DNA of 64,000 bases from Paracoccaceae bacterium (lineage in GTDB: Bacteria > Pseudomonadota > Alphaproteobacteria > Rhodobacterales > Rhodobacteraceae): positions 186,001 to 250,000 of the forward strand of contig JAAFAB010000001.1 of assembly GCA_018222585.1 (NCBI GenBank), written 5' to 3'. The notes beneath the pieces were generated by a model. The model saw only the letters and a list, made by a program, of their open reading frames with translations, was not told the DNA's origin and searched no databases. Every line of letters begins with the position of its first letter. Within the stretch, counting starts at the first letter, position 1. Below, one piece after another: positions 1-64,000 of the stretch. The position numbers and the translations under genes are program-made.

Positions 1-707
1 GTGCCGGGGACGTAGTGCAGGCCGAGGTAGTCGGTGAAAGTGGTGTTGCCGACAAAATAGGCGATGATGCCGAGCGCGCCCGAGGCGATCATCACCGGCA
101 TGATCGCCAGCCCATCCAGCCCGTCGGTCAGGTTCACCGCGTTGGCGGCACCGACGATCACGAACATCGCGAAGGGCACGAAGAAGACACCGAGGTGCAG
201 CAGAACGTCCTTGAAGACCGGCAACGCCAGGGCGAACTGCAGCTCTTCGGGATGGAACCAGCTGGCCCAGAGCGACGCGACCAGGGCGATCAGGAAGCCC
301 AGAAGCAGCCGCATCCTGGCCGAGACCCCCTTGGTGTTCTGCTTGGAAACCTTGGCGTAATCATCGGCAAAGCCGATCAGTCCGAAGGAGAGCGTCACGA
401 AGAGCACCAGCCAGACATAGGCGTTGTCCCAGCGGGCCCAGAGCAACGTCGAGGTGGTCAGCGCACCGACGATCAGCAGCCCGCCCATGGTCGGCGTGCC
501 GGCCTTGGCGAGGTGGGTTTCGGGGCCGTCGTCGCGGATCGGCTGCCCCTTGCCCTGGCTGCGGCGCAGCACGTTGATCAGCCGCGGCCCAAAGAAGAAC
601 CCGAAGAGAAGCGCCGTCAGGAAGGCCCCGCCCGCGCGGAAGGTGATGTAGCGGAAGAGGTTGAACAGGTCTCCGCCATCCGAGAGGGCGGTCAGCCAGT
701 AGAGCAT
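1..707 (-). CDS. mraY: Phospho-N-acetylmuramoyl-pentapeptide transferase (partial)
   Basis: MraY makes lipid I at the inner membrane by moving phospho-MurNAc-pentapeptide onto undecaprenyl phosphate. About 235 N-terminal residues are visible, starting MLYWLTALSDGG at an ATG (705-707, reverse). The frame stays open to the window edge, so the 3' end lies outside. The sequence shows hydrophobic helices, the family motif FADDYAK with the catalytic-type Asp pair near residues 115-116, and further on NAVNLTDGLDGL. It follows murF by about 50 bases on the same strand, the normal dcw order. The identification is firm; only the upstream ribosome site is weak. Confidence 0.96.
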   Translation of the reverse strand, partial: MLYWLTALSDGGDLFNLFRYITFRAGGAFLTALLFGFFFGPRLINVLRRSQGKGQPIRDDGPETHLAKAGTPTMGGLLIVGALTTSTLLWARWDNAYVWLVLFVTLSFGLIGFADDYAKVSKQNTKGVSARMRLLLGFLIALVASLWASWFHPEELQFALALPVFKDVLLHLGVFFVPFAMFVIVGAANAVNLTDGLDGLAIMPVMIASGALGIIAYFVGNTTFTDYLGLHYVPG

Positions 708-756
708 CGGGAGGGAATCCTTTCCGGGGGGCCGTCGGCGGCCTGGGGTACGGCCG

Positions 757-2187
757 TCAGTCGTCGGCGGGATGGCTCAGTTTTCGCAGGGCGTCAACCA
801 CGGTGGAGACCTTCGACCCCTTGGAGCCCTTCACCAGCACGACATCGCCGGCGTCGACCAGGCGCAGGGCCTCGGCGGCGAGAGGCTGGGCGGTCTTGCT
901 GAAGCGGCCCCGGCGGTGATCTGGCAGCGCCTCGTAGAAGGGCCGCATCCGGGTCCCGACACAATGCACCAGGTCGACGTGATCCAGCGCCGGGTGGCGG
1001 GCCATCTCGACGTGCATCTCCATCTCGGCCTCGCCCAGTTCCAGCATCTCGCCCAGCACGGCGATGCGCCGCCCCTGGGCATGGCGGCCGAGGTTGTCGC
1101 GGGGATGGGCGGCGGCCAGGACGTCCAGCGCGGCGCCCATCGAGGCGGGGTTGGCGTTGAAGGCATCGTCGATCAGCTCGAAGGACAGGGCCCGCTCCAG
1201 TGGGTCGAGCACCCGGCGTTGCCGCAGCCCCCGGCCCGCCGGCGGCACCCAGCGACCGAGCGCGGCCAGCGCCAGGGCGCGATCAAGGTCCAGCACATGC
1301 GCCGTGGCCAGCACCGCCAGCGCGTTCAGCGCGAAATGCCGACCCGCCGCCTGCACCTTCCAGGTCACCGGCGTGCGCCAGGCGCGGGCCTCGCAGACCA
1401 GGCAATCCTCGGCCAGGGTGACCTCCAGCAGGCGGTGGTGGCAATGGCGGCTCTCGCCGAAGCGCAGGATCCGCGCGCCGGCCTTGCGGGCGGCGGCGGC
1501 CAGGATCGGCGTTGTCGGCAGGTCGCCGTTGATCACCGCCACGCCGCCCGGCTCCAGCCCCTCGCAGATCGAGCCCTTTTCGCGGGCGATCCCCTCGAGG
1601 CTGTCGAAAGCTTCCAGGTGCGCCGCGACGACGGTGGTGATGATGGCCACATGGGGCCGCGCCAGCCGGGCCAGCGGCGCGATCTCACCGGGGTGGTTCA
1701 TGCCGATCTCGATCACCGCAAGCTCGGTCTCGCGCGGCATTCGCGCCAGGGTCAGCGGCACGCCCCAGTGGTTGTTGTAACTGGCCTCGGCGGCATGGGT
1801 CCTCTTCTGCGCGGCGAAGACATCGCGCATCATCTCCTTGGTCGAAGTCTTGCCCGCCGAGCCGGTGACCGCCACGACCTTGCCCTGCATCCGGGCCCGG
1901 GCCGCGCGGGCCAGCCCTTCCAGCCCCTCCAGCACGTCCTCGACGATCAGCAGCGGCGCGTCGGGCGCCACGCCCTCGGGCACATGGGTCACCAGGGCAG
2001 CCGCCGCGCCCTGCTCGAGCGCCTGGGCGACGAAGTCATGACCGTCCCGCGCCGCCTTCAGCGCGACGAAGAGGTCGCCGGCCACCAGGGTGCGGGTGTC
2101 GATCGAAACACCCTCGGCCTGCCAGTCGCCACGCGCCTCGCCGCCGGTCGCGGCAGCGGCCTCGGCGGCCGTCCAGAGCGCGCTCAT
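757..2187 (-). CDS. murF: UDP-MurNAc-tripeptide--D-alanyl-D-alanine ligase
   Basis: MurF is the cytoplasmic ATP-dependent ligase that adds D-Ala-D-Ala to UDP-MurNAc-tripeptide, completing the peptidoglycan precursor handed to MraY. The protein has 476 residues, the usual length. The N-terminal substrate domain is followed by a Mur-ligase P-loop (VTGSAGKTST, about residues 107-116), and later by the LIDDAFNANPASM and GEMLELG segments typical of MurF. Its ATG overlaps the murE stop by four bases (ATGA), so the two are translationally coupled. An internal regulator or promoter is not visible. Confidence 0.97.
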   Translation of the reverse strand: MSALWTAAEAAAATGGEARGDWQAEGVSIDTRTLVAGDLFVALKAARDGHDFVAQALEQGAAAALVTHVPEGVAPDAPLLIVEDVLEGLEGLARAARARMQGKVVAVTGSAGKTSTKEMMRDVFAAQKRTHAAEASYNNHWGVPLTLARMPRETELAVIEIGMNHPGEIAPLARLARPHVAIITTVVAAHLEAFDSLEGIAREKGSICEGLEPGGVAVINGDLPTTPILAAAARKAGARILRFGESRHCHHRLLEVTLAEDCLVCEARAWRTPVTWKVQAAGRHFALNALAVLATAHVLDLDRALALAALGRWVPPAGRGLRQRRVLDPLERALSFELIDDAFNANPASMGAALDVLAAAHPRDNLGRHAQGRRIAVLGEMLELGEAEMEMHVEMARHPALDHVDLVHCVGTRMRPFYEALPDHRRGRFSKTAQPLAAEALRLVDAGDVVLVKGSKGSKVSTVVDALRKLSHPADD

Positions 2188-3698
2188 GCGAGCCTCCCGT
2201 CCAGCGCGGCGACGGCCACGGACGCCTGTTCGACATCGTCGAAGGGATAGACCACGTCGCCGACGGTCTGGCCGGTCTCGTGCCCCTTGCCGGCGATCAG
2301 CAGCGCATCGCCGGGCCCGAGTGCGTCGACGGCCCGCAGGATCGCCTCGGCGCGGTCGCCGACCTCGATCGCTCCGGGGCAGCCCAGCAGGACCGCCTGG
2401 CGGATCGCGGCCGGATCCTCCGAGCGCGGGTTGTCGTCGGTCACGAAGACCAGGTCGGCGTTCTCGGCGGCCGCCTGGCCCATCAGGGGGCGCTTGGTGC
2501 GGTCGCGGTCGCCGCCGGCGCCAACGATGCAGAGGATCCGGCCCATGACATGCGGGCGCAGCGCCTTCAGCGCGGTCGAGACCGCGTCGGGGGTATGGGC
2601 GTAGTCCACGTAGATCCCCGCGCCATTGTCGCGGGTGGCGGCCAGTTGCATCCGACCACGCACGCCGCTCAGCTGCGGCAGCGCGGCGAAGACCTCTTCC
2701 GGGGCCTCGCCTGTCAGCAGGGCAAGGCCGGCGGCCAGCAGCACGTTCTCTCCCTGGAACCCGCCGATGAGATCGAGGCCCACCTGGTACTCGGCGCCGT
2801 TGAAGCTGACCCTCAGCACCTGCCCGCCGGCGGTGAAACGCCGCCCGATCAACCGCATCTCGGCCTCGGGCGCCTCGCCCACGGTCAGCACATCCAGGCC
2901 GCGATCCTCGGCCCGTTCCGCCATGTCGCTGCCGCGCGCCCCGTCGAGGTTGATCACCGCGTGCCCCTCGGGTGACAGCACCCGGTCAAACAGGCTGGCC
3001 TTGGCGAGGAAGTAGTCGTCGAAGGAGGCGTGATAATCCAGGTGATCCTGGGTGAGATTGGTGAATCCGCCCGCCGCCAGCATCACCCCGTCAAGCCGCC
3101 GCTGCGAGAGACCGTGCGAACTGGCCTCCATCGCGCAATGGGTGACGCCCGCCGCCGCCGCTTCGGCGAGGACGCGGTGCAGGGTGATCGGTTCGGGGGT
3201 GGTATGGGCCAGCGGGGTGGCGAAATCGCCCTCGACCCCGGTGGTGCCGAGGTTGATCGCCTTGTGGCCGAGCGCCTGCCAGATCTGGCGCAGGAAGGTG
3301 GCGACGGAGGTCTTGCCGTTGGTGCCGGTGACGGCAGCCATGACCCGGGGCTGGGCGCCGAACCAGAGCGAGGCGGCGCAGGCGAGCGCCTGGCGCGGAT
3401 CCTCGGCGACAATCAGCGCGGCGCCGGCCTCGGACAGGGTGGGGGCGGCCTGACGGGCGCCCTCGGCATCGGTCAGCACGGCGGAGGCGCCCATGCGCAG
3501 GGCGGCGGGAATGAACTCCGCGCCGTGGATTCGGGTGCCCGGCATGGCGGCGAAGAGGTAGCCCGGGCGCACGTCCCGGCTGTCGACGGCGATGCCGGTG
3601 ATCCGGGGTTCGGCCCCGCCGCGGGCGGTCAGCCCCAGTTCGGACAGGCTCTTGTCCCGGGCGCGGCCGCCCTCGCCCCTGCCGGTCGTGTCTGACAT
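2184..3698 (-). CDS. murE: UDP-MurNAc-L-Ala-D-Glu:meso-diaminopimelate ligase
   Basis: MurE adds meso-diaminopimelate as the third residue of the peptidoglycan stem peptide. The protein has 504 residues, with the P-loop TGTNGKTS at about residues 124-131, the central EASSHGL and LTQDHLDYH motifs, and DNPR at 422-425. DNPR is the signature of mDAP-adding enzymes, as opposed to lysine-adding ones. The KASLF lysine near 233 fits the carbamylated lysine of the family. The first 25 residues are a short charged extension, so a slightly later start is possible. It lies 44 bases after ftsI and overlaps murF. Confidence 0.97.
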   Translation of the reverse strand: MSDTTGRGEGGRARDKSLSELGLTARGGAEPRITGIAVDSRDVRPGYLFAAMPGTRIHGAEFIPAALRMGASAVLTDAEGARQAAPTLSEAGAALIVAEDPRQALACAASLWFGAQPRVMAAVTGTNGKTSVATFLRQIWQALGHKAINLGTTGVEGDFATPLAHTTPEPITLHRVLAEAAAAGVTHCAMEASSHGLSQRRLDGVMLAAGGFTNLTQDHLDYHASFDDYFLAKASLFDRVLSPEGHAVINLDGARGSDMAERAEDRGLDVLTVGEAPEAEMRLIGRRFTAGGQVLRVSFNGAEYQVGLDLIGGFQGENVLLAAGLALLTGEAPEEVFAALPQLSGVRGRMQLAATRDNGAGIYVDYAHTPDAVSTALKALRPHVMGRILCIVGAGGDRDRTKRPLMGQAAAENADLVFVTDDNPRSEDPAAIRQAVLLGCPGAIEVGDRAEAILRAVDALGPGDALLIAGKGHETGQTVGDVVYPFDDVEQASVAVAALDGRLA

Positions 3699-3742
3699 CC
3701 CTTGCCTTTCCGGGCTCCGCCCCGCTGCGGACCGCCGCGCGG

Positions 3743-5530
3743 TCAGTTCGATGTCAGGGTTATATCAGCCGCCCGGTCGGGTTCAATCACGGGCCGCAGG
3801 CCAAGCAGCGGACCGATGCGCCGGATCGCCTCGGCGGCGACCGGAACGGCGGTCCAGCCAGCGGTGCGGCGGTCCTCGCCGTAGATGTAGGTCTCGGCCT
3901 CGTCCAGCATCAGCACCAGCGCGTACTTCGGGTCCGAGGCCGGGAAGATCGACGCGAAGGTCGAGATCGTCCGGTCCTCGTAGTAGCCGCCCGTCGGCTT
4001 CACCTTGTTGGCGGTGCCGGTCTTGCCCGCCACCTCGTAGCCCTCGACCTCACCGAAGGAGGCCGTGCCCTCGGTCACCACCTCGCGCAGCATTCCCTGC
4101 ACGGTGCGGGCAGTGGCCTCGGACATCACGCGGGTGCCTTCGGGCGGGCCATGACGCTTCAGCAGCGTCGGCTTCAGCAGCCGCCCGCCGTTGCCGATGG
4201 CCGCATAGGCCGCCGCCACGTTCATCAGGGAGACCGACATGCCATGGCCGTAGGACACTGTCATGGTGGTCAGCTCGGACCAGTTGGACTGCGTTTCGGG
4301 GCGGGTCGACTTGGCCTCGGCCAGCTCGATCGGAGAGCCGTCCATCAGCCCGAGCCGGCGCAGGAACGCCTGCTGACGCTCGGCCCCGATCTGCTGGCTC
4401 AGCCGCGCGGTGCCGATGTTGGAGCTTTCGACCAGGATCGTGCGCACGTCGGCTTCCTTGCCGATGTAGTGATCGTCCGAGATGGCAAACCGGCCCCAGC
4501 GGATCGGGCCGCGGATGTCGATCACCGTCTCGGGCTTGGCGATGCCCTCTTCCAGCACCTCGGCGATGGTGAACGCCTTGAAGACAGAGCCCAGCTCGTA
4601 GACGCCCTGAACCGCGCGGTTGAACAGCGGGCTGTCGTCGGGATGGCCCGAGGTCGGCGCATGGGGGCGGTCGTTGGGATCGAAATCGGGCAGGCTGGCC
4701 AGGGCCACGACCTCGCCGGTGTCGACATCCATCAGCACCGCCGCCGCGCCCTTGGCCTTCATCAGCTTCATGCCACCGGACAGCACCTGCTCCAGGGCCG
4801 CCTGCACAGTCAGGTCGATCGACAGCTGCAGCGGCTCGTCGGCCCGGCTGGGATCGGAGAGCTGCTCGTCGAATTCATGTTCCAGCCCGGCGGTGCCGCG
4901 GATCTCGGCCCACTGGGTGCCCTCGCGGTCGAAACCGGCGCCGCCGAGGATATGCGCCGCGACGGGCCCGTTGGGATAGAGCCGCATCTCGCGGCGCGCG
5001 AACAGCAGCCCCGGCTCGCCGATGTCATGCACCTGCTGGCGCTGCTCGGGCGAGAGGGTGCGGCGCAGCCAGTAGAACTTGCCGTTGCCGGTGAAACGCC
5101 GCTTCAGCGCCTCCTCGTCCATCTCTGGGAAGATGCGGGCCAGCTCATGCGCGGCGCGCTCGGGCTGGATCATCTGGTGGGGATGGGCATAGAGCGCGGA
5201 GGTCTCCATGTTGGTGGCCAGCAGGCGCCCCTCGCGGTCGGTGATCTCGGCGCGGGTGATGGCGACGGTGGGCGCGGCCGAGGCGGCGCGCGGTTCCTCG
5301 CCGTCCGAGGCGGCCATGACCCCCATGCGCAGCCCGATCACCGAGAAGGCGCAGAAGAAGGCGATGCCCAGCACCAGCAGCCGGGTCTCGGCCCGGGCGC
5401 GGGACTGGTCGCGCATCGCCTCGTGGCGCAGGCGGATGTTCTCGCGCTCGATCACGTCGGGGTTCTCGCCCCGGGCACGGGCTTCGAGAATGCGCGCCAG
5501 CGGGCGCAGGGGGGTGCGCATGTCGGTCAA
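3743..5530 (-). CDS. ftsI: Septal peptidoglycan transpeptidase (PBP3)
   Basis: FtsI is the division-specific class B penicillin-binding protein that cross-links septal peptidoglycan with FtsW. The 595-residue protein has a cytoplasmic basic N-terminus, one membrane anchor at about residues 50-74, a pedestal domain, and a transpeptidase domain. The active-site motifs are all present: SVFK (nucleophile Ser315), SSN (369-371) and KTGT (503-506). It overlaps the ftsL stop by four bases. The cytoplasmic tail before the anchor is about 50 residues and rich in Arg, which is usual for alphaproteobacteria. Confidence 0.97.
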   Translation of the reverse strand: MTDMRTPLRPLARILEARARGENPDVIERENIRLRHEAMRDQSRARAETRLLVLGIAFFCAFSVIGLRMGVMAASDGEEPRAASAAPTVAITRAEITDREGRLLATNMETSALYAHPHQMIQPERAAHELARIFPEMDEEALKRRFTGNGKFYWLRRTLSPEQRQQVHDIGEPGLLFARREMRLYPNGPVAAHILGGAGFDREGTQWAEIRGTAGLEHEFDEQLSDPSRADEPLQLSIDLTVQAALEQVLSGGMKLMKAKGAAAVLMDVDTGEVVALASLPDFDPNDRPHAPTSGHPDDSPLFNRAVQGVYELGSVFKAFTIAEVLEEGIAKPETVIDIRGPIRWGRFAISDDHYIGKEADVRTILVESSNIGTARLSQQIGAERQQAFLRRLGLMDGSPIELAEAKSTRPETQSNWSELTTMTVSYGHGMSVSLMNVAAAYAAIGNGGRLLKPTLLKRHGPPEGTRVMSEATARTVQGMLREVVTEGTASFGEVEGYEVAGKTGTANKVKPTGGYYEDRTISTFASIFPASDPKYALVLMLDEAETYIYGEDRRTAGWTAVPVAAEAIRRIGPLLGLRPVIEPDRAADITLTSN

Positions 5531-5940
5531 GGGCGTTCCCCCATTTCATTGGCACCCATCTCATCGGCCCCCAGTTCATTGCCCCCCTGATCAGAGGCTG
5601 GTCCCAGCGAGGAGACATCGACGGGGTTGTTGAAGATCACTTCCGGCGCCGGCAGCGGCGGGAAGCGGACCTGGGTGATCTTGCCGAACTGCTGCGGATC
5701 CAGCGGCTGCAGCTGCAGGTCGGGGAAGTTGATTTCGGCCAGGTCGCGCAGCCGGTCGGGGCGGTTCAGGTAGGCCCATTCGGCGCGCAGCATGTTGAGC
5801 CGGGTGCGCGACTCGGCGATGCGCCCCTGCAGCTGCTCCGAGCGCGAGATGGCCGACTGGGTCTCGTAGTTCTCGCGGTAGGCCCAGAAGGCCAGCGCGA
5901 TCACGCAGAGGGCGGAGACCAGATAGAGAAAGGTCCTCAT
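5527..5940 (-). CDS. ftsL: Cell division protein FtsL
   Basis: FtsL is the small bitopic divisome protein that forms the FtsQLB complex and helps activate FtsWI. The 137-residue protein has a short cytoplasmic end, a membrane segment at about residues 4-20, a coiled-coil stretch from about 28-58 and the [11 protein letters not shown] motif typical of alphaproteobacterial FtsL. The last 17 residues are odd: [10 protein letters not shown] and NEMGE follow each other as three five-residue units (121-135), encoded by a short DNA tandem repeat. It overlaps both ftsI (ATGA) and rsmH, so it is embedded in a coupled operon. Confidence 0.93.
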
Positions 5941-6965
5941 CGTCTTTTCCCCTTGTTCTTTCCGGCGGCCCGGGCGCCGGGCATCCCGAGGGCGGCACGG
6001 TCGATCTCTTCGGCGGGCTTGGCGGTGCGTGTGCCGACGCGCAGGCGGGCCGAGCGGGAACGGGGGTTCTCGTCCAGCTCCTGCTCGTCCGGGCCGATGC
6101 CCTTCTTCGTCTTCTGGGTGAAGGCGGCGGCTTCGGCCTCCTGCACCGGTGCGTAGCGGTTGACGTTGCCGGAATGGCCGGTGCGCAGCTGGAAGAAGCG
6201 CTTGACCATGCGGTCCTCGATCGAATGGAAGCTGACCACGGCCAGCTGCCCGCCCGGCTTCAGCGCCCGCTCGGCGGCCATCAGGCCCTCCGCCAGGGCG
6301 CCATATTCATCGTTCACAGCGATGCGCAGCGCCTGGAACGTCCGCGTGGCCGGATGGCTCTGGCCCGGTTTGCCACGCCCGAGGGCGCGCTCGACCAGAT
6401 CGGCCAGCTGCAGCGTGGTCTTGAAGGGGGCATCTTCCCGGGCCCGCAGGATGTACTTGGCGATCCGGCGCGAGGCGCGTTCTTCGCCATAGAGATAGAG
6501 GACATCGGCCAGTTCGGCCTCTTCCATCTCGTTGACCAGATCGGCAGCCGAGGGGCCGGACTGGCTCATCCGCATGTCGAGCGGGCCGTCCTTCATGAAG
6601 GAGAAGCCGCGTTCGGCAAGGTCGAGCTGCATGGAGGACACGCCGAGGTCGAGCACAACGCCATCAAGTCCTTCCGGCGCGTGGGTTTCCGCCACCGCGT
6701 CGAGATTTGCGAAGTTGTTCTGCACGATTTGCAAACGGTCACCGTAGGCCCCGGCCCAGCCCTGCGCCATCTGCAGCGCGAGAGGGTCGCGGTCGATGCC
6801 GATCACCCGGTCGGCGCCCGCCTCAAGCAGGCCGCGCGCATAGCCGCCCGCGCCAAAGGTGCCGTCGATCCAGGTGCCGGAGACAGGCGCCACGGCTGCC
6901 AGCAGCGGGCGCAGCAGGACGGGGACATGCGGCGCCCCGCCAGCGGGAGAGGAACCGCCGGACAT
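5937..6965 (-). CDS. rsmH: 16S rRNA (cytosine-N4)-methyltransferase RsmH
   Basis: RsmH (MraW) uses S-adenosylmethionine to methylate N4 of C1402 in 16S rRNA. The protein has 342 residues, slightly longer than the E. coli form because of a basic tail (GKNKGKRR). Near the N-terminus are HVPVLL and [15 protein letters not shown], the SAM-binding segment. [21 protein letters not shown] and [11 protein letters not shown] follow, all family hallmarks. It starts 3 bases after the mraZ stop and overlaps ftsL by four bases, so it is the second gene of the dcw operon. Confidence 0.97.
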
Positions 6966-6968
6966 GGC

Positions 6969-7517
6969 CTAGCCCTCTTCCGCGCCGGTGCGGCGCTTGC
7001 GGATCTTGTCGAAGACAGCCTGGGTATTGACCCGGCCATTGCGCACCTGGAGGCTACCCTCTTCGGTCAGGGCCTCGGCCTTGGCGGCGCGGGAGGCCTG
7101 GAACTTCTCGGGCTTCCAGATCTCGAAGGTCTTGCCGCGCCCGACGAAGGTCAGCGGCTCGCCCGGCTCGACGCCGATCTTGTTGCGCAGCACCGCCGGA
7201 AGGACGATGCGGCCCGAGTCGTCGATGGAAAAGTCCTGGGCCTGGGTCTGGTACCAATCGATGAAGGCGTCGGTCTCGGGGTCGCCCTGCTCCATCTCGT
7301 CGATCAGCTCGTCGATCTCGGCCATGGCCTCGACGGTGTAGCATTCGACGCAGTTGGCAAGGTGGTCGCCATAGACCGCGATCATCTGGACATTGCGGCC
7401 CGCGGCCCAGTCGGGGTCCTGGGATTCCAGCACGGCACGGAAGCGGGCGGGGATCGAGACCCGCGCCTTGGAGTCGAGCTTCAACTCCTCTTCACCTCTG
7501 AACCGCCGTGCTCGCAA
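6969..7517 (-). CDS. mraZ: Transcriptional regulator MraZ
   Basis: MraZ is the SpoVT/AbrB-like DNA-binding protein that heads dcw clusters and represses its own operon in E. coli. The 182-residue protein carries two half domains with the paired motifs LDSKARVSIPARFR (near residue 14) and DDSGRIVLPAVLR (near 98). It is about 30 residues longer than E. coli MraZ, through an acidic insert and a C-terminal tail. The only start that keeps the first motif complete is a TTG (7515-7517) giving M-R-A-R-R-F-R-G; the ribosome site is weak. A long structured leader lies upstream. Confidence 0.93.
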   Translation of the reverse strand: MRARRFRGEEELKLDSKARVSIPARFRAVLESQDPDWAAGRNVQMIAVYGDHLANCVECYTVEAMAEIDELIDEMEQGDPETDAFIDWYQTQAQDFSIDDSGRIVLPAVLRNKIGVEPGEPLTFVGRGKTFEIWKPEKFQASRAAKAEALTEEGSLQVRNGRVNTQAVFDKIRKRRTGAEEG

Positions 7518-7577
7518 AACTCTGCCGGCCCTCTTTGCCCCGGGTTGATTCGGTGCGCCCGATGCGCGACCCTGAAA

Positions 7578-7800
7578 CGGAAAACGGCGGATAGGACTGC
7601 TGCCACTGCCCTATCCGCCGCCCTCGTCCCGTCTCCGGGTTGTCCGACTGCGCGCGGCCACCTGGGGGGATGTCTGCTCGCCCCGCGCGCCGGATCTCAG
7701 TTGTTCGGATGAAGGGGGCTGCCTGTACTACTAACTGCCTTGGTGTCGAGGTCTTGCGCCTCTTGTCGCCCCGTCCTCATCTGCAATCATGGTTGCCATG
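7578..7800 (-). ncRNA. upsM: UpsM-like leader sRNA upstream of mraZ
   Basis: In R. sphaeroides the dcw operon has a leader of roughly 270 nt, and an intrinsic terminator inside it releases the sRNA UpsM; the arrangement is described as specific to Rhodobacteraceae. Here a perfect 11-bp hairpin followed by TTTT ends about 64 bases before the mraZ start, which fits that layout. The 3' end (about 7580) is supported by the terminator. The 5' end is inferred only from the expected length of about 200 nt; no confident promoter was recognised, although TGCTAAC at 7811-7817 (reverse) is a possible -10. Confidence 0.6.
7581..7620 (-). terminator. Intrinsic terminator/attenuator in the mraZ leader
   Basis: Arms 7585-7595 and 7610-7620 form a perfect 11-bp stem (CGGCGGATAGG / CCTATCCGCCG) with a 14-nt loop. 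Read on the minus strand the stem is followed directly by TTTTCCGTTT. No gene is seen upstream on this strand that it could terminate, so it most likely works as a partial terminator between the dcw promoter and mraZ. Confidence 0.8.
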
Positions 7801-8193
7801 GGATGACGTGGTTAGCAAATGGTTTTTACGGGCTGACATGGGAAAATGTTGTAACGCAAGGGTCCGCGACACAAGACCTTGGGGGCTGTGACCCGCAAGG
7901 CGCAGCTCAATTAGCGACAGTACGCAGGCGCATCCACCAGATATTGAGGGATTTGCCCTCTCGCCCGGTTGGCCCACTCCGTCCCATGTTTTTCCAGAAA
8001 TTTCCCGGCACGCGCCGCCGGAGGTCTCTTGACCGGGAAGATTCAGCTGATCACGACGGGATCTCGTCCGCTCACCGCGAGGTGATTCGCAACTTGTGGC
8101 CGATCTGTCGCCCTCCCCTGCGCCATCCTCCGCGCACGCCCCTGCCCTATGGAACCCGGCGCGCGCCCCTCGGGACAGCGCGCCGGGCACAGC
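7801..8193. other. Gene-free stretch between the VOC gene and the mraZ leader
   Basis: I see no convincing coding region here. Open frames on both strands have an amino-acid composition unlike real proteins and no start signals. The part nearest 7800-7860 is relatively AT-rich and probably holds the dcw promoter. The rest shows nothing I can name. Confidence 0.5.
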
Positions 8194-8616
8194 TCAGCCC
8201 GCAGGCAGGAGGTCGGGATTCCAGACGATTTCCCAGAGGTGCCCATCGGGATCGGTGAAGTAACCCGCGTAGCCACCGTAGAAGGTGTCTCCCGGCGCCT
8301 TGACCATCCGCGCCCCGGCCCCGGCCGCCAGGGCCATGATCTGATCCACCTCGTCGCGGGACCTGACATTGTGGCCGATGCTGACCGCCGTGGACGAAAC
8401 CGGCGCCTCGGGCAGGCCGGTGTCATGGGCCAGGTCGGCCTGCGCCCAGAGCGCCAGCTTCATCCCGCCGGAAAGATCGAAGAAGACGACGGCGCCATGG
8501 GCGAACTGCTGCCCGATGATGCCCTCGGTCGGCAGGCCGAGGCCATCGCGGTAGAAACCGAGTGCGCGCTCAAGATCGGCGACGGCAAGCGTGAGAACGG
8601 TGATCGAAGGTGTCAT
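8194..8616 (-). CDS. VOC (glyoxalase/bleomycin-resistance) family protein
   Basis: This is a 140-residue single-module vicinal-oxygen-chelate protein. The start chosen is the ATG at 8616, because AAAGGG lies seven bases upstream; an ATG two codons earlier is also possible. The protein starts with an ITVLTLAVADLERALGFYRDGLGLP beta-alpha unit and ends with GYFTDPDGHLWEIVWNP, the usual VOC C-terminus with a metal-ligand-type Glu. Such proteins are lyases, dioxygenases or resistance proteins, and the substrate cannot be told from the sequence. It stands alone, with mrp downstream on the other side of a hairpin. Confidence 0.85.
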   Translation of the reverse strand: MTPSITVLTLAVADLERALGFYRDGLGLPTEGIIGQQFAHGAVVFFDLSGGMKLALWAQADLAHDTGLPEAPVSSTAVSIGHNVRSRDEVDQIMALAAGAGARMVKAPGDTFYGGYAGYFTDPDGHLWEIVWNPDLLPAG

Positions 8617-8792
8617 GTCCATACCCTTTCTATCGGCACCCGCGGGATGCGGGCGCCCTGATAGTCTTGGGCCGCCAGCGGGTGACGGAAGGACTCGCAC
8701 AGCGAGGGCCGGGCCAACCTTCCCGTGCCTAACCTGTTTCAGACAGGACGGAGGTAGCGCCCTAGCGGGGCCTGGTCAACTGCAACAGGAGA

Positions 8793-8820
8793 GAGAGGGC
8801 CCGGCGCGGCGGGCCCTCTG
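8793..8820 (-). terminator. Strong hairpin after mrp
   Basis: Arms 8794-8803 and 8810-8819 form a 10-bp GC-rich stem around a 6-nt loop, 8 bases beyond the mrp stop codon. Downstream on the minus strand is a pyrimidine-rich CTCTCCTGTTG rather than a clean T-run, so termination efficiency is uncertain. Confidence 0.5.
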
Positions 8821-8827
8821 ACAGGAG

Positions 8828-9919
8828 TCAGAGGATGCCATCACTCCGCAGGCGCTGCGCCAGGGCGCGATAGGCCGCCGCAGGGGCGCCATCCTCCAGC
8901 GCGACGGGACGACCGCTGTCGCCGGCCAGCCGGGTCTCAAGATCCAGCGGAAGGGTGCCAAGCAACGGCACGCCCAGCTTCTCCGCCTCGGCGGCGACAC
9001 CGCCATGACCGAAGGGATGTGCCTCGTGCCCGCAGGCGGGGCAGATGAACGAGGCCATGTTCTCGATCATGCCCAGAAGCGGCACCTTCAGCGTCTGGAA
9101 CATGTCGATGGCCTTGCGCGCATCCAGCAGCGCCACGTCCTGCGGGGTCGACACCACGATGGCACCGTCCAGCGACGACCGCTGGCCGAGGGTCAGCTGC
9201 ACATCCCCCGTGCCCGGCGGCAGGTCGACCAGCAGCACGTCCAGCTCTCCCCATTGCACCTGTGTCAGCAGCTGCTGCATCGCCCCCATCAGCATGGGCC
9301 CGCGCCAGACCACGGCCTTGCCCTCGTCCAGCATGTTGCCGATGGACATCAGGGTGACACCATGGGCGGTCAGGGATTCGATCGTCTCGCCGTCCGGAGA
9401 GGCGGGGCGCTTGCTGTTGCCCATCATGCGCGGCTGCGAGGGGCCGTAGATATCGGCATCCAGCAGGCCCACCTTCAGCCCCTCGGCCGCCAGCGCCACG
9501 GCGAGGTTGGACGACACGGTGGACTTGCCGACCCCCCCCTTGCCCGAGCCGATGGCAATGATCTTCTTCACCCCGGCAGGGCGCATCGCGGTGGTGGTCG
9601 GCCTGGGATGCCCCCCCACCTTCAGGCTGGGCGGGCCGCTCGGCGGAGGCGGCGGCGGCGCGGCGGCGCGTTGCTCATGCGCGGTCAGGGCGGCGGTGGC
9701 GCGGGACACGCCGGGCAGCGCCTTCAGCAGATCCTCGGAGGCGGCACGGATCGCCTCCATCTTGCGCGCGGTCGCCGCGTCGGGCGCCTCGATCACGTAG
9801 CGCACGATCTCGCCGTCGATGCTGAGCGCACGGATCATGTCGCGGCTGACGAGATTGCCGCCATCGGGCAGGGTGAGCCTCTGCAGTTCCTGCAGGATCT
9901 GGTCTCGGGTGACGGGCAC
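8828..9919 (-). CDS. mrp: Mrp/NBP35-type iron-sulfur carrier ATPase
   Basis: This is an ApbC/Mrp-family P-loop ATPase that carries and delivers Fe-S clusters in the cytosol. The protein has 363 residues: an N-terminal FeS-assembly (MIP18-like) domain to about residue 80, a proline-rich linker (88-98), then the ATPase domain. The deviant Walker A GKGGVGKST is at 126-134, followed by DADIYGPSQPRMMG, DLPPGTGDVQLT and the paired cysteines C293 and C296 (CPAC) that bridge a cluster between two subunits. It uses a GTG start with GAAGGAGA six bases upstream. It appears monocistronic. Confidence 0.95.
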   Translation of the reverse strand: MPVTRDQILQELQRLTLPDGGNLVSRDMIRALSIDGEIVRYVIEAPDAATARKMEAIRAASEDLLKALPGVSRATAALTAHEQRAAAPPPPPPSGPPSLKVGGHPRPTTTAMRPAGVKKIIAIGSGKGGVGKSTVSSNLAVALAAEGLKVGLLDADIYGPSQPRMMGNSKRPASPDGETIESLTAHGVTLMSIGNMLDEGKAVVWRGPMLMGAMQQLLTQVQWGELDVLLVDLPPGTGDVQLTLGQRSSLDGAIVVSTPQDVALLDARKAIDMFQTLKVPLLGMIENMASFICPACGHEAHPFGHGGVAAEAEKLGVPLLGTLPLDLETRLAGDSGRPVALEDGAPAAAYRALAQRLRSDGIL

Positions 9920-10473
9920 GATGGTCTCCTTCGGTCACGGGCCGGTCGCGCGCCGGAGGGGCGCACGGGGGTTGTCGCCTAACCTGCGCATTTTCTCGGC
10001 AGGAACAAGAGTCGCAGGGGTCTTGCGTCCCGTGGCCGCGCACATCCGGTTGCGCGCCGCAACTGCGAAAGCGGTCTCGCTGCATCGCAGCATAATTTGA
10101 CCTCTCAAACCTCTCAGCCCTCTTCTTTTTGCCGTGGCATGGCGCCCGGCGGACCAGAGGAATTCCGCATGTGCCCAAATGATAATCATGACCCAACGTC
10201 ACGGGGGCACGCTTGTTTAAAAGGGCATTGTTCACATACTGCCCGGATTTTGTGCAGCACCGCCTCCCTCCCTTTAGGTCAGCCCCGCTTATGCACTTGC
10301 TGCATAGCGGCGTTGTAGAACCGACGATTGTGCATTCGCAGCAAATGGGTCAAAACAGGCTCAACAGCGACGGCAACGGACCACCGCAAGTTAGCGCCAA
10401 CACGGCGCAGGATCCGAAGGCGCCGCAGACCGCAATGACGTTCACCGAGATCGTTACGTAAGGATGAGTTGAG
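9920..10473. other. Long non-coding region between mrp and the DUF1127 gene
   Basis: No convincing gene lies in these 554 bases; the open frames on both strands lack credible starts or composition. GC content drops visibly around 10080-10470, as expected for promoters. A sigma-32-like promoter candidate at 10212-10239 is listed separately. If it is used, the DUF1127 transcript has a leader of about 225 nt. Confidence 0.5.
10212..10239 (+). promoter_or_regulatory. Candidate RpoH-type promoter for the ccaF1-sRNA unit
   Basis: CTTGTTT (10212-10218) and CACATAC (10233-10239) are separated by 14 bases, close to the CTTGAAA-N13-15-CCCATNT pattern of heat-shock sigma factors. The homologous locus in R. 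sphaeroides is driven by RpoHI/RpoHII. The -10 match is only partial, and the distance to the start codon is long. Confidence 0.3.
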
Positions 10474-10689
10474 ATGGCATACGCAAACTACACCCCGGCC
10501 GCTCCGGCCACGCAAGGTTTCTCCGGCTTCTTCGCAGGCGTTGCAAGCCGCTACACTCGCTACTCGAAGTACCGCCGCTGCATCAACGAGCTGTCCGCGC
10601 TCAGCAACCGCGAGCTGAAGGACCTCGGCCTGCATCGGTCGATGATCAAGTCGGTCGCCTACGAGGAAGCCTACGGCGCCTCGGCGTAA
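10474..10689 (+). CDS. ccaF1: DUF1127 small basic protein, CcaF1-like
   Basis: A 71-residue protein whose C-terminal half holds the DUF1127 motif (YRRCINELSALSNRELKDLGL, then HRSMI), a short Arg-rich helical domain. In R. sphaeroides the DUF1127 protein CcaF1 binds RNA, affects RNA maturation and turnover, and is co-transcribed with the CcsR sRNAs that follow it. Here the gene is followed at once by ten CCTCCTCCC hairpins, so the same role is very likely. A short N-terminal YANYTPAAPATQGFSGFF stretch precedes the domain. An AAGGATG sits about 10 bases before the ATG. Confidence 0.92.
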   Translation: MAYANYTPAAPATQGFSGFFAGVASRYTRYSKYRRCINELSALSNRELKDLGLHRSMIKSVAYEEAYGASA

Positions 10690-10703
10690 CGACACTTGGG
10701 ATC

Positions 10704-10775
10704 AGTCGGCCCTCTCCTCCTCCCTGGGCCACTGAGACTGGCGACGGTGCCTCTCCTCCTCCCTGGCACCGTCGC
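10704..10775 (+). ncRNA. CcsR/cuckoo RNA unit 1 (hairpins 1 and 2)
   Basis: Two hairpins each show the motif CTCTCCTCCTCCCTG in the loop (10712-10726 and 10751-10765, 39 bases apart). Hairpin 1 has a short stem with one bulged base. Hairpin 2 has a perfect 11-bp stem (10741-10751 with 10765-10775). The two-hairpin plan and the CCUCCUCCC loops match the CcsR/cuckoo RNA family. The unit begins 14 bases after the ccaF1 stop, so it is probably processed from the same transcript. Confidence 0.85.
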
Positions 10776-10806
10776 ACCTAACACCGGAGCGAAAGCTCCA
10801 ACAGTT

Positions 10807-10879
10807 CGCCGCCCTCTCCTCCTCCCTGGGCGGTGATGTCAGGACCGGCGGGAGCTCTCCTCCTCCCTGCTCCCGCCGG
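10807..10879 (+). ncRNA. CcsR/cuckoo RNA unit 2 (hairpins 3 and 4)
   Basis: Loop motifs are at 10814-10828 and 10855-10869. Hairpin 3 is closed by CGCCGCCC/GGGCGGTG with one G-U pair. Hairpin 4 has a perfect 11-bp stem (10845-10855 with 10869-10879). The unit is preceded by a small GGAGC-GAAA-GCTCC hairpin (10786-10799). The stretch 10800-10883 is nearly identical to 11004-11088 (unit 4), showing segmental duplication. Confidence 0.87.
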
Positions 10880-10894
10880 ACACTGACACCAGAC

Positions 10895-10968
10895 ACGGTC
10901 GCTCTCTCCTCCTCCCTGAGCGCCCGTTGTATCCCGGAGAAGCCTCTCCTCCTCCCTGGCATCTCCGG
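10895..10968 (+). ncRNA. CcsR/cuckoo RNA unit 3 (hairpins 5 and 6)
   Basis: Loop motifs are at 10904-10918 and 10944-10958. Hairpin 5 pairs ACGG-T-CGCTC with GAGCG-C-CCGT, and hairpin 6 pairs CCGGAGA-A-GCC with GGC-A-TCTCCGG, each with one internal mismatch. Stem sequences differ from the other units while the loop is unchanged, so structure and loop appear to be what is conserved. Confidence 0.83.
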
Positions 10969-11011
10969 TCCCCATTCCGGGGTCGTTCCTCAGGTCCGAC
11001 CCCAACAGTTT

Positions 11012-11084
11012 CGCCGCTCTCTCCTCCTCCCTGAGCGGTGATGCCAAGCCCGGCGGGAGCTCTCCTCCTCCCTGCTCCCGCCGG
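11012..11084 (+). ncRNA. CcsR/cuckoo RNA unit 4 (hairpins 7 and 8)
   Basis: Loop motifs are at 11019-11033 and 11060-11074. Hairpin 7 (CGCCGCTC/GAGCGGTG) differs from its duplicate, hairpin 3, by a C-G to T-A change on both arms, a compensatory pair. Hairpin 8 has the same 11-bp stem as hairpin 4. A GGGGTCG...CGACCCC hairpin precedes the unit. Confidence 0.87.
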
Positions 11085-11099
11085 ACACTTGGCCCCGAT

Positions 11100-11175
11100 A
11101 CGCCGGTCCTCTCCTCCTCCCTGGACCCGCGTTAGATGACGGCGGCGCTCTCTCCTCCTCCCTGAGCGCCGCCGT
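11100..11175 (+). ncRNA. CcsR/cuckoo RNA unit 5 (hairpins 9 and 10)
   Basis: Loop motifs are at 11109-11123 and 11150-11164. Hairpin 9 pairs ACGC-C-GGTCC with GGACC-C-GCGT. Hairpin 10 has a perfect 12-bp stem (11139-11150 with 11164-11175) and runs directly into TTTT, so it doubles as the terminator of the whole array. Confidence 0.87.
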
Positions 11176-11178
11176 TTT
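11139..11178 (+). terminator. Intrinsic terminator ending the sRNA array
   Basis: A 12-bp perfect GC-rich stem with a 13-nt loop is followed by TTTT at 11175-11178. The loop is the CTCCTCC motif of hairpin 10, so the last sRNA hairpin and the terminator are the same element. Confidence 0.85.
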
Positions 11179-11204
11179 CACGTTTAAGGACATGTGGTTG
11201 GGAA

Positions 11205-11445
11205 GAAGGGGGCGCCGCCCCCTCGGCCGCGCTGTGCGCGCCCTCACCCCCGGAGGTATTTTCAGCCTGGTGATGCAAACGGGACGGTGCCCGGAAGGGC
11301 TCCCTCCCTCACCGGCAGGAGCGTGGCACGCTCCCCACGGAGAACGCGGGCGCCATTCCGCCCGGCACAATGCACATCACCAGGCTGAAAATACCTCCGG
11401 GGGTGAATTGAGCCCGCATGGGCTCAAGAGGGGGCAGAGCCCCCT
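11205..11445. repeat. Inverted pair of the dispersed intergenic repeat
   Basis: Arms 11244-11275 and 11375-11406 are 32-bp perfect inverted copies of the repeat core (CATCACCAGGCTGAAAATAC then CTCCGGGGG), with a 99-base spacer. Each copy has a short GC palindrome on its outer side: GGGGG-CGCCG-CCCCC at 11208-11222 and GGGGG-CAGAG-CCCCC at 11430-11444. Related copies occur elsewhere in the window. No gene is visible inside. Confidence 0.8.
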
Positions 11446-11453
11446 GCCCGGTC

Positions 11454-13892
11454 TCAGAAAGGCACGTCGTCAGGATTGGTGACGAATTTCGCCACCACCT
11501 TCTTCACTCCGGCCTTGTCGAAGGCGATTTCCAGCTTGTCGCCCTCGACTCCGATGATCTCGCCGTAGCCGAATTTCTGGTGGAAAACCCGTTCGCCGAC
11601 CGTGTGCGAAGAAGCCGCGGTCATGTCGATGACCGAGCCCCGGCTTTCGCGGGGCTGGCTGACCGGACGATTGCCGGCGCGGGCCTGCATCCGCTGCCAG
11701 CCGGGAGAGTTGTAGACATTGGCTTCGGTCATGCGCTTTTCCATGCCCGACTGCACCGAGCCCCCCGAGGCCGCGCCGAATCCCCCGCCGTAGAGGCCGG
11801 GCGGGGTCAGCACCTCGACGTCCTCTTCCGACAGCTCGTCGATGAAGCGCGAGGGCAGCTGGCTTTGCCACTGGCCGAAGACACGGCGATTCCCGGCGAA
11901 GGAGATCGTGCAGAGCTCTTCAGCGCGGGTGATGCCCACGTAGGCCAGGCGGCGTTCCTCTTCGAGGCCCTTGAGGCCCGATTCGTCCATGGATCGCTGC
12001 GAGGGGAAGAGCCCGTCTTCCCAGCCCGGCAGGAAGACCACGGGGAATTCCAGCCCCTTGGCGGCGTGCAGGGTCATGATCGAGACCTTGGGCTCGGCAT
12101 CGTCGTTGCGCTCATTGTCCATGATCAGCGCGACGTGTTCGAGGAAGCCCTGGAGATTGTCGAAGTTCTCCAGCGCCTTGACCAGTTCCTTCAGGTTTTC
12201 CAGTCGGCCCGGAGCCTCGGGCGTCTTGTCGTTCTGCCACATCTCGGTGTAGCCGGATTCGTCGAGGATCTGTTCGGCCAGTTCGATATGGCCGAAGGGC
12301 GCCTGGGGGCGGTCCTCGTCGAGGATGACGTCGTCCTCATCCGCCAGGGTGGCGGCTGTCGTATGCAGGCGGGCCACCTCGTGCCAGCGGTCGATCTGGT
12401 CGATGAACCGCGAGAGCTGAGCCGCGCCCTTGCCGGTAAGCCCCTGATCCTGCAGCAGGATACGGGCGCCATCCAGCAGCGAGGTGCCATTGGCCCGCGC
12501 CGCCATCTGGATCTTCTGCTGCGCCTTGTCGCCCAGGCCGCGTTTCGGCTGGTTGACGATCCGCTCGAAGGCCAGGTCGTCGGCGGGCGAGGTCACCAGC
12601 CGGAAATAAGCCATGGCATCGCGAATCTCGAGCCTCTCGTAGAAGCGCGGGCCGCCGATGACGCGATAGGGCAGGCCGATGGTCAGGAAACGGTCTTCGA
12701 AGGCGCGCATCTGATGGCTGGCGCGGACCAGAATCGCCATGTCGTCCCCGGTATAGGGGCTGAGACCACGGGTGCCCTTCTCCAGCGCCTCGATCTCGTC
12801 GCCGATCCAGCGGGCCTCCTCGTCGCCGTCCCAATGGCCGATCAGGCGCAGCTTCTCGCCCTCGGGCTTGTCGGTCCAGAGCGTCTTGCCCAGGCGATTC
12901 TCGTTCCCCGAGATCACCGAGGAGGCGGCGGCCAGGATATGCGGCGTCGAGCGGTAGTTCTGTTCCAGCCGCACCGTCTTGGCGCCGGGAAAGTCCTTTT
13001 CGAAGCGCAGGATGTTGCCCACCTCGGCGCCGCGCCAGCCGTAGATCGACTGGTCGTCGTCACCGACGCAACAGATGTTCTTGTGCGCCCCGGCCAGCAG
13101 GCGCAGCCAGAGGTACTGCGCCACGTTGGTATCCTGGTACTCGTCCACGAGGATGTACTTGAACCAGCGCTGGTACTGTTCCAGCACGTCGGGGTGGGCC
13201 TGGAAGATGGTCACGACGTGCAGCAGCAGGTCGCCAAAATCGACCGCGTTCAGCTCGCGCAGGCGATGCTGGTACTGCTCATAGAGTTCGGTACCGCGGT
13301 TGTTGAAGGCCGTCGCCTCGCCCGAGGGCACCTTTGCCGGCGTCCAGGCGCGGTTCTTCCAGGCGTCGATCAGGTTGGCCAACTGCCGCGCTGGCCAGCG
13401 CTTTTCGTCGATGTTGTTGGCCAGGATCAGCTGCTTCAGCAGGCGGATCTGGTCGTCGGTATCCAGGATGGTGAAGTTAGACTTCAACCCTGCAAGCTCT
13501 GCATGGCGGCGCAGCAGCTTGACGCAGATGGCGTGGAAGGTGCCCAGCCAGGGCATCCCCTCGACCGCGCCGCCCAGCAGGCGCTCGACACGGGTCTTCA
13601 TTTCCCGCGCCGCCTTGTTGGTGAAGGTCACCGAGAGAATCTCGTTCGGGCGGGCGCGCCCTGTCGAAAACAGGTGCACGATGCGCGAGGTCAGCGCCTT
13701 GGTCTTGCCCGTACCCGCCCCGGCCAGCATCAGCACCGGGCCGTCCAGGGCCTCGACCGCCTCGCGTTGCGCGGGATTCAGATCGTCCAGGTAGGTGGTC
13801 GGGCGCGCGCCCTGCATGGCGCGCTGCGACAGCGGCGTGCGGACGGGCTGGCTGGCCGCCTCGAAGGCGTCATCTTCGGAAAAACTGCTCAT
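11454..13892 (-). CDS. uvrD: UvrD/PcrA-type ATP-dependent DNA helicase
   Basis: A superfamily 1A 3'-5' helicase used in nucleotide excision and mismatch repair and in clearing stalled RNA polymerase. The 812-residue protein starts at MSSFSEDDAFEA (13892); an in-frame start 30 codons earlier is less likely. Motifs in order: LNPAQREAV Q-motif, AGAGTGKT Walker A, VDEYQDTN, GDDDQSIYGWRGA, LEQNYRS, TLHAAKGLEFPVVFLPG and LAYVGITRAEE. The C-terminal 50 residues (VGERVFHQKFGYGEI) form the Tudor-like RNA polymerase contact domain of UvrD/PcrA. It is divergent from pyc. Confidence 0.95.
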   Translation of the reverse strand: MSSFSEDDAFEAASQPVRTPLSQRAMQGARPTTYLDDLNPAQREAVEALDGPVLMLAGAGTGKTKALTSRIVHLFSTGRARPNEILSVTFTNKAAREMKTRVERLLGGAVEGMPWLGTFHAICVKLLRRHAELAGLKSNFTILDTDDQIRLLKQLILANNIDEKRWPARQLANLIDAWKNRAWTPAKVPSGEATAFNNRGTELYEQYQHRLRELNAVDFGDLLLHVVTIFQAHPDVLEQYQRWFKYILVDEYQDTNVAQYLWLRLLAGAHKNICCVGDDDQSIYGWRGAEVGNILRFEKDFPGAKTVRLEQNYRSTPHILAAASSVISGNENRLGKTLWTDKPEGEKLRLIGHWDGDEEARWIGDEIEALEKGTRGLSPYTGDDMAILVRASHQMRAFEDRFLTIGLPYRVIGGPRFYERLEIRDAMAYFRLVTSPADDLAFERIVNQPKRGLGDKAQQKIQMAARANGTSLLDGARILLQDQGLTGKGAAQLSRFIDQIDRWHEVARLHTTAATLADEDDVILDEDRPQAPFGHIELAEQILDESGYTEMWQNDKTPEAPGRLENLKELVKALENFDNLQGFLEHVALIMDNERNDDAEPKVSIMTLHAAKGLEFPVVFLPGWEDGLFPSQRSMDESGLKGLEEERRLAYVGITRAEELCTISFAGNRRVFGQWQSQLPSRFIDELSEEDVEVLTPPGLYGGGFGAASGGSVQSGMEKRMTEANVYNSPGWQRMQARAGNRPVSQPRESRGSVIDMTAASSHTVGERVFHQKFGYGEIIGVEGDKLEIAFDKAGVKKVVAKFVTNPDDVPF

Positions 13893-14114
13893 GGGTGCAG
13901 AATAGCGAAAACACGCGGCGAGGGAAAGGGACGTTCCCATTCCGTTCCCCTCAATTGCCGCATCACCCCCTTCCTTGCGCAATCAAGCTATTCGCTGAGC
14001 GGGATAATTGTTCATGCAAATTATATTCGCTGTTGCGCTGCGCTGCGGCATAGCGTTTCCTGTCAAGCAGGGCGGAGATACCGTCGACCAATAGCCTGCA
14101 ACCAAGGAGCAGAC

Positions 14115-17100
14115 ATGGCCGAATTCCAGAAGATTCTCATTGCGAACCGGGGCGAGATCGCCATCCGGATCATGCGCGCGGCAAACGAGATGGGCAAGAA
14201 GACCGTCGCCGTCTATGCCGAAGAGGACAAGCTGGGGCTCCACCGCTTCAAGGCCGACGAAGCCTATCGGATCGGCGAGGGGCTGGGCCCGGTCGCGGCC
14301 TATCTCTCGATCGAGGAGATCATCCGCGTCGCCAAGCTTTCGGGGGCCGATGCGATTCACCCCGGTTACGGCCTGCTGTCGGAAAACCCCGAGTTCGTCG
14401 ATGCCTGCGATGCGGCGGGCATCACCTTCATCGGTCCGAAGGCCGCCACCATGCGCGCCCTCGGCGACAAGGCCAGTGCGCGGAAGGTCGCCATCGAGGC
14501 CGGTGTGCCGGTGATCCCGGCGACCGAGGTGCTGGGCGATGACTTCGACGCGATCACCAAGGACGCCGCCGAGATCGGCTATCCCCTGATGCTGAAAGCC
14601 TCCTGGGGCGGCGGCGGGCGCGGAATGCGGCCGATCAACGAGCCCAAGGAGCTGAAGGAAAAGGTGCTGGAAGGCCGGCGCGAGGCTGAAGCGGCCTTCG
14701 GCAACGGCGAGGGCTACCTTGAAAAGATGATCACCCGCGCCCGCCATGTCGAGGTGCAGATCCTCGGCGACAAGCAGGGCAATATCTACCACCTCTACGA
14801 ACGCGACTGCTCGGTCCAGCGACGCAACCAGAAGGTCGTCGAACGCGCGCCTGCCCCCTATCTCTCGGAAGCGCAGCGCGAGGAGATCTGCGAACTGGGC
14901 CGCACGATCTGCGCCCATGTGAACTATGAATGCGCCGGCACGGTCGAGTTCCTGATGGATATGGAAACCGGCAAGTTCTATTTCATCGAGGTGAACCCCC
15001 GCGTGCAGGTCGAGCACACGGTGACCGAAGAGGTCACCGGCATCGACATCGTGCAGGCCCAGATCATGATCGCCGAGGGCAAGAGCCTGTCGGAGGCCAC
15101 CGGCAAGGCCAGCCAGTACGACGTGCGCCTGACCGGCCATGCGCTGCAGACCCGGATCACCACCGAGGACCCGCAGAACAATTTCATTCCCGACTACGGT
15201 CGCATCTCGGCCTATCGGACCGCCACGGGCATGGGCATCCGTCTCGATGGCGGCACGGCCTACGCGGGCGGGGTGATCACCCGTTACTACGACTCGCTGC
15301 TGGTCAAGGTCACCGCCAAGGCGCAGACGCCCGAAAAGGCCATCGCCCGCATGGACCGCGCCCTGCGCGAATTCCGTATCCGTGGCGTCAGCACCAACAT
15401 CGCCTTCGTGCAGAACCTGCTGAAGCACCCGACCTTCCTGTCGAACCAGTACTCCACCAAGTTCATCGACACGACGCCCGAGCTCTTCGACTTCCGCACC
15501 CCCGCCGACCGCGGCACCAAGGTGCTGACCTATATCGCCGATGTGACGGTGAACGGGCACCCGGAAACCAAGGGCCGTGCCGGTCTGCCGGAGGGCTTCA
15601 AGCTGCCCAATCCGCCCAGCCATGGCCCCGAGGTGCCCCCGGGCACCAAGACCCTGCTGGACGAGAAGGGCCCCAAGGCCGTTGCCGACTGGATGCTGGC
15701 GCAGAAGCCGCTGCTGATCACCGACACGACCATGCGCGACGGCCACCAGTCGCTGCTGGCGACGCGGATGCGCTCGATCGACATGATCAAGGCGGCGCCC
15801 AGCTACGCGGCCAATCTGCCGCAGCTCTTCAGCCTGGAATGCTGGGGCGGGGCGACCTTCGACGTGGCCTTCCGCTTCCTGCAGGAGGACCCCTGGAAGC
15901 GCCTGCGCGACATCCGCGCCGCCTGCCCCAACATCCTGACCCAGATGCTGCTGCGCGGCTCGAACGGGGTGGGCTACACCAACTATCCCGACAACGTGGT
16001 GGAAAGCTTCGTCAAGCAGGCCGCCACCGCCGGCATGGATGTCTTCCGCGTCTTCGACAGCCTGAACTGGGTCGAGAACATGCGCGTTGCCCTGGATGCG
16101 GTAATCGAGACCGGCAAGATCTGCGAGGGCACGGTCTGCTACACCGGTGACATCCTCAACCCCGACCGGGCCAAGTATGACCTGAAATACTATGTATCGA
16201 TGGCGAAGGAGCTCGAGGCCGCCGGCGCCCATGTCCTCGGCCTGAAGGACATGGCGGGACTGCTGAAGCCCTCCGCCGCACGGGTGCTGATCAAGGCGCT
16301 GAAGGAAGAGATCGGCATTCCGATTCATTTCCACACCCACGACACCTCGGGCATCGCGGGGGCCACCATCCTGGCCGCCGCCGAGATGGGCGTCGATGCC
16401 GCCGATGCGGCGATGGACAGCTTCTCGGGCAATACCTCGCAGCCGACCCTCGGCTCCATCGTCGAGGCACTGGTGCATACCGACCGCGACACCGGCCTCG
16501 ACATCGAGGAAATCCGGCGCATGTCGGACTACTGGGAAGCAGTGCGCAGCCAGTACGCCGCCTTCGAGAGCGGGATGCAGGCCCCCGCGTCCGAGGTCTA
16601 CCTGCACGAGATGCCCGGTGGTCAGTTCACCAACCTGAAGGCGCAGGCGCGCTCGATGGGGCTGGAAGAACGCTGGCACGAGGTCGCCCATACCTATGCC
16701 CAGGTGAACCAGATGTTCGGCGATATCGTGAAGGTCACGCCCTCGTCGAAGGTCGTGGGCGACATGGCCCTGATGATGGTCAGCCAGGGGATCACCCGCG
16801 AAGAGGTCGAGGACCCCAAGCGCGACATCTCCTTCCCCGACAGCGTGATCGACATGATGCGCGGCAACCTCGGGCAGCCCCCGGGCGGTTTCCCCAAGCC
16901 GCTGGTGAAGAAGATCCTCAAGGGCGAGAAACCCAATACCGAGCGCCCCGGCAAGCACCTGCCCCCGGTCGACTTCGACGCCGTCCGCAAGGAGATCTCC
17001 GAGAAGCTCGGCGGCGCGGAGGTCGATGACGAGGACCTGAATTCCTACCTGATGTACCCCAAGGTCTTCCTCGACTACGCCGCTCGTCACGAGGCTTATG

Positions 17101-17558
17101 GCCCGGTGCGCACCCTGCCGACGAAAACCTTCTTCTACGGCATGGAACAGGGAGAGGAGATCTCGGCCGAGATCGACCCCGGCAAGACGCTGGAGATCCG
17201 CCTGCAGGCCATCGGCGAAACCCACGAGGACGGCGAGGCACGGGTCTTCTTCGAGTTGAACGGCCAGCCCCGGGTGATCCGGGTGCCCGACCGCTCGGTC
17301 AGCGGCGGCGCGGCGGCGAAGGTGAAGGCCGATCCGGCCAATGCCGCCCATGTGGCCGCACCGATGCCGGGGGTCGTGGCCTCCATCGGCGTCAGCGCGG
17401 GCCAAAAGGTCAAGCAGGGCGACCTGATCCTGACCATCGAGGCGATGAAGATGGAGACGGGCCTTCATGCCGACCGTGACGGCGTGATCAAGGCGGTGCA
17501 TGTCACCCCCGGCGCCCAGATCGACGCCAAGGACCTGCTGGTCGAATACGAGGGCTGA
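14115..17558 (+). CDS. pyc: Pyruvate carboxylase
   Basis: This biotin enzyme makes oxaloacetate from pyruvate, bicarbonate and ATP, the main anaplerotic step in many Rhodobacteraceae. The 1147-residue single-chain form has a biotin carboxylase domain (about 1-455, starting FQKILIANRGEIAIR, with the ATP-grasp loop GGGGRGM), a carboxyltransferase barrel (from about 530, TDTTMRDGHQSLLATRMR), an allosteric/PYC_OADA region and a C-terminal biotinyl domain with AMKM, biotin on Lys1112. The ATG is preceded by AAGGAG at good distance. The AT-rich 100 bases upstream probably hold the promoter, shared with divergent uvrD. Confidence 0.97.
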   Translation: MAEFQKILIANRGEIAIRIMRAANEMGKKTVAVYAEEDKLGLHRFKADEAYRIGEGLGPVAAYLSIEEIIRVAKLSGADAIHPGYGLLSENPEFVDACDAAGITFIGPKAATMRALGDKASARKVAIEAGVPVIPATEVLGDDFDAITKDAAEIGYPLMLKASWGGGGRGMRPINEPKELKEKVLEGRREAEAAFGNGEGYLEKMITRARHVEVQILGDKQGNIYHLYERDCSVQRRNQKVVERAPAPYLSEAQREEICELGRTICAHVNYECAGTVEFLMDMETGKFYFIEVNPRVQVEHTVTEEVTGIDIVQAQIMIAEGKSLSEATGKASQYDVRLTGHALQTRITTEDPQNNFIPDYGRISAYRTATGMGIRLDGGTAYAGGVITRYYDSLLVKVTAKAQTPEKAIARMDRALREFRIRGVSTNIAFVQNLLKHPTFLSNQYSTKFIDTTPELFDFRTPADRGTKVLTYIADVTVNGHPETKGRAGLPEGFKLPNPPSHGPEVPPGTKTLLDEKGPKAVADWMLAQKPLLITDTTMRDGHQSLLATRMRSIDMIKAAPSYAANLPQLFSLECWGGATFDVAFRFLQEDPWKRLRDIRAACPNILTQMLLRGSNGVGYTNYPDNVVESFVKQAATAGMDVFRVFDSLNWVENMRVALDAVIETGKICEGTVCYTGDILNPDRAKYDLKYYVSMAKELEAAGAHVLGLKDMAGLLKPSAARVLIKALKEEIGIPIHFHTHDTSGIAGATILAAAEMGVDAADAAMDSFSGNTSQPTLGSIVEALVHTDRDTGLDIEEIRRMSDYWEAVRSQYAAFESGMQAPASEVYLHEMPGGQFTNLKAQARSMGLEERWHEVAHTYAQVNQMFGDIVKVTPSSKVVGDMALMMVSQGITREEVEDPKRDISFPDSVIDMMRGNLGQPPGGFPKPLVKKILKGEKPNTERPGKHLPPVDFDAVRKEISEKLGGAEVDDEDLNSYLMYPKVFLDYAARHEAYGPVRTLPTKTFFYGMEQGEEISAEIDPGKTLEIRLQAIGETHEDGEARVFFELNGQPRVIRVPDRSVSGGAAAKVKADPANAAHVAAPMPGVVASIGVSAGQKVKQGDLILTIEAMKMETGLHADRDGVIKAVHVTPGAQIDAKDLLVEYEG

Positions 17559-17710
17559 GCCCCTCCCGGTGTGCGGGGATCGCCCCGCACGCCACCCCCG
17601 GGAAAAGACCGAGCTTGCGCCCCCTCGTCCCCCGACTTTCGCCACTGAGCGTTTGCACCCGCGCCCCCAGGGGCGCCGGCGCGTCTCCGCGCGCCCCTGC
17701 TCATTCGACG

Positions 17711-17810
17711 GCTGAAAATACTCCGGGGGAGTCTCCGGTCCGGAGACGGGGGCAGAGCCCCCTTTCCCTTTTCATTATCTCCGGACCTAAGACCGGGGGG
17801 CAGAGCCCCC
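17711..17810. repeat. Dispersed intergenic repeat copy
   Basis: It contains the core GCTGAAAATACTCCGGGGG, a GTCTCCG-GT-CCGGAGAC dyad and GGGGG-CAGAG-CCCCC, then a second CAGAG palindrome at 17796-17810. It fills most of the 260-base gap between convergent pyc and the small gene downstream, where it could also act as a terminator region. Confidence 0.75.
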
Positions 17811-17818
17811 ACCCCGCC

Positions 17819-17977
17819 TCAGTCGCCCTTGCGTTCTTCGGCGGCCTTCTTCATCCGCGCCAGCAGCTCTTCCTTGCTGGCCCGGCCCTTCTGCGGCGTG
17901 TCGCGCTCTCCGCCCTTCGGCTTGTGGCGCGGCGTCCCCTTGTGGGGCTTGGCCCCGCCCATCTTCGAATAATCCAT
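17819..17977 (-). CDS. Small basic protein of unknown function
   Basis: A 52-residue Lys/Arg-rich protein starting MDYSKMGGAKPHKGT and ending in a predicted amphipathic helix (SKEELLARMKKAAEERK). AAAGGAT lies eight bases before the chosen ATG; the frame is open 19 codons further upstream but without a better start. I recognise the general look of a short conserved Rhodobacterales protein but no named domain. Its charge could suit nucleic-acid or ribosome contact, which is only inference. It is convergent with pyc and divergent from the nuclease gene. Confidence 0.7.
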   Translation of the reverse strand: MDYSKMGGAKPHKGTPRHKPKGGERDTPQKGRASKEELLARMKKAAEERKGD

Positions 17978-18095
17978 GACCCGATCCTTTTGCCGGTGAT
18001 GCGCGCTCATGCCCCGGAATGACGCGACGGGCAAGGGATTGCCGCAGGTGGCCCGACGGCGCTAAAAATCGTTAACCTTAGTTAACGGATCATCC

Positions 18096-18749
18096 ATGCG
18101 CCTTTTCCCCCTCCTGCTCGCCCTCACCCTGCCCTTCGCCGCCGGGGCCGCCGACCTGAGCGGCCGCGCCCGGGTCATCGATGGCGACACGCTGGAGATC
18201 GGTGGCCAGGTGGTGCGGCTGCTGGACATCGACGCACCGGAAAGCGCGCAGGACTGCCACGGCGCCCCCTGCGGCCGCGACTCGACCCGCTACCTCGAAC
18301 GGATGACGGCGCGCAGGACCGTGCATTGCCGGGGCGACGGGATGGACGCCTATGACCGCCTGCTGGCCCGCTGCGATGTCGACGGCGCCGATATTGGCGC
18401 CACCATGGTGCTGGCCGGTCAGGCGGTGGCCTACCGGCGCTATGGGCTGGCCTATGTCGACCAGGAGAAGGTGGCCCGCATCGAGGGTCGCGGCCTCTGG
18501 GCGCGCGGCACGCCGGTGATGCCCTGGGACTACCGCGCCGGGCGCTGGCAACAGGCGTCGGCCCCGGGCGGCAGCGCTCCGGAAGGCTGTCCGATCAAGG
18601 GCAATATCAACAGCAAGGGCGAGCGGATCTACCACACGCCCTATTCGGCACATTACACGCGCACCCGGATCTCCACCTCGAAGGGCGAACGCTGGTTCTG
18701 CAGCGAGGCCGAGGCCCTGGCCGCGGGCTGGCGCGCACCCCGGCGCTAG
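18096..18749 (+). CDS. Secreted thermonuclease-like (SNase) protein
   Basis: A 217-residue protein with a signal peptide (MRLFPLLLALTLPFAAGAA). The staphylococcal-nuclease fold follows (GRARVIDGDTLEIGGQVVRLLDIDAPE, then DRLLARCDVDGADIGATMVLAGQAVAYRRY). These carry the usual metal-binding Asp and catalytic Arg/Glu segments. After residue 165 comes a Cys-bounded extension (CPIKGNINSKGERIYHTP to FCSEAEALAAGW) found in many alphaproteobacterial SNases. It is probably a periplasmic or exported nuclease. Two GTTAAC palindromes (18071-18086) lie just upstream and may be regulatory. Confidence 0.88.
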   Translation: MRLFPLLLALTLPFAAGAADLSGRARVIDGDTLEIGGQVVRLLDIDAPESAQDCHGAPCGRDSTRYLERMTARRTVHCRGDGMDAYDRLLARCDVDGADIGATMVLAGQAVAYRRYGLAYVDQEKVARIEGRGLWARGTPVMPWDYRAGRWQQASAPGGSAPEGCPIKGNINSKGERIYHTPYSAHYTRTRISTSKGERWFCSEAEALAAGWRAPRR

Positions 18750-18863
18750 TCCCCGACCGGCGCCCCCTCCCCCGCGCCATGCCCGGCGCCACGGGCCGGC
18801 CGTATCGCGCCCGGGCGCCCTGTGACCGGATGGAATTTTCCGCCGATGCGCCGAATTTTCCTC

Positions 18864-18890
18864 TTGCAGCCGCCGGGCCTTCTTTATACA
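18864..18890 (+). promoter_or_regulatory. Likely promoter of the tRNA-Gly genes
   Basis: TTGCAG (18864-18869) and TATACA (18885-18890) lie about 20 bases before the first tRNA. The -10 is good. The 15-base spacer is short, and a TCTTGC reading gives 17 bases. Confidence 0.45.
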
Positions 18891-18910
18891 TCGTGCCTCA
18901 CCAAAACGGT

Positions 18911-18985
18911 GCGGGCGTAGCTCAGGGGTAGAGCATTACCTTGCCAAGGTAAGGGTCGGGCGTTCGAATCGCCTCGCCCGCTCCA
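18911..18985 (+). tRNA. tRNA-Gly (GCC)
   Basis: The gene has 75 bases with a 7-bp acceptor stem (GCGGGCG/CGCCCGC), anticodon loop TTGCCAA reading GGC/GGU glycine codons, GTTCGAATC T-loop and encoded CCA. It is identical to the copy at 19050. Confidence 0.97.
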
Positions 18986-19049
18986 ATTTGGGCCTTTCGG
19001 CAGGAATGCCGCGAAGGAATGCCTCGGACGAAGGTCCATCGCCAAGGAA

Positions 19050-19124
19050 GCGGGCGTAGCTCAGGGGTAGAGCATTACCTTGCCAAGGTAAGGGTCGGGC
19101 GTTCGAATCGCCTCGCCCGCTCCA
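19050..19124 (+). tRNA. tRNA-Gly (GCC), second copy
   Basis: It is identical over all 75 bases to the first copy, 64 bases downstream, with encoded CCA. The spacer between them differs from flanking DNA and contains no gene, so both are probably cut from one transcript. Confidence 0.97.
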
Positions 19125-19289
19125 ACTTTCCCTCCGACAGGATCTGCGCGATTTGCATTTGCGGCCGGCCGTCCTGCCGGGCCTCCGCTCCGAATGGCTG
19201 GCCGGGATTTTCGCAAAACATTCATGCGTGCGTATCTTAACTTCAACAGTCGGATAAACTAAACCGTCGGTAACCAAACCGGGGTAGCG

Positions 19290-20342
19290 ATGTCCGTCTC
19301 GATCCGCGATCTGCGCAAGCGCTTCGGCGACCACGTCGCCGTCGACGGCATTTCCGTCGACATCCCCCAGGGGGCCTTCTTCACCGTTCTCGGCCCCTCG
19401 GGCTGCGGCAAGTCCACGCTGCTGCGGCTGATCGCCGGGCTGGAAGTGCCGGATGACGGCGAGATCGCCCTCAAGGACAGCCTGGTTTCCTCTGCCGGCC
19501 GGCATGTACCGCCCGAAGATCGCGATGTCGGCGTGGTCTTCCAGACCTACGCGCTCTGGCCGCATATGGATGTCACCGGCAATGTCGCCTTTCCGCTGGA
19601 ATGCGAGGGCCTGAGCCGGGCCAAGGCCCGGGCGGCGGCAGCAGAGCATCTCGAAACCGTCTCGCTGACCGAACTGGCCGATCGCCGGCCCGCCGAACTG
19701 TCTGGCGGCCAGCGCCAGCGTGTCGCCCTCGCCCGCTGCCTGGCGGGTGGCGCGGGCGTCGTCCTGATGGATGAACCGCTGGCCAACCTCGACCCGCACC
19801 TGCGGCATCGCATGGAAGAGGAACTGTCGGCCTTCCACGACACCTCGGGCGCCACCATCGTCTACATCACCCATGATCAGCGCGAAGCCATGGCCCTGGC
19901 GACCCTGGTCGCGGTCATGGACAATGGCCGTTTCGCCCAGGTCGGCACGCCGGAAGACCTGCACGACCGCCCGGTCTCGGAACAGGTCGCCCGCTTCATC
20001 GGACGCGCCGCCGTGCTGCCGGCGCGGTTCGAGGACGGCCTCGCCGACCTTGGCCCGATCCAGGTGCCCCTGGTGCAGGCCGCAGGGGCGCGGCGGGGGG
20101 CCGGCCAGGTGGTGATACGGCCCGCGAACCTGCGGCGCGCCGAAACCGACCACCCCGGCAGCTTTCCCGCCACCGTCAGCCAGGCCACCTATCGCGGCGG
20201 CCTCTGGGAAGCCCTGGTGGAGGTACCTGGCCTGGCCGAAGCGCTGCCGCTGCAAGCCGATCGGCGCCTCAGCCGGGGCGACCATCTGACCCTGCGGATG
20301 GAACCGCTCTGGGCCCTGCCGGCTGAGCACGTCGTGCCGTGA
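19290..20342 (+). CDS. ABC transporter ATP-binding protein (FbpC/PotA class)
   Basis: A 350-residue ATPase subunit of a binding-protein-dependent importer. It shows Walker A GPSGCGKST, Q-loop VFQTYALWPH, signature LSGGQRQRVA, Walker B VVLMDEPLANLD and H-loop THD. The C-terminal 110 residues form a TOBE-like regulatory domain. The N-domain resembles ferric-iron, spermidine and sugar importer ATPases. No permease or binding protein lies beside it, so it is an orphan whose partners are elsewhere, and substrate cannot be assigned. It lies between the tRNAs and an oxidoreductase, on the same strand. Confidence 0.88.
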   Translation: MSVSIRDLRKRFGDHVAVDGISVDIPQGAFFTVLGPSGCGKSTLLRLIAGLEVPDDGEIALKDSLVSSAGRHVPPEDRDVGVVFQTYALWPHMDVTGNVAFPLECEGLSRAKARAAAAEHLETVSLTELADRRPAELSGGQRQRVALARCLAGGAGVVLMDEPLANLDPHLRHRMEEELSAFHDTSGATIVYITHDQREAMALATLVAVMDNGRFAQVGTPEDLHDRPVSEQVARFIGRAAVLPARFEDGLADLGPIQVPLVQAAGARRGAGQVVIRPANLRRAETDHPGSFPATVSQATYRGGLWEALVEVPGLAEALPLQADRRLSRGDHLTLRMEPLWALPAEHVVP

Positions 20343-20414
20343 CGCAGCGACAGAGGTGACACCCCGGGGCGCCCGTGCCACTCCTTCCGCCAGGACATGA
20401 TACCGGAGGACACC

Positions 20415-21398
20415 ATGAGCCTGCCTCGCGCCCTTTCGAACCTGCGCCTGCCGCTGATCGGCAGCCCGCTGTTCATCATCTCGAACCCCGACCTGGTGAT
20501 CGCCCAATGCAAGGCCGGCATCGTCGGCTCCTTCCCTGCCCTCAACGCGCGCGAGCAGCCCGGAGACCCGATCGAGCTGGATCGCTGGCTGGTGCGGATC
20601 AAGGACGAGCTGGACCGCCACAACCAGGCCAACCCGGATACGCCGGCGGCGCCCTACGCGGTGAACCAGATCGTGCACAAATCCAACACCCGCCTGGAAC
20701 GCGACGTGGAGATCTGCGCAAAGCACGGTGTGCCGGTCTGGATCACTTCTCTGGGCGCCCGTCCCGAGGTCAACGAAGCCGCCCATTCGTCCGGCGGTAT
20801 CGTGCTGCATGACGTGATCAACGACCGCTTCGCCCGCAAGGCCATCGAGAAGGGCGCGGACGGTCTGATCGCGGTCGCCGCGGGGGCCGGCGGCCATGCC
20901 GGGGCGCTGTCGCCCTTCGCCCTGGTGCAGGAAATCCGCGCCTGGTTCGACGGCCCGCTGTTCCTCTCCGGTGCCATCGCGCGGGGCGACAGCCTGCTGG
21001 CTGCCCTGGCCATGGGGGCGGACGGCGGCTACGCCGGCTCGGCCTTCATCGCCACCGAGGAGGCCAACGCCCAGGACGCCTACAAGCAGATGATCGCCGA
21101 TTCCGGCGCCTCCGATATCGTCTATTCCAATCTCTTTACCGGGGTCTGGGGCAATTACCTCAAGCCCTCCATTGCGGCGGCGGGACTCGATCCCGACGCC
21201 CTGGAAATCTCCGATCCCTCCAAAATGGATTTCGGCGGTTCCAGGCCGAAAAGCTGGAAAGAGATCTGGGGATCGGGTCAGGGCATCGGAGCCGTCGCCG
21301 GCATCCAGAGCACGGCGGATCTGGTGGCCCGACTGGAGGCCGAGTTCATTGACGCGCAACAGCGTCTGGCAGGACAACTCGGCTGGCGCCGGGATTGA
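20415..21398 (+). CDS. Nitronate monooxygenase-like flavoenzyme
   Basis: A 327-residue FMN TIM-barrel protein of the 2-nitropropane dioxygenase/nitronate monooxygenase family. The N-terminal PLIGSPLFIISNPDLVIAQC and the phosphate-binding segments (DGLIAVAAGAGGHAG, then LSGAIARGDSLLAALAMGADGGYAGSAF) are clear. The His of GGHAG fits the catalytic position. In bacteria such enzymes detoxify propionate 3-nitronate, but some relatives act on enoyl-ACP or have unknown substrates. The start at 20415 has GGAGGA just upstream. A terminator follows. Confidence 0.85.
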   Translation: MSLPRALSNLRLPLIGSPLFIISNPDLVIAQCKAGIVGSFPALNAREQPGDPIELDRWLVRIKDELDRHNQANPDTPAAPYAVNQIVHKSNTRLERDVEICAKHGVPVWITSLGARPEVNEAAHSSGGIVLHDVINDRFARKAIEKGADGLIAVAAGAGGHAGALSPFALVQEIRAWFDGPLFLSGAIARGDSLLAALAMGADGGYAGSAFIATEEANAQDAYKQMIADSGASDIVYSNLFTGVWGNYLKPSIAAAGLDPDALEISDPSKMDFGGSRPKSWKEIWGSGQGIGAVAGIQSTADLVARLEAEFIDAQQRLAGQLGWRRD

Positions 21399-21525
21399 AC
21401 GGAAGAGGTCTGCTGCGCGCGGAATTTTCGTCTCTAAGCTCATGATTTAGAAGATTTTGATTTCTCCCGCAAAGGTTGCATCCAGGATTGGGCGCGCCCG
21501 TCCCGCCGAAACGCCTGTAAAAATT

Positions 21526-21565
21526 GGCCCGCCCTGCTTTTCCAGCGGCGGGCCGTTTCATTGTT
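21526..21565 (+). terminator. Probable bidirectional terminator
   Basis: Arms 21526-21533 and 21547-21554 (GGCCCGCC/GGCGGGCC) form an 8-bp stem, followed on the plus strand by GTTTCATTGTT and on the minus strand by AATTTTTAC. It lies about 130 bases after the nitronate monooxygenase stop. Confidence 0.6.
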
Positions 21566-21784
21566 GCAATGGCGTTTTGTCAATTCGTGGGGTTTCCCCC
21601 ACGGCAATTAAGGAATAGAGCGAGCGACAGCCTGCACGATGGGGCGTAATGTCTGACGAGTCTGAAGTCTTTCCAGTGCGACAATGTCGCTTCGGATTAA
21701 TCGGCAATACAATTCTCGAGCGGCGTCGCGGTGAAGAGCCTCCGATTCTCGAATCGCCGCATTGGGACATGGACTGAGGGACAG
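21566..21784. other. Non-coding upstream region of the TetR gene
   Basis: No gene is seen. The stretch has lower GC than its surroundings and probably holds the promoter of the TetR gene. I see no convincing operator dyad. Confidence 0.4.
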
Positions 21785-22408
21785 ATGGCAGACTGGAACG
21801 GGGAGATCGCCTCTCGCGAGGAGCTGCGGGAAAGGAAACGTCGTGCCGCCTTGCGGGTGGCCTCGCGGCTGTTCAACGAAAAGGGCTATCACGCGACCTC
21901 TCTCGACGAGATCGCCGACAGGATCGGGGTCACCAAGACCGCGCTCTTCTATTACTTCCGCAACAAGGAAGAGCTGCTCTTCGAATGCATCGAGCTGAGT
22001 CTCGATGCCGGGGATCGCGCCCGCATGGCCGAGCCCGACGACGCCGCCGCGCTGGATCGTTTCCGCGCCTTCTACCTGCATTTCCTCACCGAGGCGATGC
22101 GGGACGGCGGCAGCTACACCACCAAGGTCAACATTCGCGCGCTGCCCGCCGCCATGCAGGAACGCGTGGAGCTGCGGCGCAATGCGCTGCGCGACCATAT
22201 CGCCGGCCTGCTGGAAACCGCCGTGGCCGAGGGCAGCGTGCGTCCGCTCGATTGCCTTGCCACCGCCAATTACCTGGTGATGGCGATCAACTGGCTGGTG
22301 GCCCATCCGGGCGAATTCCCGACGCCCTCCCAGGATGCCGAGCAGGAGGCCCGGACTTTCCTTGACCAGGTGCTCTACGGGATCGCGACGGGGGCGGGCG
22401 GCAGCTAG
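21785..22408 (+). CDS. TetR-family transcriptional regulator
   Basis: A 207-residue one-component repressor. The N-terminal helix-turn-helix is clear (RAALRVASRLFNEKGYHATSLDEIADRIGVTKTALFYYFRNKEELLFE, about residues 19-65). The C-terminal ligand domain resembles fatty-acid/acyl-CoA-responsive members but is not diagnostic. The start MADWNGEI is preceded by GAGGGA; the frame is open earlier. Its stop codon overlaps, tail to tail, the stop of the next gene (CTAG). No obvious target neighbour lies on the same strand. Confidence 0.9.
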   Translation: MADWNGEIASREELRERKRRAALRVASRLFNEKGYHATSLDEIADRIGVTKTALFYYFRNKEELLFECIELSLDAGDRARMAEPDDAAALDRFRAFYLHFLTEAMRDGGSYTTKVNIRALPAAMQERVELRRNALRDHIAGLLETAVAEGSVRPLDCLATANYLVMAINWLVAHPGEFPTPSQDAEQEARTFLDQVLYGIATGAGGS

Positions 22409-23085
22409 TTGGTGATCAGCGCGTAGGAGCTGCCCGCCGGTCCGCGATTGTGCACCTCGACGGTGAAGAATTCGGACCGCGCGGGACGCCAGCCGCAGTA
22501 GGCGATGGCACTGATGTCGGTATCCGAACAGACCACCCGGCCCTGGGCATCGCGCACGAAGAGGTTCAGGTCGGCGCCGGGATCCTGCGCCTCGACATAG
22601 ACCTCGGCGTAGTCGCCGCCGATGTATTCCAGCGGCGGATAGGTGTCCCTGCCGCTGCCGGCGATGGTCGAGATCGAATAGACCTGCCCCGAAGCAACGC
22701 CCTTGGTGCCGGCGAACTTCACGTCGTCGGCCAGCCGGGCGATGGCCTCGCTGCCGTCCGAAAGCTCGACCGCGCGGGCCAGCATCTGCTGCCAGGAGAG
22801 CAGCCGGCCCTGCGGGGCGATCCCCTGCACCAGGGGGCCGTCCTTCTGCGGCGCCCGCACCACCTGCATCGCCAGCACCGACTTGCGCAGCCGGGCTGCG
22901 GCCAGGGCCAGCATCGGATCCTCCAGCTCCTCCGCCGCCTCGAACAGCCGCGCCGAAAGCTCGGCGTTGCGGATCACGCTCTGGGCCGCCGCCGGGGCCG
23001 CCAGCGGCGCGAACAGGAGCAGCGCCAGGGCAGCACACCGGGCAAGGGCACGGCCCCGGCGGCGAAGGGCAAAGGAACGGGTCAT
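22405..23085 (-). CDS. Secreted protein of unknown function
   Basis: A 226-residue protein beginning MTRSFALRRRGRALARCAALALLLFAPLAAPAAA, a long basic signal peptide with cleavage near residue 34. After it comes a helical Ala/Leu/Glu-rich part, then a beta-rich C-terminus with an even number of Cys and the pattern YAEVYVEAQDPGADLNLFVRD. That C-terminus resembles prepeptidase C-terminal (PPC-like) or lectin-like folds. GGAGA lies six bases before the ATG. No named family is recognised. It is divergent from the protease gene, so it could be part of the same envelope response. Confidence 0.75.
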   Translation of the reverse strand: MTRSFALRRRGRALARCAALALLLFAPLAAPAAAQSVIRNAELSARLFEAAEELEDPMLALAAARLRKSVLAMQVVRAPQKDGPLVQGIAPQGRLLSWQQMLARAVELSDGSEAIARLADDVKFAGTKGVASGQVYSISTIAGSGRDTYPPLEYIGGDYAEVYVEAQDPGADLNLFVRDAQGRVVCSDTDISAIAYCGWRPARSEFFTVEVHNRGPAGSSYALITN

Positions 23086-23285
23086 GGAAATTCTCCGGTT
23101 ATCCGCGGCAAGTCTTGCCCCCCGCGCCCCGCGTTTCAACGGGTTTTCGCGCGGTGCCGCCGCCATTTCCATGGGTGACGGGACTTGTCATGTGTGTTGC
23201 CGCACCGCCGGGATTAGTCCTAGAACGAAGGTAAGCCCCGGTGACCGGCCCCGTGCACGGCCCGCCGACCCAGCCGGAGGACCAG

Positions 23286-24605
23286 ATGCCTGTTCCGACC
23301 TCTCCCCTCCCTGCCCTCCTCCCGGTGCTGCTGCTGGCCGCCCCGCTGCAGGCCGAGGACATGGCCGAGATGCCCCCCGCCGCCATCGGCGAGATCCCCG
23401 GCCCGGCGCTGGAGCAGGCGCTGCAGGTCACGGTGCGCCTGACCGATCTCGACACGCGCGAGGAATTTCTCGGCTCGGGCTTCGTCTACGGCCCCGAGGC
23501 GCTGGTGGTCACCAATGCCCATGTGGCGGGCGAGCACGAGCAGCTGGCGGCCCATTTCGGCAGCGAGAGCGACGAATGGGTCATGCACCTGCGGCGCCTC
23601 GCCCTCGACCGGGCGCGCGATCTCGCCGTCTACCGGATGACCGAACCCTTCGACCTGCCCACCCTGCGGGCCGCCGACACCCCGCCCCGCGTCGGAGAGC
23701 CTCTGTTCGCGCTCGGCGCACCCCTCGGGCTGGGCCAGAGCCTGAGCGGCGGCCACCTGTCGCATCCGGCGCGGCAGGTCGATCCCGCCGTCCCCCAGCG
23801 GTATTACCAGCACGACGCGGCGACCAACCCGGGATCCTCGGGCGGGCCGCTTGTGACGGCGGCGGGCAAGGTCGTGGGGGTCAATGCCCGCATCGCAGAC
23901 GGCTCCCGCCTGTTCAACGGGGTCGCCTACGCCGTCCCGATCGCCCAGGTCGACCGCCTGATCGCCGGAGAGCTGCCCGAGGTGCCTTCGCTGGGCCTTT
24001 CGCTGCGTCCCCTCACCCTGCGGATGCATCACCTTCTGGACCCCCGTCTGCCCGGCCGCGTGCTGGTCGAGACCGTCATCCCCGAGAGCCCCGCCGCGCG
24101 CGCCGGGCTGCGCCCCGGGGATATCCTGCTGCGTGCCGGGACGCGCGAGCTCTTCCGTCCCGGCGACCTGGCCTTCGCGCTGGAAGAGCGCCACGGCGCC
24201 ATGCTGGAGCTGGCCTACTACCGTCCCGGTGCGACACCCGACGGCGCCTTTCCCGAAACGCTGAAGGTGACCCTGCACCTCGCCGCCGCCGCCGCGCCGC
24301 TTTCCCTGGCTCCGGTGGCGCGCCTGCCGCTCGGGCTGACACTCTCGGAGGACCGGCGGCGCGTCACCGGGGTTGCGCCGGACAGCGCCGCCTTCGCCGC
24401 CGGCCTCGCCGAGGGCGACCGGATCGAGGCCGTCAACGGCGACACCGCCGCGCGTCTCGACCCGGCTCATCTCGACGGCGCCGTCCTGCTGCGCCTTTCC
24501 CGCGAGGGGCGCAGCCTGCACATCCTTCTCGATCCCGCCGCCGAGCCCTCGCTGAAACGACCCGTGACCGGCAATGCGCTTGACCCTGACGTCATCCCCT
24601 TCTGA
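23286..24605 (+). CDS. Trypsin-like serine protease with PDZ domains (HtrA-like)
   Basis: A 439-residue exported protease. The start at 23286 follows GGAGG and gives a signal peptide (SPLPALLPVLLLAAPLQA). The catalytic triad is visible as His79 (VVTNAHV), Asp112 (ARDLAVY) and Ser185 (NPGSSGGPL). Two C-terminal PDZ-like modules follow, about residues 225-320 (ESPAARAGLRPGDILLRAG) and 345-420 (GLAEGDRIEAVNGD). This is DegP/DegS architecture, but the divergence is enough to avoid a specific symbol. It is the first gene of a three-gene unit with a two-component system, which suggests envelope-stress quality control. Confidence 0.9.
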   Translation: MPVPTSPLPALLPVLLLAAPLQAEDMAEMPPAAIGEIPGPALEQALQVTVRLTDLDTREEFLGSGFVYGPEALVVTNAHVAGEHEQLAAHFGSESDEWVMHLRRLALDRARDLAVYRMTEPFDLPTLRAADTPPRVGEPLFALGAPLGLGQSLSGGHLSHPARQVDPAVPQRYYQHDAATNPGSSGGPLVTAAGKVVGVNARIADGSRLFNGVAYAVPIAQVDRLIAGELPEVPSLGLSLRPLTLRMHHLLDPRLPGRVLVETVIPESPAARAGLRPGDILLRAGTRELFRPGDLAFALEERHGAMLELAYYRPGATPDGAFPETLKVTLHLAAAAAPLSLAPVARLPLGLTLSEDRRRVTGVAPDSAAFAAGLAEGDRIEAVNGDTAARLDPAHLDGAVLLRLSREGRSLHILLDPAAEPSLKRPVTGNALDPDVIPF

Positions 24606-24628
24606 ACCACCCTGACCCCGGACACCCC

Positions 24629-25339
24629 ATGCCCAGTAATCCCCCCGCCCCCCGTATCCTGATCGTCGAGGACGACGATGCCGCCGCCCGCGCCGTCGCG
24701 GCAGCCGCCCGCGATCTCGGCGCCCTGCCGACCCGGGTCGACAGCTACGAGGCGGGCCTGGCCGCTGCCTCGACCGGCGACCATGCGGTGATCGTCTTCG
24801 ACCGGATGCTGCCCGGTGGCGACGGGATCGAGGCCATTGCCCGCCTGCGCGCCACCGGCTCGACGGCGCTGGTCCTGATCGTCTCGGCGCTTGGCCGGGC
24901 GGCGAACAAGATCGAGGGTCTGGAAAGGGGCGCCGACGATTACCTCGCGAAACCCTTCGACCCGGACGAGCTGCGCGCCCGCCTGCGGGCCCTGCTGCGC
25001 CGGGCGGCCATGGCGGCGACCGACAGTGACCTCGTCGCCTTCGGCGCGCTGGAGATCCGCATCAAGGCACGCACGGTGCATGTCGGCGCGCTGCATGTAC
25101 CCGTCAGCCCGAAGGAATTCGAGCTGATCTCCTACTTCGCCCGCAATGCCGGCGAGATCGTCACCCGGATGCAGCTGCTGGAAAACGTCTGGAACCTGCA
25201 TTTCGACCCCCAGACCAATGTCGTCGATGTCCACGTCGGCCGGCTGCGGCGCAAGCTGGAACAGGCGGCCGGCCGGGCGGTGATCCACACCGAGCGCGGC
25301 GAGGGCTACGTGTTCGATCCCTCCCGCTCCGATCCATGA
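24629..25339 (+). CDS. OmpR-family response regulator
   Basis: A 236-residue two-domain DNA-binding regulator. The receiver domain starts RILIVEDDDAA, with the phosphorylated Asp58 in VIVFDRMLPGGDG and Lys in LAKPFDPDEL. The winged-helix output domain follows from about residue 135 (SPKEFELISYFARNAGEIVTR to VDVHVGRLRRKLE). Its TGA overlaps the kinase ATG by four bases, so the pair is coupled. It lies 23 bases after the protease gene. Target promoters are not evident here. Confidence 0.95.
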   Translation: MPSNPPAPRILIVEDDDAAARAVAAAARDLGALPTRVDSYEAGLAAASTGDHAVIVFDRMLPGGDGIEAIARLRATGSTALVLIVSALGRAANKIEGLERGADDYLAKPFDPDELRARLRALLRRAAMAATDSDLVAFGALEIRIKARTVHVGALHVPVSPKEFELISYFARNAGEIVTRMQLLENVWNLHFDPQTNVVDVHVGRLRRKLEQAAGRAVIHTERGEGYVFDPSRSDP

Positions 25340-26700
25340 GAGCCCTGCGCCGCTCTGCCAGCCTGCGCGTTACCCTGGCCATCGCGGCGGGGATCATCCT
25401 GATCTCGCTCTCGGCCATGGGGCTGCAGTACCAGCTGACCGCCCGCGCCCTTGCCGCGCGGCAGGCCGAACTGCTGGAGACCGACCTCGACGCCTTTGCC
25501 GCCAACTACCAGCAGCGCCGCATCCCGGCCCTGCGCCAGGCCGTCGCCTTCCGCTCGCAGACCATGCTGCCGGACGAGGCGATCTACCTGCTGCAGGATC
25601 GCGCCGGCGTGAAGCTGGCCGGCAATATCGGCGGCTGGCCCCTCGGCATCACGCCCGAGGGCGACCGCTTCGAGCCGGCGCCCGTTCTGGACTACCGGCT
25701 GCCCCTCGGCCCCGGCGGGACCGAGATCGCCTATCGCGGCATCGCCCGCGAACTGCCTGGCGGTTTCCGCTTCCTCACCGCCCGCGCCGAGACCCCGCGC
25801 GAGGTGACCCTGGCGGGACTGCGCGCGGTGATCCTGCCGGTGGCCGCCGGGCTGGTGGTTCTGGCGCTGCTGGCGGGCTGGCTGACCTCCCGCTGGGTGC
25901 TGGCGCGGATCGGACGGATCAACCGGCTGGCGGACCGGGTGGCCGGCGGCGACCTCTCCGCCCGCCTGCCGGGGGATCGCCCGGGCGACGAGTTCGGCCT
26001 GCTCGAGACCCATGTCCACGCCATGCTCGACCGGATCGAGGCGCTGAACCGCGCCACGCAGCGCCTGTCCGACCTGATCGCCCACGAGCTGCGCACGCCG
26101 CTGAACCGCATCCTGCAGAAGATCCGCACGCTGGAGGCCCCCGGCCCCCAGAAGGCGGCGCTGGAGGCCGAAATCCACGCCACCACCCGCACCTTCAATG
26201 CCCTGCTCGACATCTCCTCGGCCGAGGCCGCCGGCGGCGCCCGGCCCGGCCTCGTGCCGGTCGACCTCGCGGCCCTGGCCGGCGAGCTCTGCGAGCTCTA
26301 TCAGCCTCTGGCCGAGGACCGGGGCATGACCCTCGCCGCTCATCTGCCCGAGACGGCCATGGTGCTGGGCGAACGCAACCTGATCGCCCAGGTGCTGACC
26401 AACCTGCTGGACAATGCGATCAAGTTCTGTGCCCCGGGGGATGCGATCACCCTGACCCTCGCCCCCGCCGATGACCGTCACCTGATGGTCGTCGAGGACA
26501 CCGGCCCGGGCCTGCCCGAGGAGATCCGTGCCGAGGTCACCCGCCTCTTCGTCCGCGCCCCCCGAGACCGCCAGGTGCCCGGGCACGGGCTGGGGTTGGC
26601 GCTGGTGCAGGCCGTGGCGACGCGCCATGGCGCCCGGCTGTCCCTGCCCGCCACGGGAGAGGGGTTCCGGATCGAAATCTCCTGGCCCGGGCTGAGCTGA
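25336..26700 (+). CDS. Sensor histidine kinase
   Basis: A 454-residue membrane kinase. TM1 is at about 11-31, a periplasmic sensor domain of about 130 residues follows, TM2 is at about 160-183, then HAMP. The phosphoacceptor His250 lies in LIAHELRTPLNR, and the ATPase domain has the N-box (NLLDNAIKF), G1 (VEDTGPGL) and G2 (GHGLGLAL). The periplasmic part has no recognised fold, so the signal is unknown. The cognate regulator is the overlapping upstream gene, and the HtrA-like protease is the likely partner in sensing or output. Confidence 0.95.
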   Translation: MRALRRSASLRVTLAIAAGIILISLSAMGLQYQLTARALAARQAELLETDLDAFAANYQQRRIPALRQAVAFRSQTMLPDEAIYLLQDRAGVKLAGNIGGWPLGITPEGDRFEPAPVLDYRLPLGPGGTEIAYRGIARELPGGFRFLTARAETPREVTLAGLRAVILPVAAGLVVLALLAGWLTSRWVLARIGRINRLADRVAGGDLSARLPGDRPGDEFGLLETHVHAMLDRIEALNRATQRLSDLIAHELRTPLNRILQKIRTLEAPGPQKAALEAEIHATTRTFNALLDISSAEAAGGARPGLVPVDLAALAGELCELYQPLAEDRGMTLAAHLPETAMVLGERNLIAQVLTNLLDNAIKFCAPGDAITLTLAPADDRHLMVVEDTGPGLPEEIRAEVTRLFVRAPRDRQVPGHGLGLALVQAVATRHGARLSLPATGEGFRIEISWPGLS

Positions 26701-27140
26701 GGGCAGTCTGCGCGATAGACCGGACCGACGGGGGTGAACGGGACTGCCCTGACCCGGGCGAAGCCGCTCGCGCGCTGCGCGGTGTTCAGCACACCGCTCA
26801 ACGCCGCGCGCGAGGACCCGCCTCGCCGCCCCCCCCCCCGGCGGGAACGAGACGCCCTGTCACGGCGTCCCCTTCGATGAGCTGGTACGGCGCTCGGCAA
26901 TTTCCACGTGGATCACCGCGGCCCCCGTGGCCCGCCCTGTCCCCGGCACGGCCTGGCCACGGGGGCCGCGACCACCTCTTCTGCCACGAAGGGCGCCGAT
27001 CACCGTCGGAGGCCCAAACCGCGCGTGGACGCGCCGAAGCGCCCGCCCGGAATCGGCCGCGTCCCTCCGTTCAATGGGCGCCGAGAGCCGCCTCCCCGTG
27101 CCCCCCCTTCCGGTCTTCAGGGGCAGACCGCGCCGGGGCC
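26701..27140. other. Non-coding gap after the kinase gene
   Basis: I see no credible gene. The gap is very GC-rich and contains an 11-base run of C (26829-26839). An open frame of about 107 codons on the minus strand (26860-27183) has repetitive Arg/Gly composition and is probably noise. Confidence 0.5.
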
Positions 27141-27162
27141 GTAGGGTGGGTGGCAACCCACC
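27141..27162. repeat. GTAGGGTGxxx hairpin repeat, copy 1
   Basis: GTAG is followed by a 7-bp hairpin (GGTGGGT-GGCA-ACCCACC). A similar GTAG plus GGTGCAT-GAA-ATGCACC lies at 38087-38107. The shared GTAG head with variable stem resembles widespread REP-like intergenic hairpins. This copy sits 18 bases after the creatinase stop, where it may help end transcription. Confidence 0.55.
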
Positions 27163-27179
27163 TTCCTTCTGCTGCCGCC

Positions 27180-28421
27180 TCAACCGATGATGTTGGCCTC
27201 TGGCCCATAGGGGAAGCCGGTGATGTTTTCGGCCCCCGCCTCGCCGACGACGAGGATGTCATGCTCGCGGTAGCCACCGGCCCCGGGCGTGCCTTCAGGC
27301 AGCCAGAGCATCGGCTCCATCGAGACCACCATCCCCGGCGCCAGCACCGTGTCGATATCCTCGCGCAGTTCCAGCCCTGCCTCGCGACCGTAGTAATGCG
27401 ACAGCACTCCGAAGCTGTGGCCATAGCCGAAGGAGCGATAGCGCAGCAGACCTTCCTCGGCCAGGAAGCGGTTCAGCTCGGCGCAGATCTCGGCACAGGA
27501 GATCCCCGGCCGGATCAGAGACAGGCCCAGCTCATGCGTCGCCACGTTGGCCTGCCAGATCCGCAGGCTCTCGGCATCTGGTTCGCCAAGGAACAGCGTC
27601 CGCTCCAGCGCCGTGTAGTACCCCGAGATCATCGGGAAGCAGTTCAGCGACAGGATGTCCCCCCGCCGCAGAGCGCGGGTGGTCACCGGGTTGTGGGCGC
27701 CATCGGTGTTGAGGCCGGACTGGAACCAGACCCAGGTGTCGCGCAGCTCGCTGTCGGGGTGGGCGCGGGCGATTTCGGCCTCCATGGCATCGCGCCCCGC
27801 CATGGCGATGTCGATCTCGCGCGCACCCTCTTGGATCGCGGCGCGGATGGCCTCTCCGCCCAGGTCCGCGATGCGTGCCCCCTCGCGGATCAGGGCGATC
27901 TCCTCGGCGGATTTCACCATCCGGGCCTGCATCGTCGCGGGGGCCATGTCGACCACCTCGGGCGCACCGAGGAAATCGGCCAGCTTTCCCGACTGCGCCA
28001 GCGTCAGGTGATCCGCCTCGATCCCGATCCGCCGGGCGCCGCCCACGAGGTCCCTCACCGCGCGCCAGTAGTTGTCACGTTGCCAGTCGGTGTAGATGAC
28101 ATTCGCGCCATGGCTGCGCCGCCAGGGCTGCCCGGCGTCGATATTGGCGCTGACGGTGGTGCAGGTGTCGGGCGTCACGACGCAGGCATAGGGCCGCCCG
28201 AAGCTGCAATAGAGAAACCCCGAGTAGTAGGCGATGTTATGCATCGAGGTCAGCAGCACCACGGGCACATCCATCTGCGCCATGATCCCGCGCAACCGCG
28301 CCAGGCGCTGCTCGTATTCCTGCGAAGAGAAGGGCAGCGGGGACTTTTCGCCATTGTGGCAGGTGAAGCTGTCGACACGGGTATCGAGCTGGGTTGCCAG
28401 GTCCTTCAGGTGGTCCGTCAT
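27180..28421 (-). CDS. Creatinase (creatine amidinohydrolase)
   Basis: The enzyme hydrolyses creatine to sarcosine and urea in the cytosol. The 413-residue protein is a two-domain M24 (pita-bread) family member. It is close to Pseudomonas creatinase throughout: NIAYYSGFLYCSFGRPYA, NIDAGQPWRR, VIYTDWQRDNYW, WFQSGLNTDGAHNPVTTRALRRGDIL, GYGHSFGVLSHYYGREAGLELREDIDTVL and SMEPM. The active-site His of GAHNPVTT and the glutamates around ALERT and SMEPM are kept. Other M24 proteins are proline peptidases, but these creatinase-specific blocks argue against that. No creatininase or sarcosine oxidase is adjacent. Confidence 0.9.
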   Translation of the reverse strand: MTDHLKDLATQLDTRVDSFTCHNGEKSPLPFSSQEYEQRLARLRGIMAQMDVPVVLLTSMHNIAYYSGFLYCSFGRPYACVVTPDTCTTVSANIDAGQPWRRSHGANVIYTDWQRDNYWRAVRDLVGGARRIGIEADHLTLAQSGKLADFLGAPEVVDMAPATMQARMVKSAEEIALIREGARIADLGGEAIRAAIQEGAREIDIAMAGRDAMEAEIARAHPDSELRDTWVWFQSGLNTDGAHNPVTTRALRRGDILSLNCFPMISGYYTALERTLFLGEPDAESLRIWQANVATHELGLSLIRPGISCAEICAELNRFLAEEGLLRYRSFGYGHSFGVLSHYYGREAGLELREDIDTVLAPGMVVSMEPMLWLPEGTPGAGGYREHDILVVGEAGAENITGFPYGPEANIIG

Positions 28422-28652
28422 GGGGTCGTTCCTTGTCCAGAGACCGGACGGACTCCGCCCGCCCGGTTTAACGTCCGGGCGTGCAGGACAGGCGCCCGTG
28501 GATCTGCCACGGGTGTGCGCCGCTCTGATCGCGCCGACGCCATCGGCGCGCGGGTCACGGGACCAGTCTAGAACCGAGGGGAAGGCACGGCAATCCCGCG
28601 CGCGGCATCCCGGCGCCGCCGGGCGACCGGATGCCCGATCCCCGGGCGACCC

Positions 28653-28829
28653 TCAGATCGCCATGCGGTAGGGCAGCGGCACCGGCGCCGGGGCCGGGGG
28701 CGCCGCGGGCGCAGTGTTCTGCCCCTGCCCGCCCCGGGACGTATCATTGAAAGAGCCCGACAGCGGTTCCGCCGCGACCGAGCCGAAGGACAGCCCCAGA
28801 AGCAGGACTGAAAGGATGACGTGCCTCAT
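28653..28829 (-). CDS. Short secreted Pro/Ala-rich protein
   Basis: A 58-residue protein starting MRHVILSVLLLGLSFGSVAA, a clear signal peptide, then EPLSGSFNDTSRGGQGQNT and a proline/alanine tail (PAAPPAPAPVPLP). GGGAGGG lies just before the ATG. After cleavage only about 38 residues remain. No family is recognised. It is downstream of the iron genes on the same strand with 64 bases between. Confidence 0.6.
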   Translation of the reverse strand: MRHVILSVLLLGLSFGSVAAEPLSGSFNDTSRGGQGQNTAPAAPPAPAPVPLPYRMAI

Positions 28830-28893
28830 GGTTCCCTCCCCGATGGCCTCTGCTCATGAGGTGGGGCCTCCCTCCCCCCTCCGCAAGGCCGGG

Positions 28894-29973
28894 CTAGAGG
28901 GTCACCACGTGGTTGTCCCAGGCGCGCTCGGCCCGGGTGAAGGGCTGGAACTCTGTCGCGGTGGCGTGCCAGACGCCGCCCAGCCCGTCAGTGGCAAGGA
29001 AGCCCTCGGGGCCAGCGGCCAGGCCGCAGATATCCGGGCGGTGGTGGCTGGCGACGAAACGCGCCTCGCGGTCGAAGAGATGCAGACGGCCGCCGCGCGG
29101 ACTGGTGATGCCGAAATGCTGCCCGTCACCCGACAGCGCGACCGAGCCCGCATAGGCGTTCATCGCCAGTTGTTCGCCCAGGGGCGCCTCGGCCAGCTTC
29201 GCCGCCGACCAACCGCGCCGGTGCAGGCCCAGAAGCGGCGGCGCGTCCATCACGTCGCCCTCCCATTGCATCGCAAACCCGACCAGTTCGTCCGAGGTCA
29301 TCGCCAGGTGACGGATCGAGTTCAGATGCAACACCTTCGGCAGGAAAATCTGCTCCAGCAGGTCGCCATCCGGGGTGATGTAGGCCAGCGAGGGCTGCAT
29401 CACCGGCAGGTTCAGCTTGTCCCGCCCCTCGCCGACGCGGGGGTCGGTCTGGATGCCGCCATTGGCCACGACCAGCGTGCCGTCCTGCATCTGCAGCGCC
29501 TCGTGGGGTCCGGTGCCATGGGTCTCGATCTCGCCCACGCGGCGATAGCCTTCGGCCCGTGACCAGAGACCGATCTTGCCACGGGTCGTGATGAAGTCGT
29601 TTTCCAGCGTCGCCAGCAGGTCGCCGCCCTGCAGGAAGGTGCCATGGCCCATGAAGTGCCGCCCCTCGGGGCTTTCCAGCCGGTGCATCACCTCACCGCG
29701 GGCACAGTCGATGACCAGCGCGAAAGTGCCCGGGCGGCGGGCGAAACCGACCGCCTCGGGGGCGACGGGATGGGCCGCCCCGGCATGGCCCCGGCCCGGC
29801 AACGGCACCCGGAAGACGTCATGGCCCATGATGTCGATGCCAAAGAGCGCATGTTGGCCGTCAGGCTCCTTCGCGCAGGCCAGGAAGGCCGGGGATCCCG
29901 CATCGGCCCAGCTCAGCCGTGGGGTGAGGGCCGAAGCCGCCATGGCGGCGAGGAAGGCGCGGCGGGTGGTCAT
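28894..29973 (-). CDS. DUF1513 family periplasmic protein
   Basis: A 359-residue protein with a Tat-type signal (MTTRRAFLAAMAASALTPRLSWADA). It belongs to the DUF1513 family, predicted beta-propellers that regularly follow imelysin and di-haem genes in iron-uptake operons. Blades are suggested by repeated GHGTFL, GTLVVANGGIQTDP and HRPDICGLAAGPEGFLATD segments. It begins one base after the preceding imelysin-like gene. The biochemical role is unknown; from context it acts in periplasmic iron acquisition. Confidence 0.85.
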   Translation of the reverse strand: MTTRRAFLAAMAASALTPRLSWADAGSPAFLACAKEPDGQHALFGIDIMGHDVFRVPLPGRGHAGAAHPVAPEAVGFARRPGTFALVIDCARGEVMHRLESPEGRHFMGHGTFLQGGDLLATLENDFITTRGKIGLWSRAEGYRRVGEIETHGTGPHEALQMQDGTLVVANGGIQTDPRVGEGRDKLNLPVMQPSLAYITPDGDLLEQIFLPKVLHLNSIRHLAMTSDELVGFAMQWEGDVMDAPPLLGLHRRGWSAAKLAEAPLGEQLAMNAYAGSVALSGDGQHFGITSPRGGRLHLFDREARFVASHHRPDICGLAAGPEGFLATDGLGGVWHATATEFQPFTRAERAWDNHVVTL

Positions 29974-29974
29974 G

Positions 29975-30982
29975 TCAGTCTCCGTCTGCGGAATTGAACC
30001 CGGCGGTCAGGCCGAAATGCGCGCCGATCTCGCCCTCGACGGCGCGGCGCACCAGCTGGATGCGCTGCTGCACGATCTCGACCTTGAGCCGCCCGGAAGG
30101 GTCCTCGACCCCGGCGAAGACCGGGTCGTCCAGATCCGCGACATGGCTCAGCGCATCCGCAAAGGCCGCCTCGGTGACCGGCATCCCTTCCGGCGCCATC
30201 AGGGCGCGCGCAAGCTGTTCCAGCGCCCGCAGCGAAACCTCGACATTGCGCAGGGACCGGCCCGAACGGCGCGCCTCGGCACGTTCCGGGCGGGGGCGCT
30301 CGAAGGTGCCAAGCGGACGGCCGAGACGCTGGTCGGCGTCGAACTCCAGCCCGGTCAGCAGCGCGGTATAGAGCACCCGCACCGCCTCGTCCCGCGACAG
30401 GTAGGTGGTGTTGCCCGGCTCCCCGGCGCTCAGCAGCAGCGGCGCCGCCTCCCCCTGCCACTCGGCGTCGATCTCGTTGCCCATCCGCGCGAGGTCTGTG
30501 CTGATCGCCTGCACGAGGCGACAGCTGTAGCTTTCGGCATCGTAGCCCGCGAACTGGTCGTCGAACAGCAGCATGTCCAAGGCGAAGAAGCCCCGCGCGG
30601 CGACCGAAAGTTCGTGGAACTCCTCCGGGGTATCGACGATCGGGTCCTCGCCGGCGATCAGGCCGGACAGCATCCGCGGGGTGAACCCCTTCTTGTCCGG
30701 CCAGAAGGCGATGGCATTGACCCGCCCGTCGACCTCCAGCGGCCCGAAGCGCAGATGCGAAATGCCGAGCCAGGCATCGAAGGCCGTGTCATAGGCCGCC
30801 TGCATCTCCGGATCCGACCGACAGTCCTCCTGCGCCGTCGCCGCCAGGCTGCCCGCGGCGGCGGCGAAACCGGCGGTGCCCGGCAGAACGTGGTTGGCAA
30901 TCGCCCGGTCCAGGTCGGCATGGGCCTGAGAGGCCAGCATCACGGGCAGGGTCAAGGCGAAAACGAAAGCAGGCAGGCGCAT
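29975..30982 (-). CDS. Imelysin-like (M75/EfeO-related) periplasmic protein
   Basis: A 335-residue exported protein with signal peptide MRLPAFVFALTLPVMLASQAHA. The helical-bundle pattern (AAYDTAFDAWLGISHLRFGPLEVDGR, then GFFALDMLLFDD) is that of the imelysin family of iron-binding proteins. The canonical GxHxxE motif is replaced by GFFALD, so the metal site must differ from that of the irpA-like paralogue at 33723. Its ATG overlaps the stop of the di-haem gene (TGATG). Operon order points to a role with that haem protein. Confidence 0.85.
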   Translation of the reverse strand: MRLPAFVFALTLPVMLASQAHADLDRAIANHVLPGTAGFAAAAGSLAATAQEDCRSDPEMQAAYDTAFDAWLGISHLRFGPLEVDGRVNAIAFWPDKKGFTPRMLSGLIAGEDPIVDTPEEFHELSVAARGFFALDMLLFDDQFAGYDAESYSCRLVQAISTDLARMGNEIDAEWQGEAAPLLLSAGEPGNTTYLSRDEAVRVLYTALLTGLEFDADQRLGRPLGTFERPRPERAEARRSGRSLRNVEVSLRALEQLARALMAPEGMPVTEAAFADALSHVADLDDPVFAGVEDPSGRLKVEIVQQRIQLVRRAVEGEIGAHFGLTAGFNSADGD

Positions 30983-32568
30983 CAGAGGCTCTCCAGGAAG
31001 GCGATCAGGGCGGCGCGGTCGGTAGGCGCCATGTCGACGACCTGCTGGCGGGCCGCCTCGGCCTCGCCCCCATGCCAGAGCACGGCTTCCAGCAGCGAGC
31101 GCGCGCGGCCGTCATGCAGGTAGTAACTGTGGCCGTTGACCTGCGGGGTCAAGCCGATGCCCCAGAGCGGAGGCGTTTTCCACTCGTAGCCATCGGCACG
31201 GCCCTCGGGGCGGTGATCGGCCAGCCCCTCGCCCATGTCGTGCAGCAGCAGGTCCGTATAGGGCCAGATCAGCTGGAAGCTCTGCGCCGCCGGGTCGGTC
31301 AGTCGATGGGTCACATGCTTGGGCGTGTGGCAGGCGATGCAGCCGGCGGTATAGAACATCTCCTTGCCGCGCAGCACCTCAGGCGCGCCGACGTCGCGAC
31401 GCTCGGGCACGGCAAGGTTGCGGGAATAGAAGGTCACGAGGTCGAGACCCTCGGCGTCGATCTCGGTGCCCCGCGCATCGCCATCGCCATGGGGGGCGCT
31501 GCGGCAACCGTCCTCGGCCTCGGTGCAATCGCCCCAGGGGTCGCTGAACAGCGGCGTCGAGATGCCGATATCGCCCGAGAAGGCGGCGGCGGATTGTTCC
31601 TTCACCGTCGGCGCGCCGGCCTTCCAGCCGAAGCGACCGAGGGCGGGGCGGTCGTGCTCGAAACTCCAGACCAGCTGCGCACGCCCCGAAACGCCGTCGC
31701 CGTCCAGATCTTCCGGATCGGCCCTGGAGAGCAGATCGGCAGCCGGGATCGCCTCCAGCAGGCCAAGCCCCAGCATCTGCGGCGCGACCCGGGGGCTGAG
31801 CATGGCGCCCGGCGCCAGCGGACCATAGCCAAGGTCCTCGGCGCGCCAGTCCGGCCGGCGCAGGCGGGCGGTCTCGCCCCCGGCCAGCTCGACCTCCTCC
31901 TCGGTCCATGTCACGCCGAGACGATATTCGGCCGGCAACCCGGCAATGCCGAAGTCCTGCATCTGGCCGCCGTAGACCGGGTCCGGCCGGGTCCGCGCGG
32001 CCTCGCCCATGGGATCGCCAAGCGACAGCAGGAAAGCCTCGATATCGGACATGGGCACGCTGTCATGGGCGGGCACCGAGACCCGCAGGAACATCGAGAC
32101 CGCGTCGTCTTCGGGTCCCTCGGGCGGATGGCCGCGCCCGTCCTTCAGGTGGCAGCGCTGGCAGGAGCGCGCATTGTAGAGCGGCCCCAGCCCGTCGCTG
32201 GCCCGGGTCGAGCTGGGCGAGCTGACCCAGAGCTTCTTGAACAGCCCGTTGCCCAGCTTGAAGGTCATCTCCTCCTCGAACGAGAGGTTCTCCGAGCTCT
32301 GGCTGAAGGCATCCGCATCGAGGCGCGCCCGCGTGGTCGTGGCGCCGCCCGGGTTCTGCTCGAACCGCTCGGGCTTGCTGAAATCGCTGGTCGGCGCGAT
32401 CACCGAGGCGACCCGGGCCGCCTCTTCGGGGCTGCGCGGCTGCACGTTCAGCAACGGCTCGGACAGCAGGGCGGGCAGCGGCGCGGTCTCGGCCTGCCCC
32501 TGCGACGCGACACTCACCCCCGCCAGCGCGGACAGGGCGACGTTTCGGAAACCAGACCACAGGGTCAT
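30982..32568 (-). CDS. Di-haem oxidoreductase (DHOR/DUF1111 family)
   Basis: A 528-residue periplasmic c-type cytochrome. The chosen ATG at 32568 has GGGGAGG about eight bases upstream, and an alternative is two codons earlier. A signal peptide (LSALAGVSVASQGQAETA) is followed by two haem-binding CxxCH motifs: CQRCH in the first third and CIACH near residue 415. The family is described as thiol oxidoreductase-like or peroxidase-like, and it co-occurs with imelysins, where it may change iron redox state. The function here is inferred from context. Confidence 0.88.
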   Translation of the reverse strand: MTLWSGFRNVALSALAGVSVASQGQAETAPLPALLSEPLLNVQPRSPEEAARVASVIAPTSDFSKPERFEQNPGGATTTRARLDADAFSQSSENLSFEEEMTFKLGNGLFKKLWVSSPSSTRASDGLGPLYNARSCQRCHLKDGRGHPPEGPEDDAVSMFLRVSVPAHDSVPMSDIEAFLLSLGDPMGEAARTRPDPVYGGQMQDFGIAGLPAEYRLGVTWTEEEVELAGGETARLRRPDWRAEDLGYGPLAPGAMLSPRVAPQMLGLGLLEAIPAADLLSRADPEDLDGDGVSGRAQLVWSFEHDRPALGRFGWKAGAPTVKEQSAAAFSGDIGISTPLFSDPWGDCTEAEDGCRSAPHGDGDARGTEIDAEGLDLVTFYSRNLAVPERRDVGAPEVLRGKEMFYTAGCIACHTPKHVTHRLTDPAAQSFQLIWPYTDLLLHDMGEGLADHRPEGRADGYEWKTPPLWGIGLTPQVNGHSYYLHDGRARSLLEAVLWHGGEAEAARQQVVDMAPTDRAALIAFLESL

Positions 32569-32702
32569 CGGCATGACCTCCCCTTGAACCCGGCCCCGGA
32601 GTGCCACTCTTGCCTGAGCAATTCAATCGGAAAGCCTGCAGATCTCCGCGACGAAGCGTCCCGCCCATGGGTCCGGCGTCGCGCCGACACGGGGCTTGTC
32701 CG

Positions 32703-32814
32703 CCTCCGGCGGCAGTAGTTTCGGCCTCGGGATGGGCAGGGCGCCGCGCCCATTCCATCACCAGGCTGAAAATACTCCGGGGGAGTCTCCGCAGGAGACG
32801 GGGGCAGAGCCCCC
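32703..32814. repeat. Dispersed intergenic repeat copy
   Basis: A partial CTCCGGCGGCAGTAGTTTCGG element (32703-32725) is followed by the full core CATCACCAGGCTGAAAATAC/TCCGGGGG at 32756-32785, then GTCTCC-GCA-GGAGAC and GGGGG-CAGAG-CCCCC to 32814. It fills most of the gap between the bacterioferritin terminator and the di-haem gene. Confidence 0.78.
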
Positions 32815-32871
32815 TGCCCTCCTGCCTGCGGGGAGAACCATCTCAATGGCAGTGCCCGGCCAGGCAACGAG

Positions 32872-32895
32872 AAAGGGGCCCCGAAGGCCCCTTTT
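32872..32895 (-). terminator. Intrinsic terminator of bacterioferritin
   Basis: A 9-bp stem (GGGGCC core, arms 32872-32880 and 32886-32894) with a 5-base loop lies 19 bases after the bfr stop. On the minus strand the stem ends in TTT followed by CTC, an acceptable short U-tract. Confidence 0.75.
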
Positions 32896-32913
32896 GAATC
32901 GGTCAGCGGGCGC

Positions 32914-33399
32914 TCATTCGGCCTGGTCGGCCGAGCTGGCATTGAGCAGGCCGTATTTCTCGGCGCCCAGGCTCTCGAACAGTTCGAGCTGGGTTTCGAG
33001 GTAGTCGATATGGCCTTCCTCGTCCGCCATCAGCTCCTCGAAGAGGTTCTTGGTCACGTAGTCGCCGACGCTCTCGCAGTACTCGCGCGCTTCCTTGTAG
33101 AGGGCGCGGGCCTCGTGTTCGGCGGCCAGGTCGGCCTCCAGGGTCTCCTTGATGTTCTCGCCGATGCGCAGGCTGTCCAGCTTCTGCATGTTCGGGTGGC
33201 CTTCCAGGAAAATGATCCGGTCGACCAGCTTGTCGGCGTGGTGCATCTCCTCGATGCTTTCGGCGCGCGACTTGGCGGCCAGCTTGCCATAGCCCCAGTC
33301 ATCCTGCAGCCGGTAGTGCAGCCAGTACTGGTTGATGGCCGTCAGTTCGCTGCGAAGCGCTGCGTTAAGGTACTCGATGACCTTTGCGTCGCCTTTCAT
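32914..33399 (-). CDS. bfr: Bacterioferritin
   Basis: The subunit of the 24-mer iron-storage cage. The 161-residue protein has the ferroxidase-centre residues Glu18, Glu51 and His54, with further Glu and His in helices C and D ([27 protein letters not shown]). Met52 is the haem ligand shared between two subunits. The start [12 protein letters not shown] has GGAGAC upstream. It overlaps the bfd gene by 35 bases, so iron storage and the reductase partner are coupled. A terminator follows. Confidence 0.96.
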
Positions 33400-33640
33400 C
33401 CGAAGTCTCCTTTCCGGGGGCGCGGCGAAGGCCGCGCAGAATTTCAGGTACTTCGAAACTATCGCAATCGCGCATGGTGTCCATGAAAAGCGGCAGACAG
33501 CCGCCGCATTCGGCCTTCTTGCCGAGGGCGCGGTAGATCTTTCCGGGCGTGATGATCGTCTCGGGGTCCGAGGCGCGCATCCAGTCCACGGCGGCACGGA
33601 TGTCGCGGTCGGAGATCGACTGGCAGTGGCAGACCATCAT
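33365..33640 (-). CDS. bfd: Bacterioferritin-associated ferredoxin
   Basis: Bfd is a small [2Fe-2S] protein that reduces bacterioferritin haem to release stored iron. The 91-residue protein carries CHC (Cys4, Cys6) and CGGC (Cys45, Cys48), the Bfd cluster pattern in a BFD-like domain. It is longer than E. coli Bfd (64 residues) because a basic tail of about 25 residues ([16 protein letters not shown]) overlaps the start of bfr. ATG-ATG at 33635-33640 leaves the start ambiguous by one codon. Confidence 0.93.
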
Positions 33641-33722
33641 GGCAAGGGCCTTTCGGTTCGCTGGGTGCCGGGGGGCGTTGCCGCCGCCCGGCCTTGCAAT
33701 TGCGGGGGCTGGCCCCCTCGGA

Positions 33723-34991
33723 TCACTCGAAGACAGCGTCGGGATTGTCGAGGCTGTCGGAGCCTTCGAAGCCGATCTGGTCCAGTTCCAGGGCGGCGAC
33801 GGCGCGCTCGATGCCCCGGGTCTGCTGTACCAGCGCGTCGACGGCATTCATGATCAGGGCCTCGCCCTTCTCGTTTCCGCGCTCCAGCATCATGTCGTAG
33901 GAGAAGCCTGCCTCGGCGGCGCTCTTCAGCGTGGCCAGCTTGAACATCGTGTCCGAGAGATCGGCCTTCAGGGTGGCATCGACCTCAGGATCGGCCTCGG
34001 CGACCAGATCGGACAGCGAGGGGCCCGAGGTCACGGTGCCATCGACGCCGGTGTAGGAGCCGAAGTAGACGTTATGCACGCCCAGGCCGTCGTAGTAATG
34101 GCTGTTGTGGGTGTTGTCCGAGAAGCAGTCGTGCTCTTCCTCGGGATCGTTCAGCAGCACGCCCAGCTTCATCCGCTCGCCGGCCTGTTCGCCGTAGGAG
34201 AGGCTGCCCATGCCGGTCAGCATGGCGACGATGCCCGCGTCCTCGTCGGCCAGCAGCCCTTCGCGGGCCTCGCCGCCCTCGGCCCACTGGCCCGCCATCC
34301 ATTCCAGGTCCGAGACCAGCAGGTCGGTGGCCGCCTTCAGGTAGGCGCCGCGACGGTCGCAGTTGCCATTGGTGCAGTCATAGCCGGTGGCATAGTCGGT
34401 CCAGGGGCGGCTGCCCGCGCCCTTCTCGGTGCCGTTCAGATCCTGGCCCCAGAGCAGGAATTCGATGGCGTGGTAGCCGGTGGCGACGTTGGATTCGACC
34501 TCGTCGGCCTCCTGCAGGGTGTTCTCCAGCAGGTCGGGCGTGATCTCGGCGGCGTCGATCTCTTCGCCCGAGAGGGTGAAGGTCGGGTTGGCGACGACGT
34601 TCAGCACCGCGTAAGCATTTTCATCGGTGGCCCCGCCGTAGGAGCCGTCCACGTAGTCGATCAGGCCCTCGTCCAGCGGCCAGGCGTTGACCTTGCCTTC
34701 CCAGTCGTCCACCACGGCATTGCCGAAGCGGTAGACCTCGGTCTGCTGGTAGGGCACGCGGGCCTCCAGCCAGGCGGCCTTGGCGGCTTCCAACGCCTCG
34801 GCGGAGGGGTTGGCGATCAGGTCATCGACCGCGGCCTGCAGGGCCTTGGCCGTGGTCAGGCTGTCGCCATAGGCGGCGGCGGCGATATCGACGTAGGTGC
34901 CCAGCACCTCGGCTTTCTCGACGGCACCGGCCAGGGCGGGCGCGGAAATCAGCGCGGTCGAGGCCAGGGCGGCTTTCAGCAATTTGGTCAT
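33723..34991 (-). CDS. irpA: Imelysin/IrpA-like iron-regulated protein
   Basis: A 422-residue exported protein of the imelysin (M75) family, thought to bind iron in the periplasm. The start MTKLLKAALASTALISAPALAG gives a signal peptide and has AAGGACA upstream. The family motif GxHxxE is present as GYHAIE (172-177), and HDCFSDNTHNSHYYDGLG carries further likely metal ligands. It belongs to the IrpA subtype (about 420 residues), longer than the paralogue at 29975. The gene upstream is 28 bases away on the same strand. Confidence 0.9.
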   Translation of the reverse strand: MTKLLKAALASTALISAPALAGAVEKAEVLGTYVDIAAAAYGDSLTTAKALQAAVDDLIANPSAEALEAAKAAWLEARVPYQQTEVYRFGNAVVDDWEGKVNAWPLDEGLIDYVDGSYGGATDENAYAVLNVVANPTFTLSGEEIDAAEITPDLLENTLQEADEVESNVATGYHAIEFLLWGQDLNGTEKGAGSRPWTDYATGYDCTNGNCDRRGAYLKAATDLLVSDLEWMAGQWAEGGEAREGLLADEDAGIVAMLTGMGSLSYGEQAGERMKLGVLLNDPEEEHDCFSDNTHNSHYYDGLGVHNVYFGSYTGVDGTVTSGPSLSDLVAEADPEVDATLKADLSDTMFKLATLKSAAEAGFSYDMMLERGNEKGEALIMNAVDALVQQTRGIERAVAALELDQIGFEGSDSLDNPDAVFE

Positions 34992-35019
34992 CGGTTGTCC
35001 TTCAATTCGTCTGTCGGTC

Positions 35020-35499
35020 TCAATGGAGCGTTCTGGTGAGTGGCGGTGCGGAGGAGCCCGCGGGCGCCGGTCGTACCGCCTCGGAAGCGCCACGCAGCAG
35101 CACCAGACCAAGGGTCCGTGCCTGCGAGACGACGGCCGGCGCCATGTCCGGCCGCACCAGCAGGCAGGCCATCAGCATGGCGTCCTCCCTCTCCCCGCTG
35201 GTGGAAATCGTCATCAGGTGGGCCAGCACCGCCTCGTCGGCGCCGACGCAGGAACAGGTCAGCCCGTGCCGCATCACCGGCCGGCGCACGTGGCGCAGGG
35301 TGATCTCGAAAAAGTCCTCCAGGGCCGCCTCGGTCTCGGCGGCGCGCTGCGGGCCCATCAGGTCCCCGAGCTCGGCAGAGAACTGCGCCCGGGCCTCGGC
35401 GTCCGCAGCGCGGGCCCGCAGCGCGCCGATCAGCAGCGCCTCCTGGAAGGGCAGCGCGGTGATGCGCGCCACCGGCTCGGCTCCGCGCTCCACGCTCAT
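35020..35499 (-). CDS. Uncharacterised protein upstream of irpA
   Basis: A 159-residue protein without signal peptide or membrane segment, mainly helical, with one distinctive CSC (HGLTCSCVGADEAVLAHL). It starts MSVERGAEPVARITALPFQEALLIGALR and lies 28 bases before irpA, so they are probably co-transcribed. No known family is recognised. Its position at the head of the iron unit suggests a regulatory or accessory role, but this is only context. Confidence 0.7.
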   Translation of the reverse strand: MSVERGAEPVARITALPFQEALLIGALRARAADAEARAQFSAELGDLMGPQRAAETEAALEDFFEITLRHVRRPVMRHGLTCSCVGADEAVLAHLMTISTSGEREDAMLMACLLVRPDMAPAVVSQARTLGLVLLRGASEAVRPAPAGSSAPPLTRTLH

Positions 35500-35852
35500 C
35501 CCCGCCCCCGGCGCACAGGCAGCCGCTTCGCCGCGAGGGGCGCAGGGCGAGGCATCTGGGTGGGTTGGTGAGTCATCCGATCTCCTGTCGGGGCATTTCT
35601 GACCAAATCACTCTGCCAAGTCAATCCCGAGTATTTTGTTCGGATATCTCCAGGGCCTTTTCGCCGCCGTCCTTGCCGTGTCGGAAGGCCATGCCGGGGG
35701 CCGCGACAGGCTTTCTTCGCCTGCGGCCAACCGAATCCGACATCGCGCTCGGCCTTCGCGACATCGCCTGTTCAGAGGGGCTTGGCAGGTCTTTGGGCGG
35801 CGTGTTTCGCTCTGCCCGACCACCAGACCCATCCGCAACCCGGAGCCAGGAC
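35500..35852. other. Divergent promoter region between the iron unit and the demethylase gene
   Basis: No gene is visible. The part 35580-35660 is relatively AT-rich and probably holds promoters for both directions. I looked for an iron-responsive TGA-N9-TCA or Irr-type dyad and saw none convincing. Confidence 0.45.
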
Positions 35853-37904
35853 ATGCCCGAGCGCCCTTCTCGCGACCCCCTTCTACAGCCCTATCGGCTG
35901 AAGCACCTGGTGCTGAAGAATCGCATCATGACCACCGCGCACGAACCGGCCTATACCGAGGACGGCCTGCCCAAGGCACGTTACCGCGCCTACCACGAGG
36001 AACGTGCCAAGGGCGGTGTCGGCATGGTGATGACGGCGGGCTCGGCCGTGGTCTCGCGCGACAGCCCGGCGGCCTTCGGCAACATCCTGGCGTGGAAGGA
36101 CGAGGTGACCCCCTGGATGGCCGAGCTGGCCGAAGCCTGCCATGCCCATGGCTGCGCGGTGATGATCCAACTGACGCACCTGGGCTGGCGCACCCGTTGG
36201 GACGTGGGCGACTGGCTGCCTGCCGTGGCCCCCGGCCCGGCGCGCGAGCCCGCGCACCGCGCCTTCCCCAAGGTGGCCGAGGACTGGGACATCGCCCGCA
36301 TCATTTCAGACTACGCCGATGCGGCCGAGCGGATGCAGGCCGCCGGTCTCGACGGGATCGAGCTGGAGGCCTACGGGCACCTGATGGATGCCTTCTGGTC
36401 TCCGCAGCTGAACGCTCTGGACGGCCCCTACGGCGCCGCGACCCTGGACAGCCGAATGAGGTTCTCTCTCGACGTGCTGCAGGCGATCCGTGACCGCGTC
36501 GGCCCCGATTTCATCGTCGGCCTGCGCTACACGGCGGATGACCTGGTGCCGGGCTCGGTCCCCGAAGCGGATGGCATCGAGATCGGAAAGCGCCTGAAGG
36601 CCACGGGCCAGGTCGATTTCCTCAACGTGATCCGAGGCCGCATCGACACCGAACCGAGGCTGACCGACGTGATTCCGGTGCAGGGGATGACTTCGGCACC
36701 GCACCTGGATTTCGCCGGCAAGATCCGCGCCGAGGTGGGTCTGCCCACCTTCCACGCCGCCCGCATCCCGGACGTCGCCACCGCCCGCCATGCGGTCGCC
36801 GAGGGCAAGCTGGACATGGTCGGCATGACCCGTGCCCATATCGCCGACCCGCATATCGTGGCCAAGATCATGGCCGGGCAGGAAGACCGCATCCGCCCCT
36901 GCGTCGGCGCCACCTACTGCCTCGACCGGATCTACCAGGCGGGCGGCGCGCTCTGCATCCACAATGCCTCGACGGGGCGCGAGCTGGAACAGCCGCACCA
37001 GATCGCGAAGACCGAGACGCCGCGCAACGTGGTCGTCGTCGGCGCCGGTCCCGGAGGGCTGGAGGCGGCGCGCGTCGCCGCCGAGCGCGGCCATCGGGTG
37101 ACGGTGCTCGAGGCCGCCGACCAGCCCGGCGGGCAGGTCCGCCTGCTGGCCCAGTCGCAGCGGCGCTCCGAGATGATCGGGGTGATCGACTGGCGGATGC
37201 AGCAATGCGAGGAATTGGGCGTGGCCTTCCAGTTCAACACCTTCGCCGAGGCCGAGGAGGTGCTGGCCCTCTCGCCGGACCTCGTGGTGATTGCCACCGG
37301 CGGCCTGCCCCAGGTCGAGGTCGTGCCCGGCGGCGCCCTGGCGCTCTCCCCATGGGAGGTGATCTCGGGCGAGGCGAAGCCCTCGGGCCGGGTACTTGTC
37401 TTCGACGAGGCGGGCGATCACGGCGGCGTGCAGGCGGCGGAGGTGCTGGCCAACGCGGGCGCAGAAGTCGAGCTGATGAACCCTGAACGCGGCATCTCGC
37501 CCGAGGTGCTGGGGATGAATTTCGTGCCCTACATGCGCGCCCTGCAAGCGCGCGACGTGACCTTCACCGTCGGTCGCCGCCTGGCTGCGCTGGAACGCGC
37601 GGGCAACGGCCTGAAGGCGGTGATCGGCACCGACTACTCCGATGCAACCCGAGAGGCGCTCTACGACGCGGTGGTGATCAACGCCGGGACCCTGCCGATG
37701 GACGATCTTTACTTCGAGCTGAAGCCCCTGTCGCGCAACCTCGGCGAGGTTTCTCAACAGGTGATGGTCGCCGCCAGGGGCTACCCCTTCCCGCAACGCG
37801 CGCCCGAGGCGGGGTTCGACCTGGTGCGGATCGGCGACGCGGTCGCCTCGCGCAATATCCATGCGGCGATCTACGAGGCGCTACGCCTCATGCGGTTGAG
37901 CTGA
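35853..37904 (+). CDS. DgcA/trimethylamine dehydrogenase-like flavin oxidoreductase
   Basis: A 683-residue two-part enzyme: an N-terminal old-yellow-enzyme barrel with FMN (about 1-370, PYRLKHLVLKNRIMTTAHEPAYTEDG), a cysteine cluster segment, and a C-terminal FAD/NAD-binding part (VVVVGAGPGGLEAARVAAERGH). Family members include trimethylamine and histamine dehydrogenases, 2,4-dienoyl-CoA reductase, and DgcA/StcD, which demethylate dimethylglycine or stachydrine. CVGATYCLDRIYQAGGALC resembles the DgcA group. Its cysteine spacing differs from the classical CxxCxxxC, so the [4Fe-4S] cluster may be altered or lost. The substrate is inferred, not shown. Confidence 0.87.
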   Translation: MPERPSRDPLLQPYRLKHLVLKNRIMTTAHEPAYTEDGLPKARYRAYHEERAKGGVGMVMTAGSAVVSRDSPAAFGNILAWKDEVTPWMAELAEACHAHGCAVMIQLTHLGWRTRWDVGDWLPAVAPGPAREPAHRAFPKVAEDWDIARIISDYADAAERMQAAGLDGIELEAYGHLMDAFWSPQLNALDGPYGAATLDSRMRFSLDVLQAIRDRVGPDFIVGLRYTADDLVPGSVPEADGIEIGKRLKATGQVDFLNVIRGRIDTEPRLTDVIPVQGMTSAPHLDFAGKIRAEVGLPTFHAARIPDVATARHAVAEGKLDMVGMTRAHIADPHIVAKIMAGQEDRIRPCVGATYCLDRIYQAGGALCIHNASTGRELEQPHQIAKTETPRNVVVVGAGPGGLEAARVAAERGHRVTVLEAADQPGGQVRLLAQSQRRSEMIGVIDWRMQQCEELGVAFQFNTFAEAEEVLALSPDLVVIATGGLPQVEVVPGGALALSPWEVISGEAKPSGRVLVFDEAGDHGGVQAAEVLANAGAEVELMNPERGISPEVLGMNFVPYMRALQARDVTFTVGRRLAALERAGNGLKAVIGTDYSDATREALYDAVVINAGTLPMDDLYFELKPLSRNLGEVSQQVMVAARGYPFPQRAPEAGFDLVRIGDAVASRNIHAAIYEALRLMRLS

Positions 37905-37917
37905 AGGAGAGGGCGTA

Positions 37918-38027
37918 GGGGGCTCTGCCCCCACGCGTTCCGCGCTCCCCCGGAGTATTTCAGGCCATCGAATAGATATAAGAGCCTCTTGCATCTATCC
38001 GACGGCCCCAAATACCCTCGCCGGAGG
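37918..38027. repeat. Inverted pair of dispersed intergenic repeats
   Basis: Copy A (37918-37977) is in reverse orientation: GGGGG-CTCTG-CCCCC, then CCCCGGAGTATTTCAGGCC and ATCGAATAGAT. Copy B (37993-38027) reads ATCTATCCGACGGCCCCAAATACC then TCGCCGGAGG. The two are imperfect inverted copies separated by 15 bases. They lie just after the demethylase stop. Confidence 0.72.
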
Positions 38028-38086
38028 CACCCTGCACATGACGTGAGAAAGCAGCCCGCCCTGACGCGCGGCGCGCAGCCAAGCCC

Positions 38087-38107
38087 GTAGGGTGCATGAA
38101 ATGCACC
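38087..38107. repeat. GTAGGGTGxxx hairpin repeat, copy 2
   Basis: GTAG is followed by GGTGCAT-GAA-ATGCACC, a 7-bp hairpin with a 3-nt loop. It matches the layout of the copy at 27141-27162 and sits 8 bases after the fdsD stop. Confidence 0.55.
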
Positions 38108-38115
38108 GGCCCCGC

Positions 38116-38337
38116 TCAGGCCTCCGCGGGTCGCCGCACGAATTGCGCCGCATCGACCACCAGCGGATCGAGCCCTTGGCCGCCCGCTTCCAGATGGGCG
38201 AAAAACTGCGCCCGCATGCGGGGATCCCAGAAGTCGTTGAGATGCGCCGCCAGTCTCTCGGCGCCATCCGTGCCGGGCTGGGTCTTGAAGAAGGCGGCGA
38301 TCTGGTTCGCCATCATGGTCAGTTTCTCAGGCGACAT
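38116..38337 (-). CDS. fdsD: Formate dehydrogenase subunit delta
   Basis: The small accessory subunit of the soluble NAD-dependent molybdenum formate dehydrogenase, needed for assembly or stability. The 73-residue protein starts MSPEKLTMMANQIAAFF, the family opening, then HLNDFWDPRMRAQFFAHLEAGGQGLDPLV. GGAGAGA precedes the ATG. It overlaps the end of fdhD by 11 bases. This closes the fds operon, matching the R. capsulatus fdsGBACD order. Confidence 0.93.
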   Translation of the reverse strand: MSPEKLTMMANQIAAFFKTQPGTDGAERLAAHLNDFWDPRMRAQFFAHLEAGGQGLDPLVVDAAQFVRRPAEA

Positions 38338-39142
38338 GGGTCTCTCCTTCCCCGATCCGCTCGGCGTGGGCGTAGATGTCGAAACCGCCCGCACGGGCGA
38401 AGGCGGCCAGCGTCAGGCCCGCGCCCTCGGCCAGGCGCACCGCGTGGGCCGTCGGGGCCGAGACGGCGATCAGCACCGTGCAGCCGACCTGCGCGGCCTT
38501 CTGCACCAGTTCGACCGACAGCCGCGAGGTCATCACGAAAGCGCCAGTGGCCGGGTCCACCCCCTGCCCCGCCAGTGCGCCGATCAGCTTGTCCAGCGCA
38601 TTGTGCCGCCCCACGTCCTCGCGCGCGGCCAGCAGGCCCTCTCCGGGCCGCAGGAAGCCCGCCGCATGGACGGCACGGGTGCGGTCGTGCAGAGGCTGTC
38701 GGTCGCGCAGGAGCTCGGCGGCGCTTGCAACCTCGGCCGAGGTGAAGCGCGGACCGGGGCCGACCTGCGGCACGCTGCGGGCGGCCTCGGCCAGCGAGTC
38801 GATGCCGCAGAGACCACAGCCCACGGGGCCCATCATGGCGCGACGGCGCGCGGTCAGGGCCTCGCCCCGATCCTCGGCCAGCCACATGCGGCACTCGGTG
38901 CCCTCACCGTGCTCGACAACCTCCAGGCTCTTGATATCGGAGGGTTTCCCGATGATCCCCTCGGAAAGCGAGAAGCCAAGCGCGAAATCCTTCAGATCCT
39001 GCGGCGAGGCCATCATCACCGCCTGCGTGCTGCCGTCGTAGACCAGCGCCACGGGCCATTCCTCGGGCAACGCGCGCGAGACCTCGCGCGTGCCTTCGGC
39101 ACCCCAGCTGAGGCCCGGCAGGCTGCGGACGGGCTTTGCCAT
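38327..39142 (-). CDS. fdhD: Formate dehydrogenase accessory sulfurtransferase FdhD
   Basis: FdhD (FdsC in Rhodobacter) passes sulfur to the bis-MGD cofactor so that formate dehydrogenase becomes active. The 271-residue protein has the conserved GCGLCG cysteines (Cys109, Cys112) that carry the sulfur, plus FALGFSLSEGII and FVMTSRLSVELVQKAA. Its ATG overlaps the fdsA stop (TGATG) and its end overlaps fdsD. The role is specific for the adjacent catalytic subunit. Confidence 0.95.
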   Translation of the reverse strand: MAKPVRSLPGLSWGAEGTREVSRALPEEWPVALVYDGSTQAVMMASPQDLKDFALGFSLSEGIIGKPSDIKSLEVVEHGEGTECRMWLAEDRGEALTARRRAMMGPVGCGLCGIDSLAEAARSVPQVGPGPRFTSAEVASAAELLRDRQPLHDRTRAVHAAGFLRPGEGLLAAREDVGRHNALDKLIGALAGQGVDPATGAFVMTSRLSVELVQKAAQVGCTVLIAVSAPTAHAVRLAEGAGLTLAAFARAGGFDIYAHAERIGEGETHVA

Positions 39143-42039
39143 CACTCGGCCGCCGGCAGGATGCGGCGGGATTGCTCGGCCTGCGCCGCATAGCGCTCCT
39201 GCCAGTCCGAGGGGCCGTTCGACAGCCCGACCTGCACCGCCGTCACCTTGTATTCCGGGCAGTTTGTCGCCCAGTCCGAGAAGTCGGTGGTGATCACGTT
39301 GGCCTGCGTATCCGGGTGGTGGAAGGTCGTGTAGACCACACCCGGACTGACCCGCTCCGAAAGCTTCGCGCGCAGCGAGGTCTCGCCCGAGCGCGAGGCC
39401 AGGCGCACCCAGTCGCCTTCCTTCACGCCGCGCACCTCGGCGTCGTGGGGATGGATTTCCAGCAGGTCTTCCTGGTGCCAGGTCGAGTTCTCGGTCCGCC
39501 GGGTCTGCGCGCCGACGTTGTATTGCGACAGGATGCGACCCGTCGTCAGCAGCAGCGGGAAGCGGGGCCCGGTCTTTTCCTCGGTCGCCACGTATTCGGT
39601 GACGATGAACCGCCCCTTGCCGCGCACGAAGCCGTCCACATGCATCAGCGGCGTGCCCTCGGGGTTGGCCTCGTTGCAGGGCCACTGCACGCTGCCCTTC
39701 TCTTCCAGCAGATCATAGGTCACGCCCGCGAAGGAGGGCGTCGTCAGGGCGATTTCCTGCATGATCTGGGCGGGATGGGTGTAGTGCCAGTTGGCGCCCA
39801 TGGCATTGGCCAGCAATTGCGTGACCTCCCAGTCGGCATAGCCGGCCTTCGGCGCCATGACCTCGCGCACGCGGTTGATGCGGCGCTCGGCGTTGGTGAA
39901 GGTGCCGTCCTTTTCCAGGAAGGTCGAACCGGGCAGGAAGACATGGGCGTAGTTCGCCGTCTCGTTCAGGAAGAGGTCATGGACGATGACACACTCCATC
40001 GCCGCCAGACCGGCCGAGACATGCTTGGTGTCGGGATCGGACTGCAGGATATCCTCGCCCTGGCAATAGAGGCCCTTGAAAGTGCCATCCACGGCGGCGT
40101 CCAGCATGTTGGGGATGCGCAGACCCGGCTCGGGGTCGATCTGGACACCCCAGGCGGCCTCGAAGATCGAGCGGACCTCTTCGCCCTTCACGTGGCGATA
40201 GCCCGGCAGTTCATGCGGGAAGGAGCCCATGTCGCAGGACCCTTGCACGTTGTTCTGACCGCGCAGCGGGTTCACGCCAACGCCCTCGCGGCCCACATTG
40301 CCGGTCAGCATGGCGAGGTTGGCAATGCCCATGACGGTGGTCGAGCCCTGGCTGTGCTCGGTGACGCCGAGGCCATAGTAGATGGCCCCGTTGCCGCCGG
40401 TGGCGAAGGTGCGGGCGGCGGCGCGCAGCACCTCGGGGTCGACGCCGGTGAGGGCAAAGGTCATCTCGGGCGAGTGGCGCTCATCGCTGATGAATTCGGC
40501 ATAGGCCAGGTATTCGTCCCAGTCGCAACGAGCGCGGATGTAGCTTTCGTCCGCCAGACCCTCGGTGACGATCACATGGGCCAGCGCCGACACAACGGCC
40601 ACGTTGGTGCCGGGGCGCAGCTGCAGGTGGTGGTCGGCGGCGATATGGGCGGATTTCACCAGGTCGATCTTGCGCGGGTCGATGACAATCAGCTTCGCGC
40701 CCTCGCGCAGCCGCTTCTTCATCCGGGACCCGAAGACCGGGTGCGCATCGGTGGGGTTGGCGCCGATGACGACGATCACGTCGGTCTTCTCGACCGAGTC
40801 GAAATCCTGGGTGCCTGCCGAGGTGCCGAAGGTCTGGCCGAGGCCATAGCCCGTGGGCGAATGGCAGACCCGGGCGCAGGTGTCGGTGTTGTTGTTGCCA
40901 AAGACGGCCCGCGCCAGCTTCTGCACCAGGTAGGTTTCCTCGTTGGTGCAGCGGCTTGAGGTGATGACGCCGATGGACTTCTGCCCGTACGCCTCTTGAA
41001 TCCCGCGCATCTTCTTGGCGGCAAAGCCAAGCGCCTCTTCCCAGGAAACCTCTTGCCAGGGCTCGCCGATCCGCTCGCGGATCATCGGTTTCAGGATGCG
41101 GTCGGGGTGATCGGCATAGCCATAGGCAAAGCGCCCCTTGACGCAGGAGTGGCCACGGTTGGCCTTGCCGTGCTTCCAGGGCACCATGCGCACCAGCTGG
41201 TCACCATTGAGCTCGGCCTTGAAGGAACAGCCGACACCGCAATAGGCGCAGGTGGTGACGACCGAGCGTTGCGGCACGCCCATCTCGATTACCGATTTTT
41301 CCTGCAGGGTCGCGGTCGGGCAGGCCTGCACGCAGGCCCCGCAGCTGACGCAATCGCTTTCCAGGAAGTTCTCGGCCCCGACCGAAACCCGGCTGTCGAA
41401 ACCGCGCCCCTCGATGGTCAGCGCGAAGGTGCCCTGAACCTCTTCGCAGGCGCGGACGCAGCGGTTGCAGACGATGCACTTGCTGGGATCATAGGAGAAA
41501 TAGGGATTGCTGTCGTCCTTCGGCAGCCATTCGGGGTTGGGCTGGCCCGAGGTATCGCGGGTGGCAAAGTGGTTGGCCTTCTCGGGCGCCGCGTCATAGC
41601 GCACCTCGCGCAGGCCGACGACGCCGGCCATGTCCTGCAGCTCGCAGTCGCCATTGGCGGCGCAGGTCAGGCAGTCCAGCGGGTGATCGGAGATATAGAG
41701 CTCCATCACCCCCTTGCGCATCCGCTGCAGCTTCTCGGACTGGGTGCGCACCACCATGCCTTCATGCACGGGCGTGGTACAGGAGGCGGGCGTCCCGCGC
41801 CGCCCCTCGATCTCGACCACGCAGAGGCGGCAGGAGCCGAAGGCCTCGAGGTTGTCGCTGGCGCAGAGCTTGGGGATATCGAGCCCCGCCTCGGCCGCCG
41901 CGCGCATCACCGAGGTGCCCGCCGGCACGGTCACCCTGGCGCCGTCGATGGTCAGATGCACCGGCTTGCCCGACTTGGCGGGCGTGCCCATGTCCTTGTC
42001 ACCGAAGGTTTTGTCGCTGGGAATGATGAAGTCCTTCAT
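39142..42039 (-). CDS. fdsA: NAD-linked formate dehydrogenase, catalytic alpha subunit
   Basis: The molybdenum bis-MGD subunit that oxidises formate to CO2 in a cytosolic heterotrimer passing electrons to NAD. The 965-residue protein has an N-terminal [2Fe-2S] region (Cys59, 70, 73, 87), a His/Cys [4Fe-4S] site (HPLDCLTCAANGDC), two [4Fe-4S] ferredoxin clusters (residues 188-240), a Mo-pterin-proximal cluster (CAYCGVGC) and the active site DTCARVCH. Cys392 stands at the selenocysteine-equivalent position. Its length matches R. capsulatus FdsA. A DUF4287 gene separates it from fdsB. Confidence 0.97.
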   Translation of the reverse strand: MKDFIIPSDKTFGDKDMGTPAKSGKPVHLTIDGARVTVPAGTSVMRAAAEAGLDIPKLCASDNLEAFGSCRLCVVEIEGRRGTPASCTTPVHEGMVVRTQSEKLQRMRKGVMELYISDHPLDCLTCAANGDCELQDMAGVVGLREVRYDAAPEKANHFATRDTSGQPNPEWLPKDDSNPYFSYDPSKCIVCNRCVRACEEVQGTFALTIEGRGFDSRVSVGAENFLESDCVSCGACVQACPTATLQEKSVIEMGVPQRSVVTTCAYCGVGCSFKAELNGDQLVRMVPWKHGKANRGHSCVKGRFAYGYADHPDRILKPMIRERIGEPWQEVSWEEALGFAAKKMRGIQEAYGQKSIGVITSSRCTNEETYLVQKLARAVFGNNNTDTCARVCHSPTGYGLGQTFGTSAGTQDFDSVEKTDVIVVIGANPTDAHPVFGSRMKKRLREGAKLIVIDPRKIDLVKSAHIAADHHLQLRPGTNVAVVSALAHVIVTEGLADESYIRARCDWDEYLAYAEFISDERHSPEMTFALTGVDPEVLRAAARTFATGGNGAIYYGLGVTEHSQGSTTVMGIANLAMLTGNVGREGVGVNPLRGQNNVQGSCDMGSFPHELPGYRHVKGEEVRSIFEAAWGVQIDPEPGLRIPNMLDAAVDGTFKGLYCQGEDILQSDPDTKHVSAGLAAMECVIVHDLFLNETANYAHVFLPGSTFLEKDGTFTNAERRINRVREVMAPKAGYADWEVTQLLANAMGANWHYTHPAQIMQEIALTTPSFAGVTYDLLEEKGSVQWPCNEANPEGTPLMHVDGFVRGKGRFIVTEYVATEEKTGPRFPLLLTTGRILSQYNVGAQTRRTENSTWHQEDLLEIHPHDAEVRGVKEGDWVRLASRSGETSLRAKLSERVSPGVVYTTFHHPDTQANVITTDFSDWATNCPEYKVTAVQVGLSNGPSDWQERYAAQAEQSRRILPAAE

Positions 42040-42042
42040 GGC

Positions 42043-42258
42043 TTACCCTTCCGCTTTCCATGCGGCCAGCTCATGCGCCACCAGCGCATTGGCGTGACCA
42101 TGTCCAAGCCCGTGCTCCGCCTTCAGGACGGCCACGATCTCCATGTGTTTCTTGTCGCGATGCTGCCGGATTATCTCTTTCCAGTGCGCGATCGACTGGC
42201 CGTACTTGGCCTCGATCGACGGAAAGTAAGAGGCCGGACCCTTCACCGTGTCACTCAT
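42043..42258 (-). CDS. DUF4287 domain protein in the fds operon
   Basis: A 71-residue cytosolic protein: KGPASYFPSIEAKYGQSIAHWKEIIRQHR followed by KHMEIVAVLKAEHGLGHGHANALVAHEL, which fits the DUF4287 helical family. Its start overlaps the fdsB stop (ATGA) and its end is 3 bases from fdsA, so it is made with the enzyme. It has no Cys for a cluster. A role in formate dehydrogenase assembly or regulation is possible but unproven; DUF4287 proteins also occur alone. Confidence 0.85.
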   Translation of the reverse strand: MSDTVKGPASYFPSIEAKYGQSIAHWKEIIRQHRDKKHMEIVAVLKAEHGLGHGHANALVAHELAAWKAEG

Positions 42259-43760
42259 TCCGCAGCCTCCTTCACCTGGCCGAATTCCTCCGGGAAGGCT
42301 TCCAGCGCGGAAAGCACCGGATAGGGCGTGAAGCCGCCAAGCGCACAGAGCGAGCCGTCTTTCATCACCTCGCAGAGGTCGGTCAGCACCTCGACCGCAG
42401 CGCCGTCACCGGCCTTGATCCGGTCCAGCGTCTCGACGCCACGCACGGCGCCGATCCGGCAGGGGGTACACTTGCCGCAGCTCTCGACGGCGCAGAATTC
42501 CATGGCGAAACGGGCCATGCCCAGCATGTCGGCAGAGTCGTCGAAGACCACGACACCCGCATGGCCGATCAGCCCGCCCTGCCCGTCGAATTCCTCGTAG
42601 CCAAAGGGCGTGTCGAACTTCTCGCGTCCGAAATAGGCGCCCAGAGGCCCGCCGATCTGCACCGCCTTCACCGGACGACCCGAGGCCGTGCCGCCGCCGA
42701 TCTCCTCGACCAATTCGCCAAGGGACATGCCGAAAGCGGTCTCGAACAGCCCGCCGTGCTTCACGTTGCCCGCGATCTGCACCGGGATCGTGCCGCGCGA
42801 CCGGCCAAGGCCGAAATCGGCGTAATGCGCAGCACCCTTCTCGAAGATCACCGGCACGGTGGCGAGGGAAATCACGTTGTTGACCACCGTCGGACGGCTC
42901 AGGAAGCCTTCCAGCGCGGGCAGCGGCGGCTTGGCACGGACCACGCCACGCTTGCCCTCCAGCGAGTTCAGCAGGCTGGTTTCCTCGCCGCAGACATAGG
43001 CGCCCGCACCGACGCGGACCTCCATGTCGAAGGCGCGGCCCGAGCCCAGGACGTCGCCGCCCAGCACCCCGGCCTCACGTGCCAGCTCGATGGCGCGGCG
43101 CATCACGGCGACGGCATCGGGGTATTCCGAGCGGGTGTAGACATAGCCCTGCGTCGCGCCGGTGCAGAGCCCGGCAATCGCCATGCCCTCGATCAGGCAG
43201 AAGGGATCGCCCTCCATGATCATGCGGTCGGCGAAGGTGCCGCTGTCGCCCTCGTCGGCATTGCAGACGATGTACTTCTGATCCGCATGGGCCATCCGCA
43301 CGGTGTCCCACTTGATGCCGGTCGGGAAGCCCGCGCCACCACGACCCCGCAGGCCGGAGGCTTTCATCTCGTCGATCATCTGCTCGCCGCTCAGCCCTAG
43401 CGCGCGGCGCAGACCGGCCAGCCCGCCATGGGCCTCGTATTGCGCCAGGTCCAGCGGGTCGATGACACCGCAGCGCTGGAAGGTCAGGCGGGTCTGTTTC
43501 GCAAGGAAGGGAATCTCCTCGGTCAGGCCCAGGCTGGGGATGTCGCCCGCCAGGATCGCCGGGATATCGCCGGGCGCCACGGGGCCCCAGGCCTCGCGGC
43601 CCTGGCCCCGGTCGATCTCCAGCAGCGGCTCCAGCCAGACCATGCCACGAGAGCCGACGCGGGTTACCGGGGTATCGCCAAGCGCCTCGTTCAGTGCGGC
43701 AGCCACCGCCTCCGATCCAAGCGCCTTGGCGGCGGCGTCCTGAGACAGGTAAACCTTCAT
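42255..43760 (-). CDS. fdsB: NAD-linked formate dehydrogenase, beta subunit
   Basis: The NuoF-like diaphorase subunit, with FMN, NAD+ site and one [4Fe-4S] cluster. The 501-residue protein has an N-terminal domain of about 110 residues followed by the NuoF core: GLRGRGGAGFPTGIKW (NADH/FMN), CNADEGDSGTFADR, GAYVCGEETSLLNSLEGKRG, and the cluster motif ESCGKCTPCRIG. It starts at MKVYLSQDAAAKAL. Four-base overlaps join it to fdsG upstream and the DUF4287 gene downstream. Confidence 0.96.
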   Translation of the reverse strand: MKVYLSQDAAAKALGSEAVAAALNEALGDTPVTRVGSRGMVWLEPLLEIDRGQGREAWGPVAPGDIPAILAGDIPSLGLTEEIPFLAKQTRLTFQRCGVIDPLDLAQYEAHGGLAGLRRALGLSGEQMIDEMKASGLRGRGGAGFPTGIKWDTVRMAHADQKYIVCNADEGDSGTFADRMIMEGDPFCLIEGMAIAGLCTGATQGYVYTRSEYPDAVAVMRRAIELAREAGVLGGDVLGSGRAFDMEVRVGAGAYVCGEETSLLNSLEGKRGVVRAKPPLPALEGFLSRPTVVNNVISLATVPVIFEKGAAHYADFGLGRSRGTIPVQIAGNVKHGGLFETAFGMSLGELVEEIGGGTASGRPVKAVQIGGPLGAYFGREKFDTPFGYEEFDGQGGLIGHAGVVVFDDSADMLGMARFAMEFCAVESCGKCTPCRIGAVRGVETLDRIKAGDGAAVEVLTDLCEVMKDGSLCALGGFTPYPVLSALEAFPEEFGQVKEAAE

Positions 43761-44248
43761 GCCGCGCCCTCCAGAGCCTTCTCCAGCCCCTCGACAGAGG
43801 CCCGGCCGATCAGTTGGCCGTCCAGCATCGCAGCCGGCGCGCAGGCACACAGCCCAAGACAATAGACCGCCTCGACCGTCACCCGGCTGTCCGCCGTGGT
43901 GCCGTGATCCTCGAGACCCAGAAGCGAGAGCATCCGCGCCGTCAGCGCCTCGGCGCCCATCGACTGACAGGCTTCGGCCCGGCAGATCTTCAGCACATGG
44001 CGCCCAGCGGGGGCCTTGCGGAAATCATGGTAGAAGGAAATCACCCCGGTGACCTCGGCGCGGGTCAGGTTCAGCGCCTCGGCCAGCAGCGGCACCGCAT
44101 TGGCGGGCACGAAACCAAAGGCAGCCTGGATCTCGTGCAGCATCGGCAGCAGCGGACCCTCGGCCGACAGATGCCTGTCGATCAACGGCCTGATCTCGGC
44201 CTCGGCGACCTGCGGCAGATCCCGCGCGATGCTTGGCTGCGAAGTCAT
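43757..44248 (-). CDS. fdsG: NAD-linked formate dehydrogenase, gamma subunit
   Basis: A NuoE-like [2Fe-2S] subunit of 163 residues that works with FdsB in electron transfer to NAD. The thioredoxin-fold cluster ligands are seen as CRAEAC and CLGLC. It is the first gene of the fds operon. The Shine-Dalgarno AGGGAGGAG, three bases from the ATG, is unusually long and exactly complementary to the CTCCTCCCT loop of the sRNA array at 10704-11175. The LysR gene lies 88 bases upstream on the same strand. Confidence 0.95.
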   Translation of the reverse strand: MTSQPSIARDLPQVAEAEIRPLIDRHLSAEGPLLPMLHEIQAAFGFVPANAVPLLAEALNLTRAEVTGVISFYHDFRKAPAGRHVLKICRAEACQSMGAEALTARMLSLLGLEDHGTTADSRVTVEAVYCLGLCACAPAAMLDGQLIGRASVEGLEKALEGAA

Positions 44249-44251
44249 AGA

Positions 44252-44260
44252 CTCCTCCCT
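44252..44260 (-). promoter_or_regulatory. fdsG Shine-Dalgarno complementary to CcsR loops
   Basis: On the minus strand this is AGGGAGGAG, three bases before the fdsG ATG. It is the reverse complement of CTCCTCCCT, present in all ten hairpin loops at 10712-11164. Strong Shine-Dalgarno sequences are purine-rich anyway, so the match is suggestive only. Confidence 0.5.
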
Positions 44261-44325
44261 TCGCTGGCTTTACTGCCCTCTTGCCCCCCGCGCGATGCGA
44301 ATTCAATATCGCATTTCCGTCAAAC

Positions 44326-44346
44326 GATTGATGATTTCAATCAATC
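44326..44346. promoter_or_regulatory. Perfect dyad at the LysR/fdsG junction
   Basis: GATTGAT-GATTTCA-ATCAATC is a 7-bp perfect inverted repeat with a 7-base centre, overlapping the stop of the LysR gene and lying about 80-100 bases before fdsG. It could be a LysR-type operator for fds, or a weak terminator of the regulator gene. Confidence 0.4.
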
Positions 44347-45227
44347 TGACCGGATCCCAGGCTCTCCGCCGCCTCCAGCAGCGCCTGCAGCACCGGGGTA
44401 TGGGGCGCCTGGTAGGGCGCGACCAGCCCGACCGCCGGTCCCACGCCCGCCGCGACGGGCACCGCCACCAGATCGCGCCCCGAGATCAGGAAGCCGGCCA
44501 GGTCGTCCGGCAGCACGGTCACCAGCCCGGCCTGCTCGGCATGGCTGACCAGCACCACGGTCGAGTTGGATTCCAGCCCCGCCTCGGGCGAGACCCCGGC
44601 CTCCATGAAGGCGCGGTTTATGATCCGGCGGTTCTGCATGTCGGGGCTGAGCAGACAGAGCTGGTGCCCGGCGAAATCCGCCCAGTCGAGCCGCGCCTTG
44701 CCGGCCAGCGGATGCCCGGGGCCGCAGACTGCCGCGTAGCGCTCGCGGTAGAGCGGCGCGGTGGAGACATGTCCCAGCGGCTCATTATCGAGATAGGAAA
44801 TCCCGGCGTCGATCTCGAAGTTCTCCAACATGGTCAGGATCTCGGCCGAGTTGCGGCTGAGCACGGTGAAGGCGACGCCGGGATGGCTGGCGCGGAACAC
44901 CGAGGCGAGGCGCGAGGCCCAGGTCAGCGCGGTCGGAATCACCGCGAGGCGCAGGTGCCCCGCCAACCCCTCGCGGGCAAAGCGCATCTCCTCACGCAGG
45001 CGCCTCGCGTCACCGACGATCTGACGCGCCCAGGTCAGCGCGCGCTGGCCCTCCGGCGTCAGCCCGCCGAAGCGCGAACCGCGCAGCACCAGCTTGACGC
45101 CCAGCTGATCCTCCAGCTGGCGGATCCCCGTCGACAGCGTCGGCTGGGTCAGGCCCAGGCTCTCCGCCGCCCGCCCGAAGTGCTGTTCCCGCGCCAGGGC
45201 GATCAGCATTTCCAGTTTCGAGATCAT
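44337..45227 (-). CDS. LysR-family regulator, probable fds activator
   Basis: A 296-residue LysR-type regulator: N-terminal winged helix (FGRAAESLGLTQPTLSTGIRQLEDQLGVKLVLRG) and a periplasmic-binding-like effector domain. It lies directly upstream of fdsG, in the same direction, as FdsR/LysR genes do beside soluble formate dehydrogenases in other proteobacteria. Being co-oriented rather than divergent, it may be transcribed from its own upstream promoter. The effector is unknown; formate is a guess. Confidence 0.9.
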   Translation of the reverse strand: MISKLEMLIALAREQHFGRAAESLGLTQPTLSTGIRQLEDQLGVKLVLRGSRFGGLTPEGQRALTWARQIVGDARRLREEMRFAREGLAGHLRLAVIPTALTWASRLASVFRASHPGVAFTVLSRNSAEILTMLENFEIDAGISYLDNEPLGHVSTAPLYRERYAAVCGPGHPLAGKARLDWADFAGHQLCLLSPDMQNRRIINRAFMEAGVSPEAGLESNSTVVLVSHAEQAGLVTVLPDDLAGFLISGRDLVAVPVAAGVGPAVGLVAPYQAPHTPVLQALLEAAESLGSGQID

Positions 45228-45335
45228 CTCGTCTCCTCAAGCGACCCGCATGACGGGGAGCCGCAGGTTGCGCCGCCAGCTCATGCCCGGCAAGAGGCCC
45301 CCTCGCCCCGATCACGCCGGGCACCACGCCCCATG

Positions 45336-45402
45336 CATCACCGGGCCGAAAATACCTCCGGGGGGAGGGGCTCCGCAAGGAGCACCGGGGGCGGCGCCCC
45401 CC
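45336..45402. repeat. Dispersed intergenic repeat copy
   Basis: GCATCACCGGGCCGAAAATAC followed by CTCCGGGGGG, GGGCTCC-GCAA-GGAGC and GGGGG-CGGCG-CCCCC. The rest of the 45228-45565 gap between the divergent LysR and pta genes holds nothing else I can name. Confidence 0.72.
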
Positions 45403-45565
45403 TGCCCGCTCCGCAGCCGGGCGCCCCGCCTCCCGGATGCCCGCTCCACAGGCGGAAACCCCGCGCCGCAAAAGGCTGTCGCAGATCCGCCTTTTCCCGG
45501 CGACTTGATCCATGTCACGGTTTCTGCACCGAAATCTGCCAGCTTGCCGCCAAAAGGACAGGACC

Positions 45566-46957
45566 ATGCTGATCGAGAACAGGACCTTCGACGAGCTGAC
45601 CATCGGCGCCACCGCCGAGCTGAAGCGACTATGCACCCAGGACGACCTGATCGTCTTCGCCAATGTCTCGGGCAATCACAACCCGCTGCATCTCCATGAC
45701 CGCGACGGCGATGGCGACGGGCAGAACGAGGCCGTGGCGCCGGGGCTCTATCTCGGCGCCATCATCTCGGCGGTCCTGGGAAACATCCTGCCTGGCGCCG
45801 GCACGCTCTACCGGGCGCAGAGCTTCCGCTTCCATGCCCAGGCCCATGCCGGCGAGGAACTTCTGGCGCGGGTCACCGTCACCGCCAAGGAGGCCGCGAC
45901 CCGGGGCGTGACCCTGGCCACCGAGCTGCGCCGCGCCTCCGACGACACCCTGCTGCTTTCGGGAGAGGCCGAGGTCGAGGCGCCCAGGGTCAAGATCCAC
46001 CGCAATGCCGCCGACGTGCCCGGTCTGATCCTGCAGCGGCACCGTCATTTCGAGGCGATCCTCGAGCGCGCCGCGCCCCTGCCCGCCCTGAAGACCGCCG
46101 TGGTCTGCCCCGAGGAGGCAAATTCCCTCGGCGGCGCCCTGCTGGCTCGCCGCCACACGCTGATCGAGCCGATCCTTGTCGGCGATGGCGCGAAGATCGC
46201 CGCCACCGCCGCCGAACTGGGCGAAAGCCTTGACGGCATCGAGGTGATCGACCTGCCCGCGCATCGCGACGCGGCCCTGCGCGCCGTGGCGCTGGTCAAC
46301 GAGGGGCGGGCCCAGGCGCTGATGAAGGGCCATCTGCACACGGACGAACTGTTGCGCCCCGCCCTCGACAGGGCCACGGGTCTGCGCGCCGGGCGCCGCT
46401 TCACCCATATCTTCGTCATGGATGTGCCGGGACTCGCCCATCCGCTGCTGGTCACCGACGCGGCGATCAACATCGCGCCGGACCTGAAGACCAAGGTGGA
46501 TATCGTGCAGAACGGCATCGACCTTGCGCTGTCGCTGGGGATCGAGCAGCCCAAGGTCGGCGTGCTCTCGGCGGTCGAGACAGTGAACCCCGACATCCCC
46601 TCTTCGCTGGACGCCGCGCTGCTGTCGAAGATGGCCGAGCGCGGCCAGATCCGCGGCGGGCTGGTCGACGGGCCGCTGGCCATGGACAATGCCGTCGATC
46701 TCTCGGCGGCCCGCACCAAGGGCCTGAATTCCCCGGTGGCGGGGCGGGCCGAGGTGCTGGTGGTGCCCAACCTCGATGCGGGCAACATGCTGGCCAAGCA
46801 GCTGACCTACATTTCCCACGCCGAAGGCGCCGGGCTGGTGCTGGGAGCGCGGGTGCCGATCATCCTCAACTCGCGCGCCGATGACGACATGGCGCGGCTG
46901 GCTTCCTGCGCCGTCGCCGCCCTGCATGACGCCCGCATCCGGGGGATCAGCGCGTGA
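45566..46957 (+). CDS. MaoC domain-phosphate acetyl/butyryltransferase fusion
   Basis: A 463-residue fusion. Residues 1-140 form a MaoC-like hotdog (R)-hydratase domain (FDELTIGATAELKRLCTQDDLIVFANVSGNHNPLHL), and the rest a Pta/Ptb-type acyltransferase (ALMKGHLHTDELLRPAL, VGVLSAVETVNPDIPSSLDAALL, GLVDGPLAMDNAV). It converts acyl-CoA and phosphate to acyl-phosphate; the acetate kinase gene that overlaps it (GTGA) argues for acetyl phosphate. The start MLIENRTFDE follows AAAGGACAGGA. This fusion is known as bifunctional enoyl-CoA hydratase/phosphate acetyltransferase, and whether the MaoC part is active is uncertain. Confidence 0.92.
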   Translation: MLIENRTFDELTIGATAELKRLCTQDDLIVFANVSGNHNPLHLHDRDGDGDGQNEAVAPGLYLGAIISAVLGNILPGAGTLYRAQSFRFHAQAHAGEELLARVTVTAKEAATRGVTLATELRRASDDTLLLSGEAEVEAPRVKIHRNAADVPGLILQRHRHFEAILERAAPLPALKTAVVCPEEANSLGGALLARRHTLIEPILVGDGAKIAATAAELGESLDGIEVIDLPAHRDAALRAVALVNEGRAQALMKGHLHTDELLRPALDRATGLRAGRRFTHIFVMDVPGLAHPLLVTDAAINIAPDLKTKVDIVQNGIDLALSLGIEQPKVGVLSAVETVNPDIPSSLDAALLSKMAERGQIRGGLVDGPLAMDNAVDLSAARTKGLNSPVAGRAEVLVVPNLDAGNMLAKQLTYISHAEGAGLVLGARVPIILNSRADDDMARLASCAVAALHDARIRGISA

Positions 46958-48141
46958 CCGGGCGCGGGGGCGATCACCTGCTGGTCCTCAACGCCGGGTC
47001 CTCCTCGCTCAGACTGGGCCTGTTCACCGCCGAGCCCGAGCCCATGGCGCTGGCCACCGGGCTGGTCGAACGCATCGGCGGCGAGGCCGGCCAGATGCAC
47101 CTGAAGCAGGCCGGCGGCGCGGTGATCGCCGACATGTCGCTCGGCACACGCGGCGCCACCCATCAGGAGGCGCTGCAGGCGGCACTGGAGCTGCTGCTGA
47201 AGGCCCACCCCGGCGCTCAGATCCGCGCCGTCGGTCATCGCATCGTGCACGGCGGGCGCAATCATTCCGAACCTGTCGAGCTGACCGAACAGGCGCTGTC
47301 CTACCTGCAGGAGCTGGTGCCTTTCGCCCCCCTGCACCAGCCGCACAACCTGGCCGGCGTGGCGGCCGCGCGGGCGGCCTTCCCGAAGGCGCAGCAGGTC
47401 GGTTGTTTCGACACCGCCTTCCACCGCCACCACCCCTTCGTCAACGACACCTTCGCCCTGCCCAGGCGGTTCTACGAGAAGGGCGTGCGCCGCTACGGCT
47501 TTCACGGTCTGTCCTACGATTACATCGCCGGGCGGCTGGCGCAGATGGCGCCGCTGCTGCACCAGGGCCGGGTGGTGGTGGCACATCTGGGCAATGGCGC
47601 CTCGATGTGCGGGCTGTCGGCGGGGCGGTCGGTGGCCTCGACCATGGGCTTCTCGGCGCTGGACGGGCTGCCCATGGGCACGCGCTCGGGACAGGTCGAT
47701 CCGGGGGTGCTGCTCTACCTGATGGAGCAGGAGGGGATGACGCCGGCGCAGATCTCGGACCTGCTCTACAGGGAGAGCGGGCTGAAGGGCATGTCGGGCA
47801 TCGGCTCGGACATGCGGGCGCTGCTGGGATCGGACAGCCCCCATGCGGCGGAGGCGATCGACTACTTCTGCTTCCGCGCCCGACGTGAACTGGGCGGGCT
47901 GGCGGCGGCGCTGGAGGGGCTGGACGCGCTGGTCTTCACCGGTGGCATCGGCGAGAACGCACCGGCGATCCGCGGGCGGATCTGCCGCGGGATGCACTGG
48001 CTGGGGATCGAGCTGGACCCGCGCGCCAATGCGGCGGGGGAGACGGTGATTTCGACCGCGCTCAGCCGGGTGCGGGTGCTGGTGATCCCGACCAACGAGG
48101 AACTGGTCATCGCCCGGGCCGCCGCACGGCTGTCGCGCTAG
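46954..48141 (+). CDS. ackA: Acetate kinase
   Basis: AckA exchanges phosphate between acetyl phosphate and ADP in the cytosol. The 395-residue protein has both family signatures (LVLNAGSSSLRLGLF at the start and RRYGFHGLSYDYIAGRL at about 180-200) plus VVVAHLGNGASMCGL and VFTGGIGENAPAIR, all in the ASKHA fold. It starts at GTG inside the stop of the preceding gene (GTGA), giving tight coupling with the acyltransferase. Confidence 0.95.
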   Translation: MTGRGGDHLLVLNAGSSSLRLGLFTAEPEPMALATGLVERIGGEAGQMHLKQAGGAVIADMSLGTRGATHQEALQAALELLLKAHPGAQIRAVGHRIVHGGRNHSEPVELTEQALSYLQELVPFAPLHQPHNLAGVAAARAAFPKAQQVGCFDTAFHRHHPFVNDTFALPRRFYEKGVRRYGFHGLSYDYIAGRLAQMAPLLHQGRVVVAHLGNGASMCGLSAGRSVASTMGFSALDGLPMGTRSGQVDPGVLLYLMEQEGMTPAQISDLLYRESGLKGMSGIGSDMRALLGSDSPHAAEAIDYFCFRARRELGGLAAALEGLDALVFTGGIGENAPAIRGRICRGMHWLGIELDPRANAAGETVISTALSRVRVLVIPTNEELVIARAAARLSR

Positions 48142-48229
48142 GGGCGCGGCCCCTCAAGGAGGCGCCCGGGGGCAAGGCCCCCGCGCCCCTTCGGGGGCTC
48201 GATGCCCCCGGAGGGGCGGCCCCCACAGC
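48142..48229. terminator. GC-rich hairpin region between convergent ackA and hemP
   Basis: This short gap contains several GC palindromes, including GGGGGC-AAG-GCCCCC and a GGGGGCTCGATGCCCCC stem, but no clear T-run. It may serve as a shared terminator for the convergent genes. It lacks the AAAATAC core of the dispersed repeat. Confidence 0.4.
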
Positions 48230-48391
48230 CTACTTGGTGAGGATCAGCTTGCCGGCGCGGGTGATGCGCAGGGTATAGACCTGATCGTTCAGCACGATAT
48301 GCGCCGTGGCGCCGCCCTGGGTCAGTTCCTGGGCGCTGTGCTGCGGGATCGCGGGAAAAGCGGTCTCACGGTCGATCTTTTCGGACATCAT
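48230..48391 (-). CDS. hemP: Haemin uptake protein HemP
   Basis: A 53-residue protein (52 if the second ATG is used) ending VYTLRITRAGKLILTK, the HemP family signature. HemP is a small cytosolic protein induced by iron limitation and linked to haem uptake; in several proteobacteria it activates the haem receptor gene. AAGGAA lies about eight bases before the first ATG. The preceding 60-codon ORF ends inside the start codons (TGATG), so the two are probably coupled. No haem receptor gene is next to it. Confidence 0.9.
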   Translation of the reverse strand: MMSEKIDRETAFPAIPQHSAQELTQGGATAHIVLNDQVYTLRITRAGKLILTK

Positions 48392-48570
48392 CGCGTCGTT
48401 TCCTTCCATTCGAGCCGTGCCAGCAGGGCCTCCAGCCCCAAGCTGCCGCCTTCCGGCCCTTCGAAGAGCTTCGCCAGAAGCTCAACCGGGCGGAACAGCA
48501 CCTCCTCGGCGCCGGGAGCGCGCGGAGGGCGGGAGCGGGGCAGGTCCTGCTGCATTCTCGTCGTGTCCAT
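48388..48570 (-). CDS. Small ORF coupled to hemP
   Basis: A 60-codon ORF (MDTTRMQQDLPRSRPP, then EEVLFRPVELLAKLFEGPEGGSLGLEALLARLEWKETTR) whose stop overlaps the hemP start. The second half is a plausible amphipathic helix. No family is recognised. The exact coupling supports a real gene, but the ribosome site is weak. Confidence 0.5.
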   Translation of the reverse strand: MDTTRMQQDLPRSRPPRAPGAEEVLFRPVELLAKLFEGPEGGSLGLEALLARLEWKETTR

Positions 48571-48604
48571 TTGGGCTGCGCCCCTCGGGGGCGGGTGTCG
48601 AAAA

Positions 48605-48631
48605 GTTGACTGATACGATCAGGATTGTCAA
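48605..48631. promoter_or_regulatory. Nested dyads upstream of the hemP unit
   Basis: CTGAT-ACG-ATCAG (48610-48622) lies inside TTGAC...GTCAA (outer arms 48606-48610 and 48627-48631). Read on the minus strand, TTGACA could be a -35 for the hemP unit with the dyad in the promoter spacer, a typical place for a repressor. An iron regulator is a natural guess. Confidence 0.4.
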
Positions 48632-48884
48632 TCCGACTATTTCTGTCAGATACTTTTCCCGGCCGGATCCGGCCACCGGCCCCGGCGCAGGGCGCGACCT
48701 CGGGCGGATGAGAAACTTGACTGGCGGGTCAATAATCGCCTTTCATGAGCCCGTTACAGAAGTGTCATCTGCCGGAGTCCTTCGCAGACTACTGCGACCC
48801 TGTCCGAACGCGGTCGCGATGAGGGGGCTCCCGGTGGCCACGTTCGATAGCCAATCAGATCCGCACCACCAACAGGGGTTCAAC

Positions 48885-50006
48885 ATGACCATTTCCCGCC
48901 GTACCGCGCTGCAGCTCACCGCTGGCGCCGTTGCCGCTCCGGCCATCCTGCGCGCCACCGATGCGCTGGCCTCCTCGGGCACCGTCAAGGTCTTCGCCTG
49001 GCAGGACTACATCCAGCCCAATATTGCCGAGAAATTCGAGGCCGAGACCGGCATCACCCTCGACCTGACCACCTTCGGCTCCAACGACGAGGCCGAATCG
49101 ACCGTGCGCGCCAACGGCGGCAAGGGCTTCGACGTCATCTTCCCCTCGATCACCAATGTCGCCAACTACGTGGACGATTCGGGCGAACACTTCTTCCAGC
49201 CGATCCCCGAGTCGGTGAACGTGGATGCGGTGATCCCCTCCTTCCTGCGTGACAGCGCGGCCCTGGGTGGTGTGCAGATGGGCAACCAGGTTGCCCTGCC
49301 CTTCGACTGGGGCACCGAGGGCATCACCCTGAACCGCGCCGCCCTGCCTGTGTCGGATGCCGATCTCTCCTACGGCCACCTCTTCGCCGAGGGCACCGAG
49401 GGCAAATCCGCCTTCCGCCAGAAGTCCGCGCTGATCGGCGTCGGCCTCTACCTGGATGCCGCCGGCGAGATCGAGAGCAACCGGATGCTCGACGTCTACA
49501 AGTCCGAGGAGGACGCCCGTCGCGTCTTCGGCGCCATCGTCGAGTACATGGTCGCCAACAAGGACCATTTCGGCGCCTTCTGGAACAACGCCACCGAGGC
49601 GACCGCCGCCTTCAAGGACGCCGGCTGCGTCATCGGCCAGACCTGGGACACCACCGGCCTGCTGCTGAACCGCGAGAACCCGGACTATGTCTACCGCGCG
49701 CCCAAGGAAGGCATCATCACCTGGCTGGACAGCTTCGGGATGCTGCGTGGTGCCGAGAACCAGGAACAGGCCGTGGCCTTCATGAACTTCATGCTGCAGC
49801 CGGAAGTGGGCGGCATGTTCGCCAACAACACCGGCTACAACTCGGCCGTGGCCGGCGCCGCCGACTTCGCCAGCGACGAGTTCAAGCGCCAGTTCAACGA
49901 CACCTACACCCCCGAGGTGCTGGGCAACATGTGGTGGTGGCAGTCCGACACCCCGTTCTACGCCCCGGTCGTGAACGAGATGGTCGAGATCATCACCAAC
50001 GCCTGA
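48885..50006 (+). CDS. Polyamine-type ABC transporter substrate-binding protein
   Basis: A 373-residue periplasmic protein of the PotD/PotF class. The N-terminus MTISRRTALQLTAGAVAAPAILRATDALA is a Tat signal (SRRT). The mature part starts GTVKVFAWQDYIQPNIAEKFEAETG and has the family NGGKGFDVIFPS and QTWDTTGLLLNRENPDYVY segments. It is the first gene of a transporter unit with ATPase and two permeases. A strong terminator just downstream should make this protein more abundant than the membrane parts. The substrate (putrescine, spermidine or related) is inferred. Confidence 0.92.
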   Translation: MTISRRTALQLTAGAVAAPAILRATDALASSGTVKVFAWQDYIQPNIAEKFEAETGITLDLTTFGSNDEAESTVRANGGKGFDVIFPSITNVANYVDDSGEHFFQPIPESVNVDAVIPSFLRDSAALGGVQMGNQVALPFDWGTEGITLNRAALPVSDADLSYGHLFAEGTEGKSAFRQKSALIGVGLYLDAAGEIESNRMLDVYKSEEDARRVFGAIVEYMVANKDHFGAFWNNATEATAAFKDAGCVIGQTWDTTGLLLNRENPDYVYRAPKEGIITWLDSFGMLRGAENQEQAVAFMNFMLQPEVGGMFANNTGYNSAVAGAADFASDEFKRQFNDTYTPEVLGNMWWWQSDTPFYAPVVNEMVEIITNA

Positions 50007-50017
50007 TCGCGTTGCGG

Positions 50018-50051
50018 GGAGCGCCCGGCGGCTCGCCGGGCGCTCCTTTTT
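50018..50051 (+). terminator. Strong intrinsic terminator after the binding-protein gene
   Basis: A 13-bp perfect stem (50018-50030 with 50034-50046) with a 3-nt loop is followed by TTTTTC. It lies 11 bases after the stop codon, between the binding-protein and ATPase genes, so read-through probably sets the ratio. Confidence 0.92.
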
Positions 50052-50081
50052 CGTCGTCAGCGCCCCCTGCCCGCGTCGGAG

Positions 50082-50115
50082 CCTCCGGCGGCAGTATTTG
50101 GGGCCATCGGATAGA
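50082..50115. repeat. Dispersed intergenic repeat, second subtype
   Basis: CCTCCGGCGGCAGTATTTGG followed by GGCCATCGGATAGA matches the reverse complement of copy B at 37993-38027 with few differences. The whole gap 50052-50180 holds no gene. Confidence 0.65.
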
Positions 50116-50180
50116 AGCAGGGCCGGGCAACGGCCCGCAGCGGCGCGCCGATTGGCGGGTCGCCAACAACGGGGACAGCA

Positions 50181-51296
50181 ATGAGCGACGCCACCATGCG
50201 CGGCCAGGACGTGCAACTGCAGGCGATGCAGGTGACCTATCCCAACGGTTTCACCGCCGTTCAGCCCACGGATCTGCATATCCGCGCGGGCGAGTTCTTT
50301 TCCATCCTCGGCCCCTCGGGCTGCGGCAAGACGACGATCCTGCGCACCGTTTCGGGTTTCGTCGATCCCTCGCACGGGCAGGTGCTGATCGGGGGCGCGG
50401 ACATGCGCGGCAAGGGGCCGAACGCCCGCCCGACCGCGCTGATCTTCCAGAACCTCGCGCTGTTCCCGCTGATGCCGGTCTGGGAAAACGTCGCCTTCGG
50501 GCTGGAGGCGCGCGGCGTCAGCAAGGCCGCCCGCCGCCAGAAGGCACAGGAGTTGCTGGAGCTGGTGGCCCTTGGCGATCAGGGCGAAAAGCTTCCCTCC
50601 GAGCTGTCCGGCGGTCAGCGCCAGCGCGTCGCCATCGCCCGCGCCCTCGCGGTGGAGCCCGCCGTGCTGCTGCTGGACGAGCCGCTCTCGGCGCTGGACC
50701 TGAAGCTGCGCCAGCACATGCGTGCCGAGCTGCGCGAGATCCAGCGCAAGACCGGCGTGACTTTCATCTACATCACCCATGACCAGGGCGAGGCCCTGAC
50801 CATGTCCGACCGCATCGCGGTGATGAACGCCGGCGTGATCGAACAGGTGGGCTCAGGCGACGAGATCTACTCCGATCCCGTCTCGGCGTTCGTCGCCAGC
50901 TTCGTCGGCGAGGTGAACAGCTTTGCCGGGCGCATCGCCGCGACCGAGGGCGAGATGGCGCGGATCGACACCGCCTCGGGTCAGCTTCTGGCGCGCAACC
51001 CGCGCGGGTTGGCCGTCGGGGATCAGGCGATCCTCTTCGTGCGGCCCGAACAGATGGGCTTTGGCGAATTCCAGAACACCTTCGAGGCCCGTCTGACCCG
51101 GCGCGATCTGGAAGGCGCCTTCATCAACTATGAATTCGTCACCGAGGCCGGGCAGCATCTGGTGGTGCATCAGACCAACCACGGCGCCCCCGGCGGCGAG
51201 ATGGCTAGCGCCCGTGTGGGCTTTGATCCGGCCTCGGCGCTGGTCCTGCCCGAGGGGCCGATGGCCCGCACCGGACGGGAGCTGGCAGCACAATGA
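50181..51296 (+). CDS. Polyamine-type ABC transporter ATP-binding protein
   Basis: A 371-residue PotA-like ATPase: Walker A GPSGCGKTT, Q-loop IFQNLALFP, signature LSGGQRQRVA, Walker B VLLLDEPLSALD, switch His in THD, then a C-terminal TOBE domain (about 285-370). The stop overlaps the permease start (ATGA). With the two permeases and the binding protein this forms a complete importer. Confidence 0.93.
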   Translation: MSDATMRGQDVQLQAMQVTYPNGFTAVQPTDLHIRAGEFFSILGPSGCGKTTILRTVSGFVDPSHGQVLIGGADMRGKGPNARPTALIFQNLALFPLMPVWENVAFGLEARGVSKAARRQKAQELLELVALGDQGEKLPSELSGGQRQRVAIARALAVEPAVLLLDEPLSALDLKLRQHMRAELREIQRKTGVTFIYITHDQGEALTMSDRIAVMNAGVIEQVGSGDEIYSDPVSAFVASFVGEVNSFAGRIAATEGEMARIDTASGQLLARNPRGLAVGDQAILFVRPEQMGFGEFQNTFEARLTRRDLEGAFINYEFVTEAGQHLVVHQTNHGAPGGEMASARVGFDPASALVLPEGPMARTGRELAAQ

Positions 51297-52711
51297 GATC
51301 CCTGATCCGCGGATACGGGCGCGGGCTGACGGCGCTGTTCTTCGCCTCGGCCCTGGCCTGGGGGCTGATGCTGATCATCCTGCCCCAGCTGACCATGCTG
51401 GAACGCGCCGTCACCGCCCCGGCCCGCCAGCTCGACAGTTCCATCGCCCGGCGGGTGATGCTGGACGCCGGCACCTGCGTCTCGGTCCTGGACACCTATC
51501 AGCCCGCCGAGGAGGAAGCCCCGGCCAGCAGCGGCGGCCTTGCCGTGCCCTCGATGGGTGGCGGCCTCGCGGTGCCCTCCATCGGTGGCAGCGGGTCCGG
51601 CGGGCTGGCCGTGCCCTCGATGGGCAATGCCACCGCTGACGAGGCGACACGCCCCTACATCCTGCAATGCGACCGCGCCACGACCCACACCCGGCTGGTC
51701 CGCGATACGGGCGCCGAACCGGAATACCTCGACACGCTGCACGGCGCCCCGTCGCTGTCGGTGGATGACAGCCTGCCGCTGGATCAGCAGATCGCCCAGG
51801 CCGAAGAGATCGCCGAAGTCGCCCGCGCGCTCTACCAGCGCCTGCAGGAGGAAGAGGCCAGCGCCTTCCCCTATACGCTGGACAACTTCGAGACCCTCGC
51901 CGCGCCGCGCCTGATCCCGATGTCAGAGGAAGCAAAGGCCGAAGAGGCCAGGCTGATGAGCAATCGCCTGCTGTCCCTGGTCGGGCTGCGCTACGAGCAG
52001 GACGGCCAGGTCTACGAGCGGATCGGCCTGGTCACCCTGACCCGCACCATCGTCTTCGCGCTGATGGCCACGGCGCTGGCGCTGGTCCTGTGCTACCCGA
52101 TCGCCTACAAGGTCGCCCTGGCCGCGCCGCCGAAACAGGCGCTGTGGCTCTTCCTCGGGCTGATCATCCCCTACACCATCGTCGAACTGATGCGGGTCTA
52201 TGCCTGGACCACGATCATCGACAACCAGGGCCTGATCAACTCGGTGCTGAGCTGGGCGGGGGTGATCAGCGATCCGATCCAGTTCAAGCGCTTCCCCGGC
52301 ACGATCTTCCTGGTGATCGTCTACACCTACGTGCTGTTCATGGTCTTCCCGATCTACAACGTCATGTCGACGCTCGATAAGAACCAGATCGAGGCAGCCA
52401 AGGACCTGGGCGCCAGCGCCGTGCGGGTCCACCGGCGGGTGATCATCCCGCATTCCAAGCCCGGCATCGCGGTCGGCTGCATCGCCACCTTCATGCTGTC
52501 TGCCGGGGCCTTTTCGGTGCCGCGCATCATTTCGCGCGGGTTGCAGGCCGAGTGGTTCAGCCAGACGATCTACAACAAGTTCTTCGAGAGCGAGAATTCT
52601 AACGTCGGCGCGGCCTACAGCTTCGGCTACACGCTGATCTGCTTTGCCCTGGTGGCGCTGTTCATGTGGGCCATGCGGACCCGGCTGAAAGACTTCGCGA
52701 GGGTGCAGTGA
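51293..52711 (+). CDS. PotB-type ABC permease with large repeat-bearing insertion
   Basis: A 472-residue inner-membrane permease. TM1 is at about 11-32. The usual permease core begins only near residue 240 (LTRTIVFALMATALALVLCYPIAYK) and includes the ATPase-contact loop EAAKDLGASAVRVHRRVIIPHSKPG. Typical PotB proteins have about 290 residues, so roughly 200 residues are inserted, predicted periplasmic. The insert holds three GGLAVPS(M/I)G units (81-89, 90-98, 103-111), two Cys and acidic helices. Downstream is a 33-codon ORF and then the second permease. Confidence 0.92.
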   Translation: MRSLIRGYGRGLTALFFASALAWGLMLIILPQLTMLERAVTAPARQLDSSIARRVMLDAGTCVSVLDTYQPAEEEAPASSGGLAVPSMGGGLAVPSIGGSGSGGLAVPSMGNATADEATRPYILQCDRATTHTRLVRDTGAEPEYLDTLHGAPSLSVDDSLPLDQQIAQAEEIAEVARALYQRLQEEEASAFPYTLDNFETLAAPRLIPMSEEAKAEEARLMSNRLLSLVGLRYEQDGQVYERIGLVTLTRTIVFALMATALALVLCYPIAYKVALAAPPKQALWLFLGLIIPYTIVELMRVYAWTTIIDNQGLINSVLSWAGVISDPIQFKRFPGTIFLVIVYTYVLFMVFPIYNVMSTLDKNQIEAAKDLGASAVRVHRRVIIPHSKPGIAVGCIATFMLSAGAFSVPRIISRGLQAEWFSQTIYNKFFESENSNVGAAYSFGYTLICFALVALFMWAMRTRLKDFARVQ

Positions 52712-52812
52712 TGGATGAACGCGCCCTGTATCCACGTCCTTTCCTGCCCGGCGGAGCCCGCCGCGCGCTCCATCTGCCCGGCAGCACCAAAGCCCAAGGA
52801 GCCCGGGCATGA
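52711..52812 (+). CDS. 33-residue linking ORF between the two permeases
   Basis: The ATG overlaps the potB-type stop (TGATG) and the TGA overlaps the next permease ATG (ATGA). It encodes MDERALYPRPFLPGGARRALH followed by LPGSTKAQGARA. It could be a coupling ORF that keeps ribosomes running into the next gene, or chance. There is no recognised domain. Confidence 0.4.
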   Translation: MDERALYPRPFLPGGARRALHLPGSTKAQGARA

Positions 52813-53642
52813 GATCTGATCGCCTGCTGACCGCCTATACCTGGGCCTTCCTGGTCTTCATGTTCGGCCCGCTGCTGCTGATGGTCATCTCGTCGTTCAA
52901 CGACGCCTCGCCGCCCTCGGTGACCGACTGGAACGGCTTCACCGGCAAGTGGTACGCCTTCTTCTGGATGCCCGAGGATGCGCTGCGTGCCGATCCGGTG
53001 CTGCGCGCGCTCGACAGGGACCGTTTCGTTTCCTGCTTCGGCAATTCGATCAAGGTCGCCTCGATGGTGGTGCCGCTGGCGCTGCTGCTCGGCCTTGCGG
53101 GGGCGGTGCTGCTGACTCGCTGGCGCTCGAAGGCCAACGGGGTGCTGTGGTGGGTGCTTCTGTCGCCGATGCTGGCGCCGGGCGTGGTGCTGGGCCTCTC
53201 GGCGCTGGTCTTCTGGGGCCGCCTGGGCATCAACGCCGGGCTGTTCACCATCGTCATGGCACAGGTGACCTTCATCGCCGGCTACCCGATGCTGATCCTG
53301 ATGGCCCGCCTGCAACGCCAGCCGATCGAGCTGGAGGAAGCGGCGCTGGACCTCGGCGCCTCGCCCTGGCGGGTCTTCCGCCGCCTCACCCTGCCCTACC
53401 TGGCGCCGGCTCTGATCTCGGCCGGGGTGATCGCCTTCATGGCCTCGATGGAGAACTACAACACGACGATGTTCGCCAAGGGCGGCTCCTGCACCCTTGC
53501 CACCGAAATCGGCGCCATGGGCCGCAACCCGAACGGCCACCCGCCGGTGATCAACGCCGTCGGCACGATCATCATCGCCATCACCGTGGCCGCCGCGCTG
53601 GCCCATACCTTCCTGTTGCGGCGCGAGGGAAAGGAAGAGTAA
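52809..53642 (+). CDS. PotC-type ABC permease
   Basis: A 277-residue inner-membrane permease with about six membrane helices (first at 10-30) and the EAA loop EEAALDLGASPWRVFRRLTLPYLAP that docks on the ATPase. Of ordinary length for PotC, in contrast to the partner permease. It completes the transporter operon; CAAGGAGC lies ahead of the ATG. A small unrelated gene follows 9 bases later. Confidence 0.92.
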   Translation: MRSDRLLTAYTWAFLVFMFGPLLLMVISSFNDASPPSVTDWNGFTGKWYAFFWMPEDALRADPVLRALDRDRFVSCFGNSIKVASMVVPLALLLGLAGAVLLTRWRSKANGVLWWVLLSPMLAPGVVLGLSALVFWGRLGINAGLFTIVMAQVTFIAGYPMLILMARLQRQPIELEEAALDLGASPWRVFRRLTLPYLAPALISAGVIAFMASMENYNTTMFAKGGSCTLATEIGAMGRNPNGHPPVINAVGTIIIAITVAAALAHTFLLRREGKEE

Positions 53643-53651
53643 CCCTTTTCC

Positions 53652-54356
53652 ATGAGCACCCCGACGATCACCGCGCGCTGCCACCCCGCGCTGGAGCCGC
53701 TGCTGCCGAAACCCGTTCCGGCGCGGCGCGCCCTGCCCGACTGGCTGCGCGAGATGCCCTCCGAGGCGGCCTCTGAGGTGCTGGACGGCGCCATGGTGCG
53801 GACGGTGAAACACTGCCCGCCCTTCCTCGATGCGCTCGGCCTCGGCGTGATGATCCCGCTGGCCTGCGACCTGCTTTTCGAGGCCGGCGCGGTGAGCTGG
53901 GACTGGGACATGCCCGCCCTGCCCGACACGCTGATCTCGCGCGCTCCCATCGGGGTGCATGTGCCGGAACAGGCGTCCGGCGCGCCGTGGCAGCTGGCGG
54001 TCAACTCGGTGCTCAAGTTCATGAACTTCTGGACGCTGGAGGTGCCGCCGGGCTGGTCGCTGCTGTTCACCCACCCGATGAACCGCGAGGAACTGCCCTT
54101 CCGCACCCTCTCGGGCGTGGTCGACTGCGACCTCTTCCGCGACGGCTACGTACACTTCCCGGCCCTCTGGACGGAACGCGACTTCACCGGCACCCTGCCC
54201 GCAGGCACCCCCGTGGCGCAGGTGATCCCCATCCCGGCAGAGCTGCCGGCGCTGGAGGTCGAAGCGATGAGCGAGGCGCAGGTCGCCGCGAACCGGGACA
54301 TTCAGGACGAGTTGGGGACCGAAGCCGGGGTCTACCGCAGGCGTTACCGGCGCTAG
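53652..54356 (+). CDS. Uncharacterised conserved protein after the transporter
   Basis: A 234-residue cytosolic-looking protein with no signal or membrane segment. It has CHPALEPLLPKPVPARRALPDWLREMP, KHCPPFLDALGLGVMIPLACDL, and KFMNFWTLEVPPGWSLLFTHPMNRE. These blocks recall an uncharacterised family seen in marine bacteria and their phages, but I cannot name it with confidence. Only 9 bases separate it from the permease, so it may be co-transcribed. It is convergent with the SGNH hydrolase. Confidence 0.7.
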   Translation: MSTPTITARCHPALEPLLPKPVPARRALPDWLREMPSEAASEVLDGAMVRTVKHCPPFLDALGLGVMIPLACDLLFEAGAVSWDWDMPALPDTLISRAPIGVHVPEQASGAPWQLAVNSVLKFMNFWTLEVPPGWSLLFTHPMNREELPFRTLSGVVDCDLFRDGYVHFPALWTERDFTGTLPAGTPVAQVIPIPAELPALEVEAMSEAQVAANRDIQDELGTEAGVYRRRYRR

Positions 54357-54362
54357 GCGGGG

Positions 54363-55013
54363 TCAGCGCGCCAGGGAGATCTCGGGCGCGATCAGATCCG
54401 CGATCCGCTCCGAGCCTTTTTTCGAGGGATGCAGGCGGTCCCCGGCGAAAAGGCTCAGATCCCCGGGATCGAAGACATCGTCCATGTCGACCAGCGTCAC
54501 GCCCGGATCGCGGGCCGCCATCCGGCCCAACCGGTCCTCCAGCTGCCGGTAGGTGTCGGCACAGGCGGTGCCCGCATAGCGCGGCGAGGTGTAGTAATCC
54601 GCCCAGATCACCCGCGCGCCCGTGCCGCGCAGCTCCGTCACCAGCGCCGGGATCGCGCCAAGGCGGCCATCCTCCGTAATCAGCCGCTCCAGCACCGCGC
54701 CGCAGTCGGTGCAGTCGCAGCCGGTGCTCAGGTCATTGGCGCCGCCATCCAGCACGATCCACTCGGCCCTGACGCCGTCCAACTGGTTGGGGATGTTCAG
54801 CGGCCCGACGCCGCCCATGATCTCGGCCAGCGGCAGAGAGACATCCCCCACCGGGGCGCCCAGCCGGGCAGACAGCACATCGGCCACCGAGGCCCCGGCG
54901 CTGCGGTTCCAGGCCATGACGGAATCGCCTGCGACGACAACCCGCGCGCCGTCGGGCACACCGCGACCACAGGCGGTGAGCAGGAGAAGGGAAAGAAGGA
55001 CAAGCAAGCGCAT
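54363..55013 (-). CDS. SGNH/GDSL-family lipoprotein hydrolase
   Basis: A 216-residue esterase-like protein. The N-terminus LLVLLSLLLLTACG is a lipoprotein signal with lipobox LTAC. The SGNH blocks are AGDSVMAWN (catalytic Ser), a Gly in block II, GGAND, and DRLHPSKKG (catalytic His, Asp). It probably acts on acetylated polysaccharide, lipid or peptidoglycan at the inner face of the envelope. Its stop faces the stop of the preceding gene, 6 bases apart. Confidence 0.85.
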   Translation of the reverse strand: MRLLVLLSLLLLTACGRGVPDGARVVVAGDSVMAWNRSAGASVADVLSARLGAPVGDVSLPLAEIMGGVGPLNIPNQLDGVRAEWIVLDGGANDLSTGCDCTDCGAVLERLITEDGRLGAIPALVTELRGTGARVIWADYYTSPRYAGTACADTYRQLEDRLGRMAARDPGVTLVDMDDVFDPGDLSLFAGDRLHPSKKGSERIADLIAPEISLAR

Positions 55014-55086
55014 GTGACGTATACGGCCACGACCGACGCCCGGATCAATTACGGCCCGCCCCCCGGTCCCGGGCGCAGCGACCGCC

Positions 55087-55641
55087 TCAGAGGTCCAGCG
55101 GCAAACGCCCCCGCGCTACCCGGGTCAGCGCCTTCAGCGCCTCGGCCCGCGCCCCCTTACGGGACCATAGCGCAGAGGCCTCCTCCCCGGCTTCCGCCAG
55201 CCCCAGCTCTGCCGCCGCGCGGTAGCGCAGGGCGTCGATCTCGGCCCCCTGCCCGGCCAGCGGCGCCAGGGCTTCGCGCACCTCGGCGAAGGCGCCGCGC
55301 CGCAGCGCGATACGGGCGAGGTTGAGGCGCGCGTCAGCGTCCGCAGGATCCAGCGCCATGGCCTTCGCGAAGCCCTGCTGCGCCGCCACCAGGTCGCCAA
55401 GCTGCAGCTCGGTGCGGCCCAGTTCGAACCAGGCATGGGCGTGCCCCGGCGCCGCCGCAATGGCCTTGCGCAGCCAGGTGCGGGCGGCGGGCCACTGGCC
55501 CCGCTCCATCTTCACCCGGCCGAGATTGTAGAGCAGCGACGCCTCCCCCGGCGCCCGGCGCACCATCCGCGACAGGATCTCGTCGGCGGCTTTCCAGTCG
55601 CCCTGCGCGAGCGCGTGATTGAGCTTGTCCGTGGCTGCCAT
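55087..55641 (-). CDS. Tetratricopeptide-repeat protein
   Basis: A 184-residue soluble protein made mainly of about four TPR units, for example APGEASLLYNLGRVKMERGQWP and APGHAHAWFELGRTELQLGDL. It has no signal peptide or enzymatic domain. TPR proteins are interaction scaffolds, and the partner is unknown. The start MAATDKLNHALAQGDW is chosen because it begins the first helix. It is divergent from the PHP gene. Confidence 0.82.
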   Translation of the reverse strand: MAATDKLNHALAQGDWKAADEILSRMVRRAPGEASLLYNLGRVKMERGQWPAARTWLRKAIAAAPGHAHAWFELGRTELQLGDLVAAQQGFAKAMALDPADADARLNLARIALRRGAFAEVREALAPLAGQGAEIDALRYRAAAELGLAEAGEEASALWSRKGARAEALKALTRVARGRLPLDL

Positions 55642-55737
55642 GGCTGTACTTCTGCGGGGCGGGGCAGGTGAAATCAAGCCCGTCATGAAAGCATTGCCCG
55701 AATGCCGTAGCAGGGGGCGGAACACGAGGAGATCCCG

Positions 55738-56658
55738 ATGGCGCTGACAGCCTTCACCCGGCCCGGCCGTTTCTGGCGCGGCAACCTGCACACCCATTCC
55801 AACCTCTCGGACGGCGCGCTGGAGCCCGCCGAGGTCTGCCGCCGCTACAAGGCGGAAGGGTATGACTTCATCGCCCTGACCGATCATTTCATCGGCCTCT
55901 ACGGCTATCCGATCGCCGATACCCTGCCCTTCCGCGACGAAGGCTTCACCACCCTCCTCGGCGCCGAGCTGCACTCGGGCGCCATGCAGAACGGCGAGCT
56001 GTGGCATATCCTGGCCGTCGGCCTGCCCGCCGATTTCGCCCCTGCCAACGCCCCCCACTTCCGCCCGGTCGACGGGCAGGAGACCGGCCCCGAGATCGCC
56101 GCCCGCGCCGTCGCCGCCGGGGCCTTCGTCGCCGTGGCCCACCCCCAGTGGTCCGGCCTGACGCTGGCGGATGCGCGCAGCATCGAGGCGGCCCATGCGG
56201 TCGAGATCTACAACCACGGCTGCGCCACGGGCTGCGACCGCGCCGACGGGTTCTCCATCGCCGACCTGCTGCTGAGCGAGGGCCGCCGACTGTCGCTCAT
56301 CGCCACGGATGATGCCCATTTCACCGAGCCGGACCACTTCGGCGGCTGGGTCATGGTCAAGGCCGAGCAGAACACCCCCGAGGCCCTGCTGGCGGCACTG
56401 AAGGACGGTGCCTTCTACGCGACCCAGGGCCCCGAGCTGCGCGGCGTCGAGGTCGGTGACAAGGCGGTGCGGGTGGAAAGCTCTGCCGTGGCCTCGGTGA
56501 TCGTGCAGGGCCATGGCTCCGCCGCCGTGGCGGTGCACGGGCATAGCCTGACACGCGCCGAGGTGCCGCTTGGACGTTTCGCCAATTCGCCCTGGATCCG
56601 CGTCACGGTGATCGACCGCGCCGGCCAGCGCGCCTGGTCGAACCCGATCTGGCTGTAG
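55738..56658 (+). CDS. PHP-domain metal-dependent hydrolase
   Basis: A 306-residue protein with the polymerase-and-histidinol-phosphatase fold: NLHTHSNLSDG (His18, His20), ALTDH (His50), VAVAHPQWSGL and ATDDAHF supply the metal ligands. Such proteins act as phosphoesterases. The sequence is closest to stand-alone PHP phosphatases rather than histidinol phosphatase, and the substrate is unknown. The last 70 residues are a beta-rich tail. It is on the same strand as the AidB-like gene but separated by about 100 bases. Confidence 0.85.
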   Translation: MALTAFTRPGRFWRGNLHTHSNLSDGALEPAEVCRRYKAEGYDFIALTDHFIGLYGYPIADTLPFRDEGFTTLLGAELHSGAMQNGELWHILAVGLPADFAPANAPHFRPVDGQETGPEIAARAVAAGAFVAVAHPQWSGLTLADARSIEAAHAVEIYNHGCATGCDRADGFSIADLLLSEGRRLSLIATDDAHFTEPDHFGGWVMVKAEQNTPEALLAALKDGAFYATQGPELRGVEVGDKAVRVESSAVASVIVQGHGSAAVAVHGHSLTRAEVPLGRFANSPWIRVTVIDRAGQRAWSNPIWL

Positions 56659-56748
56659 CGGACCAGGGGGCGGGCAGGACCCGCGCGCGCCGCAACGGCA
56701 GACTTGCGCCATGGCGCCGCGCCTCTAGGCTTTTCCGCGAGGAGAGCC

Positions 56749-56759
56749 GAGGAGGAGAG
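56749..56759 (+). promoter_or_regulatory. AidB-like gene leader complementary to CcsR loops
   Basis: GAGGAGGAGAG, two bases before the ATG at 56762, is the exact reverse complement of CTCTCCTCCTC, the first 11 bases of the loop motif repeated at 10712-11164. It covers the ribosome-binding site. A chance purine run is possible. Confidence 0.45.
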
Positions 56760-56761
56760 CC

Positions 56762-58381
56762 ATGGCAGACCTGCCGTCCCGCGCCCATCTGGCCACCCAC
56801 GAGGTGACCAACCAGCCCCCCGCCGAGGGCGACCGCGATCTCTGGGCCGCCGACACCGTCCTGCGCGAGGCCATCTTGCGCGAGGGCGGCCGGGCCGAGG
56901 CGCTCGCCCCCTATGGCGCGACCCTCGGGACCACCGAAATCCGCGAGGCGGGCCGTGCCGCCAACGACCACCCGCCCGAACTGAAGCTGTTCGACCGCGC
57001 GGGGCGGCGGCTGGATGCGGTCGAGTTCCATCCGGCCTATCACCGGATGATGGCGCTTTCGGCAGAAGCCGGCTACGCCGCCCTGCCCTGGGACGGCGCG
57101 GCGGGCGGCCATGTCACCCATGCGGCAATGGTCTACCTCGCCTCTCAGGTCGAGCCCGGGCACTGCTGCCCGTTGACCATGACCTATGCCGCCCCGCCCG
57201 CCCTGCAGGCCGCGCCGGAGATTGCCGCGCAGTGGGTGCCGAAGCTGACCGGGCGCAGCTACGACCCGCGCAGTGTGCCGCTGAGCGACAAGACCTCGGC
57301 CACGCTCGGCATGGCGATGACCGAAAAGCAGGGCGGCTCGGACGTGCGCACCAATGCCACGGTGGCTGCACGCGACGGCGATCGCTACCGGCTGACCGGG
57401 CACAAGTGGTTCTGTTCCGCTCCGATGTCGGACGGTTTCCTGACCCTGGCGCAGGCCCCCGAGGGCCTGACCTGCTTCCTCGTCCCGCGCTGGCTTGAGA
57501 GCGCGCGCAATTCGATCCAGATCCAGCGGTTGAAGGACAAGCTGGGCAACCGCGCCAACGCCTCTTCCGAGATCGAATACGACAACACCCTGGCCCTGCG
57601 CATCGGCGACGAGGGACGCGGCGTGCGCACCATCATCGAAATGGTCCACCACACGCGGCTGGATACCGCCATGGCCCCCGCCGGGCTGATGCGCGCCGCG
57701 CTCAGCGAGGCGCTTCACTGGACCCGCCACCGCAGCGCCTTCCAGCGGCGCCTGATCGACCAGCCGCTGATGCAGGCGGTGCTGGCGGACCTGGCGCTGG
57801 ATGTCGAAGCGGCGCTGGTGCTGGGCCTGCGCGTGGCCCGCGCCTTCGACAGCACCACCCCCGAGGACCGCGCCTTCGCCCGCATCGCGGTGGCGCTGGC
57901 CAAGTTCCATTCCAACAAGCGAGCGCCTCTCGTCACCTACGAGGCGATGGAGGCCCTCGGCGGCATGGGCTACGTCGAGGACACGCCCCTGCCGCTGCTC
58001 TACCGCGAAGCGCCGCTGAACGGGATCTGGGAGGGCTCGGGCAATGTCATCTGCCTCGACATCCTGCGCACCCTGGCGAAGGAGCCGTTGGCCGCCGAGT
58101 CCCTGCGCGCCGAGTTGCAGGCCGCCGCGGGCGCAGACCCCCGCTACGACGCAGCGCTCAAGGCCCATCTGGCGCGCTGGCCTGCCCTGCCCCCCGAGGC
58201 CGAGGCGCGATGGTTCGCCGAGCGGCTTGCGCTGCTGCTGCAGGGCGCGCTGCTGATCCGCCATGCGCCGGGGGCTGTCGCCGATGCCTTCACCGCCACC
58301 CGGCTCGCGGGCGAGGCAGGCCGGATCACCGGCGCCATGGGGGGCTGCGATTCGGCGGCGATCCTCGCCCGCGCCGGCTAG
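56762..58381 (+). CDS. AidB-like acyl-CoA dehydrogenase
   Basis: A 539-residue FAD enzyme of the acyl-CoA dehydrogenase superfamily, AidB branch. The N-terminal THEVTNQPPAEGDRDLWAADTVLREA is typical of AidB, followed by GMAMTEKQGGSDVRTN, HKWFCSAPMSDGFLTLAQ, and EALGGMGYVEDTPLPLLYREAPLNGIWEGSGNV. AidB binds DNA and is linked to alkylation damage in E. coli, although many relatives probably act on acyl-CoA. Its stop overlaps that of the TetR gene (CTAG). The leader is a perfect complement of the sRNA loops. Confidence 0.88.
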   Translation: MADLPSRAHLATHEVTNQPPAEGDRDLWAADTVLREAILREGGRAEALAPYGATLGTTEIREAGRAANDHPPELKLFDRAGRRLDAVEFHPAYHRMMALSAEAGYAALPWDGAAGGHVTHAAMVYLASQVEPGHCCPLTMTYAAPPALQAAPEIAAQWVPKLTGRSYDPRSVPLSDKTSATLGMAMTEKQGGSDVRTNATVAARDGDRYRLTGHKWFCSAPMSDGFLTLAQAPEGLTCFLVPRWLESARNSIQIQRLKDKLGNRANASSEIEYDNTLALRIGDEGRGVRTIIEMVHHTRLDTAMAPAGLMRAALSEALHWTRHRSAFQRRLIDQPLMQAVLADLALDVEAALVLGLRVARAFDSTTPEDRAFARIAVALAKFHSNKRAPLVTYEAMEALGGMGYVEDTPLPLLYREAPLNGIWEGSGNVICLDILRTLAKEPLAAESLRAELQAAAGADPRYDAALKAHLARWPALPPEAEARWFAERLALLLQGALLIRHAPGAVADAFTATRLAGEAGRITGAMGGCDSAAILARAG

Positions 58382-58956
58382 GCCAACAGAAGCCGCCGCG
58401 CCGCGCGCTGCATTTCGGCGATGTAATCCTGTTGCGACCAGCCGCAGGTCTCGCAAAGCCGCACCCAGGTCTCGACCGACAGAAGCGCCCAGAGCAGGTC
58501 CGTCGCGCGCTTCTCCGACAGCCCCTCGGCCAGCTGCCCGTCCCGCGCCAGCGCGGTGACGGCGGCGGCGCAGCCCTGGCGCACCGCTTCCATCCGTCCG
58601 GCCCAGGCGGCGCGCGCCTCGGCGTCGCCCTCCTGCATCGCCAGCAGCGCGCGAGAGACGCCGCGAATCTCGGGAATGTAGTTGCCCCAGGCACTTACGA
58701 AGGCCGCCAGCCGTGCCTCGCCGCTGTCGGCCGCCCGGCTTTCGGCCAGCCGCGCATCGATATCCTTCACCTGGTCGACATGGCGCGTCACCGCGACCAG
58801 CAATTCAGCGCGGCTCGGGAAATGCAGGTAAAGCGCCTGCCGCGAGATCCCGGCGGCGCGGGCGAAATCGGACATGCGCGTTGGACGGCCGCCAGCCTCC
58901 AGCAGTTTCCAGGCGGTATCGAGGATCTTTCGGCGGGTGGGATTCTCACTTGACAT
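58378..58956 (-). CDS. TetR-family repressor of the divergent oxidoreductase genes
   Basis: A 192-residue TetR regulator with N-terminal helix-turn-helix (RMSDFARAAGISRQALYLHFPSRAELL). Three TTGAC-type palindromes cover the intergenic region and its own start codon, so it very probably represses itself and the divergent NAD(P)-binding gene. The ligand is unknown. It is convergent with the AidB-like gene with a 3-base stop overlap. Confidence 0.92.
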   Translation of the reverse strand: MSSENPTRRKILDTAWKLLEAGGRPTRMSDFARAAGISRQALYLHFPSRAELLVAVTRHVDQVKDIDARLAESRAADSGEARLAAFVSAWGNYIPEIRGVSRALLAMQEGDAEARAAWAGRMEAVRQGCAAAVTALARDGQLAEGLSEKRATDLLWALLSVETWVRLCETCGWSQQDYIAEMQRAARRLLLA

Positions 58957-59006
58957 GGCGTCAAGATATCGCCATTTGACACGATGTCAACTTTACACCG
59001 TGTCAA
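58949..59006. promoter_or_regulatory. Triple TetR operator array
   Basis: Three palindromes share the form TTGAC(A)-centre-(T)GTCAA. They are CTTGAC-ATGGC-GTCAAG (58949-58965, over the tetR start), TTGACA-CGA-TGTCAA (58976-58990, perfect) and TTTACA-CCG-TGTCAA (58992-59006, one mismatch). Centres are 26 and 16 bases apart. They occupy nearly the entire divergent gap. Confidence 0.8.
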
Positions 59007-59028
59007 GATTCCCCCGAAAGGACATCCC

Positions 59029-59676
59029 ATGCCCCATACCCCACCCGCCCGCGTCATCGTCTTCGGCGCCACCGGTTCCATCGGCCGCCTCGCCGTCGGC
59101 GAACTGCTGGCCCGTGGCCACGAGGTCACCGCCTTCGCCCGCCATCCCGAGACGCTCGACCAGAGCCACCCCCGGCTGCACCTCGTCGCCGGTGACGTGC
59201 AGGACCCGCCCGCCGTCGCCCGGGCGCTGGAAGGCCAGCAGGCCGTGGTGATCACGCTCGGCGCCGGGCGCAGCCTGCGCTCGCGGGTCCGCTCGGAGGG
59301 CACGCTGGCGATCATCCGCGCCATGCAGGCGCGCGGGATCCGGCGGCTGGTCGTGCAATCCACCCTCGGCGCTCACGACAGCTGGTCGAACCTGAACTTC
59401 TACTGGAAGCGCATCATGTTCGGCGGTCTGCTGCGTACCGTCTTCCGCGACCATGAGCGGCAGGAGGACATGGTGCGCGCCTCGGGCCTCGACTGGACCA
59501 TCCTGCGCCCTGCCGCCTTCATCGAGGGCCCCGCCGAAGCACCCTACCTGGAGGACGTGCCGCCGCGCCGCCGCGGCCTGGCGCTGACCATCCCGCGCGC
59601 CGCCATCGCCAGGTTTCTCGGCCGGGAGCTGAGCGAGGCGCGCTATCTCGGCCGCGCCGTCGGCCTCAGCCAGTAG
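59029..59676 (+). CDS. NAD(P)-binding (NmrA/atypical SDR) protein
   Basis: A 215-residue Rossmann protein with the GATGSIGRLAVGELLARGHEVTAFAR nucleotide site at the N-terminus and WTILRPAAF near 165. It resembles NAD(P)H-binding isomerase/reductase-like proteins (BLVRB/NmrA group) without the YxxxK triad, so activity is uncertain. GAAAGGA lies six bases before the ATG. It is preceded by the operator array and followed by the DUF1772 gene 11 bases later, so it is the first gene of a TetR-controlled pair. Confidence 0.87.
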   Translation: MPHTPPARVIVFGATGSIGRLAVGELLARGHEVTAFARHPETLDQSHPRLHLVAGDVQDPPAVARALEGQQAVVITLGAGRSLRSRVRSEGTLAIIRAMQARGIRRLVVQSTLGAHDSWSNLNFYWKRIMFGGLLRTVFRDHERQEDMVRASGLDWTILRPAAFIEGPAEAPYLEDVPPRRRGLALTIPRAAIARFLGRELSEARYLGRAVGLSQ

Positions 59677-59687
59677 GAGGGCGAACC

Positions 59688-60158
59688 ATGCTTGTCACCC
59701 TGGCCGCCGGTGTCGCGGCGCTTCTGGTTTCGGGCGTCTTCCTGGGCTTCTCGGATTTCATCCTGCGCGGCCTCGCGCAGGCCCCCGGAGACGCCGGGGC
59801 GGCAGCGATGCGCGGATTGAACCGCACCGTCTACCGCTCGCTCTTCATGGTTCTGCTGATCGGGCTGGGGCCGGTCGCGGTCGCGCTGGCCCTGGCGGGG
59901 CTGGCGGGTCTCCTGCCCGGCGCACCGCTGCTGGTGGCGGCGGCGCTGGTCTACCTCGGCGGGGTCATGGTGGTCACCGGGCGGGGCAACGTGCCGATGA
60001 ACCAGCGCCTTGCGTTGCTCGACGCCGAAAGCCCCGGCGCGCGCGCCTTCTGGCGCCACTACCTCGGGGCCTGGGCACGGCTGAACCACATCCGCACCGC
60101 CGCCAGCTTCCTGACCGGGGTGCTGTGGATCGCCGCAGCCCTGAACATGGCGCCCTGA
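59688..60158 (+). CDS. DUF1772 (anthrone oxygenase-like) membrane protein
   Basis: A 156-residue protein with four predicted membrane helices (residues 3-25, 52-76, 80-95, 135-153). It contains NVPMNQRLALLD and WARLNHIRTAASFL, the DUF1772/anthrone-oxygenase pattern. The family includes cofactor-free oxygenases and many unknowns. It lies 11 bases after the Rossmann gene, so they probably form one TetR-repressed unit, perhaps for aromatic or quinone detoxification. Confidence 0.85.
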   Translation: MLVTLAAGVAALLVSGVFLGFSDFILRGLAQAPGDAGAAAMRGLNRTVYRSLFMVLLIGLGPVAVALALAGLAGLLPGAPLLVAAALVYLGGVMVVTGRGNVPMNQRLALLDAESPGARAFWRHYLGAWARLNHIRTAASFLTGVLWIAAALNMAP

Positions 60159-60391
60159 CCGGGGTCAGGTCTCGACGGCTGTCCGCGCCGCATGGCGGGC
60201 CGGACAGGAGGCGCCCTGCCCCGTTCTCTGGCGACAGCGAGGCCATGGAGAGATGACGCGCCTGCGGGACGAAAACCGCAGGGCCAGCTTCAAGCGGTCG
60301 TACGTGACGGATGGCGCGGCTCCGGCCCAGCCAGCCGGGCCCGGAAGCCCCAAGCAGCCGGGATCCACCCGACGCCCGCGACGGGTCGGGG

Positions 60392-60970
60392 TCAATCGGC
60401 CCGGCGTTCGGTGGCGGTTTCGCCCAGCAGTTCCCGGGTGGCGGCCTCGCCCAGCAGTTCGCCCGAGGCGTTGAGATCGGCCATCACACCCATCAGCTTG
60501 GAAAGGGCGCGGTAGAAGGTGCGCCGCTCGGCCTGGGTCAGCTTCTCCAGCAGGTACTGCTGACGGGCCCGGCCCACCCGCAGCACCTCCCGGCCCACCG
60601 TCAGCCCCTCTTCGGTCAGTTCGAAGATGGCGCGGCGGGCGTCCTTGGGATCGGTCGCCTTGCGCATGTAGCCGCGATCCACCAGCGAGGCGGCGGCGCG
60701 GCTGATCTGCGCCCCGTCCAGCAGCAGCTTCTCGCAGATCTCGCCGTAGGAAAGCGGCTCGCTGTCCACCAGCCGGGTCAGCACGCGGCCCTCGGCCAGG
60801 GTCAGGTCGAAATGCCGCGCGTTGTACTTGGAGATGTTGCGGTTGAACTCCCCCGACAACATGCCGATGCGATAGGTGAGGTATTCCTCGTGATCCATCA
60901 GCGTGTAGTTGGGGCCGCCGGTCTCATCCAGGAAGGCAGGCATCTGCCAATAGGGTTGGCTCTTGGGCAT
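60392..60970 (-). CDS. MarR-family transcriptional regulator
   Basis: A 192-residue winged-helix regulator: FNRNISKYNARHFDLTLAEGRVLTRLVDSEPLSYGEICEKLLLDGAQISRAAASLVDRGYMRK and the wing DPKDARRAIFELTEEG. MarR proteins bind as dimers, usually sensing phenolics or oxidants. The N-terminal 40 residues are an extra. The gene has a palindrome-rich upstream region (61019-61055) that may be its operator. It ends 233 bases from the convergent DUF1772 gene; that gap holds nothing I recognise. Confidence 0.9.
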   Translation of the reverse strand: MPKSQPYWQMPAFLDETGGPNYTLMDHEEYLTYRIGMLSGEFNRNISKYNARHFDLTLAEGRVLTRLVDSEPLSYGEICEKLLLDGAQISRAAASLVDRGYMRKATDPKDARRAIFELTEEGLTVGREVLRVGRARQQYLLEKLTQAERRTFYRALSKLMGVMADLNASGELLGEAATRELLGETATERRAD

Positions 60971-61018
60971 CGGGGTGACCTGCTAGAAAGGGTTGCGGCT
61001 GACACTAGGCCGAATTCG

Positions 61019-61055
61019 TTGACCCGTCAAACAATTGACCCGGCCTGTCAAACAA
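61019..61055. promoter_or_regulatory. Candidate MarR operator
   Basis: TTGAC-CC-GTCAA (61019-61030) and TTGAC-CCGGCCT-GTCAA (61035-61051) are each followed by ACAA, giving an imperfect direct repeat of dyads; GTCAA-ACAA-TTGAC forms a third. They lie about 50-80 bases upstream of the MarR ATG. Confidence 0.5.
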
Positions 61056-61157
61056 ATTGCCCGTCGCTGGCGCGCTTTGTCGGCACATGCCATCCTTTTG
61101 CGCAGCTTGCACGCCCGGGGGCGTTCACGTTCGCGTTTCTGTGTCCAAACTGTCGCA

Positions 61158-62048
61158 TCAGGCGACGATCCGCCGCACCAGGGCGCGCGCCAGCGCCACC
61201 ACGTCGGGGCAGTCCAGCGGCGCCTCTCCCTCTGGCGGCACGGCGGTGTCGAAGTGCAGCCCGTAGACATCCGCGAGGCGGGCATTGCCGGGCGCCACCT
61301 CGGCCAGGATCTCGGCGCGCAGCACCCGGCCAAGACCATGGGACCGCCGGTCGCCGCGGAAGGCCCAGGTGGCCAGGGGCACGAGGCGGCGCAGCCGGTG
61401 GCGGGTGAGCAGCGCCGAGAGCGCCGCCACGTTCATCGAGGGCGAGAGGTTGGCCAGCTGCTTCGGCCCCGAAGCGAAGGGCAGATCCGCCGCCGCCAGG
61501 AACTGCGCCACCGCGCCGCCCTCGGCGCCCGGGTCGTAGGCGCGGGCCTCGACCCGGGCGAAATCGGCCCAGAAATCCAGGATACGGTCGTATTCCCGCC
61601 GCTTGCGGTGCCAGTCGCGCCGGCAGAACTCGGCCAGCGAGAGGCCGGTCTGGCCCTGTTTGCAGAGCTGGTTCCAGTGGCTTTCCATCAGCCGATCCTG
61701 GCGACGGAAGAGACCGACGACGGTGACCTCGTAATCCTCCGCGAGGCGGCGCAGCGGGGCGAAGGCATGGTAGCAGGGCAGCGACAGCCCCTCTTCGGAG
61801 AGGATCAGACCGGGCTGGCCCGAGGCGGCGTGATCGGCGCGGATGGCGGAATACTCCCCCTCGAAACGGCCCTCGGCCAGGGCACGGTAGAGACTGGTGT
61901 GCTTGGGGATCTCCGGGTGCGGCGGCCGGTCCGTGGCGCCGTAGTGCCAGCCCGCCGCCGCAAGCGCCGCGCCATGCCCCGAGAGCCAGCCCTGGATCGC
62001 CGTGGTGCCGGTCTTGTGGGTGCCGATATGCAGGATCAGTCGCGGCAT
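61158..62048 (-). CDS. Sulfotransferase-like protein
   Basis: A 296-residue cytosolic protein whose N-terminus HIGTHKTGTTAIQGWL is the 5'-phosphosulfate (PAPS) binding loop of sulfotransferases. Other conserved parts are HTSLYRAL, LILSEEGLSL and VVGLFRRQDRLMESHWNQL. It overlaps the SDR gene by 13 bases and is last in a capsule-type gene group, so it may sulfate a surface polysaccharide. The acceptor cannot be told. Confidence 0.8.
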   Translation of the reverse strand: MPRLILHIGTHKTGTTAIQGWLSGHGAALAAAGWHYGATDRPPHPEIPKHTSLYRALAEGRFEGEYSAIRADHAASGQPGLILSEEGLSLPCYHAFAPLRRLAEDYEVTVVGLFRRQDRLMESHWNQLCKQGQTGLSLAEFCRRDWHRKRREYDRILDFWADFARVEARAYDPGAEGGAVAQFLAAADLPFASGPKQLANLSPSMNVAALSALLTRHRLRRLVPLATWAFRGDRRSHGLGRVLRAEILAEVAPGNARLADVYGLHFDTAVPPEGEAPLDCPDVVALARALVRRIVA

Positions 62049-62866
62049 CTTCGGCGCGGCGCCTCCCCGGGGCCAAGCGGCGGGTTGTCGACGCAGAACC
62101 GCTGGTCGCGCAGCAGCGCCGCCCGCAGCCGCCAGGGCAGCAGGTTGAGCAGCCCGAGGGCCAGCGTCGCGCGGCGCGGGAAGGCCAGGTGGCTGGCGCC
62201 CCGGTCATGGGCGCGCAGGATGCGGCGGGCGGCCTGCTCGGGCTGCAGCAGCATCGGCAGGGCGCCACGATGCTGCGCCGCCTGGCGGGTGGCGACATGG
62301 CCCGGCTCGACCAGCAGGACCGAGACACCGGTGCCCGCCAGGTCCGCCCGGAGAGCGTGCGCGTAACTGGACAGCCCGGCCTTGCTGGCGCTGTAGGCCC
62401 GCGCATCGGGCAGCGGATCGCGCGCGGCAAGCGAGCTGAGCAGCAGGATGGTGCCCTGCCCGGCGGGGCGCATCCGTTCGGCCGCCGCCTCGGCCAGGGC
62501 GATGGTCGCGGTGAGGTTCACCTCGATCAGGCGGCGCGACAGGGCCTCGGGCACCGGCGCGCCCGGCGCCGGGCGGCCACCGAAGAGGCCCATGGCGATG
62601 ATCATCAGCTCGGGCGGCGCCGGGGTCGAGGCCGCCGCCAGCCAGTCCGCCGCCGCGCCGGGCGCGCAGAGGTCCGCAGGATGCAGCCCGACCGTCGCCC
62701 CCGCGGCGCGAAGCGCCCCGGCGGTACGCTCCAGCGCCGGCAACTCACGCGCGGCCAGAAAGAGATGCACCCCCGGCCCGGCCAGGGCCTGCGCCAGGGC
62801 CGCGCCGATACCCCGGCTGCCCCCGGCAATCGCGATGCGCGTCGGTCTGGCGCGGATCCTAGACAT
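62036..62866 (-). CDS. Short-chain dehydrogenase/reductase in the capsule group
   Basis: A 276-residue SDR with the nucleotide motif GGSRGIGAALAQALA and active site SSLAARDPLPDARAYSASKAG (Ser, Tyr, Lys). The start is the ATG at 62866, which lies inside the end of the KpsS-like gene (8-base overlap). The C-terminal 60 residues contain a hydrophobic stretch (TLALGLLNLLPWRLRAALL). Substrate unknown; the neighbours suggest a sugar or lipid step in surface polysaccharide synthesis. Confidence 0.85.
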   Translation of the reverse strand: MSRIRARPTRIAIAGGSRGIGAALAQALAGPGVHLFLAARELPALERTAGALRAAGATVGLHPADLCAPGAAADWLAAASTPAPPELMIIAMGLFGGRPAPGAPVPEALSRRLIEVNLTATIALAEAAAERMRPAGQGTILLLSSLAARDPLPDARAYSASKAGLSSYAHALRADLAGTGVSVLLVEPGHVATRQAAQHRGALPMLLQPEQAARRILRAHDRGASHLAFPRRATLALGLLNLLPWRLRAALLRDQRFCVDNPPLGPGEAPRRRCRD

Positions 62867-64000
62867 CGACTGCTTCCGGCATTGGTGCTTGTGCCGCCCC
62901 CTGCATATACCCCGGCCTGTCCCCCCGTTCGCACCCGTGTACCGGCACCCCGATCGCCCGGGCACGGGCCAGGCGCGGCGGGGCGTCATCGAAGATGTCG
63001 GGCGGCGCGCCATGCTCCAGCAGGCGGTCGGCGAGGGCGGTGACGGCTTTGCGCATCCCTTCGGTGCCGTAGAAGTCGCCGCGCACATGCAGATGGGCGG
63101 CGAAAACCCGCAGCACATCGGCCAGCAGCTCAGGATCCGGCGGCGCCGGCGCGCGCCAGAAGCCGTCAAGCCCGCCCTGGTGCGTCAGCCCCGGCATGTC
63201 GTAGACCGCGACCCCCGCCACCCGCACCGGGCAGCGACGCGCCAGCGCCATCAGCCCGGCGGTGGAGTTCACCGTCACCAGCCCGCGCGCCCGCAACGCC
63301 CAGTCCTCCAGCGCACCGCCATCCAGCACCTGCACCCGCCCCGCCAATCCGAGCGCCCGCGCCCGCCGGGCCAGGAAGCGCCGCCAGGGCACCAGTCCGT
63401 TGTCATGAGGATGCAGCTTGACCACCAGCTCGGCCCCCGACGGCGCGGCGCGGGCGAAGGAGGCCAGCACCTCGGCGAGGAAGGCGCGCTGGTCGCGATA
63501 GGGGGAATTGGCGCGGATCTGGTAATCCCCCTGCATCTGCAGCGCGACCAGGAAGAAAGGGGTTCCCCCGATGCGCAGGCGTCGCGCCAGCGCCCTTGCC
63601 TCGCCCACCCCGCGCCTCGCGCGCCGGTGGCGCGGCAGGTAGGAGAGATATTCCACCACCGGATTGTGCCGGCGGTCGCGCCGGTATCCGGGGTAAAGCA
63701 TCCAGCACAGGTAGTTGGAGAGATGGTAGAGCACGTCCCCGCGTGCCTCCGCCTCGGGCGGGAAAGCGAAACAGCGCGCCAGGTCTGGCCGGGGCAGGCC
63801 CCAGGCCGCGGCGCGCAGCCGCCGGGGATCAGAGGTGAGACGGGAATAGGCCCCCTGCCCGCCCGGCTCGGCGACGATCCAGTCGGGGCGCAGGTAGCCA
63901 TATTCGTAGGAGGTGACGTTGAGGCCCAGCCTCTCGCCCACCTCGCGGGCGGCGACATGATAGGGAATCCGGTCGCCGAAGTAGAGGATATCCGTGATCC
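62859..64000 (-). CDS. KpsS-like capsule polysaccharide protein (partial)
   Basis: The visible 380 codons continue past the window edge (ITDILYFGDRIPYHVAAREVGERLGL), so the 5' end lies outside. ILYFGDR, SYEYGYLRPDWI, VKLHPHDNG and TVNSTAGLMALARRCPV mark the KpsS/KpsC (Capsule_synth) family. These are KDO glycosyltransferases that build the lipid-linked linker of group 2-type capsules. It is followed by overlapping SDR and sulfotransferase genes. Confidence 0.9.
   Translation of the reverse strand, partial: ITDILYFGDRIPYHVAAREVGERLGLNVTSYEYGYLRPDWIVAEPGGQGAYSRLTSDPRRLRAAAWGLPRPDLARCFAFPPEAEARGDVLYHLSNYLCWMLYPGYRRDRRHNPVVEYLSYLPRHRRARRGVGEARALARRLRIGGTPFFLVALQMQGDYQIRANSPYRDQRAFLAEVLASFARAAPSGAELVVKLHPHDNGLVPWRRFLARRARALGLAGRVQVLDGGALEDWALRARGLVTVNSTAGLMALARRCPVRVAGVAVYDMPGLTHQGGLDGFWRAPAPPDPELLADVLRVFAAHLHVRGDFYGTEGMRKAVTALADRLLEHGAPPDIFDDAPPRLARARAIGVPVHGCERGDRPGYMQGAAQAPMPEAVDV

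Follow-up and report, generated by a model that had tools for sequence, protein, structure and literature searches.

The question raised by this locus is whether a row of GC-rich hairpins behind a short gene is an array of CcsR/cuckoo small RNAs and, if it is, what the array might regulate and what might regulate it. The window, that is the whole stretch of DNA analyzed, is 64,000 nucleotides long. Sequence comparison places the host in Pseudooceanicola, with P. antarcticus as the closest named match; its CcaF1 is 89% identical and its array likewise has ten motifs.

The motif CTCCTCCC occurs 13 times in the window, while 5.3 copies are expected and 13 or more were found in 1/100 shuffles. Ten of the 13 copies lie inside 10704..11178, and it is this clustering, rather than the window count, that is striking. 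The ten starts given in a first-pass annotation of the DNA (10712, 10751, 10814, 10855, 10904, 10944, 11019, 11060, 11109 and 11150) were reproduced exactly. That annotation also placed each motif in the loop of a GC-rich hairpin, and in the predicted fold of 10690-11195 all ten do lie in 13-nt loops. The fold has a minimum free energy of -256.7 kcal/mol (z = -13.5), and no shuffled sequence was equally stable (0/100). The 13-nt loop, UCUCCUCCUCCCU, is identical in 10/10 hairpins, and each hairpin has 7 to 11 pairs at its 11 flanking positions. The motifs are spaced at 39-41 nt within pairs and at 49, 63 or 75 nt between pairs, an alternation compatible with the five two-hairpin units described earlier. 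Five separate predicted sRNAs would fit this spacing. The two long spacers are each occupied by a hairpin without the motif in the predicted fold.

Table 1. Features of the array and its upstream region, the candidate target in the window, and hairpins on phage contigs. Coordinates are those of the window unless a locus is named.
Feature	Position	Strand	Basis
Upstream block 1, dyad ATGCACTTGCTGCATAGC (TGCA-N5-TGCA, T-N11-A form)	10291..10308	.	Alignment of 20 genus loci; element score
Upstream block 2, ATTGTGCANNNGCAGCA, with -35-like TTGTGC at 10328-10333	10327..10343	+	Alignment of genus loci; element score
ccaF1-like gene, 71 aa, DUF1127	10474..10689	+	PF06568, 2.7e-14, 53.1 bits
Hairpin 1, unit 1, loop UCUCCUCCUCCCU	10701..10737	+	Predicted fold and covariance model
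Hairpin 2, unit 1	10740..10776	+	Predicted fold and covariance model
Spacer hairpin without motif, GAAA loop	~10786..10799	+	Predicted fold
Hairpin 3, unit 2	10803..10839	+	Predicted fold and covariance model
Hairpin 4, unit 2	10844..10880	+	Predicted fold and covariance model
Hairpin 5, unit 3	10893..10929	+	Predicted fold and covariance model
Hairpin 6, unit 3	10933..10969	+	Predicted fold and covariance model
Spacer hairpin without motif	10979..11003	+	Predicted fold
Hairpin 7, unit 4	11008..11044	+	Covariance model; unit comparison (unit 4 91% identical to unit 2)
Hairpin 8, unit 4	11049..11085	+	Predicted fold and covariance model
Hairpin 9, unit 5	11098..11134	+	Predicted fold and covariance model
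Hairpin 10, unit 5, anti-SD loop, probable terminator, then UUUU	11139..11178	+	Predicted fold and covariance model
Candidate target, GGGAGGAG (44252-44259) and ATG of formate dehydrogenase gamma subunit gene	44246..44259	-	NF004638, over cut-off
Phage cuckoo-like hairpins	L070:6037-6104	-	Model, two hairpins; other genes on locus: annealing protein, exonuclease, CI-like repressor
Phage cuckoo-like hairpins	L074:8395-8464	-	Model, two hairpins; other gene on locus: RecE-like exonuclease
Phage cuckoo-like hairpin	L080:1130-1165	-	Model, one hairpin; other gene on locus: CI-like repressor
Phage cuckoo-like hairpin	L081:1819-1855	+	Model, one hairpin; other gene on locus: primase

Three features support assignment of the locus to the CcsR/cuckoo RNAs, namely loop, stem and neighbour gene. 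A CCUCCUCCC-type motif is present in every array loop (10/10), stem structure is kept while stem sequence is free, and the array sits behind a short DUF1127 gene. The neighbouring genes on the opposite strand encode a ParA/NUBPL-family ATPase (left) and a UvrD-family helicase (right). A DUF1127-like ORF was found at 27/30 family loci, in 25 of those no more than 100 nt 5' of the motifs, and the ccaF1 gene was found in 21/22 genus genomes; the exception, G309, is a 340-contig assembly. Only five loci came from a contig scan with a single protein query.

Conservation of the stem was examined in 60 hairpins drawn at random from 106 distinct hairpins (146 in total) at genus loci L046-L062. The window, L043 and two P. 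marinus-like loci, these being the window's three closest relatives, were excluded from the alignment. In the 11-pair stem 89.5% of cells are paired, and both sides change in 10/11 pairs. Stem covariation is 0.831, compared with 0.229 in shuffled and at most 0.344 in slid alignments. A covariance model built from this alignment gave scores of 35-52 bits to all ten hairpins of the array, and it matched no other place in the window. In a genome search only these ten reached E <= 0.001 among the 150 of 2,935 first-look candidates that were scored. At 375 motif sites in 51 loci (a few of them, e.g. L014, L020 and L031, no real arrays), 77% of the nine inner positions pair, compared with 38-47% for slid positions and 51% with 3' arms swapped. 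Rfam at its gathering threshold, run without a positive control for AbcR, matched no family in the array region. The call of a CcsR/cuckoo array behind ccaF1 is thus borne out by a DUF1127 gene of CcaF1 length (PF06568) and by 10/10 matches to a covariance model, the check that the first-pass annotation had named, made here with our own model built without the window.

The arrangement resembles that of CcsR1-4 and ccaF1 (RSP_6037) in R. sphaeroides, where a 71-aa DUF1127 gene is followed by tandem RNAs, each with two anti-SD loops, and by a 3' terminator, as described in PMC10253847 and PMC3927594; in the window the last hairpin is a probable terminator. There are four units in R. sphaeroides, five in the window and ~3 to 8 across Pseudooceanicola. 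Two spacer hairpins without the motif were noted in the window array. The cuckoo RNA family, with SmelA075 and SmelA099 in Rhizobiales, shares the CCUCCUCCC loop motif and free stem sequence and is described with 2-4 hairpins per motif (PMC3927594, PMC4504443), whereas ten lie in one region here. Long arrays may already be listed in the cuckoo RNA study of Reinkensmeier and Giegerich (2015).

The array had been called enlarged. As a literature comparison this is correct, there being one unit more than the four R. sphaeroides RNAs (PMC10253847). Within the genus the description fails. The 21 Pseudooceanicola arrays have 5 to 16 exact motifs (5, 6 in eight arrays, 9, 10 in four, 12 in five, 14 and 16), with a median of 10, so that the window array equals the median and is surpassed by 7/21. 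Exact CTCCTCCC counts overlook variant loops, and the odd counts of 9 (L060) and 5 (L062) probably each hide one hairpin. In the two genomes that carry the P. marinus label, the counts are 14 and 12 motifs. At least one close motif pair was found in 246/295 family genomes, and 22/295 exceed the window's genome (7) in pairs, in a count made by eye that pools pairs from different places in one genome. The array at L022 in another genus (G165) has 26 motifs, and much of it consists of near-identical ~140-bp repeats with three motifs each; its upstream element scores only 20/33. An unusually large array was rejected on these three counts (7/21, 22/295 and the 26 motifs of L022), and for its family the array is not out of the ordinary.

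Units 2 and 4 share 91% identity; the remaining nine unit pairs share 65-75%. A 133-nt stretch is repeated at a spacing of 205 bp with 82% identity. Because of these two likenesses, it is likely that the array grew by tandem duplication.

The last hairpin had been proposed to double as terminator. Comparatively, this proposal fares well. A T-run of at least 4 stands at the end of the last hairpin in 37/41 arrays and of 6/313 internal hairpins, a bias which supports the view that a terminator-like form normally goes with the last anti-SD hairpin. The count left out the 9/51 loci below 4 motifs and any hairpin 60 nt or less from a locus end; the latter filter removed the last hairpin of L019 (41/42 arrays kept). 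The four misses are L016, L032, L036, which was split by a 120-nt rule so that its last motif lay outside the count, and L042, the window itself. For the window copy the proposal fares worse. A long GC stem is followed by only four U, the copy misses the cut, and a simple terminator scan (loop limit 8) does not list this hairpin.

Side observations were made on the surrounding DNA. CGGAGGTATTTTCNGCC may be a dispersed intergenic repeat. Two of its copies, inverted relative to each other, lie between the array and the helicase gene (window 11251-11267 (+) and 11383-11399 (-)), with a third copy at 45344-45360 (-) and 0.01 expected by chance. Two tRNA genes at window 18911-18982 and 19050-19121 have equal scores and starts 139 bp apart.

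Arrays and single hairpins of this type were also seen elsewhere. The P. jeotgali (Paracoccus) plasmid pCBA4604-01 has an array behind a DUF1127 gene (L094:1226-1598). On pTPRO1 of Salipiger profundus a hairpin pair (L095:1994-2070) lies behind thiD, with no DUF1127 match in 4 kb. Four IMG/VR phage contigs have cuckoo-like hairpins and no DUF1127 match on their records, which are possibly fragments. The covariance model was applied to 18/25 viral loci, and one of the hairpin matches in L070 and L074 is weak (E = 0.016). L033 (G128) has eight motifs, the first ~160 nt downstream of where its upstream element starts, and no DUF1127 match; apparently it is an array without its protein gene.

What the loops might bind was then predicted from complementarity. 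GGGAGGAG is complementary to eight loop bases (CUCCUCCC). The pattern GGGAGGAG-N3..9-ATG occurs 51 times in the genome, compared with 6 for the reversed pattern, and 43/51 sites start an ORF of at least 120 aa (8/51 are without such an ORF). Solute-binding proteins are encoded by 15/43 of these genes and by at least 4/98 other strong-SD genes (Fisher p = 3.7e-6). The 15 comprise six DctP, four Peripla_BP_6, two NMT1_3 and one each of NMT1, TctC and SBP_bac_5 by Pfam. Three membrane parts of transporters, DctM, DctQ and TctB, are also among the GGGAGGAG genes. The background was 101 ORFs from 380 kb of this genome, taken as 19 stretches; 3/101, longer than 700 aa, were left out. The stretches were picked at round coordinates and were not matched for expression, and three of the four background binding proteins are in a single stretch. 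Of these four, phmmer yielded 2 and inspection of 55 N-termini the other 2, and more were possibly missed; for the background genes the Pfam assignments cover the 25/113 families listed. Some doubtful ORFs are present in both sets. It may simply be that genes for secreted binding proteins favour GGGAGGAG as their ribosome site and that no RNA pairing is involved.

One predicted target lies in the window, at the gamma subunit gene of formate dehydrogenase, with a predicted loop duplex of -17.7 kcal/mol. The alpha subunit gene (TIGR01591, over cut-off) is two genes downstream, and the middle gene is NuoF-like, below cut-offs. With 51 sites in 5.15 Mb, ~0.6 are expected per 64 kb; therefore this site by itself is not surprising. 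It is a natural first candidate because PMC10253847 reports that CcsR RNAs modulate C1 metabolism and flhR mRNA is a reported CcsR target in R. sphaeroides (PMC8307010). Directly upstream of the formate dehydrogenase genes is a LysR-family gene (HTH_1, LysR_substrate; window 44337-45227 (-)).

The region 5' of ccaF1 was aligned for 20 genus loci, which revealed two conserved blocks, ATGCANNTNCTGCATRGC..GC..TTG and ATTGTGCANNNGCAGCA. An element score of at least 27/33 was obtained in 46/51 loci and 17-20 in the other five; the top score of 153 shuffles was 22. The score is high in 25/30 loci outside the genus set, which are not fully independent in that family matches were viewed before the consensus was written. 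A conserved CAACA near 10362 is taken to be the transcription start region, and the dyad would therefore be centred near -65. The T-N11-A form is usual for LysR regulators, and -65 is a usual position of a LysR operator. No sigma-70-like promoter was found in 9900-11460.

Allowing up to 2 mismatches, 42 dyad-like places were found in the genome, of which one is perfect and four differ at a single position. A second DUF1127 gene (65 aa), with no CTCCTCCC in its 3.1-kb locus, has one of these four on its 5' side. Another one-mismatch dyad (G000:C20:24563-24580) is ~140 bp upstream of a DctP gene (L166) with a GGGAGGAG ribosome site (G000:C20:24410-24426), and the dyad regulator might also act on this predicted target. 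The two sites of the window genome then supplied a pattern, with the offset from dyad centre to ATTGT fixed at 29 nt and one mismatch allowed. It matched 16 places in 13/22 genus genomes, and the reversed pattern matched none. Twelve places are before ccaF1, three are before the second DUF1127 gene and one is elsewhere; at L141 the gene was assigned by coordinates. Common descent leads one to expect matches at orthologues; the telling point is that no more than 1/16 places is elsewhere.

A regulator of this kind is known from another order. The small-protein genes of the VtlR/LsrB regulon are DUF1127 genes. In Rhizobiales this LysR regulator is described as activating sRNAs and small-protein genes through GCAT-N3-TG-N3-T (PMC7486931). 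The window has 6/7 letters of the box, and all 7 are present in 5/47 loci (L025, L046, L047, L054, L057). Since 42/47 loci are without the full box, the link between VtlR/LsrB and the upstream dyad is weak. The lsrB gene is located beside trxB, and in the stretch fetched around trxB an Lrp-like frame was recognized by sight and no LysR frame was seen. LsrB is described in PMC11975290 as confined to Rhizobiales. A text search with the dyad letters plus LysR returned only unrelated literature among the matches listed.

We consider it likely that the locus is a ccaF1-CcsR operon whose anti-SD loops lower translation at GGGAGGAG sites. The ccaF1 gene and the five two-hairpin cuckoo RNAs would probably form one transcript that ends in the last hairpin. 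Co-transcription, a terminator and maturation by RNase E and CcaF1 are described for ccaF1-CcsR of R. sphaeroides (PMC10253847), and by analogy RNase E with CcaF1 would cut the transcript into small RNAs. The loops would expose UCUCCUCCUCCCU, of which the CUCCUCCC part would pair with GGGAGGAG ribosome sites and lower translation. Such sites appear to favour binding proteins of TRAP, tripartite tricarboxylate and ABC-type transporters and to include the formate dehydrogenase gene. Under stress this would likely mean less nutrient uptake and altered C1 metabolism. AbcR1 and AbcR2, which act on transporters in Rhizobiales, offer a parallel. They also have unpaired anti-SD motifs aimed at ribosome sites, and their targets are rich in ABC transporter mRNAs, several for binding proteins, the same class as the targets predicted here; the account cited (PMC7143759) describes neither a DUF1127 operon nor a tandem array of this kind, and AbcR serves here as a parallel in mode of action. 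Additional units would mean more copies of the same loop, and unit number would set the dose. Transcription would probably start from a conserved promoter, and a LysR-type operator would lie near -65.

A broader reading, which we advance tentatively and regard as rather doubtful, covers the Rhodobacteraceae. One LysR-type regulator acting through TGCA-N5-TGCA would activate a regulon of DUF1127 genes and, by way of ccaF1, an amplifiable array of anti-SD hairpins, which would repress periplasmic binding proteins and C1 enzymes at GGGAGGAG sites. Array length would be the evolutionary dial for uptake, shifted by tandem duplication between close species, in an AbcR/VtlR-like circuit built with a different RNA. 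A rival to the operator part alone takes the upstream element for an RpoHI/RpoHII promoter and nothing more, with an incidental dyad. This is quite possible, and we lean only somewhat away from it. Many relatives have after block 2 a YATNTT-like sequence, which we take to resemble RpoH -10 elements, and an RpoHI/RpoHII promoter is described for R. sphaeroides ccaF1-CcsR (PMC10253847). The -10 position in the window is TCAAAA, which leaves no evident RpoH-type promoter in this species. The dyad is among the best-conserved parts of the upstream alignment, and it is found again, at an unchanged offset of 29 nt, before the second DUF1127 gene. A LysR-type regulator and RpoHI/RpoHII may both act at the ccaF1 promoter.

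The loops themselves could be read in other ways. It is unlikely, to our minds, that the array mainly serves CcaF1, its hairpins being binding or decay-control sites (a decoy or an autoregulatory 3' UTR) and pairing with mRNAs secondary. Gene and array do occur together at 27/30 family loci, the 21 genus genomes with the gene all have 5-16 motifs at the locus, and CcaF1 of R. sphaeroides is described as binding RNA and taking part in CcsR maturation (PMC10253847). Against it stands a fixed loop, complementary to ribosome sites, in a stem of free sequence, and the eight motifs of L033, like the hairpins on the plasmid stretch and the four phage contigs, are without a DUF1127 match. Many anti-SD loops might instead titrate ribosome sites at large and slow translation under stress, with no chosen mRNAs. 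CCUCC in the loop resembles the 16S anti-SD, the loops are identical across units and copy number varies, all of which a general effect would accommodate. We nevertheless judge it quite improbable, given that the loop is longer than the CCUCC core and its eight-base complement is found at 51 start sites with a functional bias. That the array is a non-functional GC-rich tandem repeat hardly deserves belief; the locus does amplify, units 2 and 4 being near copies, but covarying stems, invariant loops, terminator-like last copies and an upstream element conserved across the family argue against it. A chance repeat was rejected on the clustering of CTCCTCCC, the fold (z = -13.5) and stem covariation.

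The locus could matter as a testable circuit that combines an operator-like dyad before DUF1127 genes, a copy-number series and predicted targets in nutrient transport. The natural series of ~3 to 8 units within one genus lets the dose of a repeated sRNA be tested directly.
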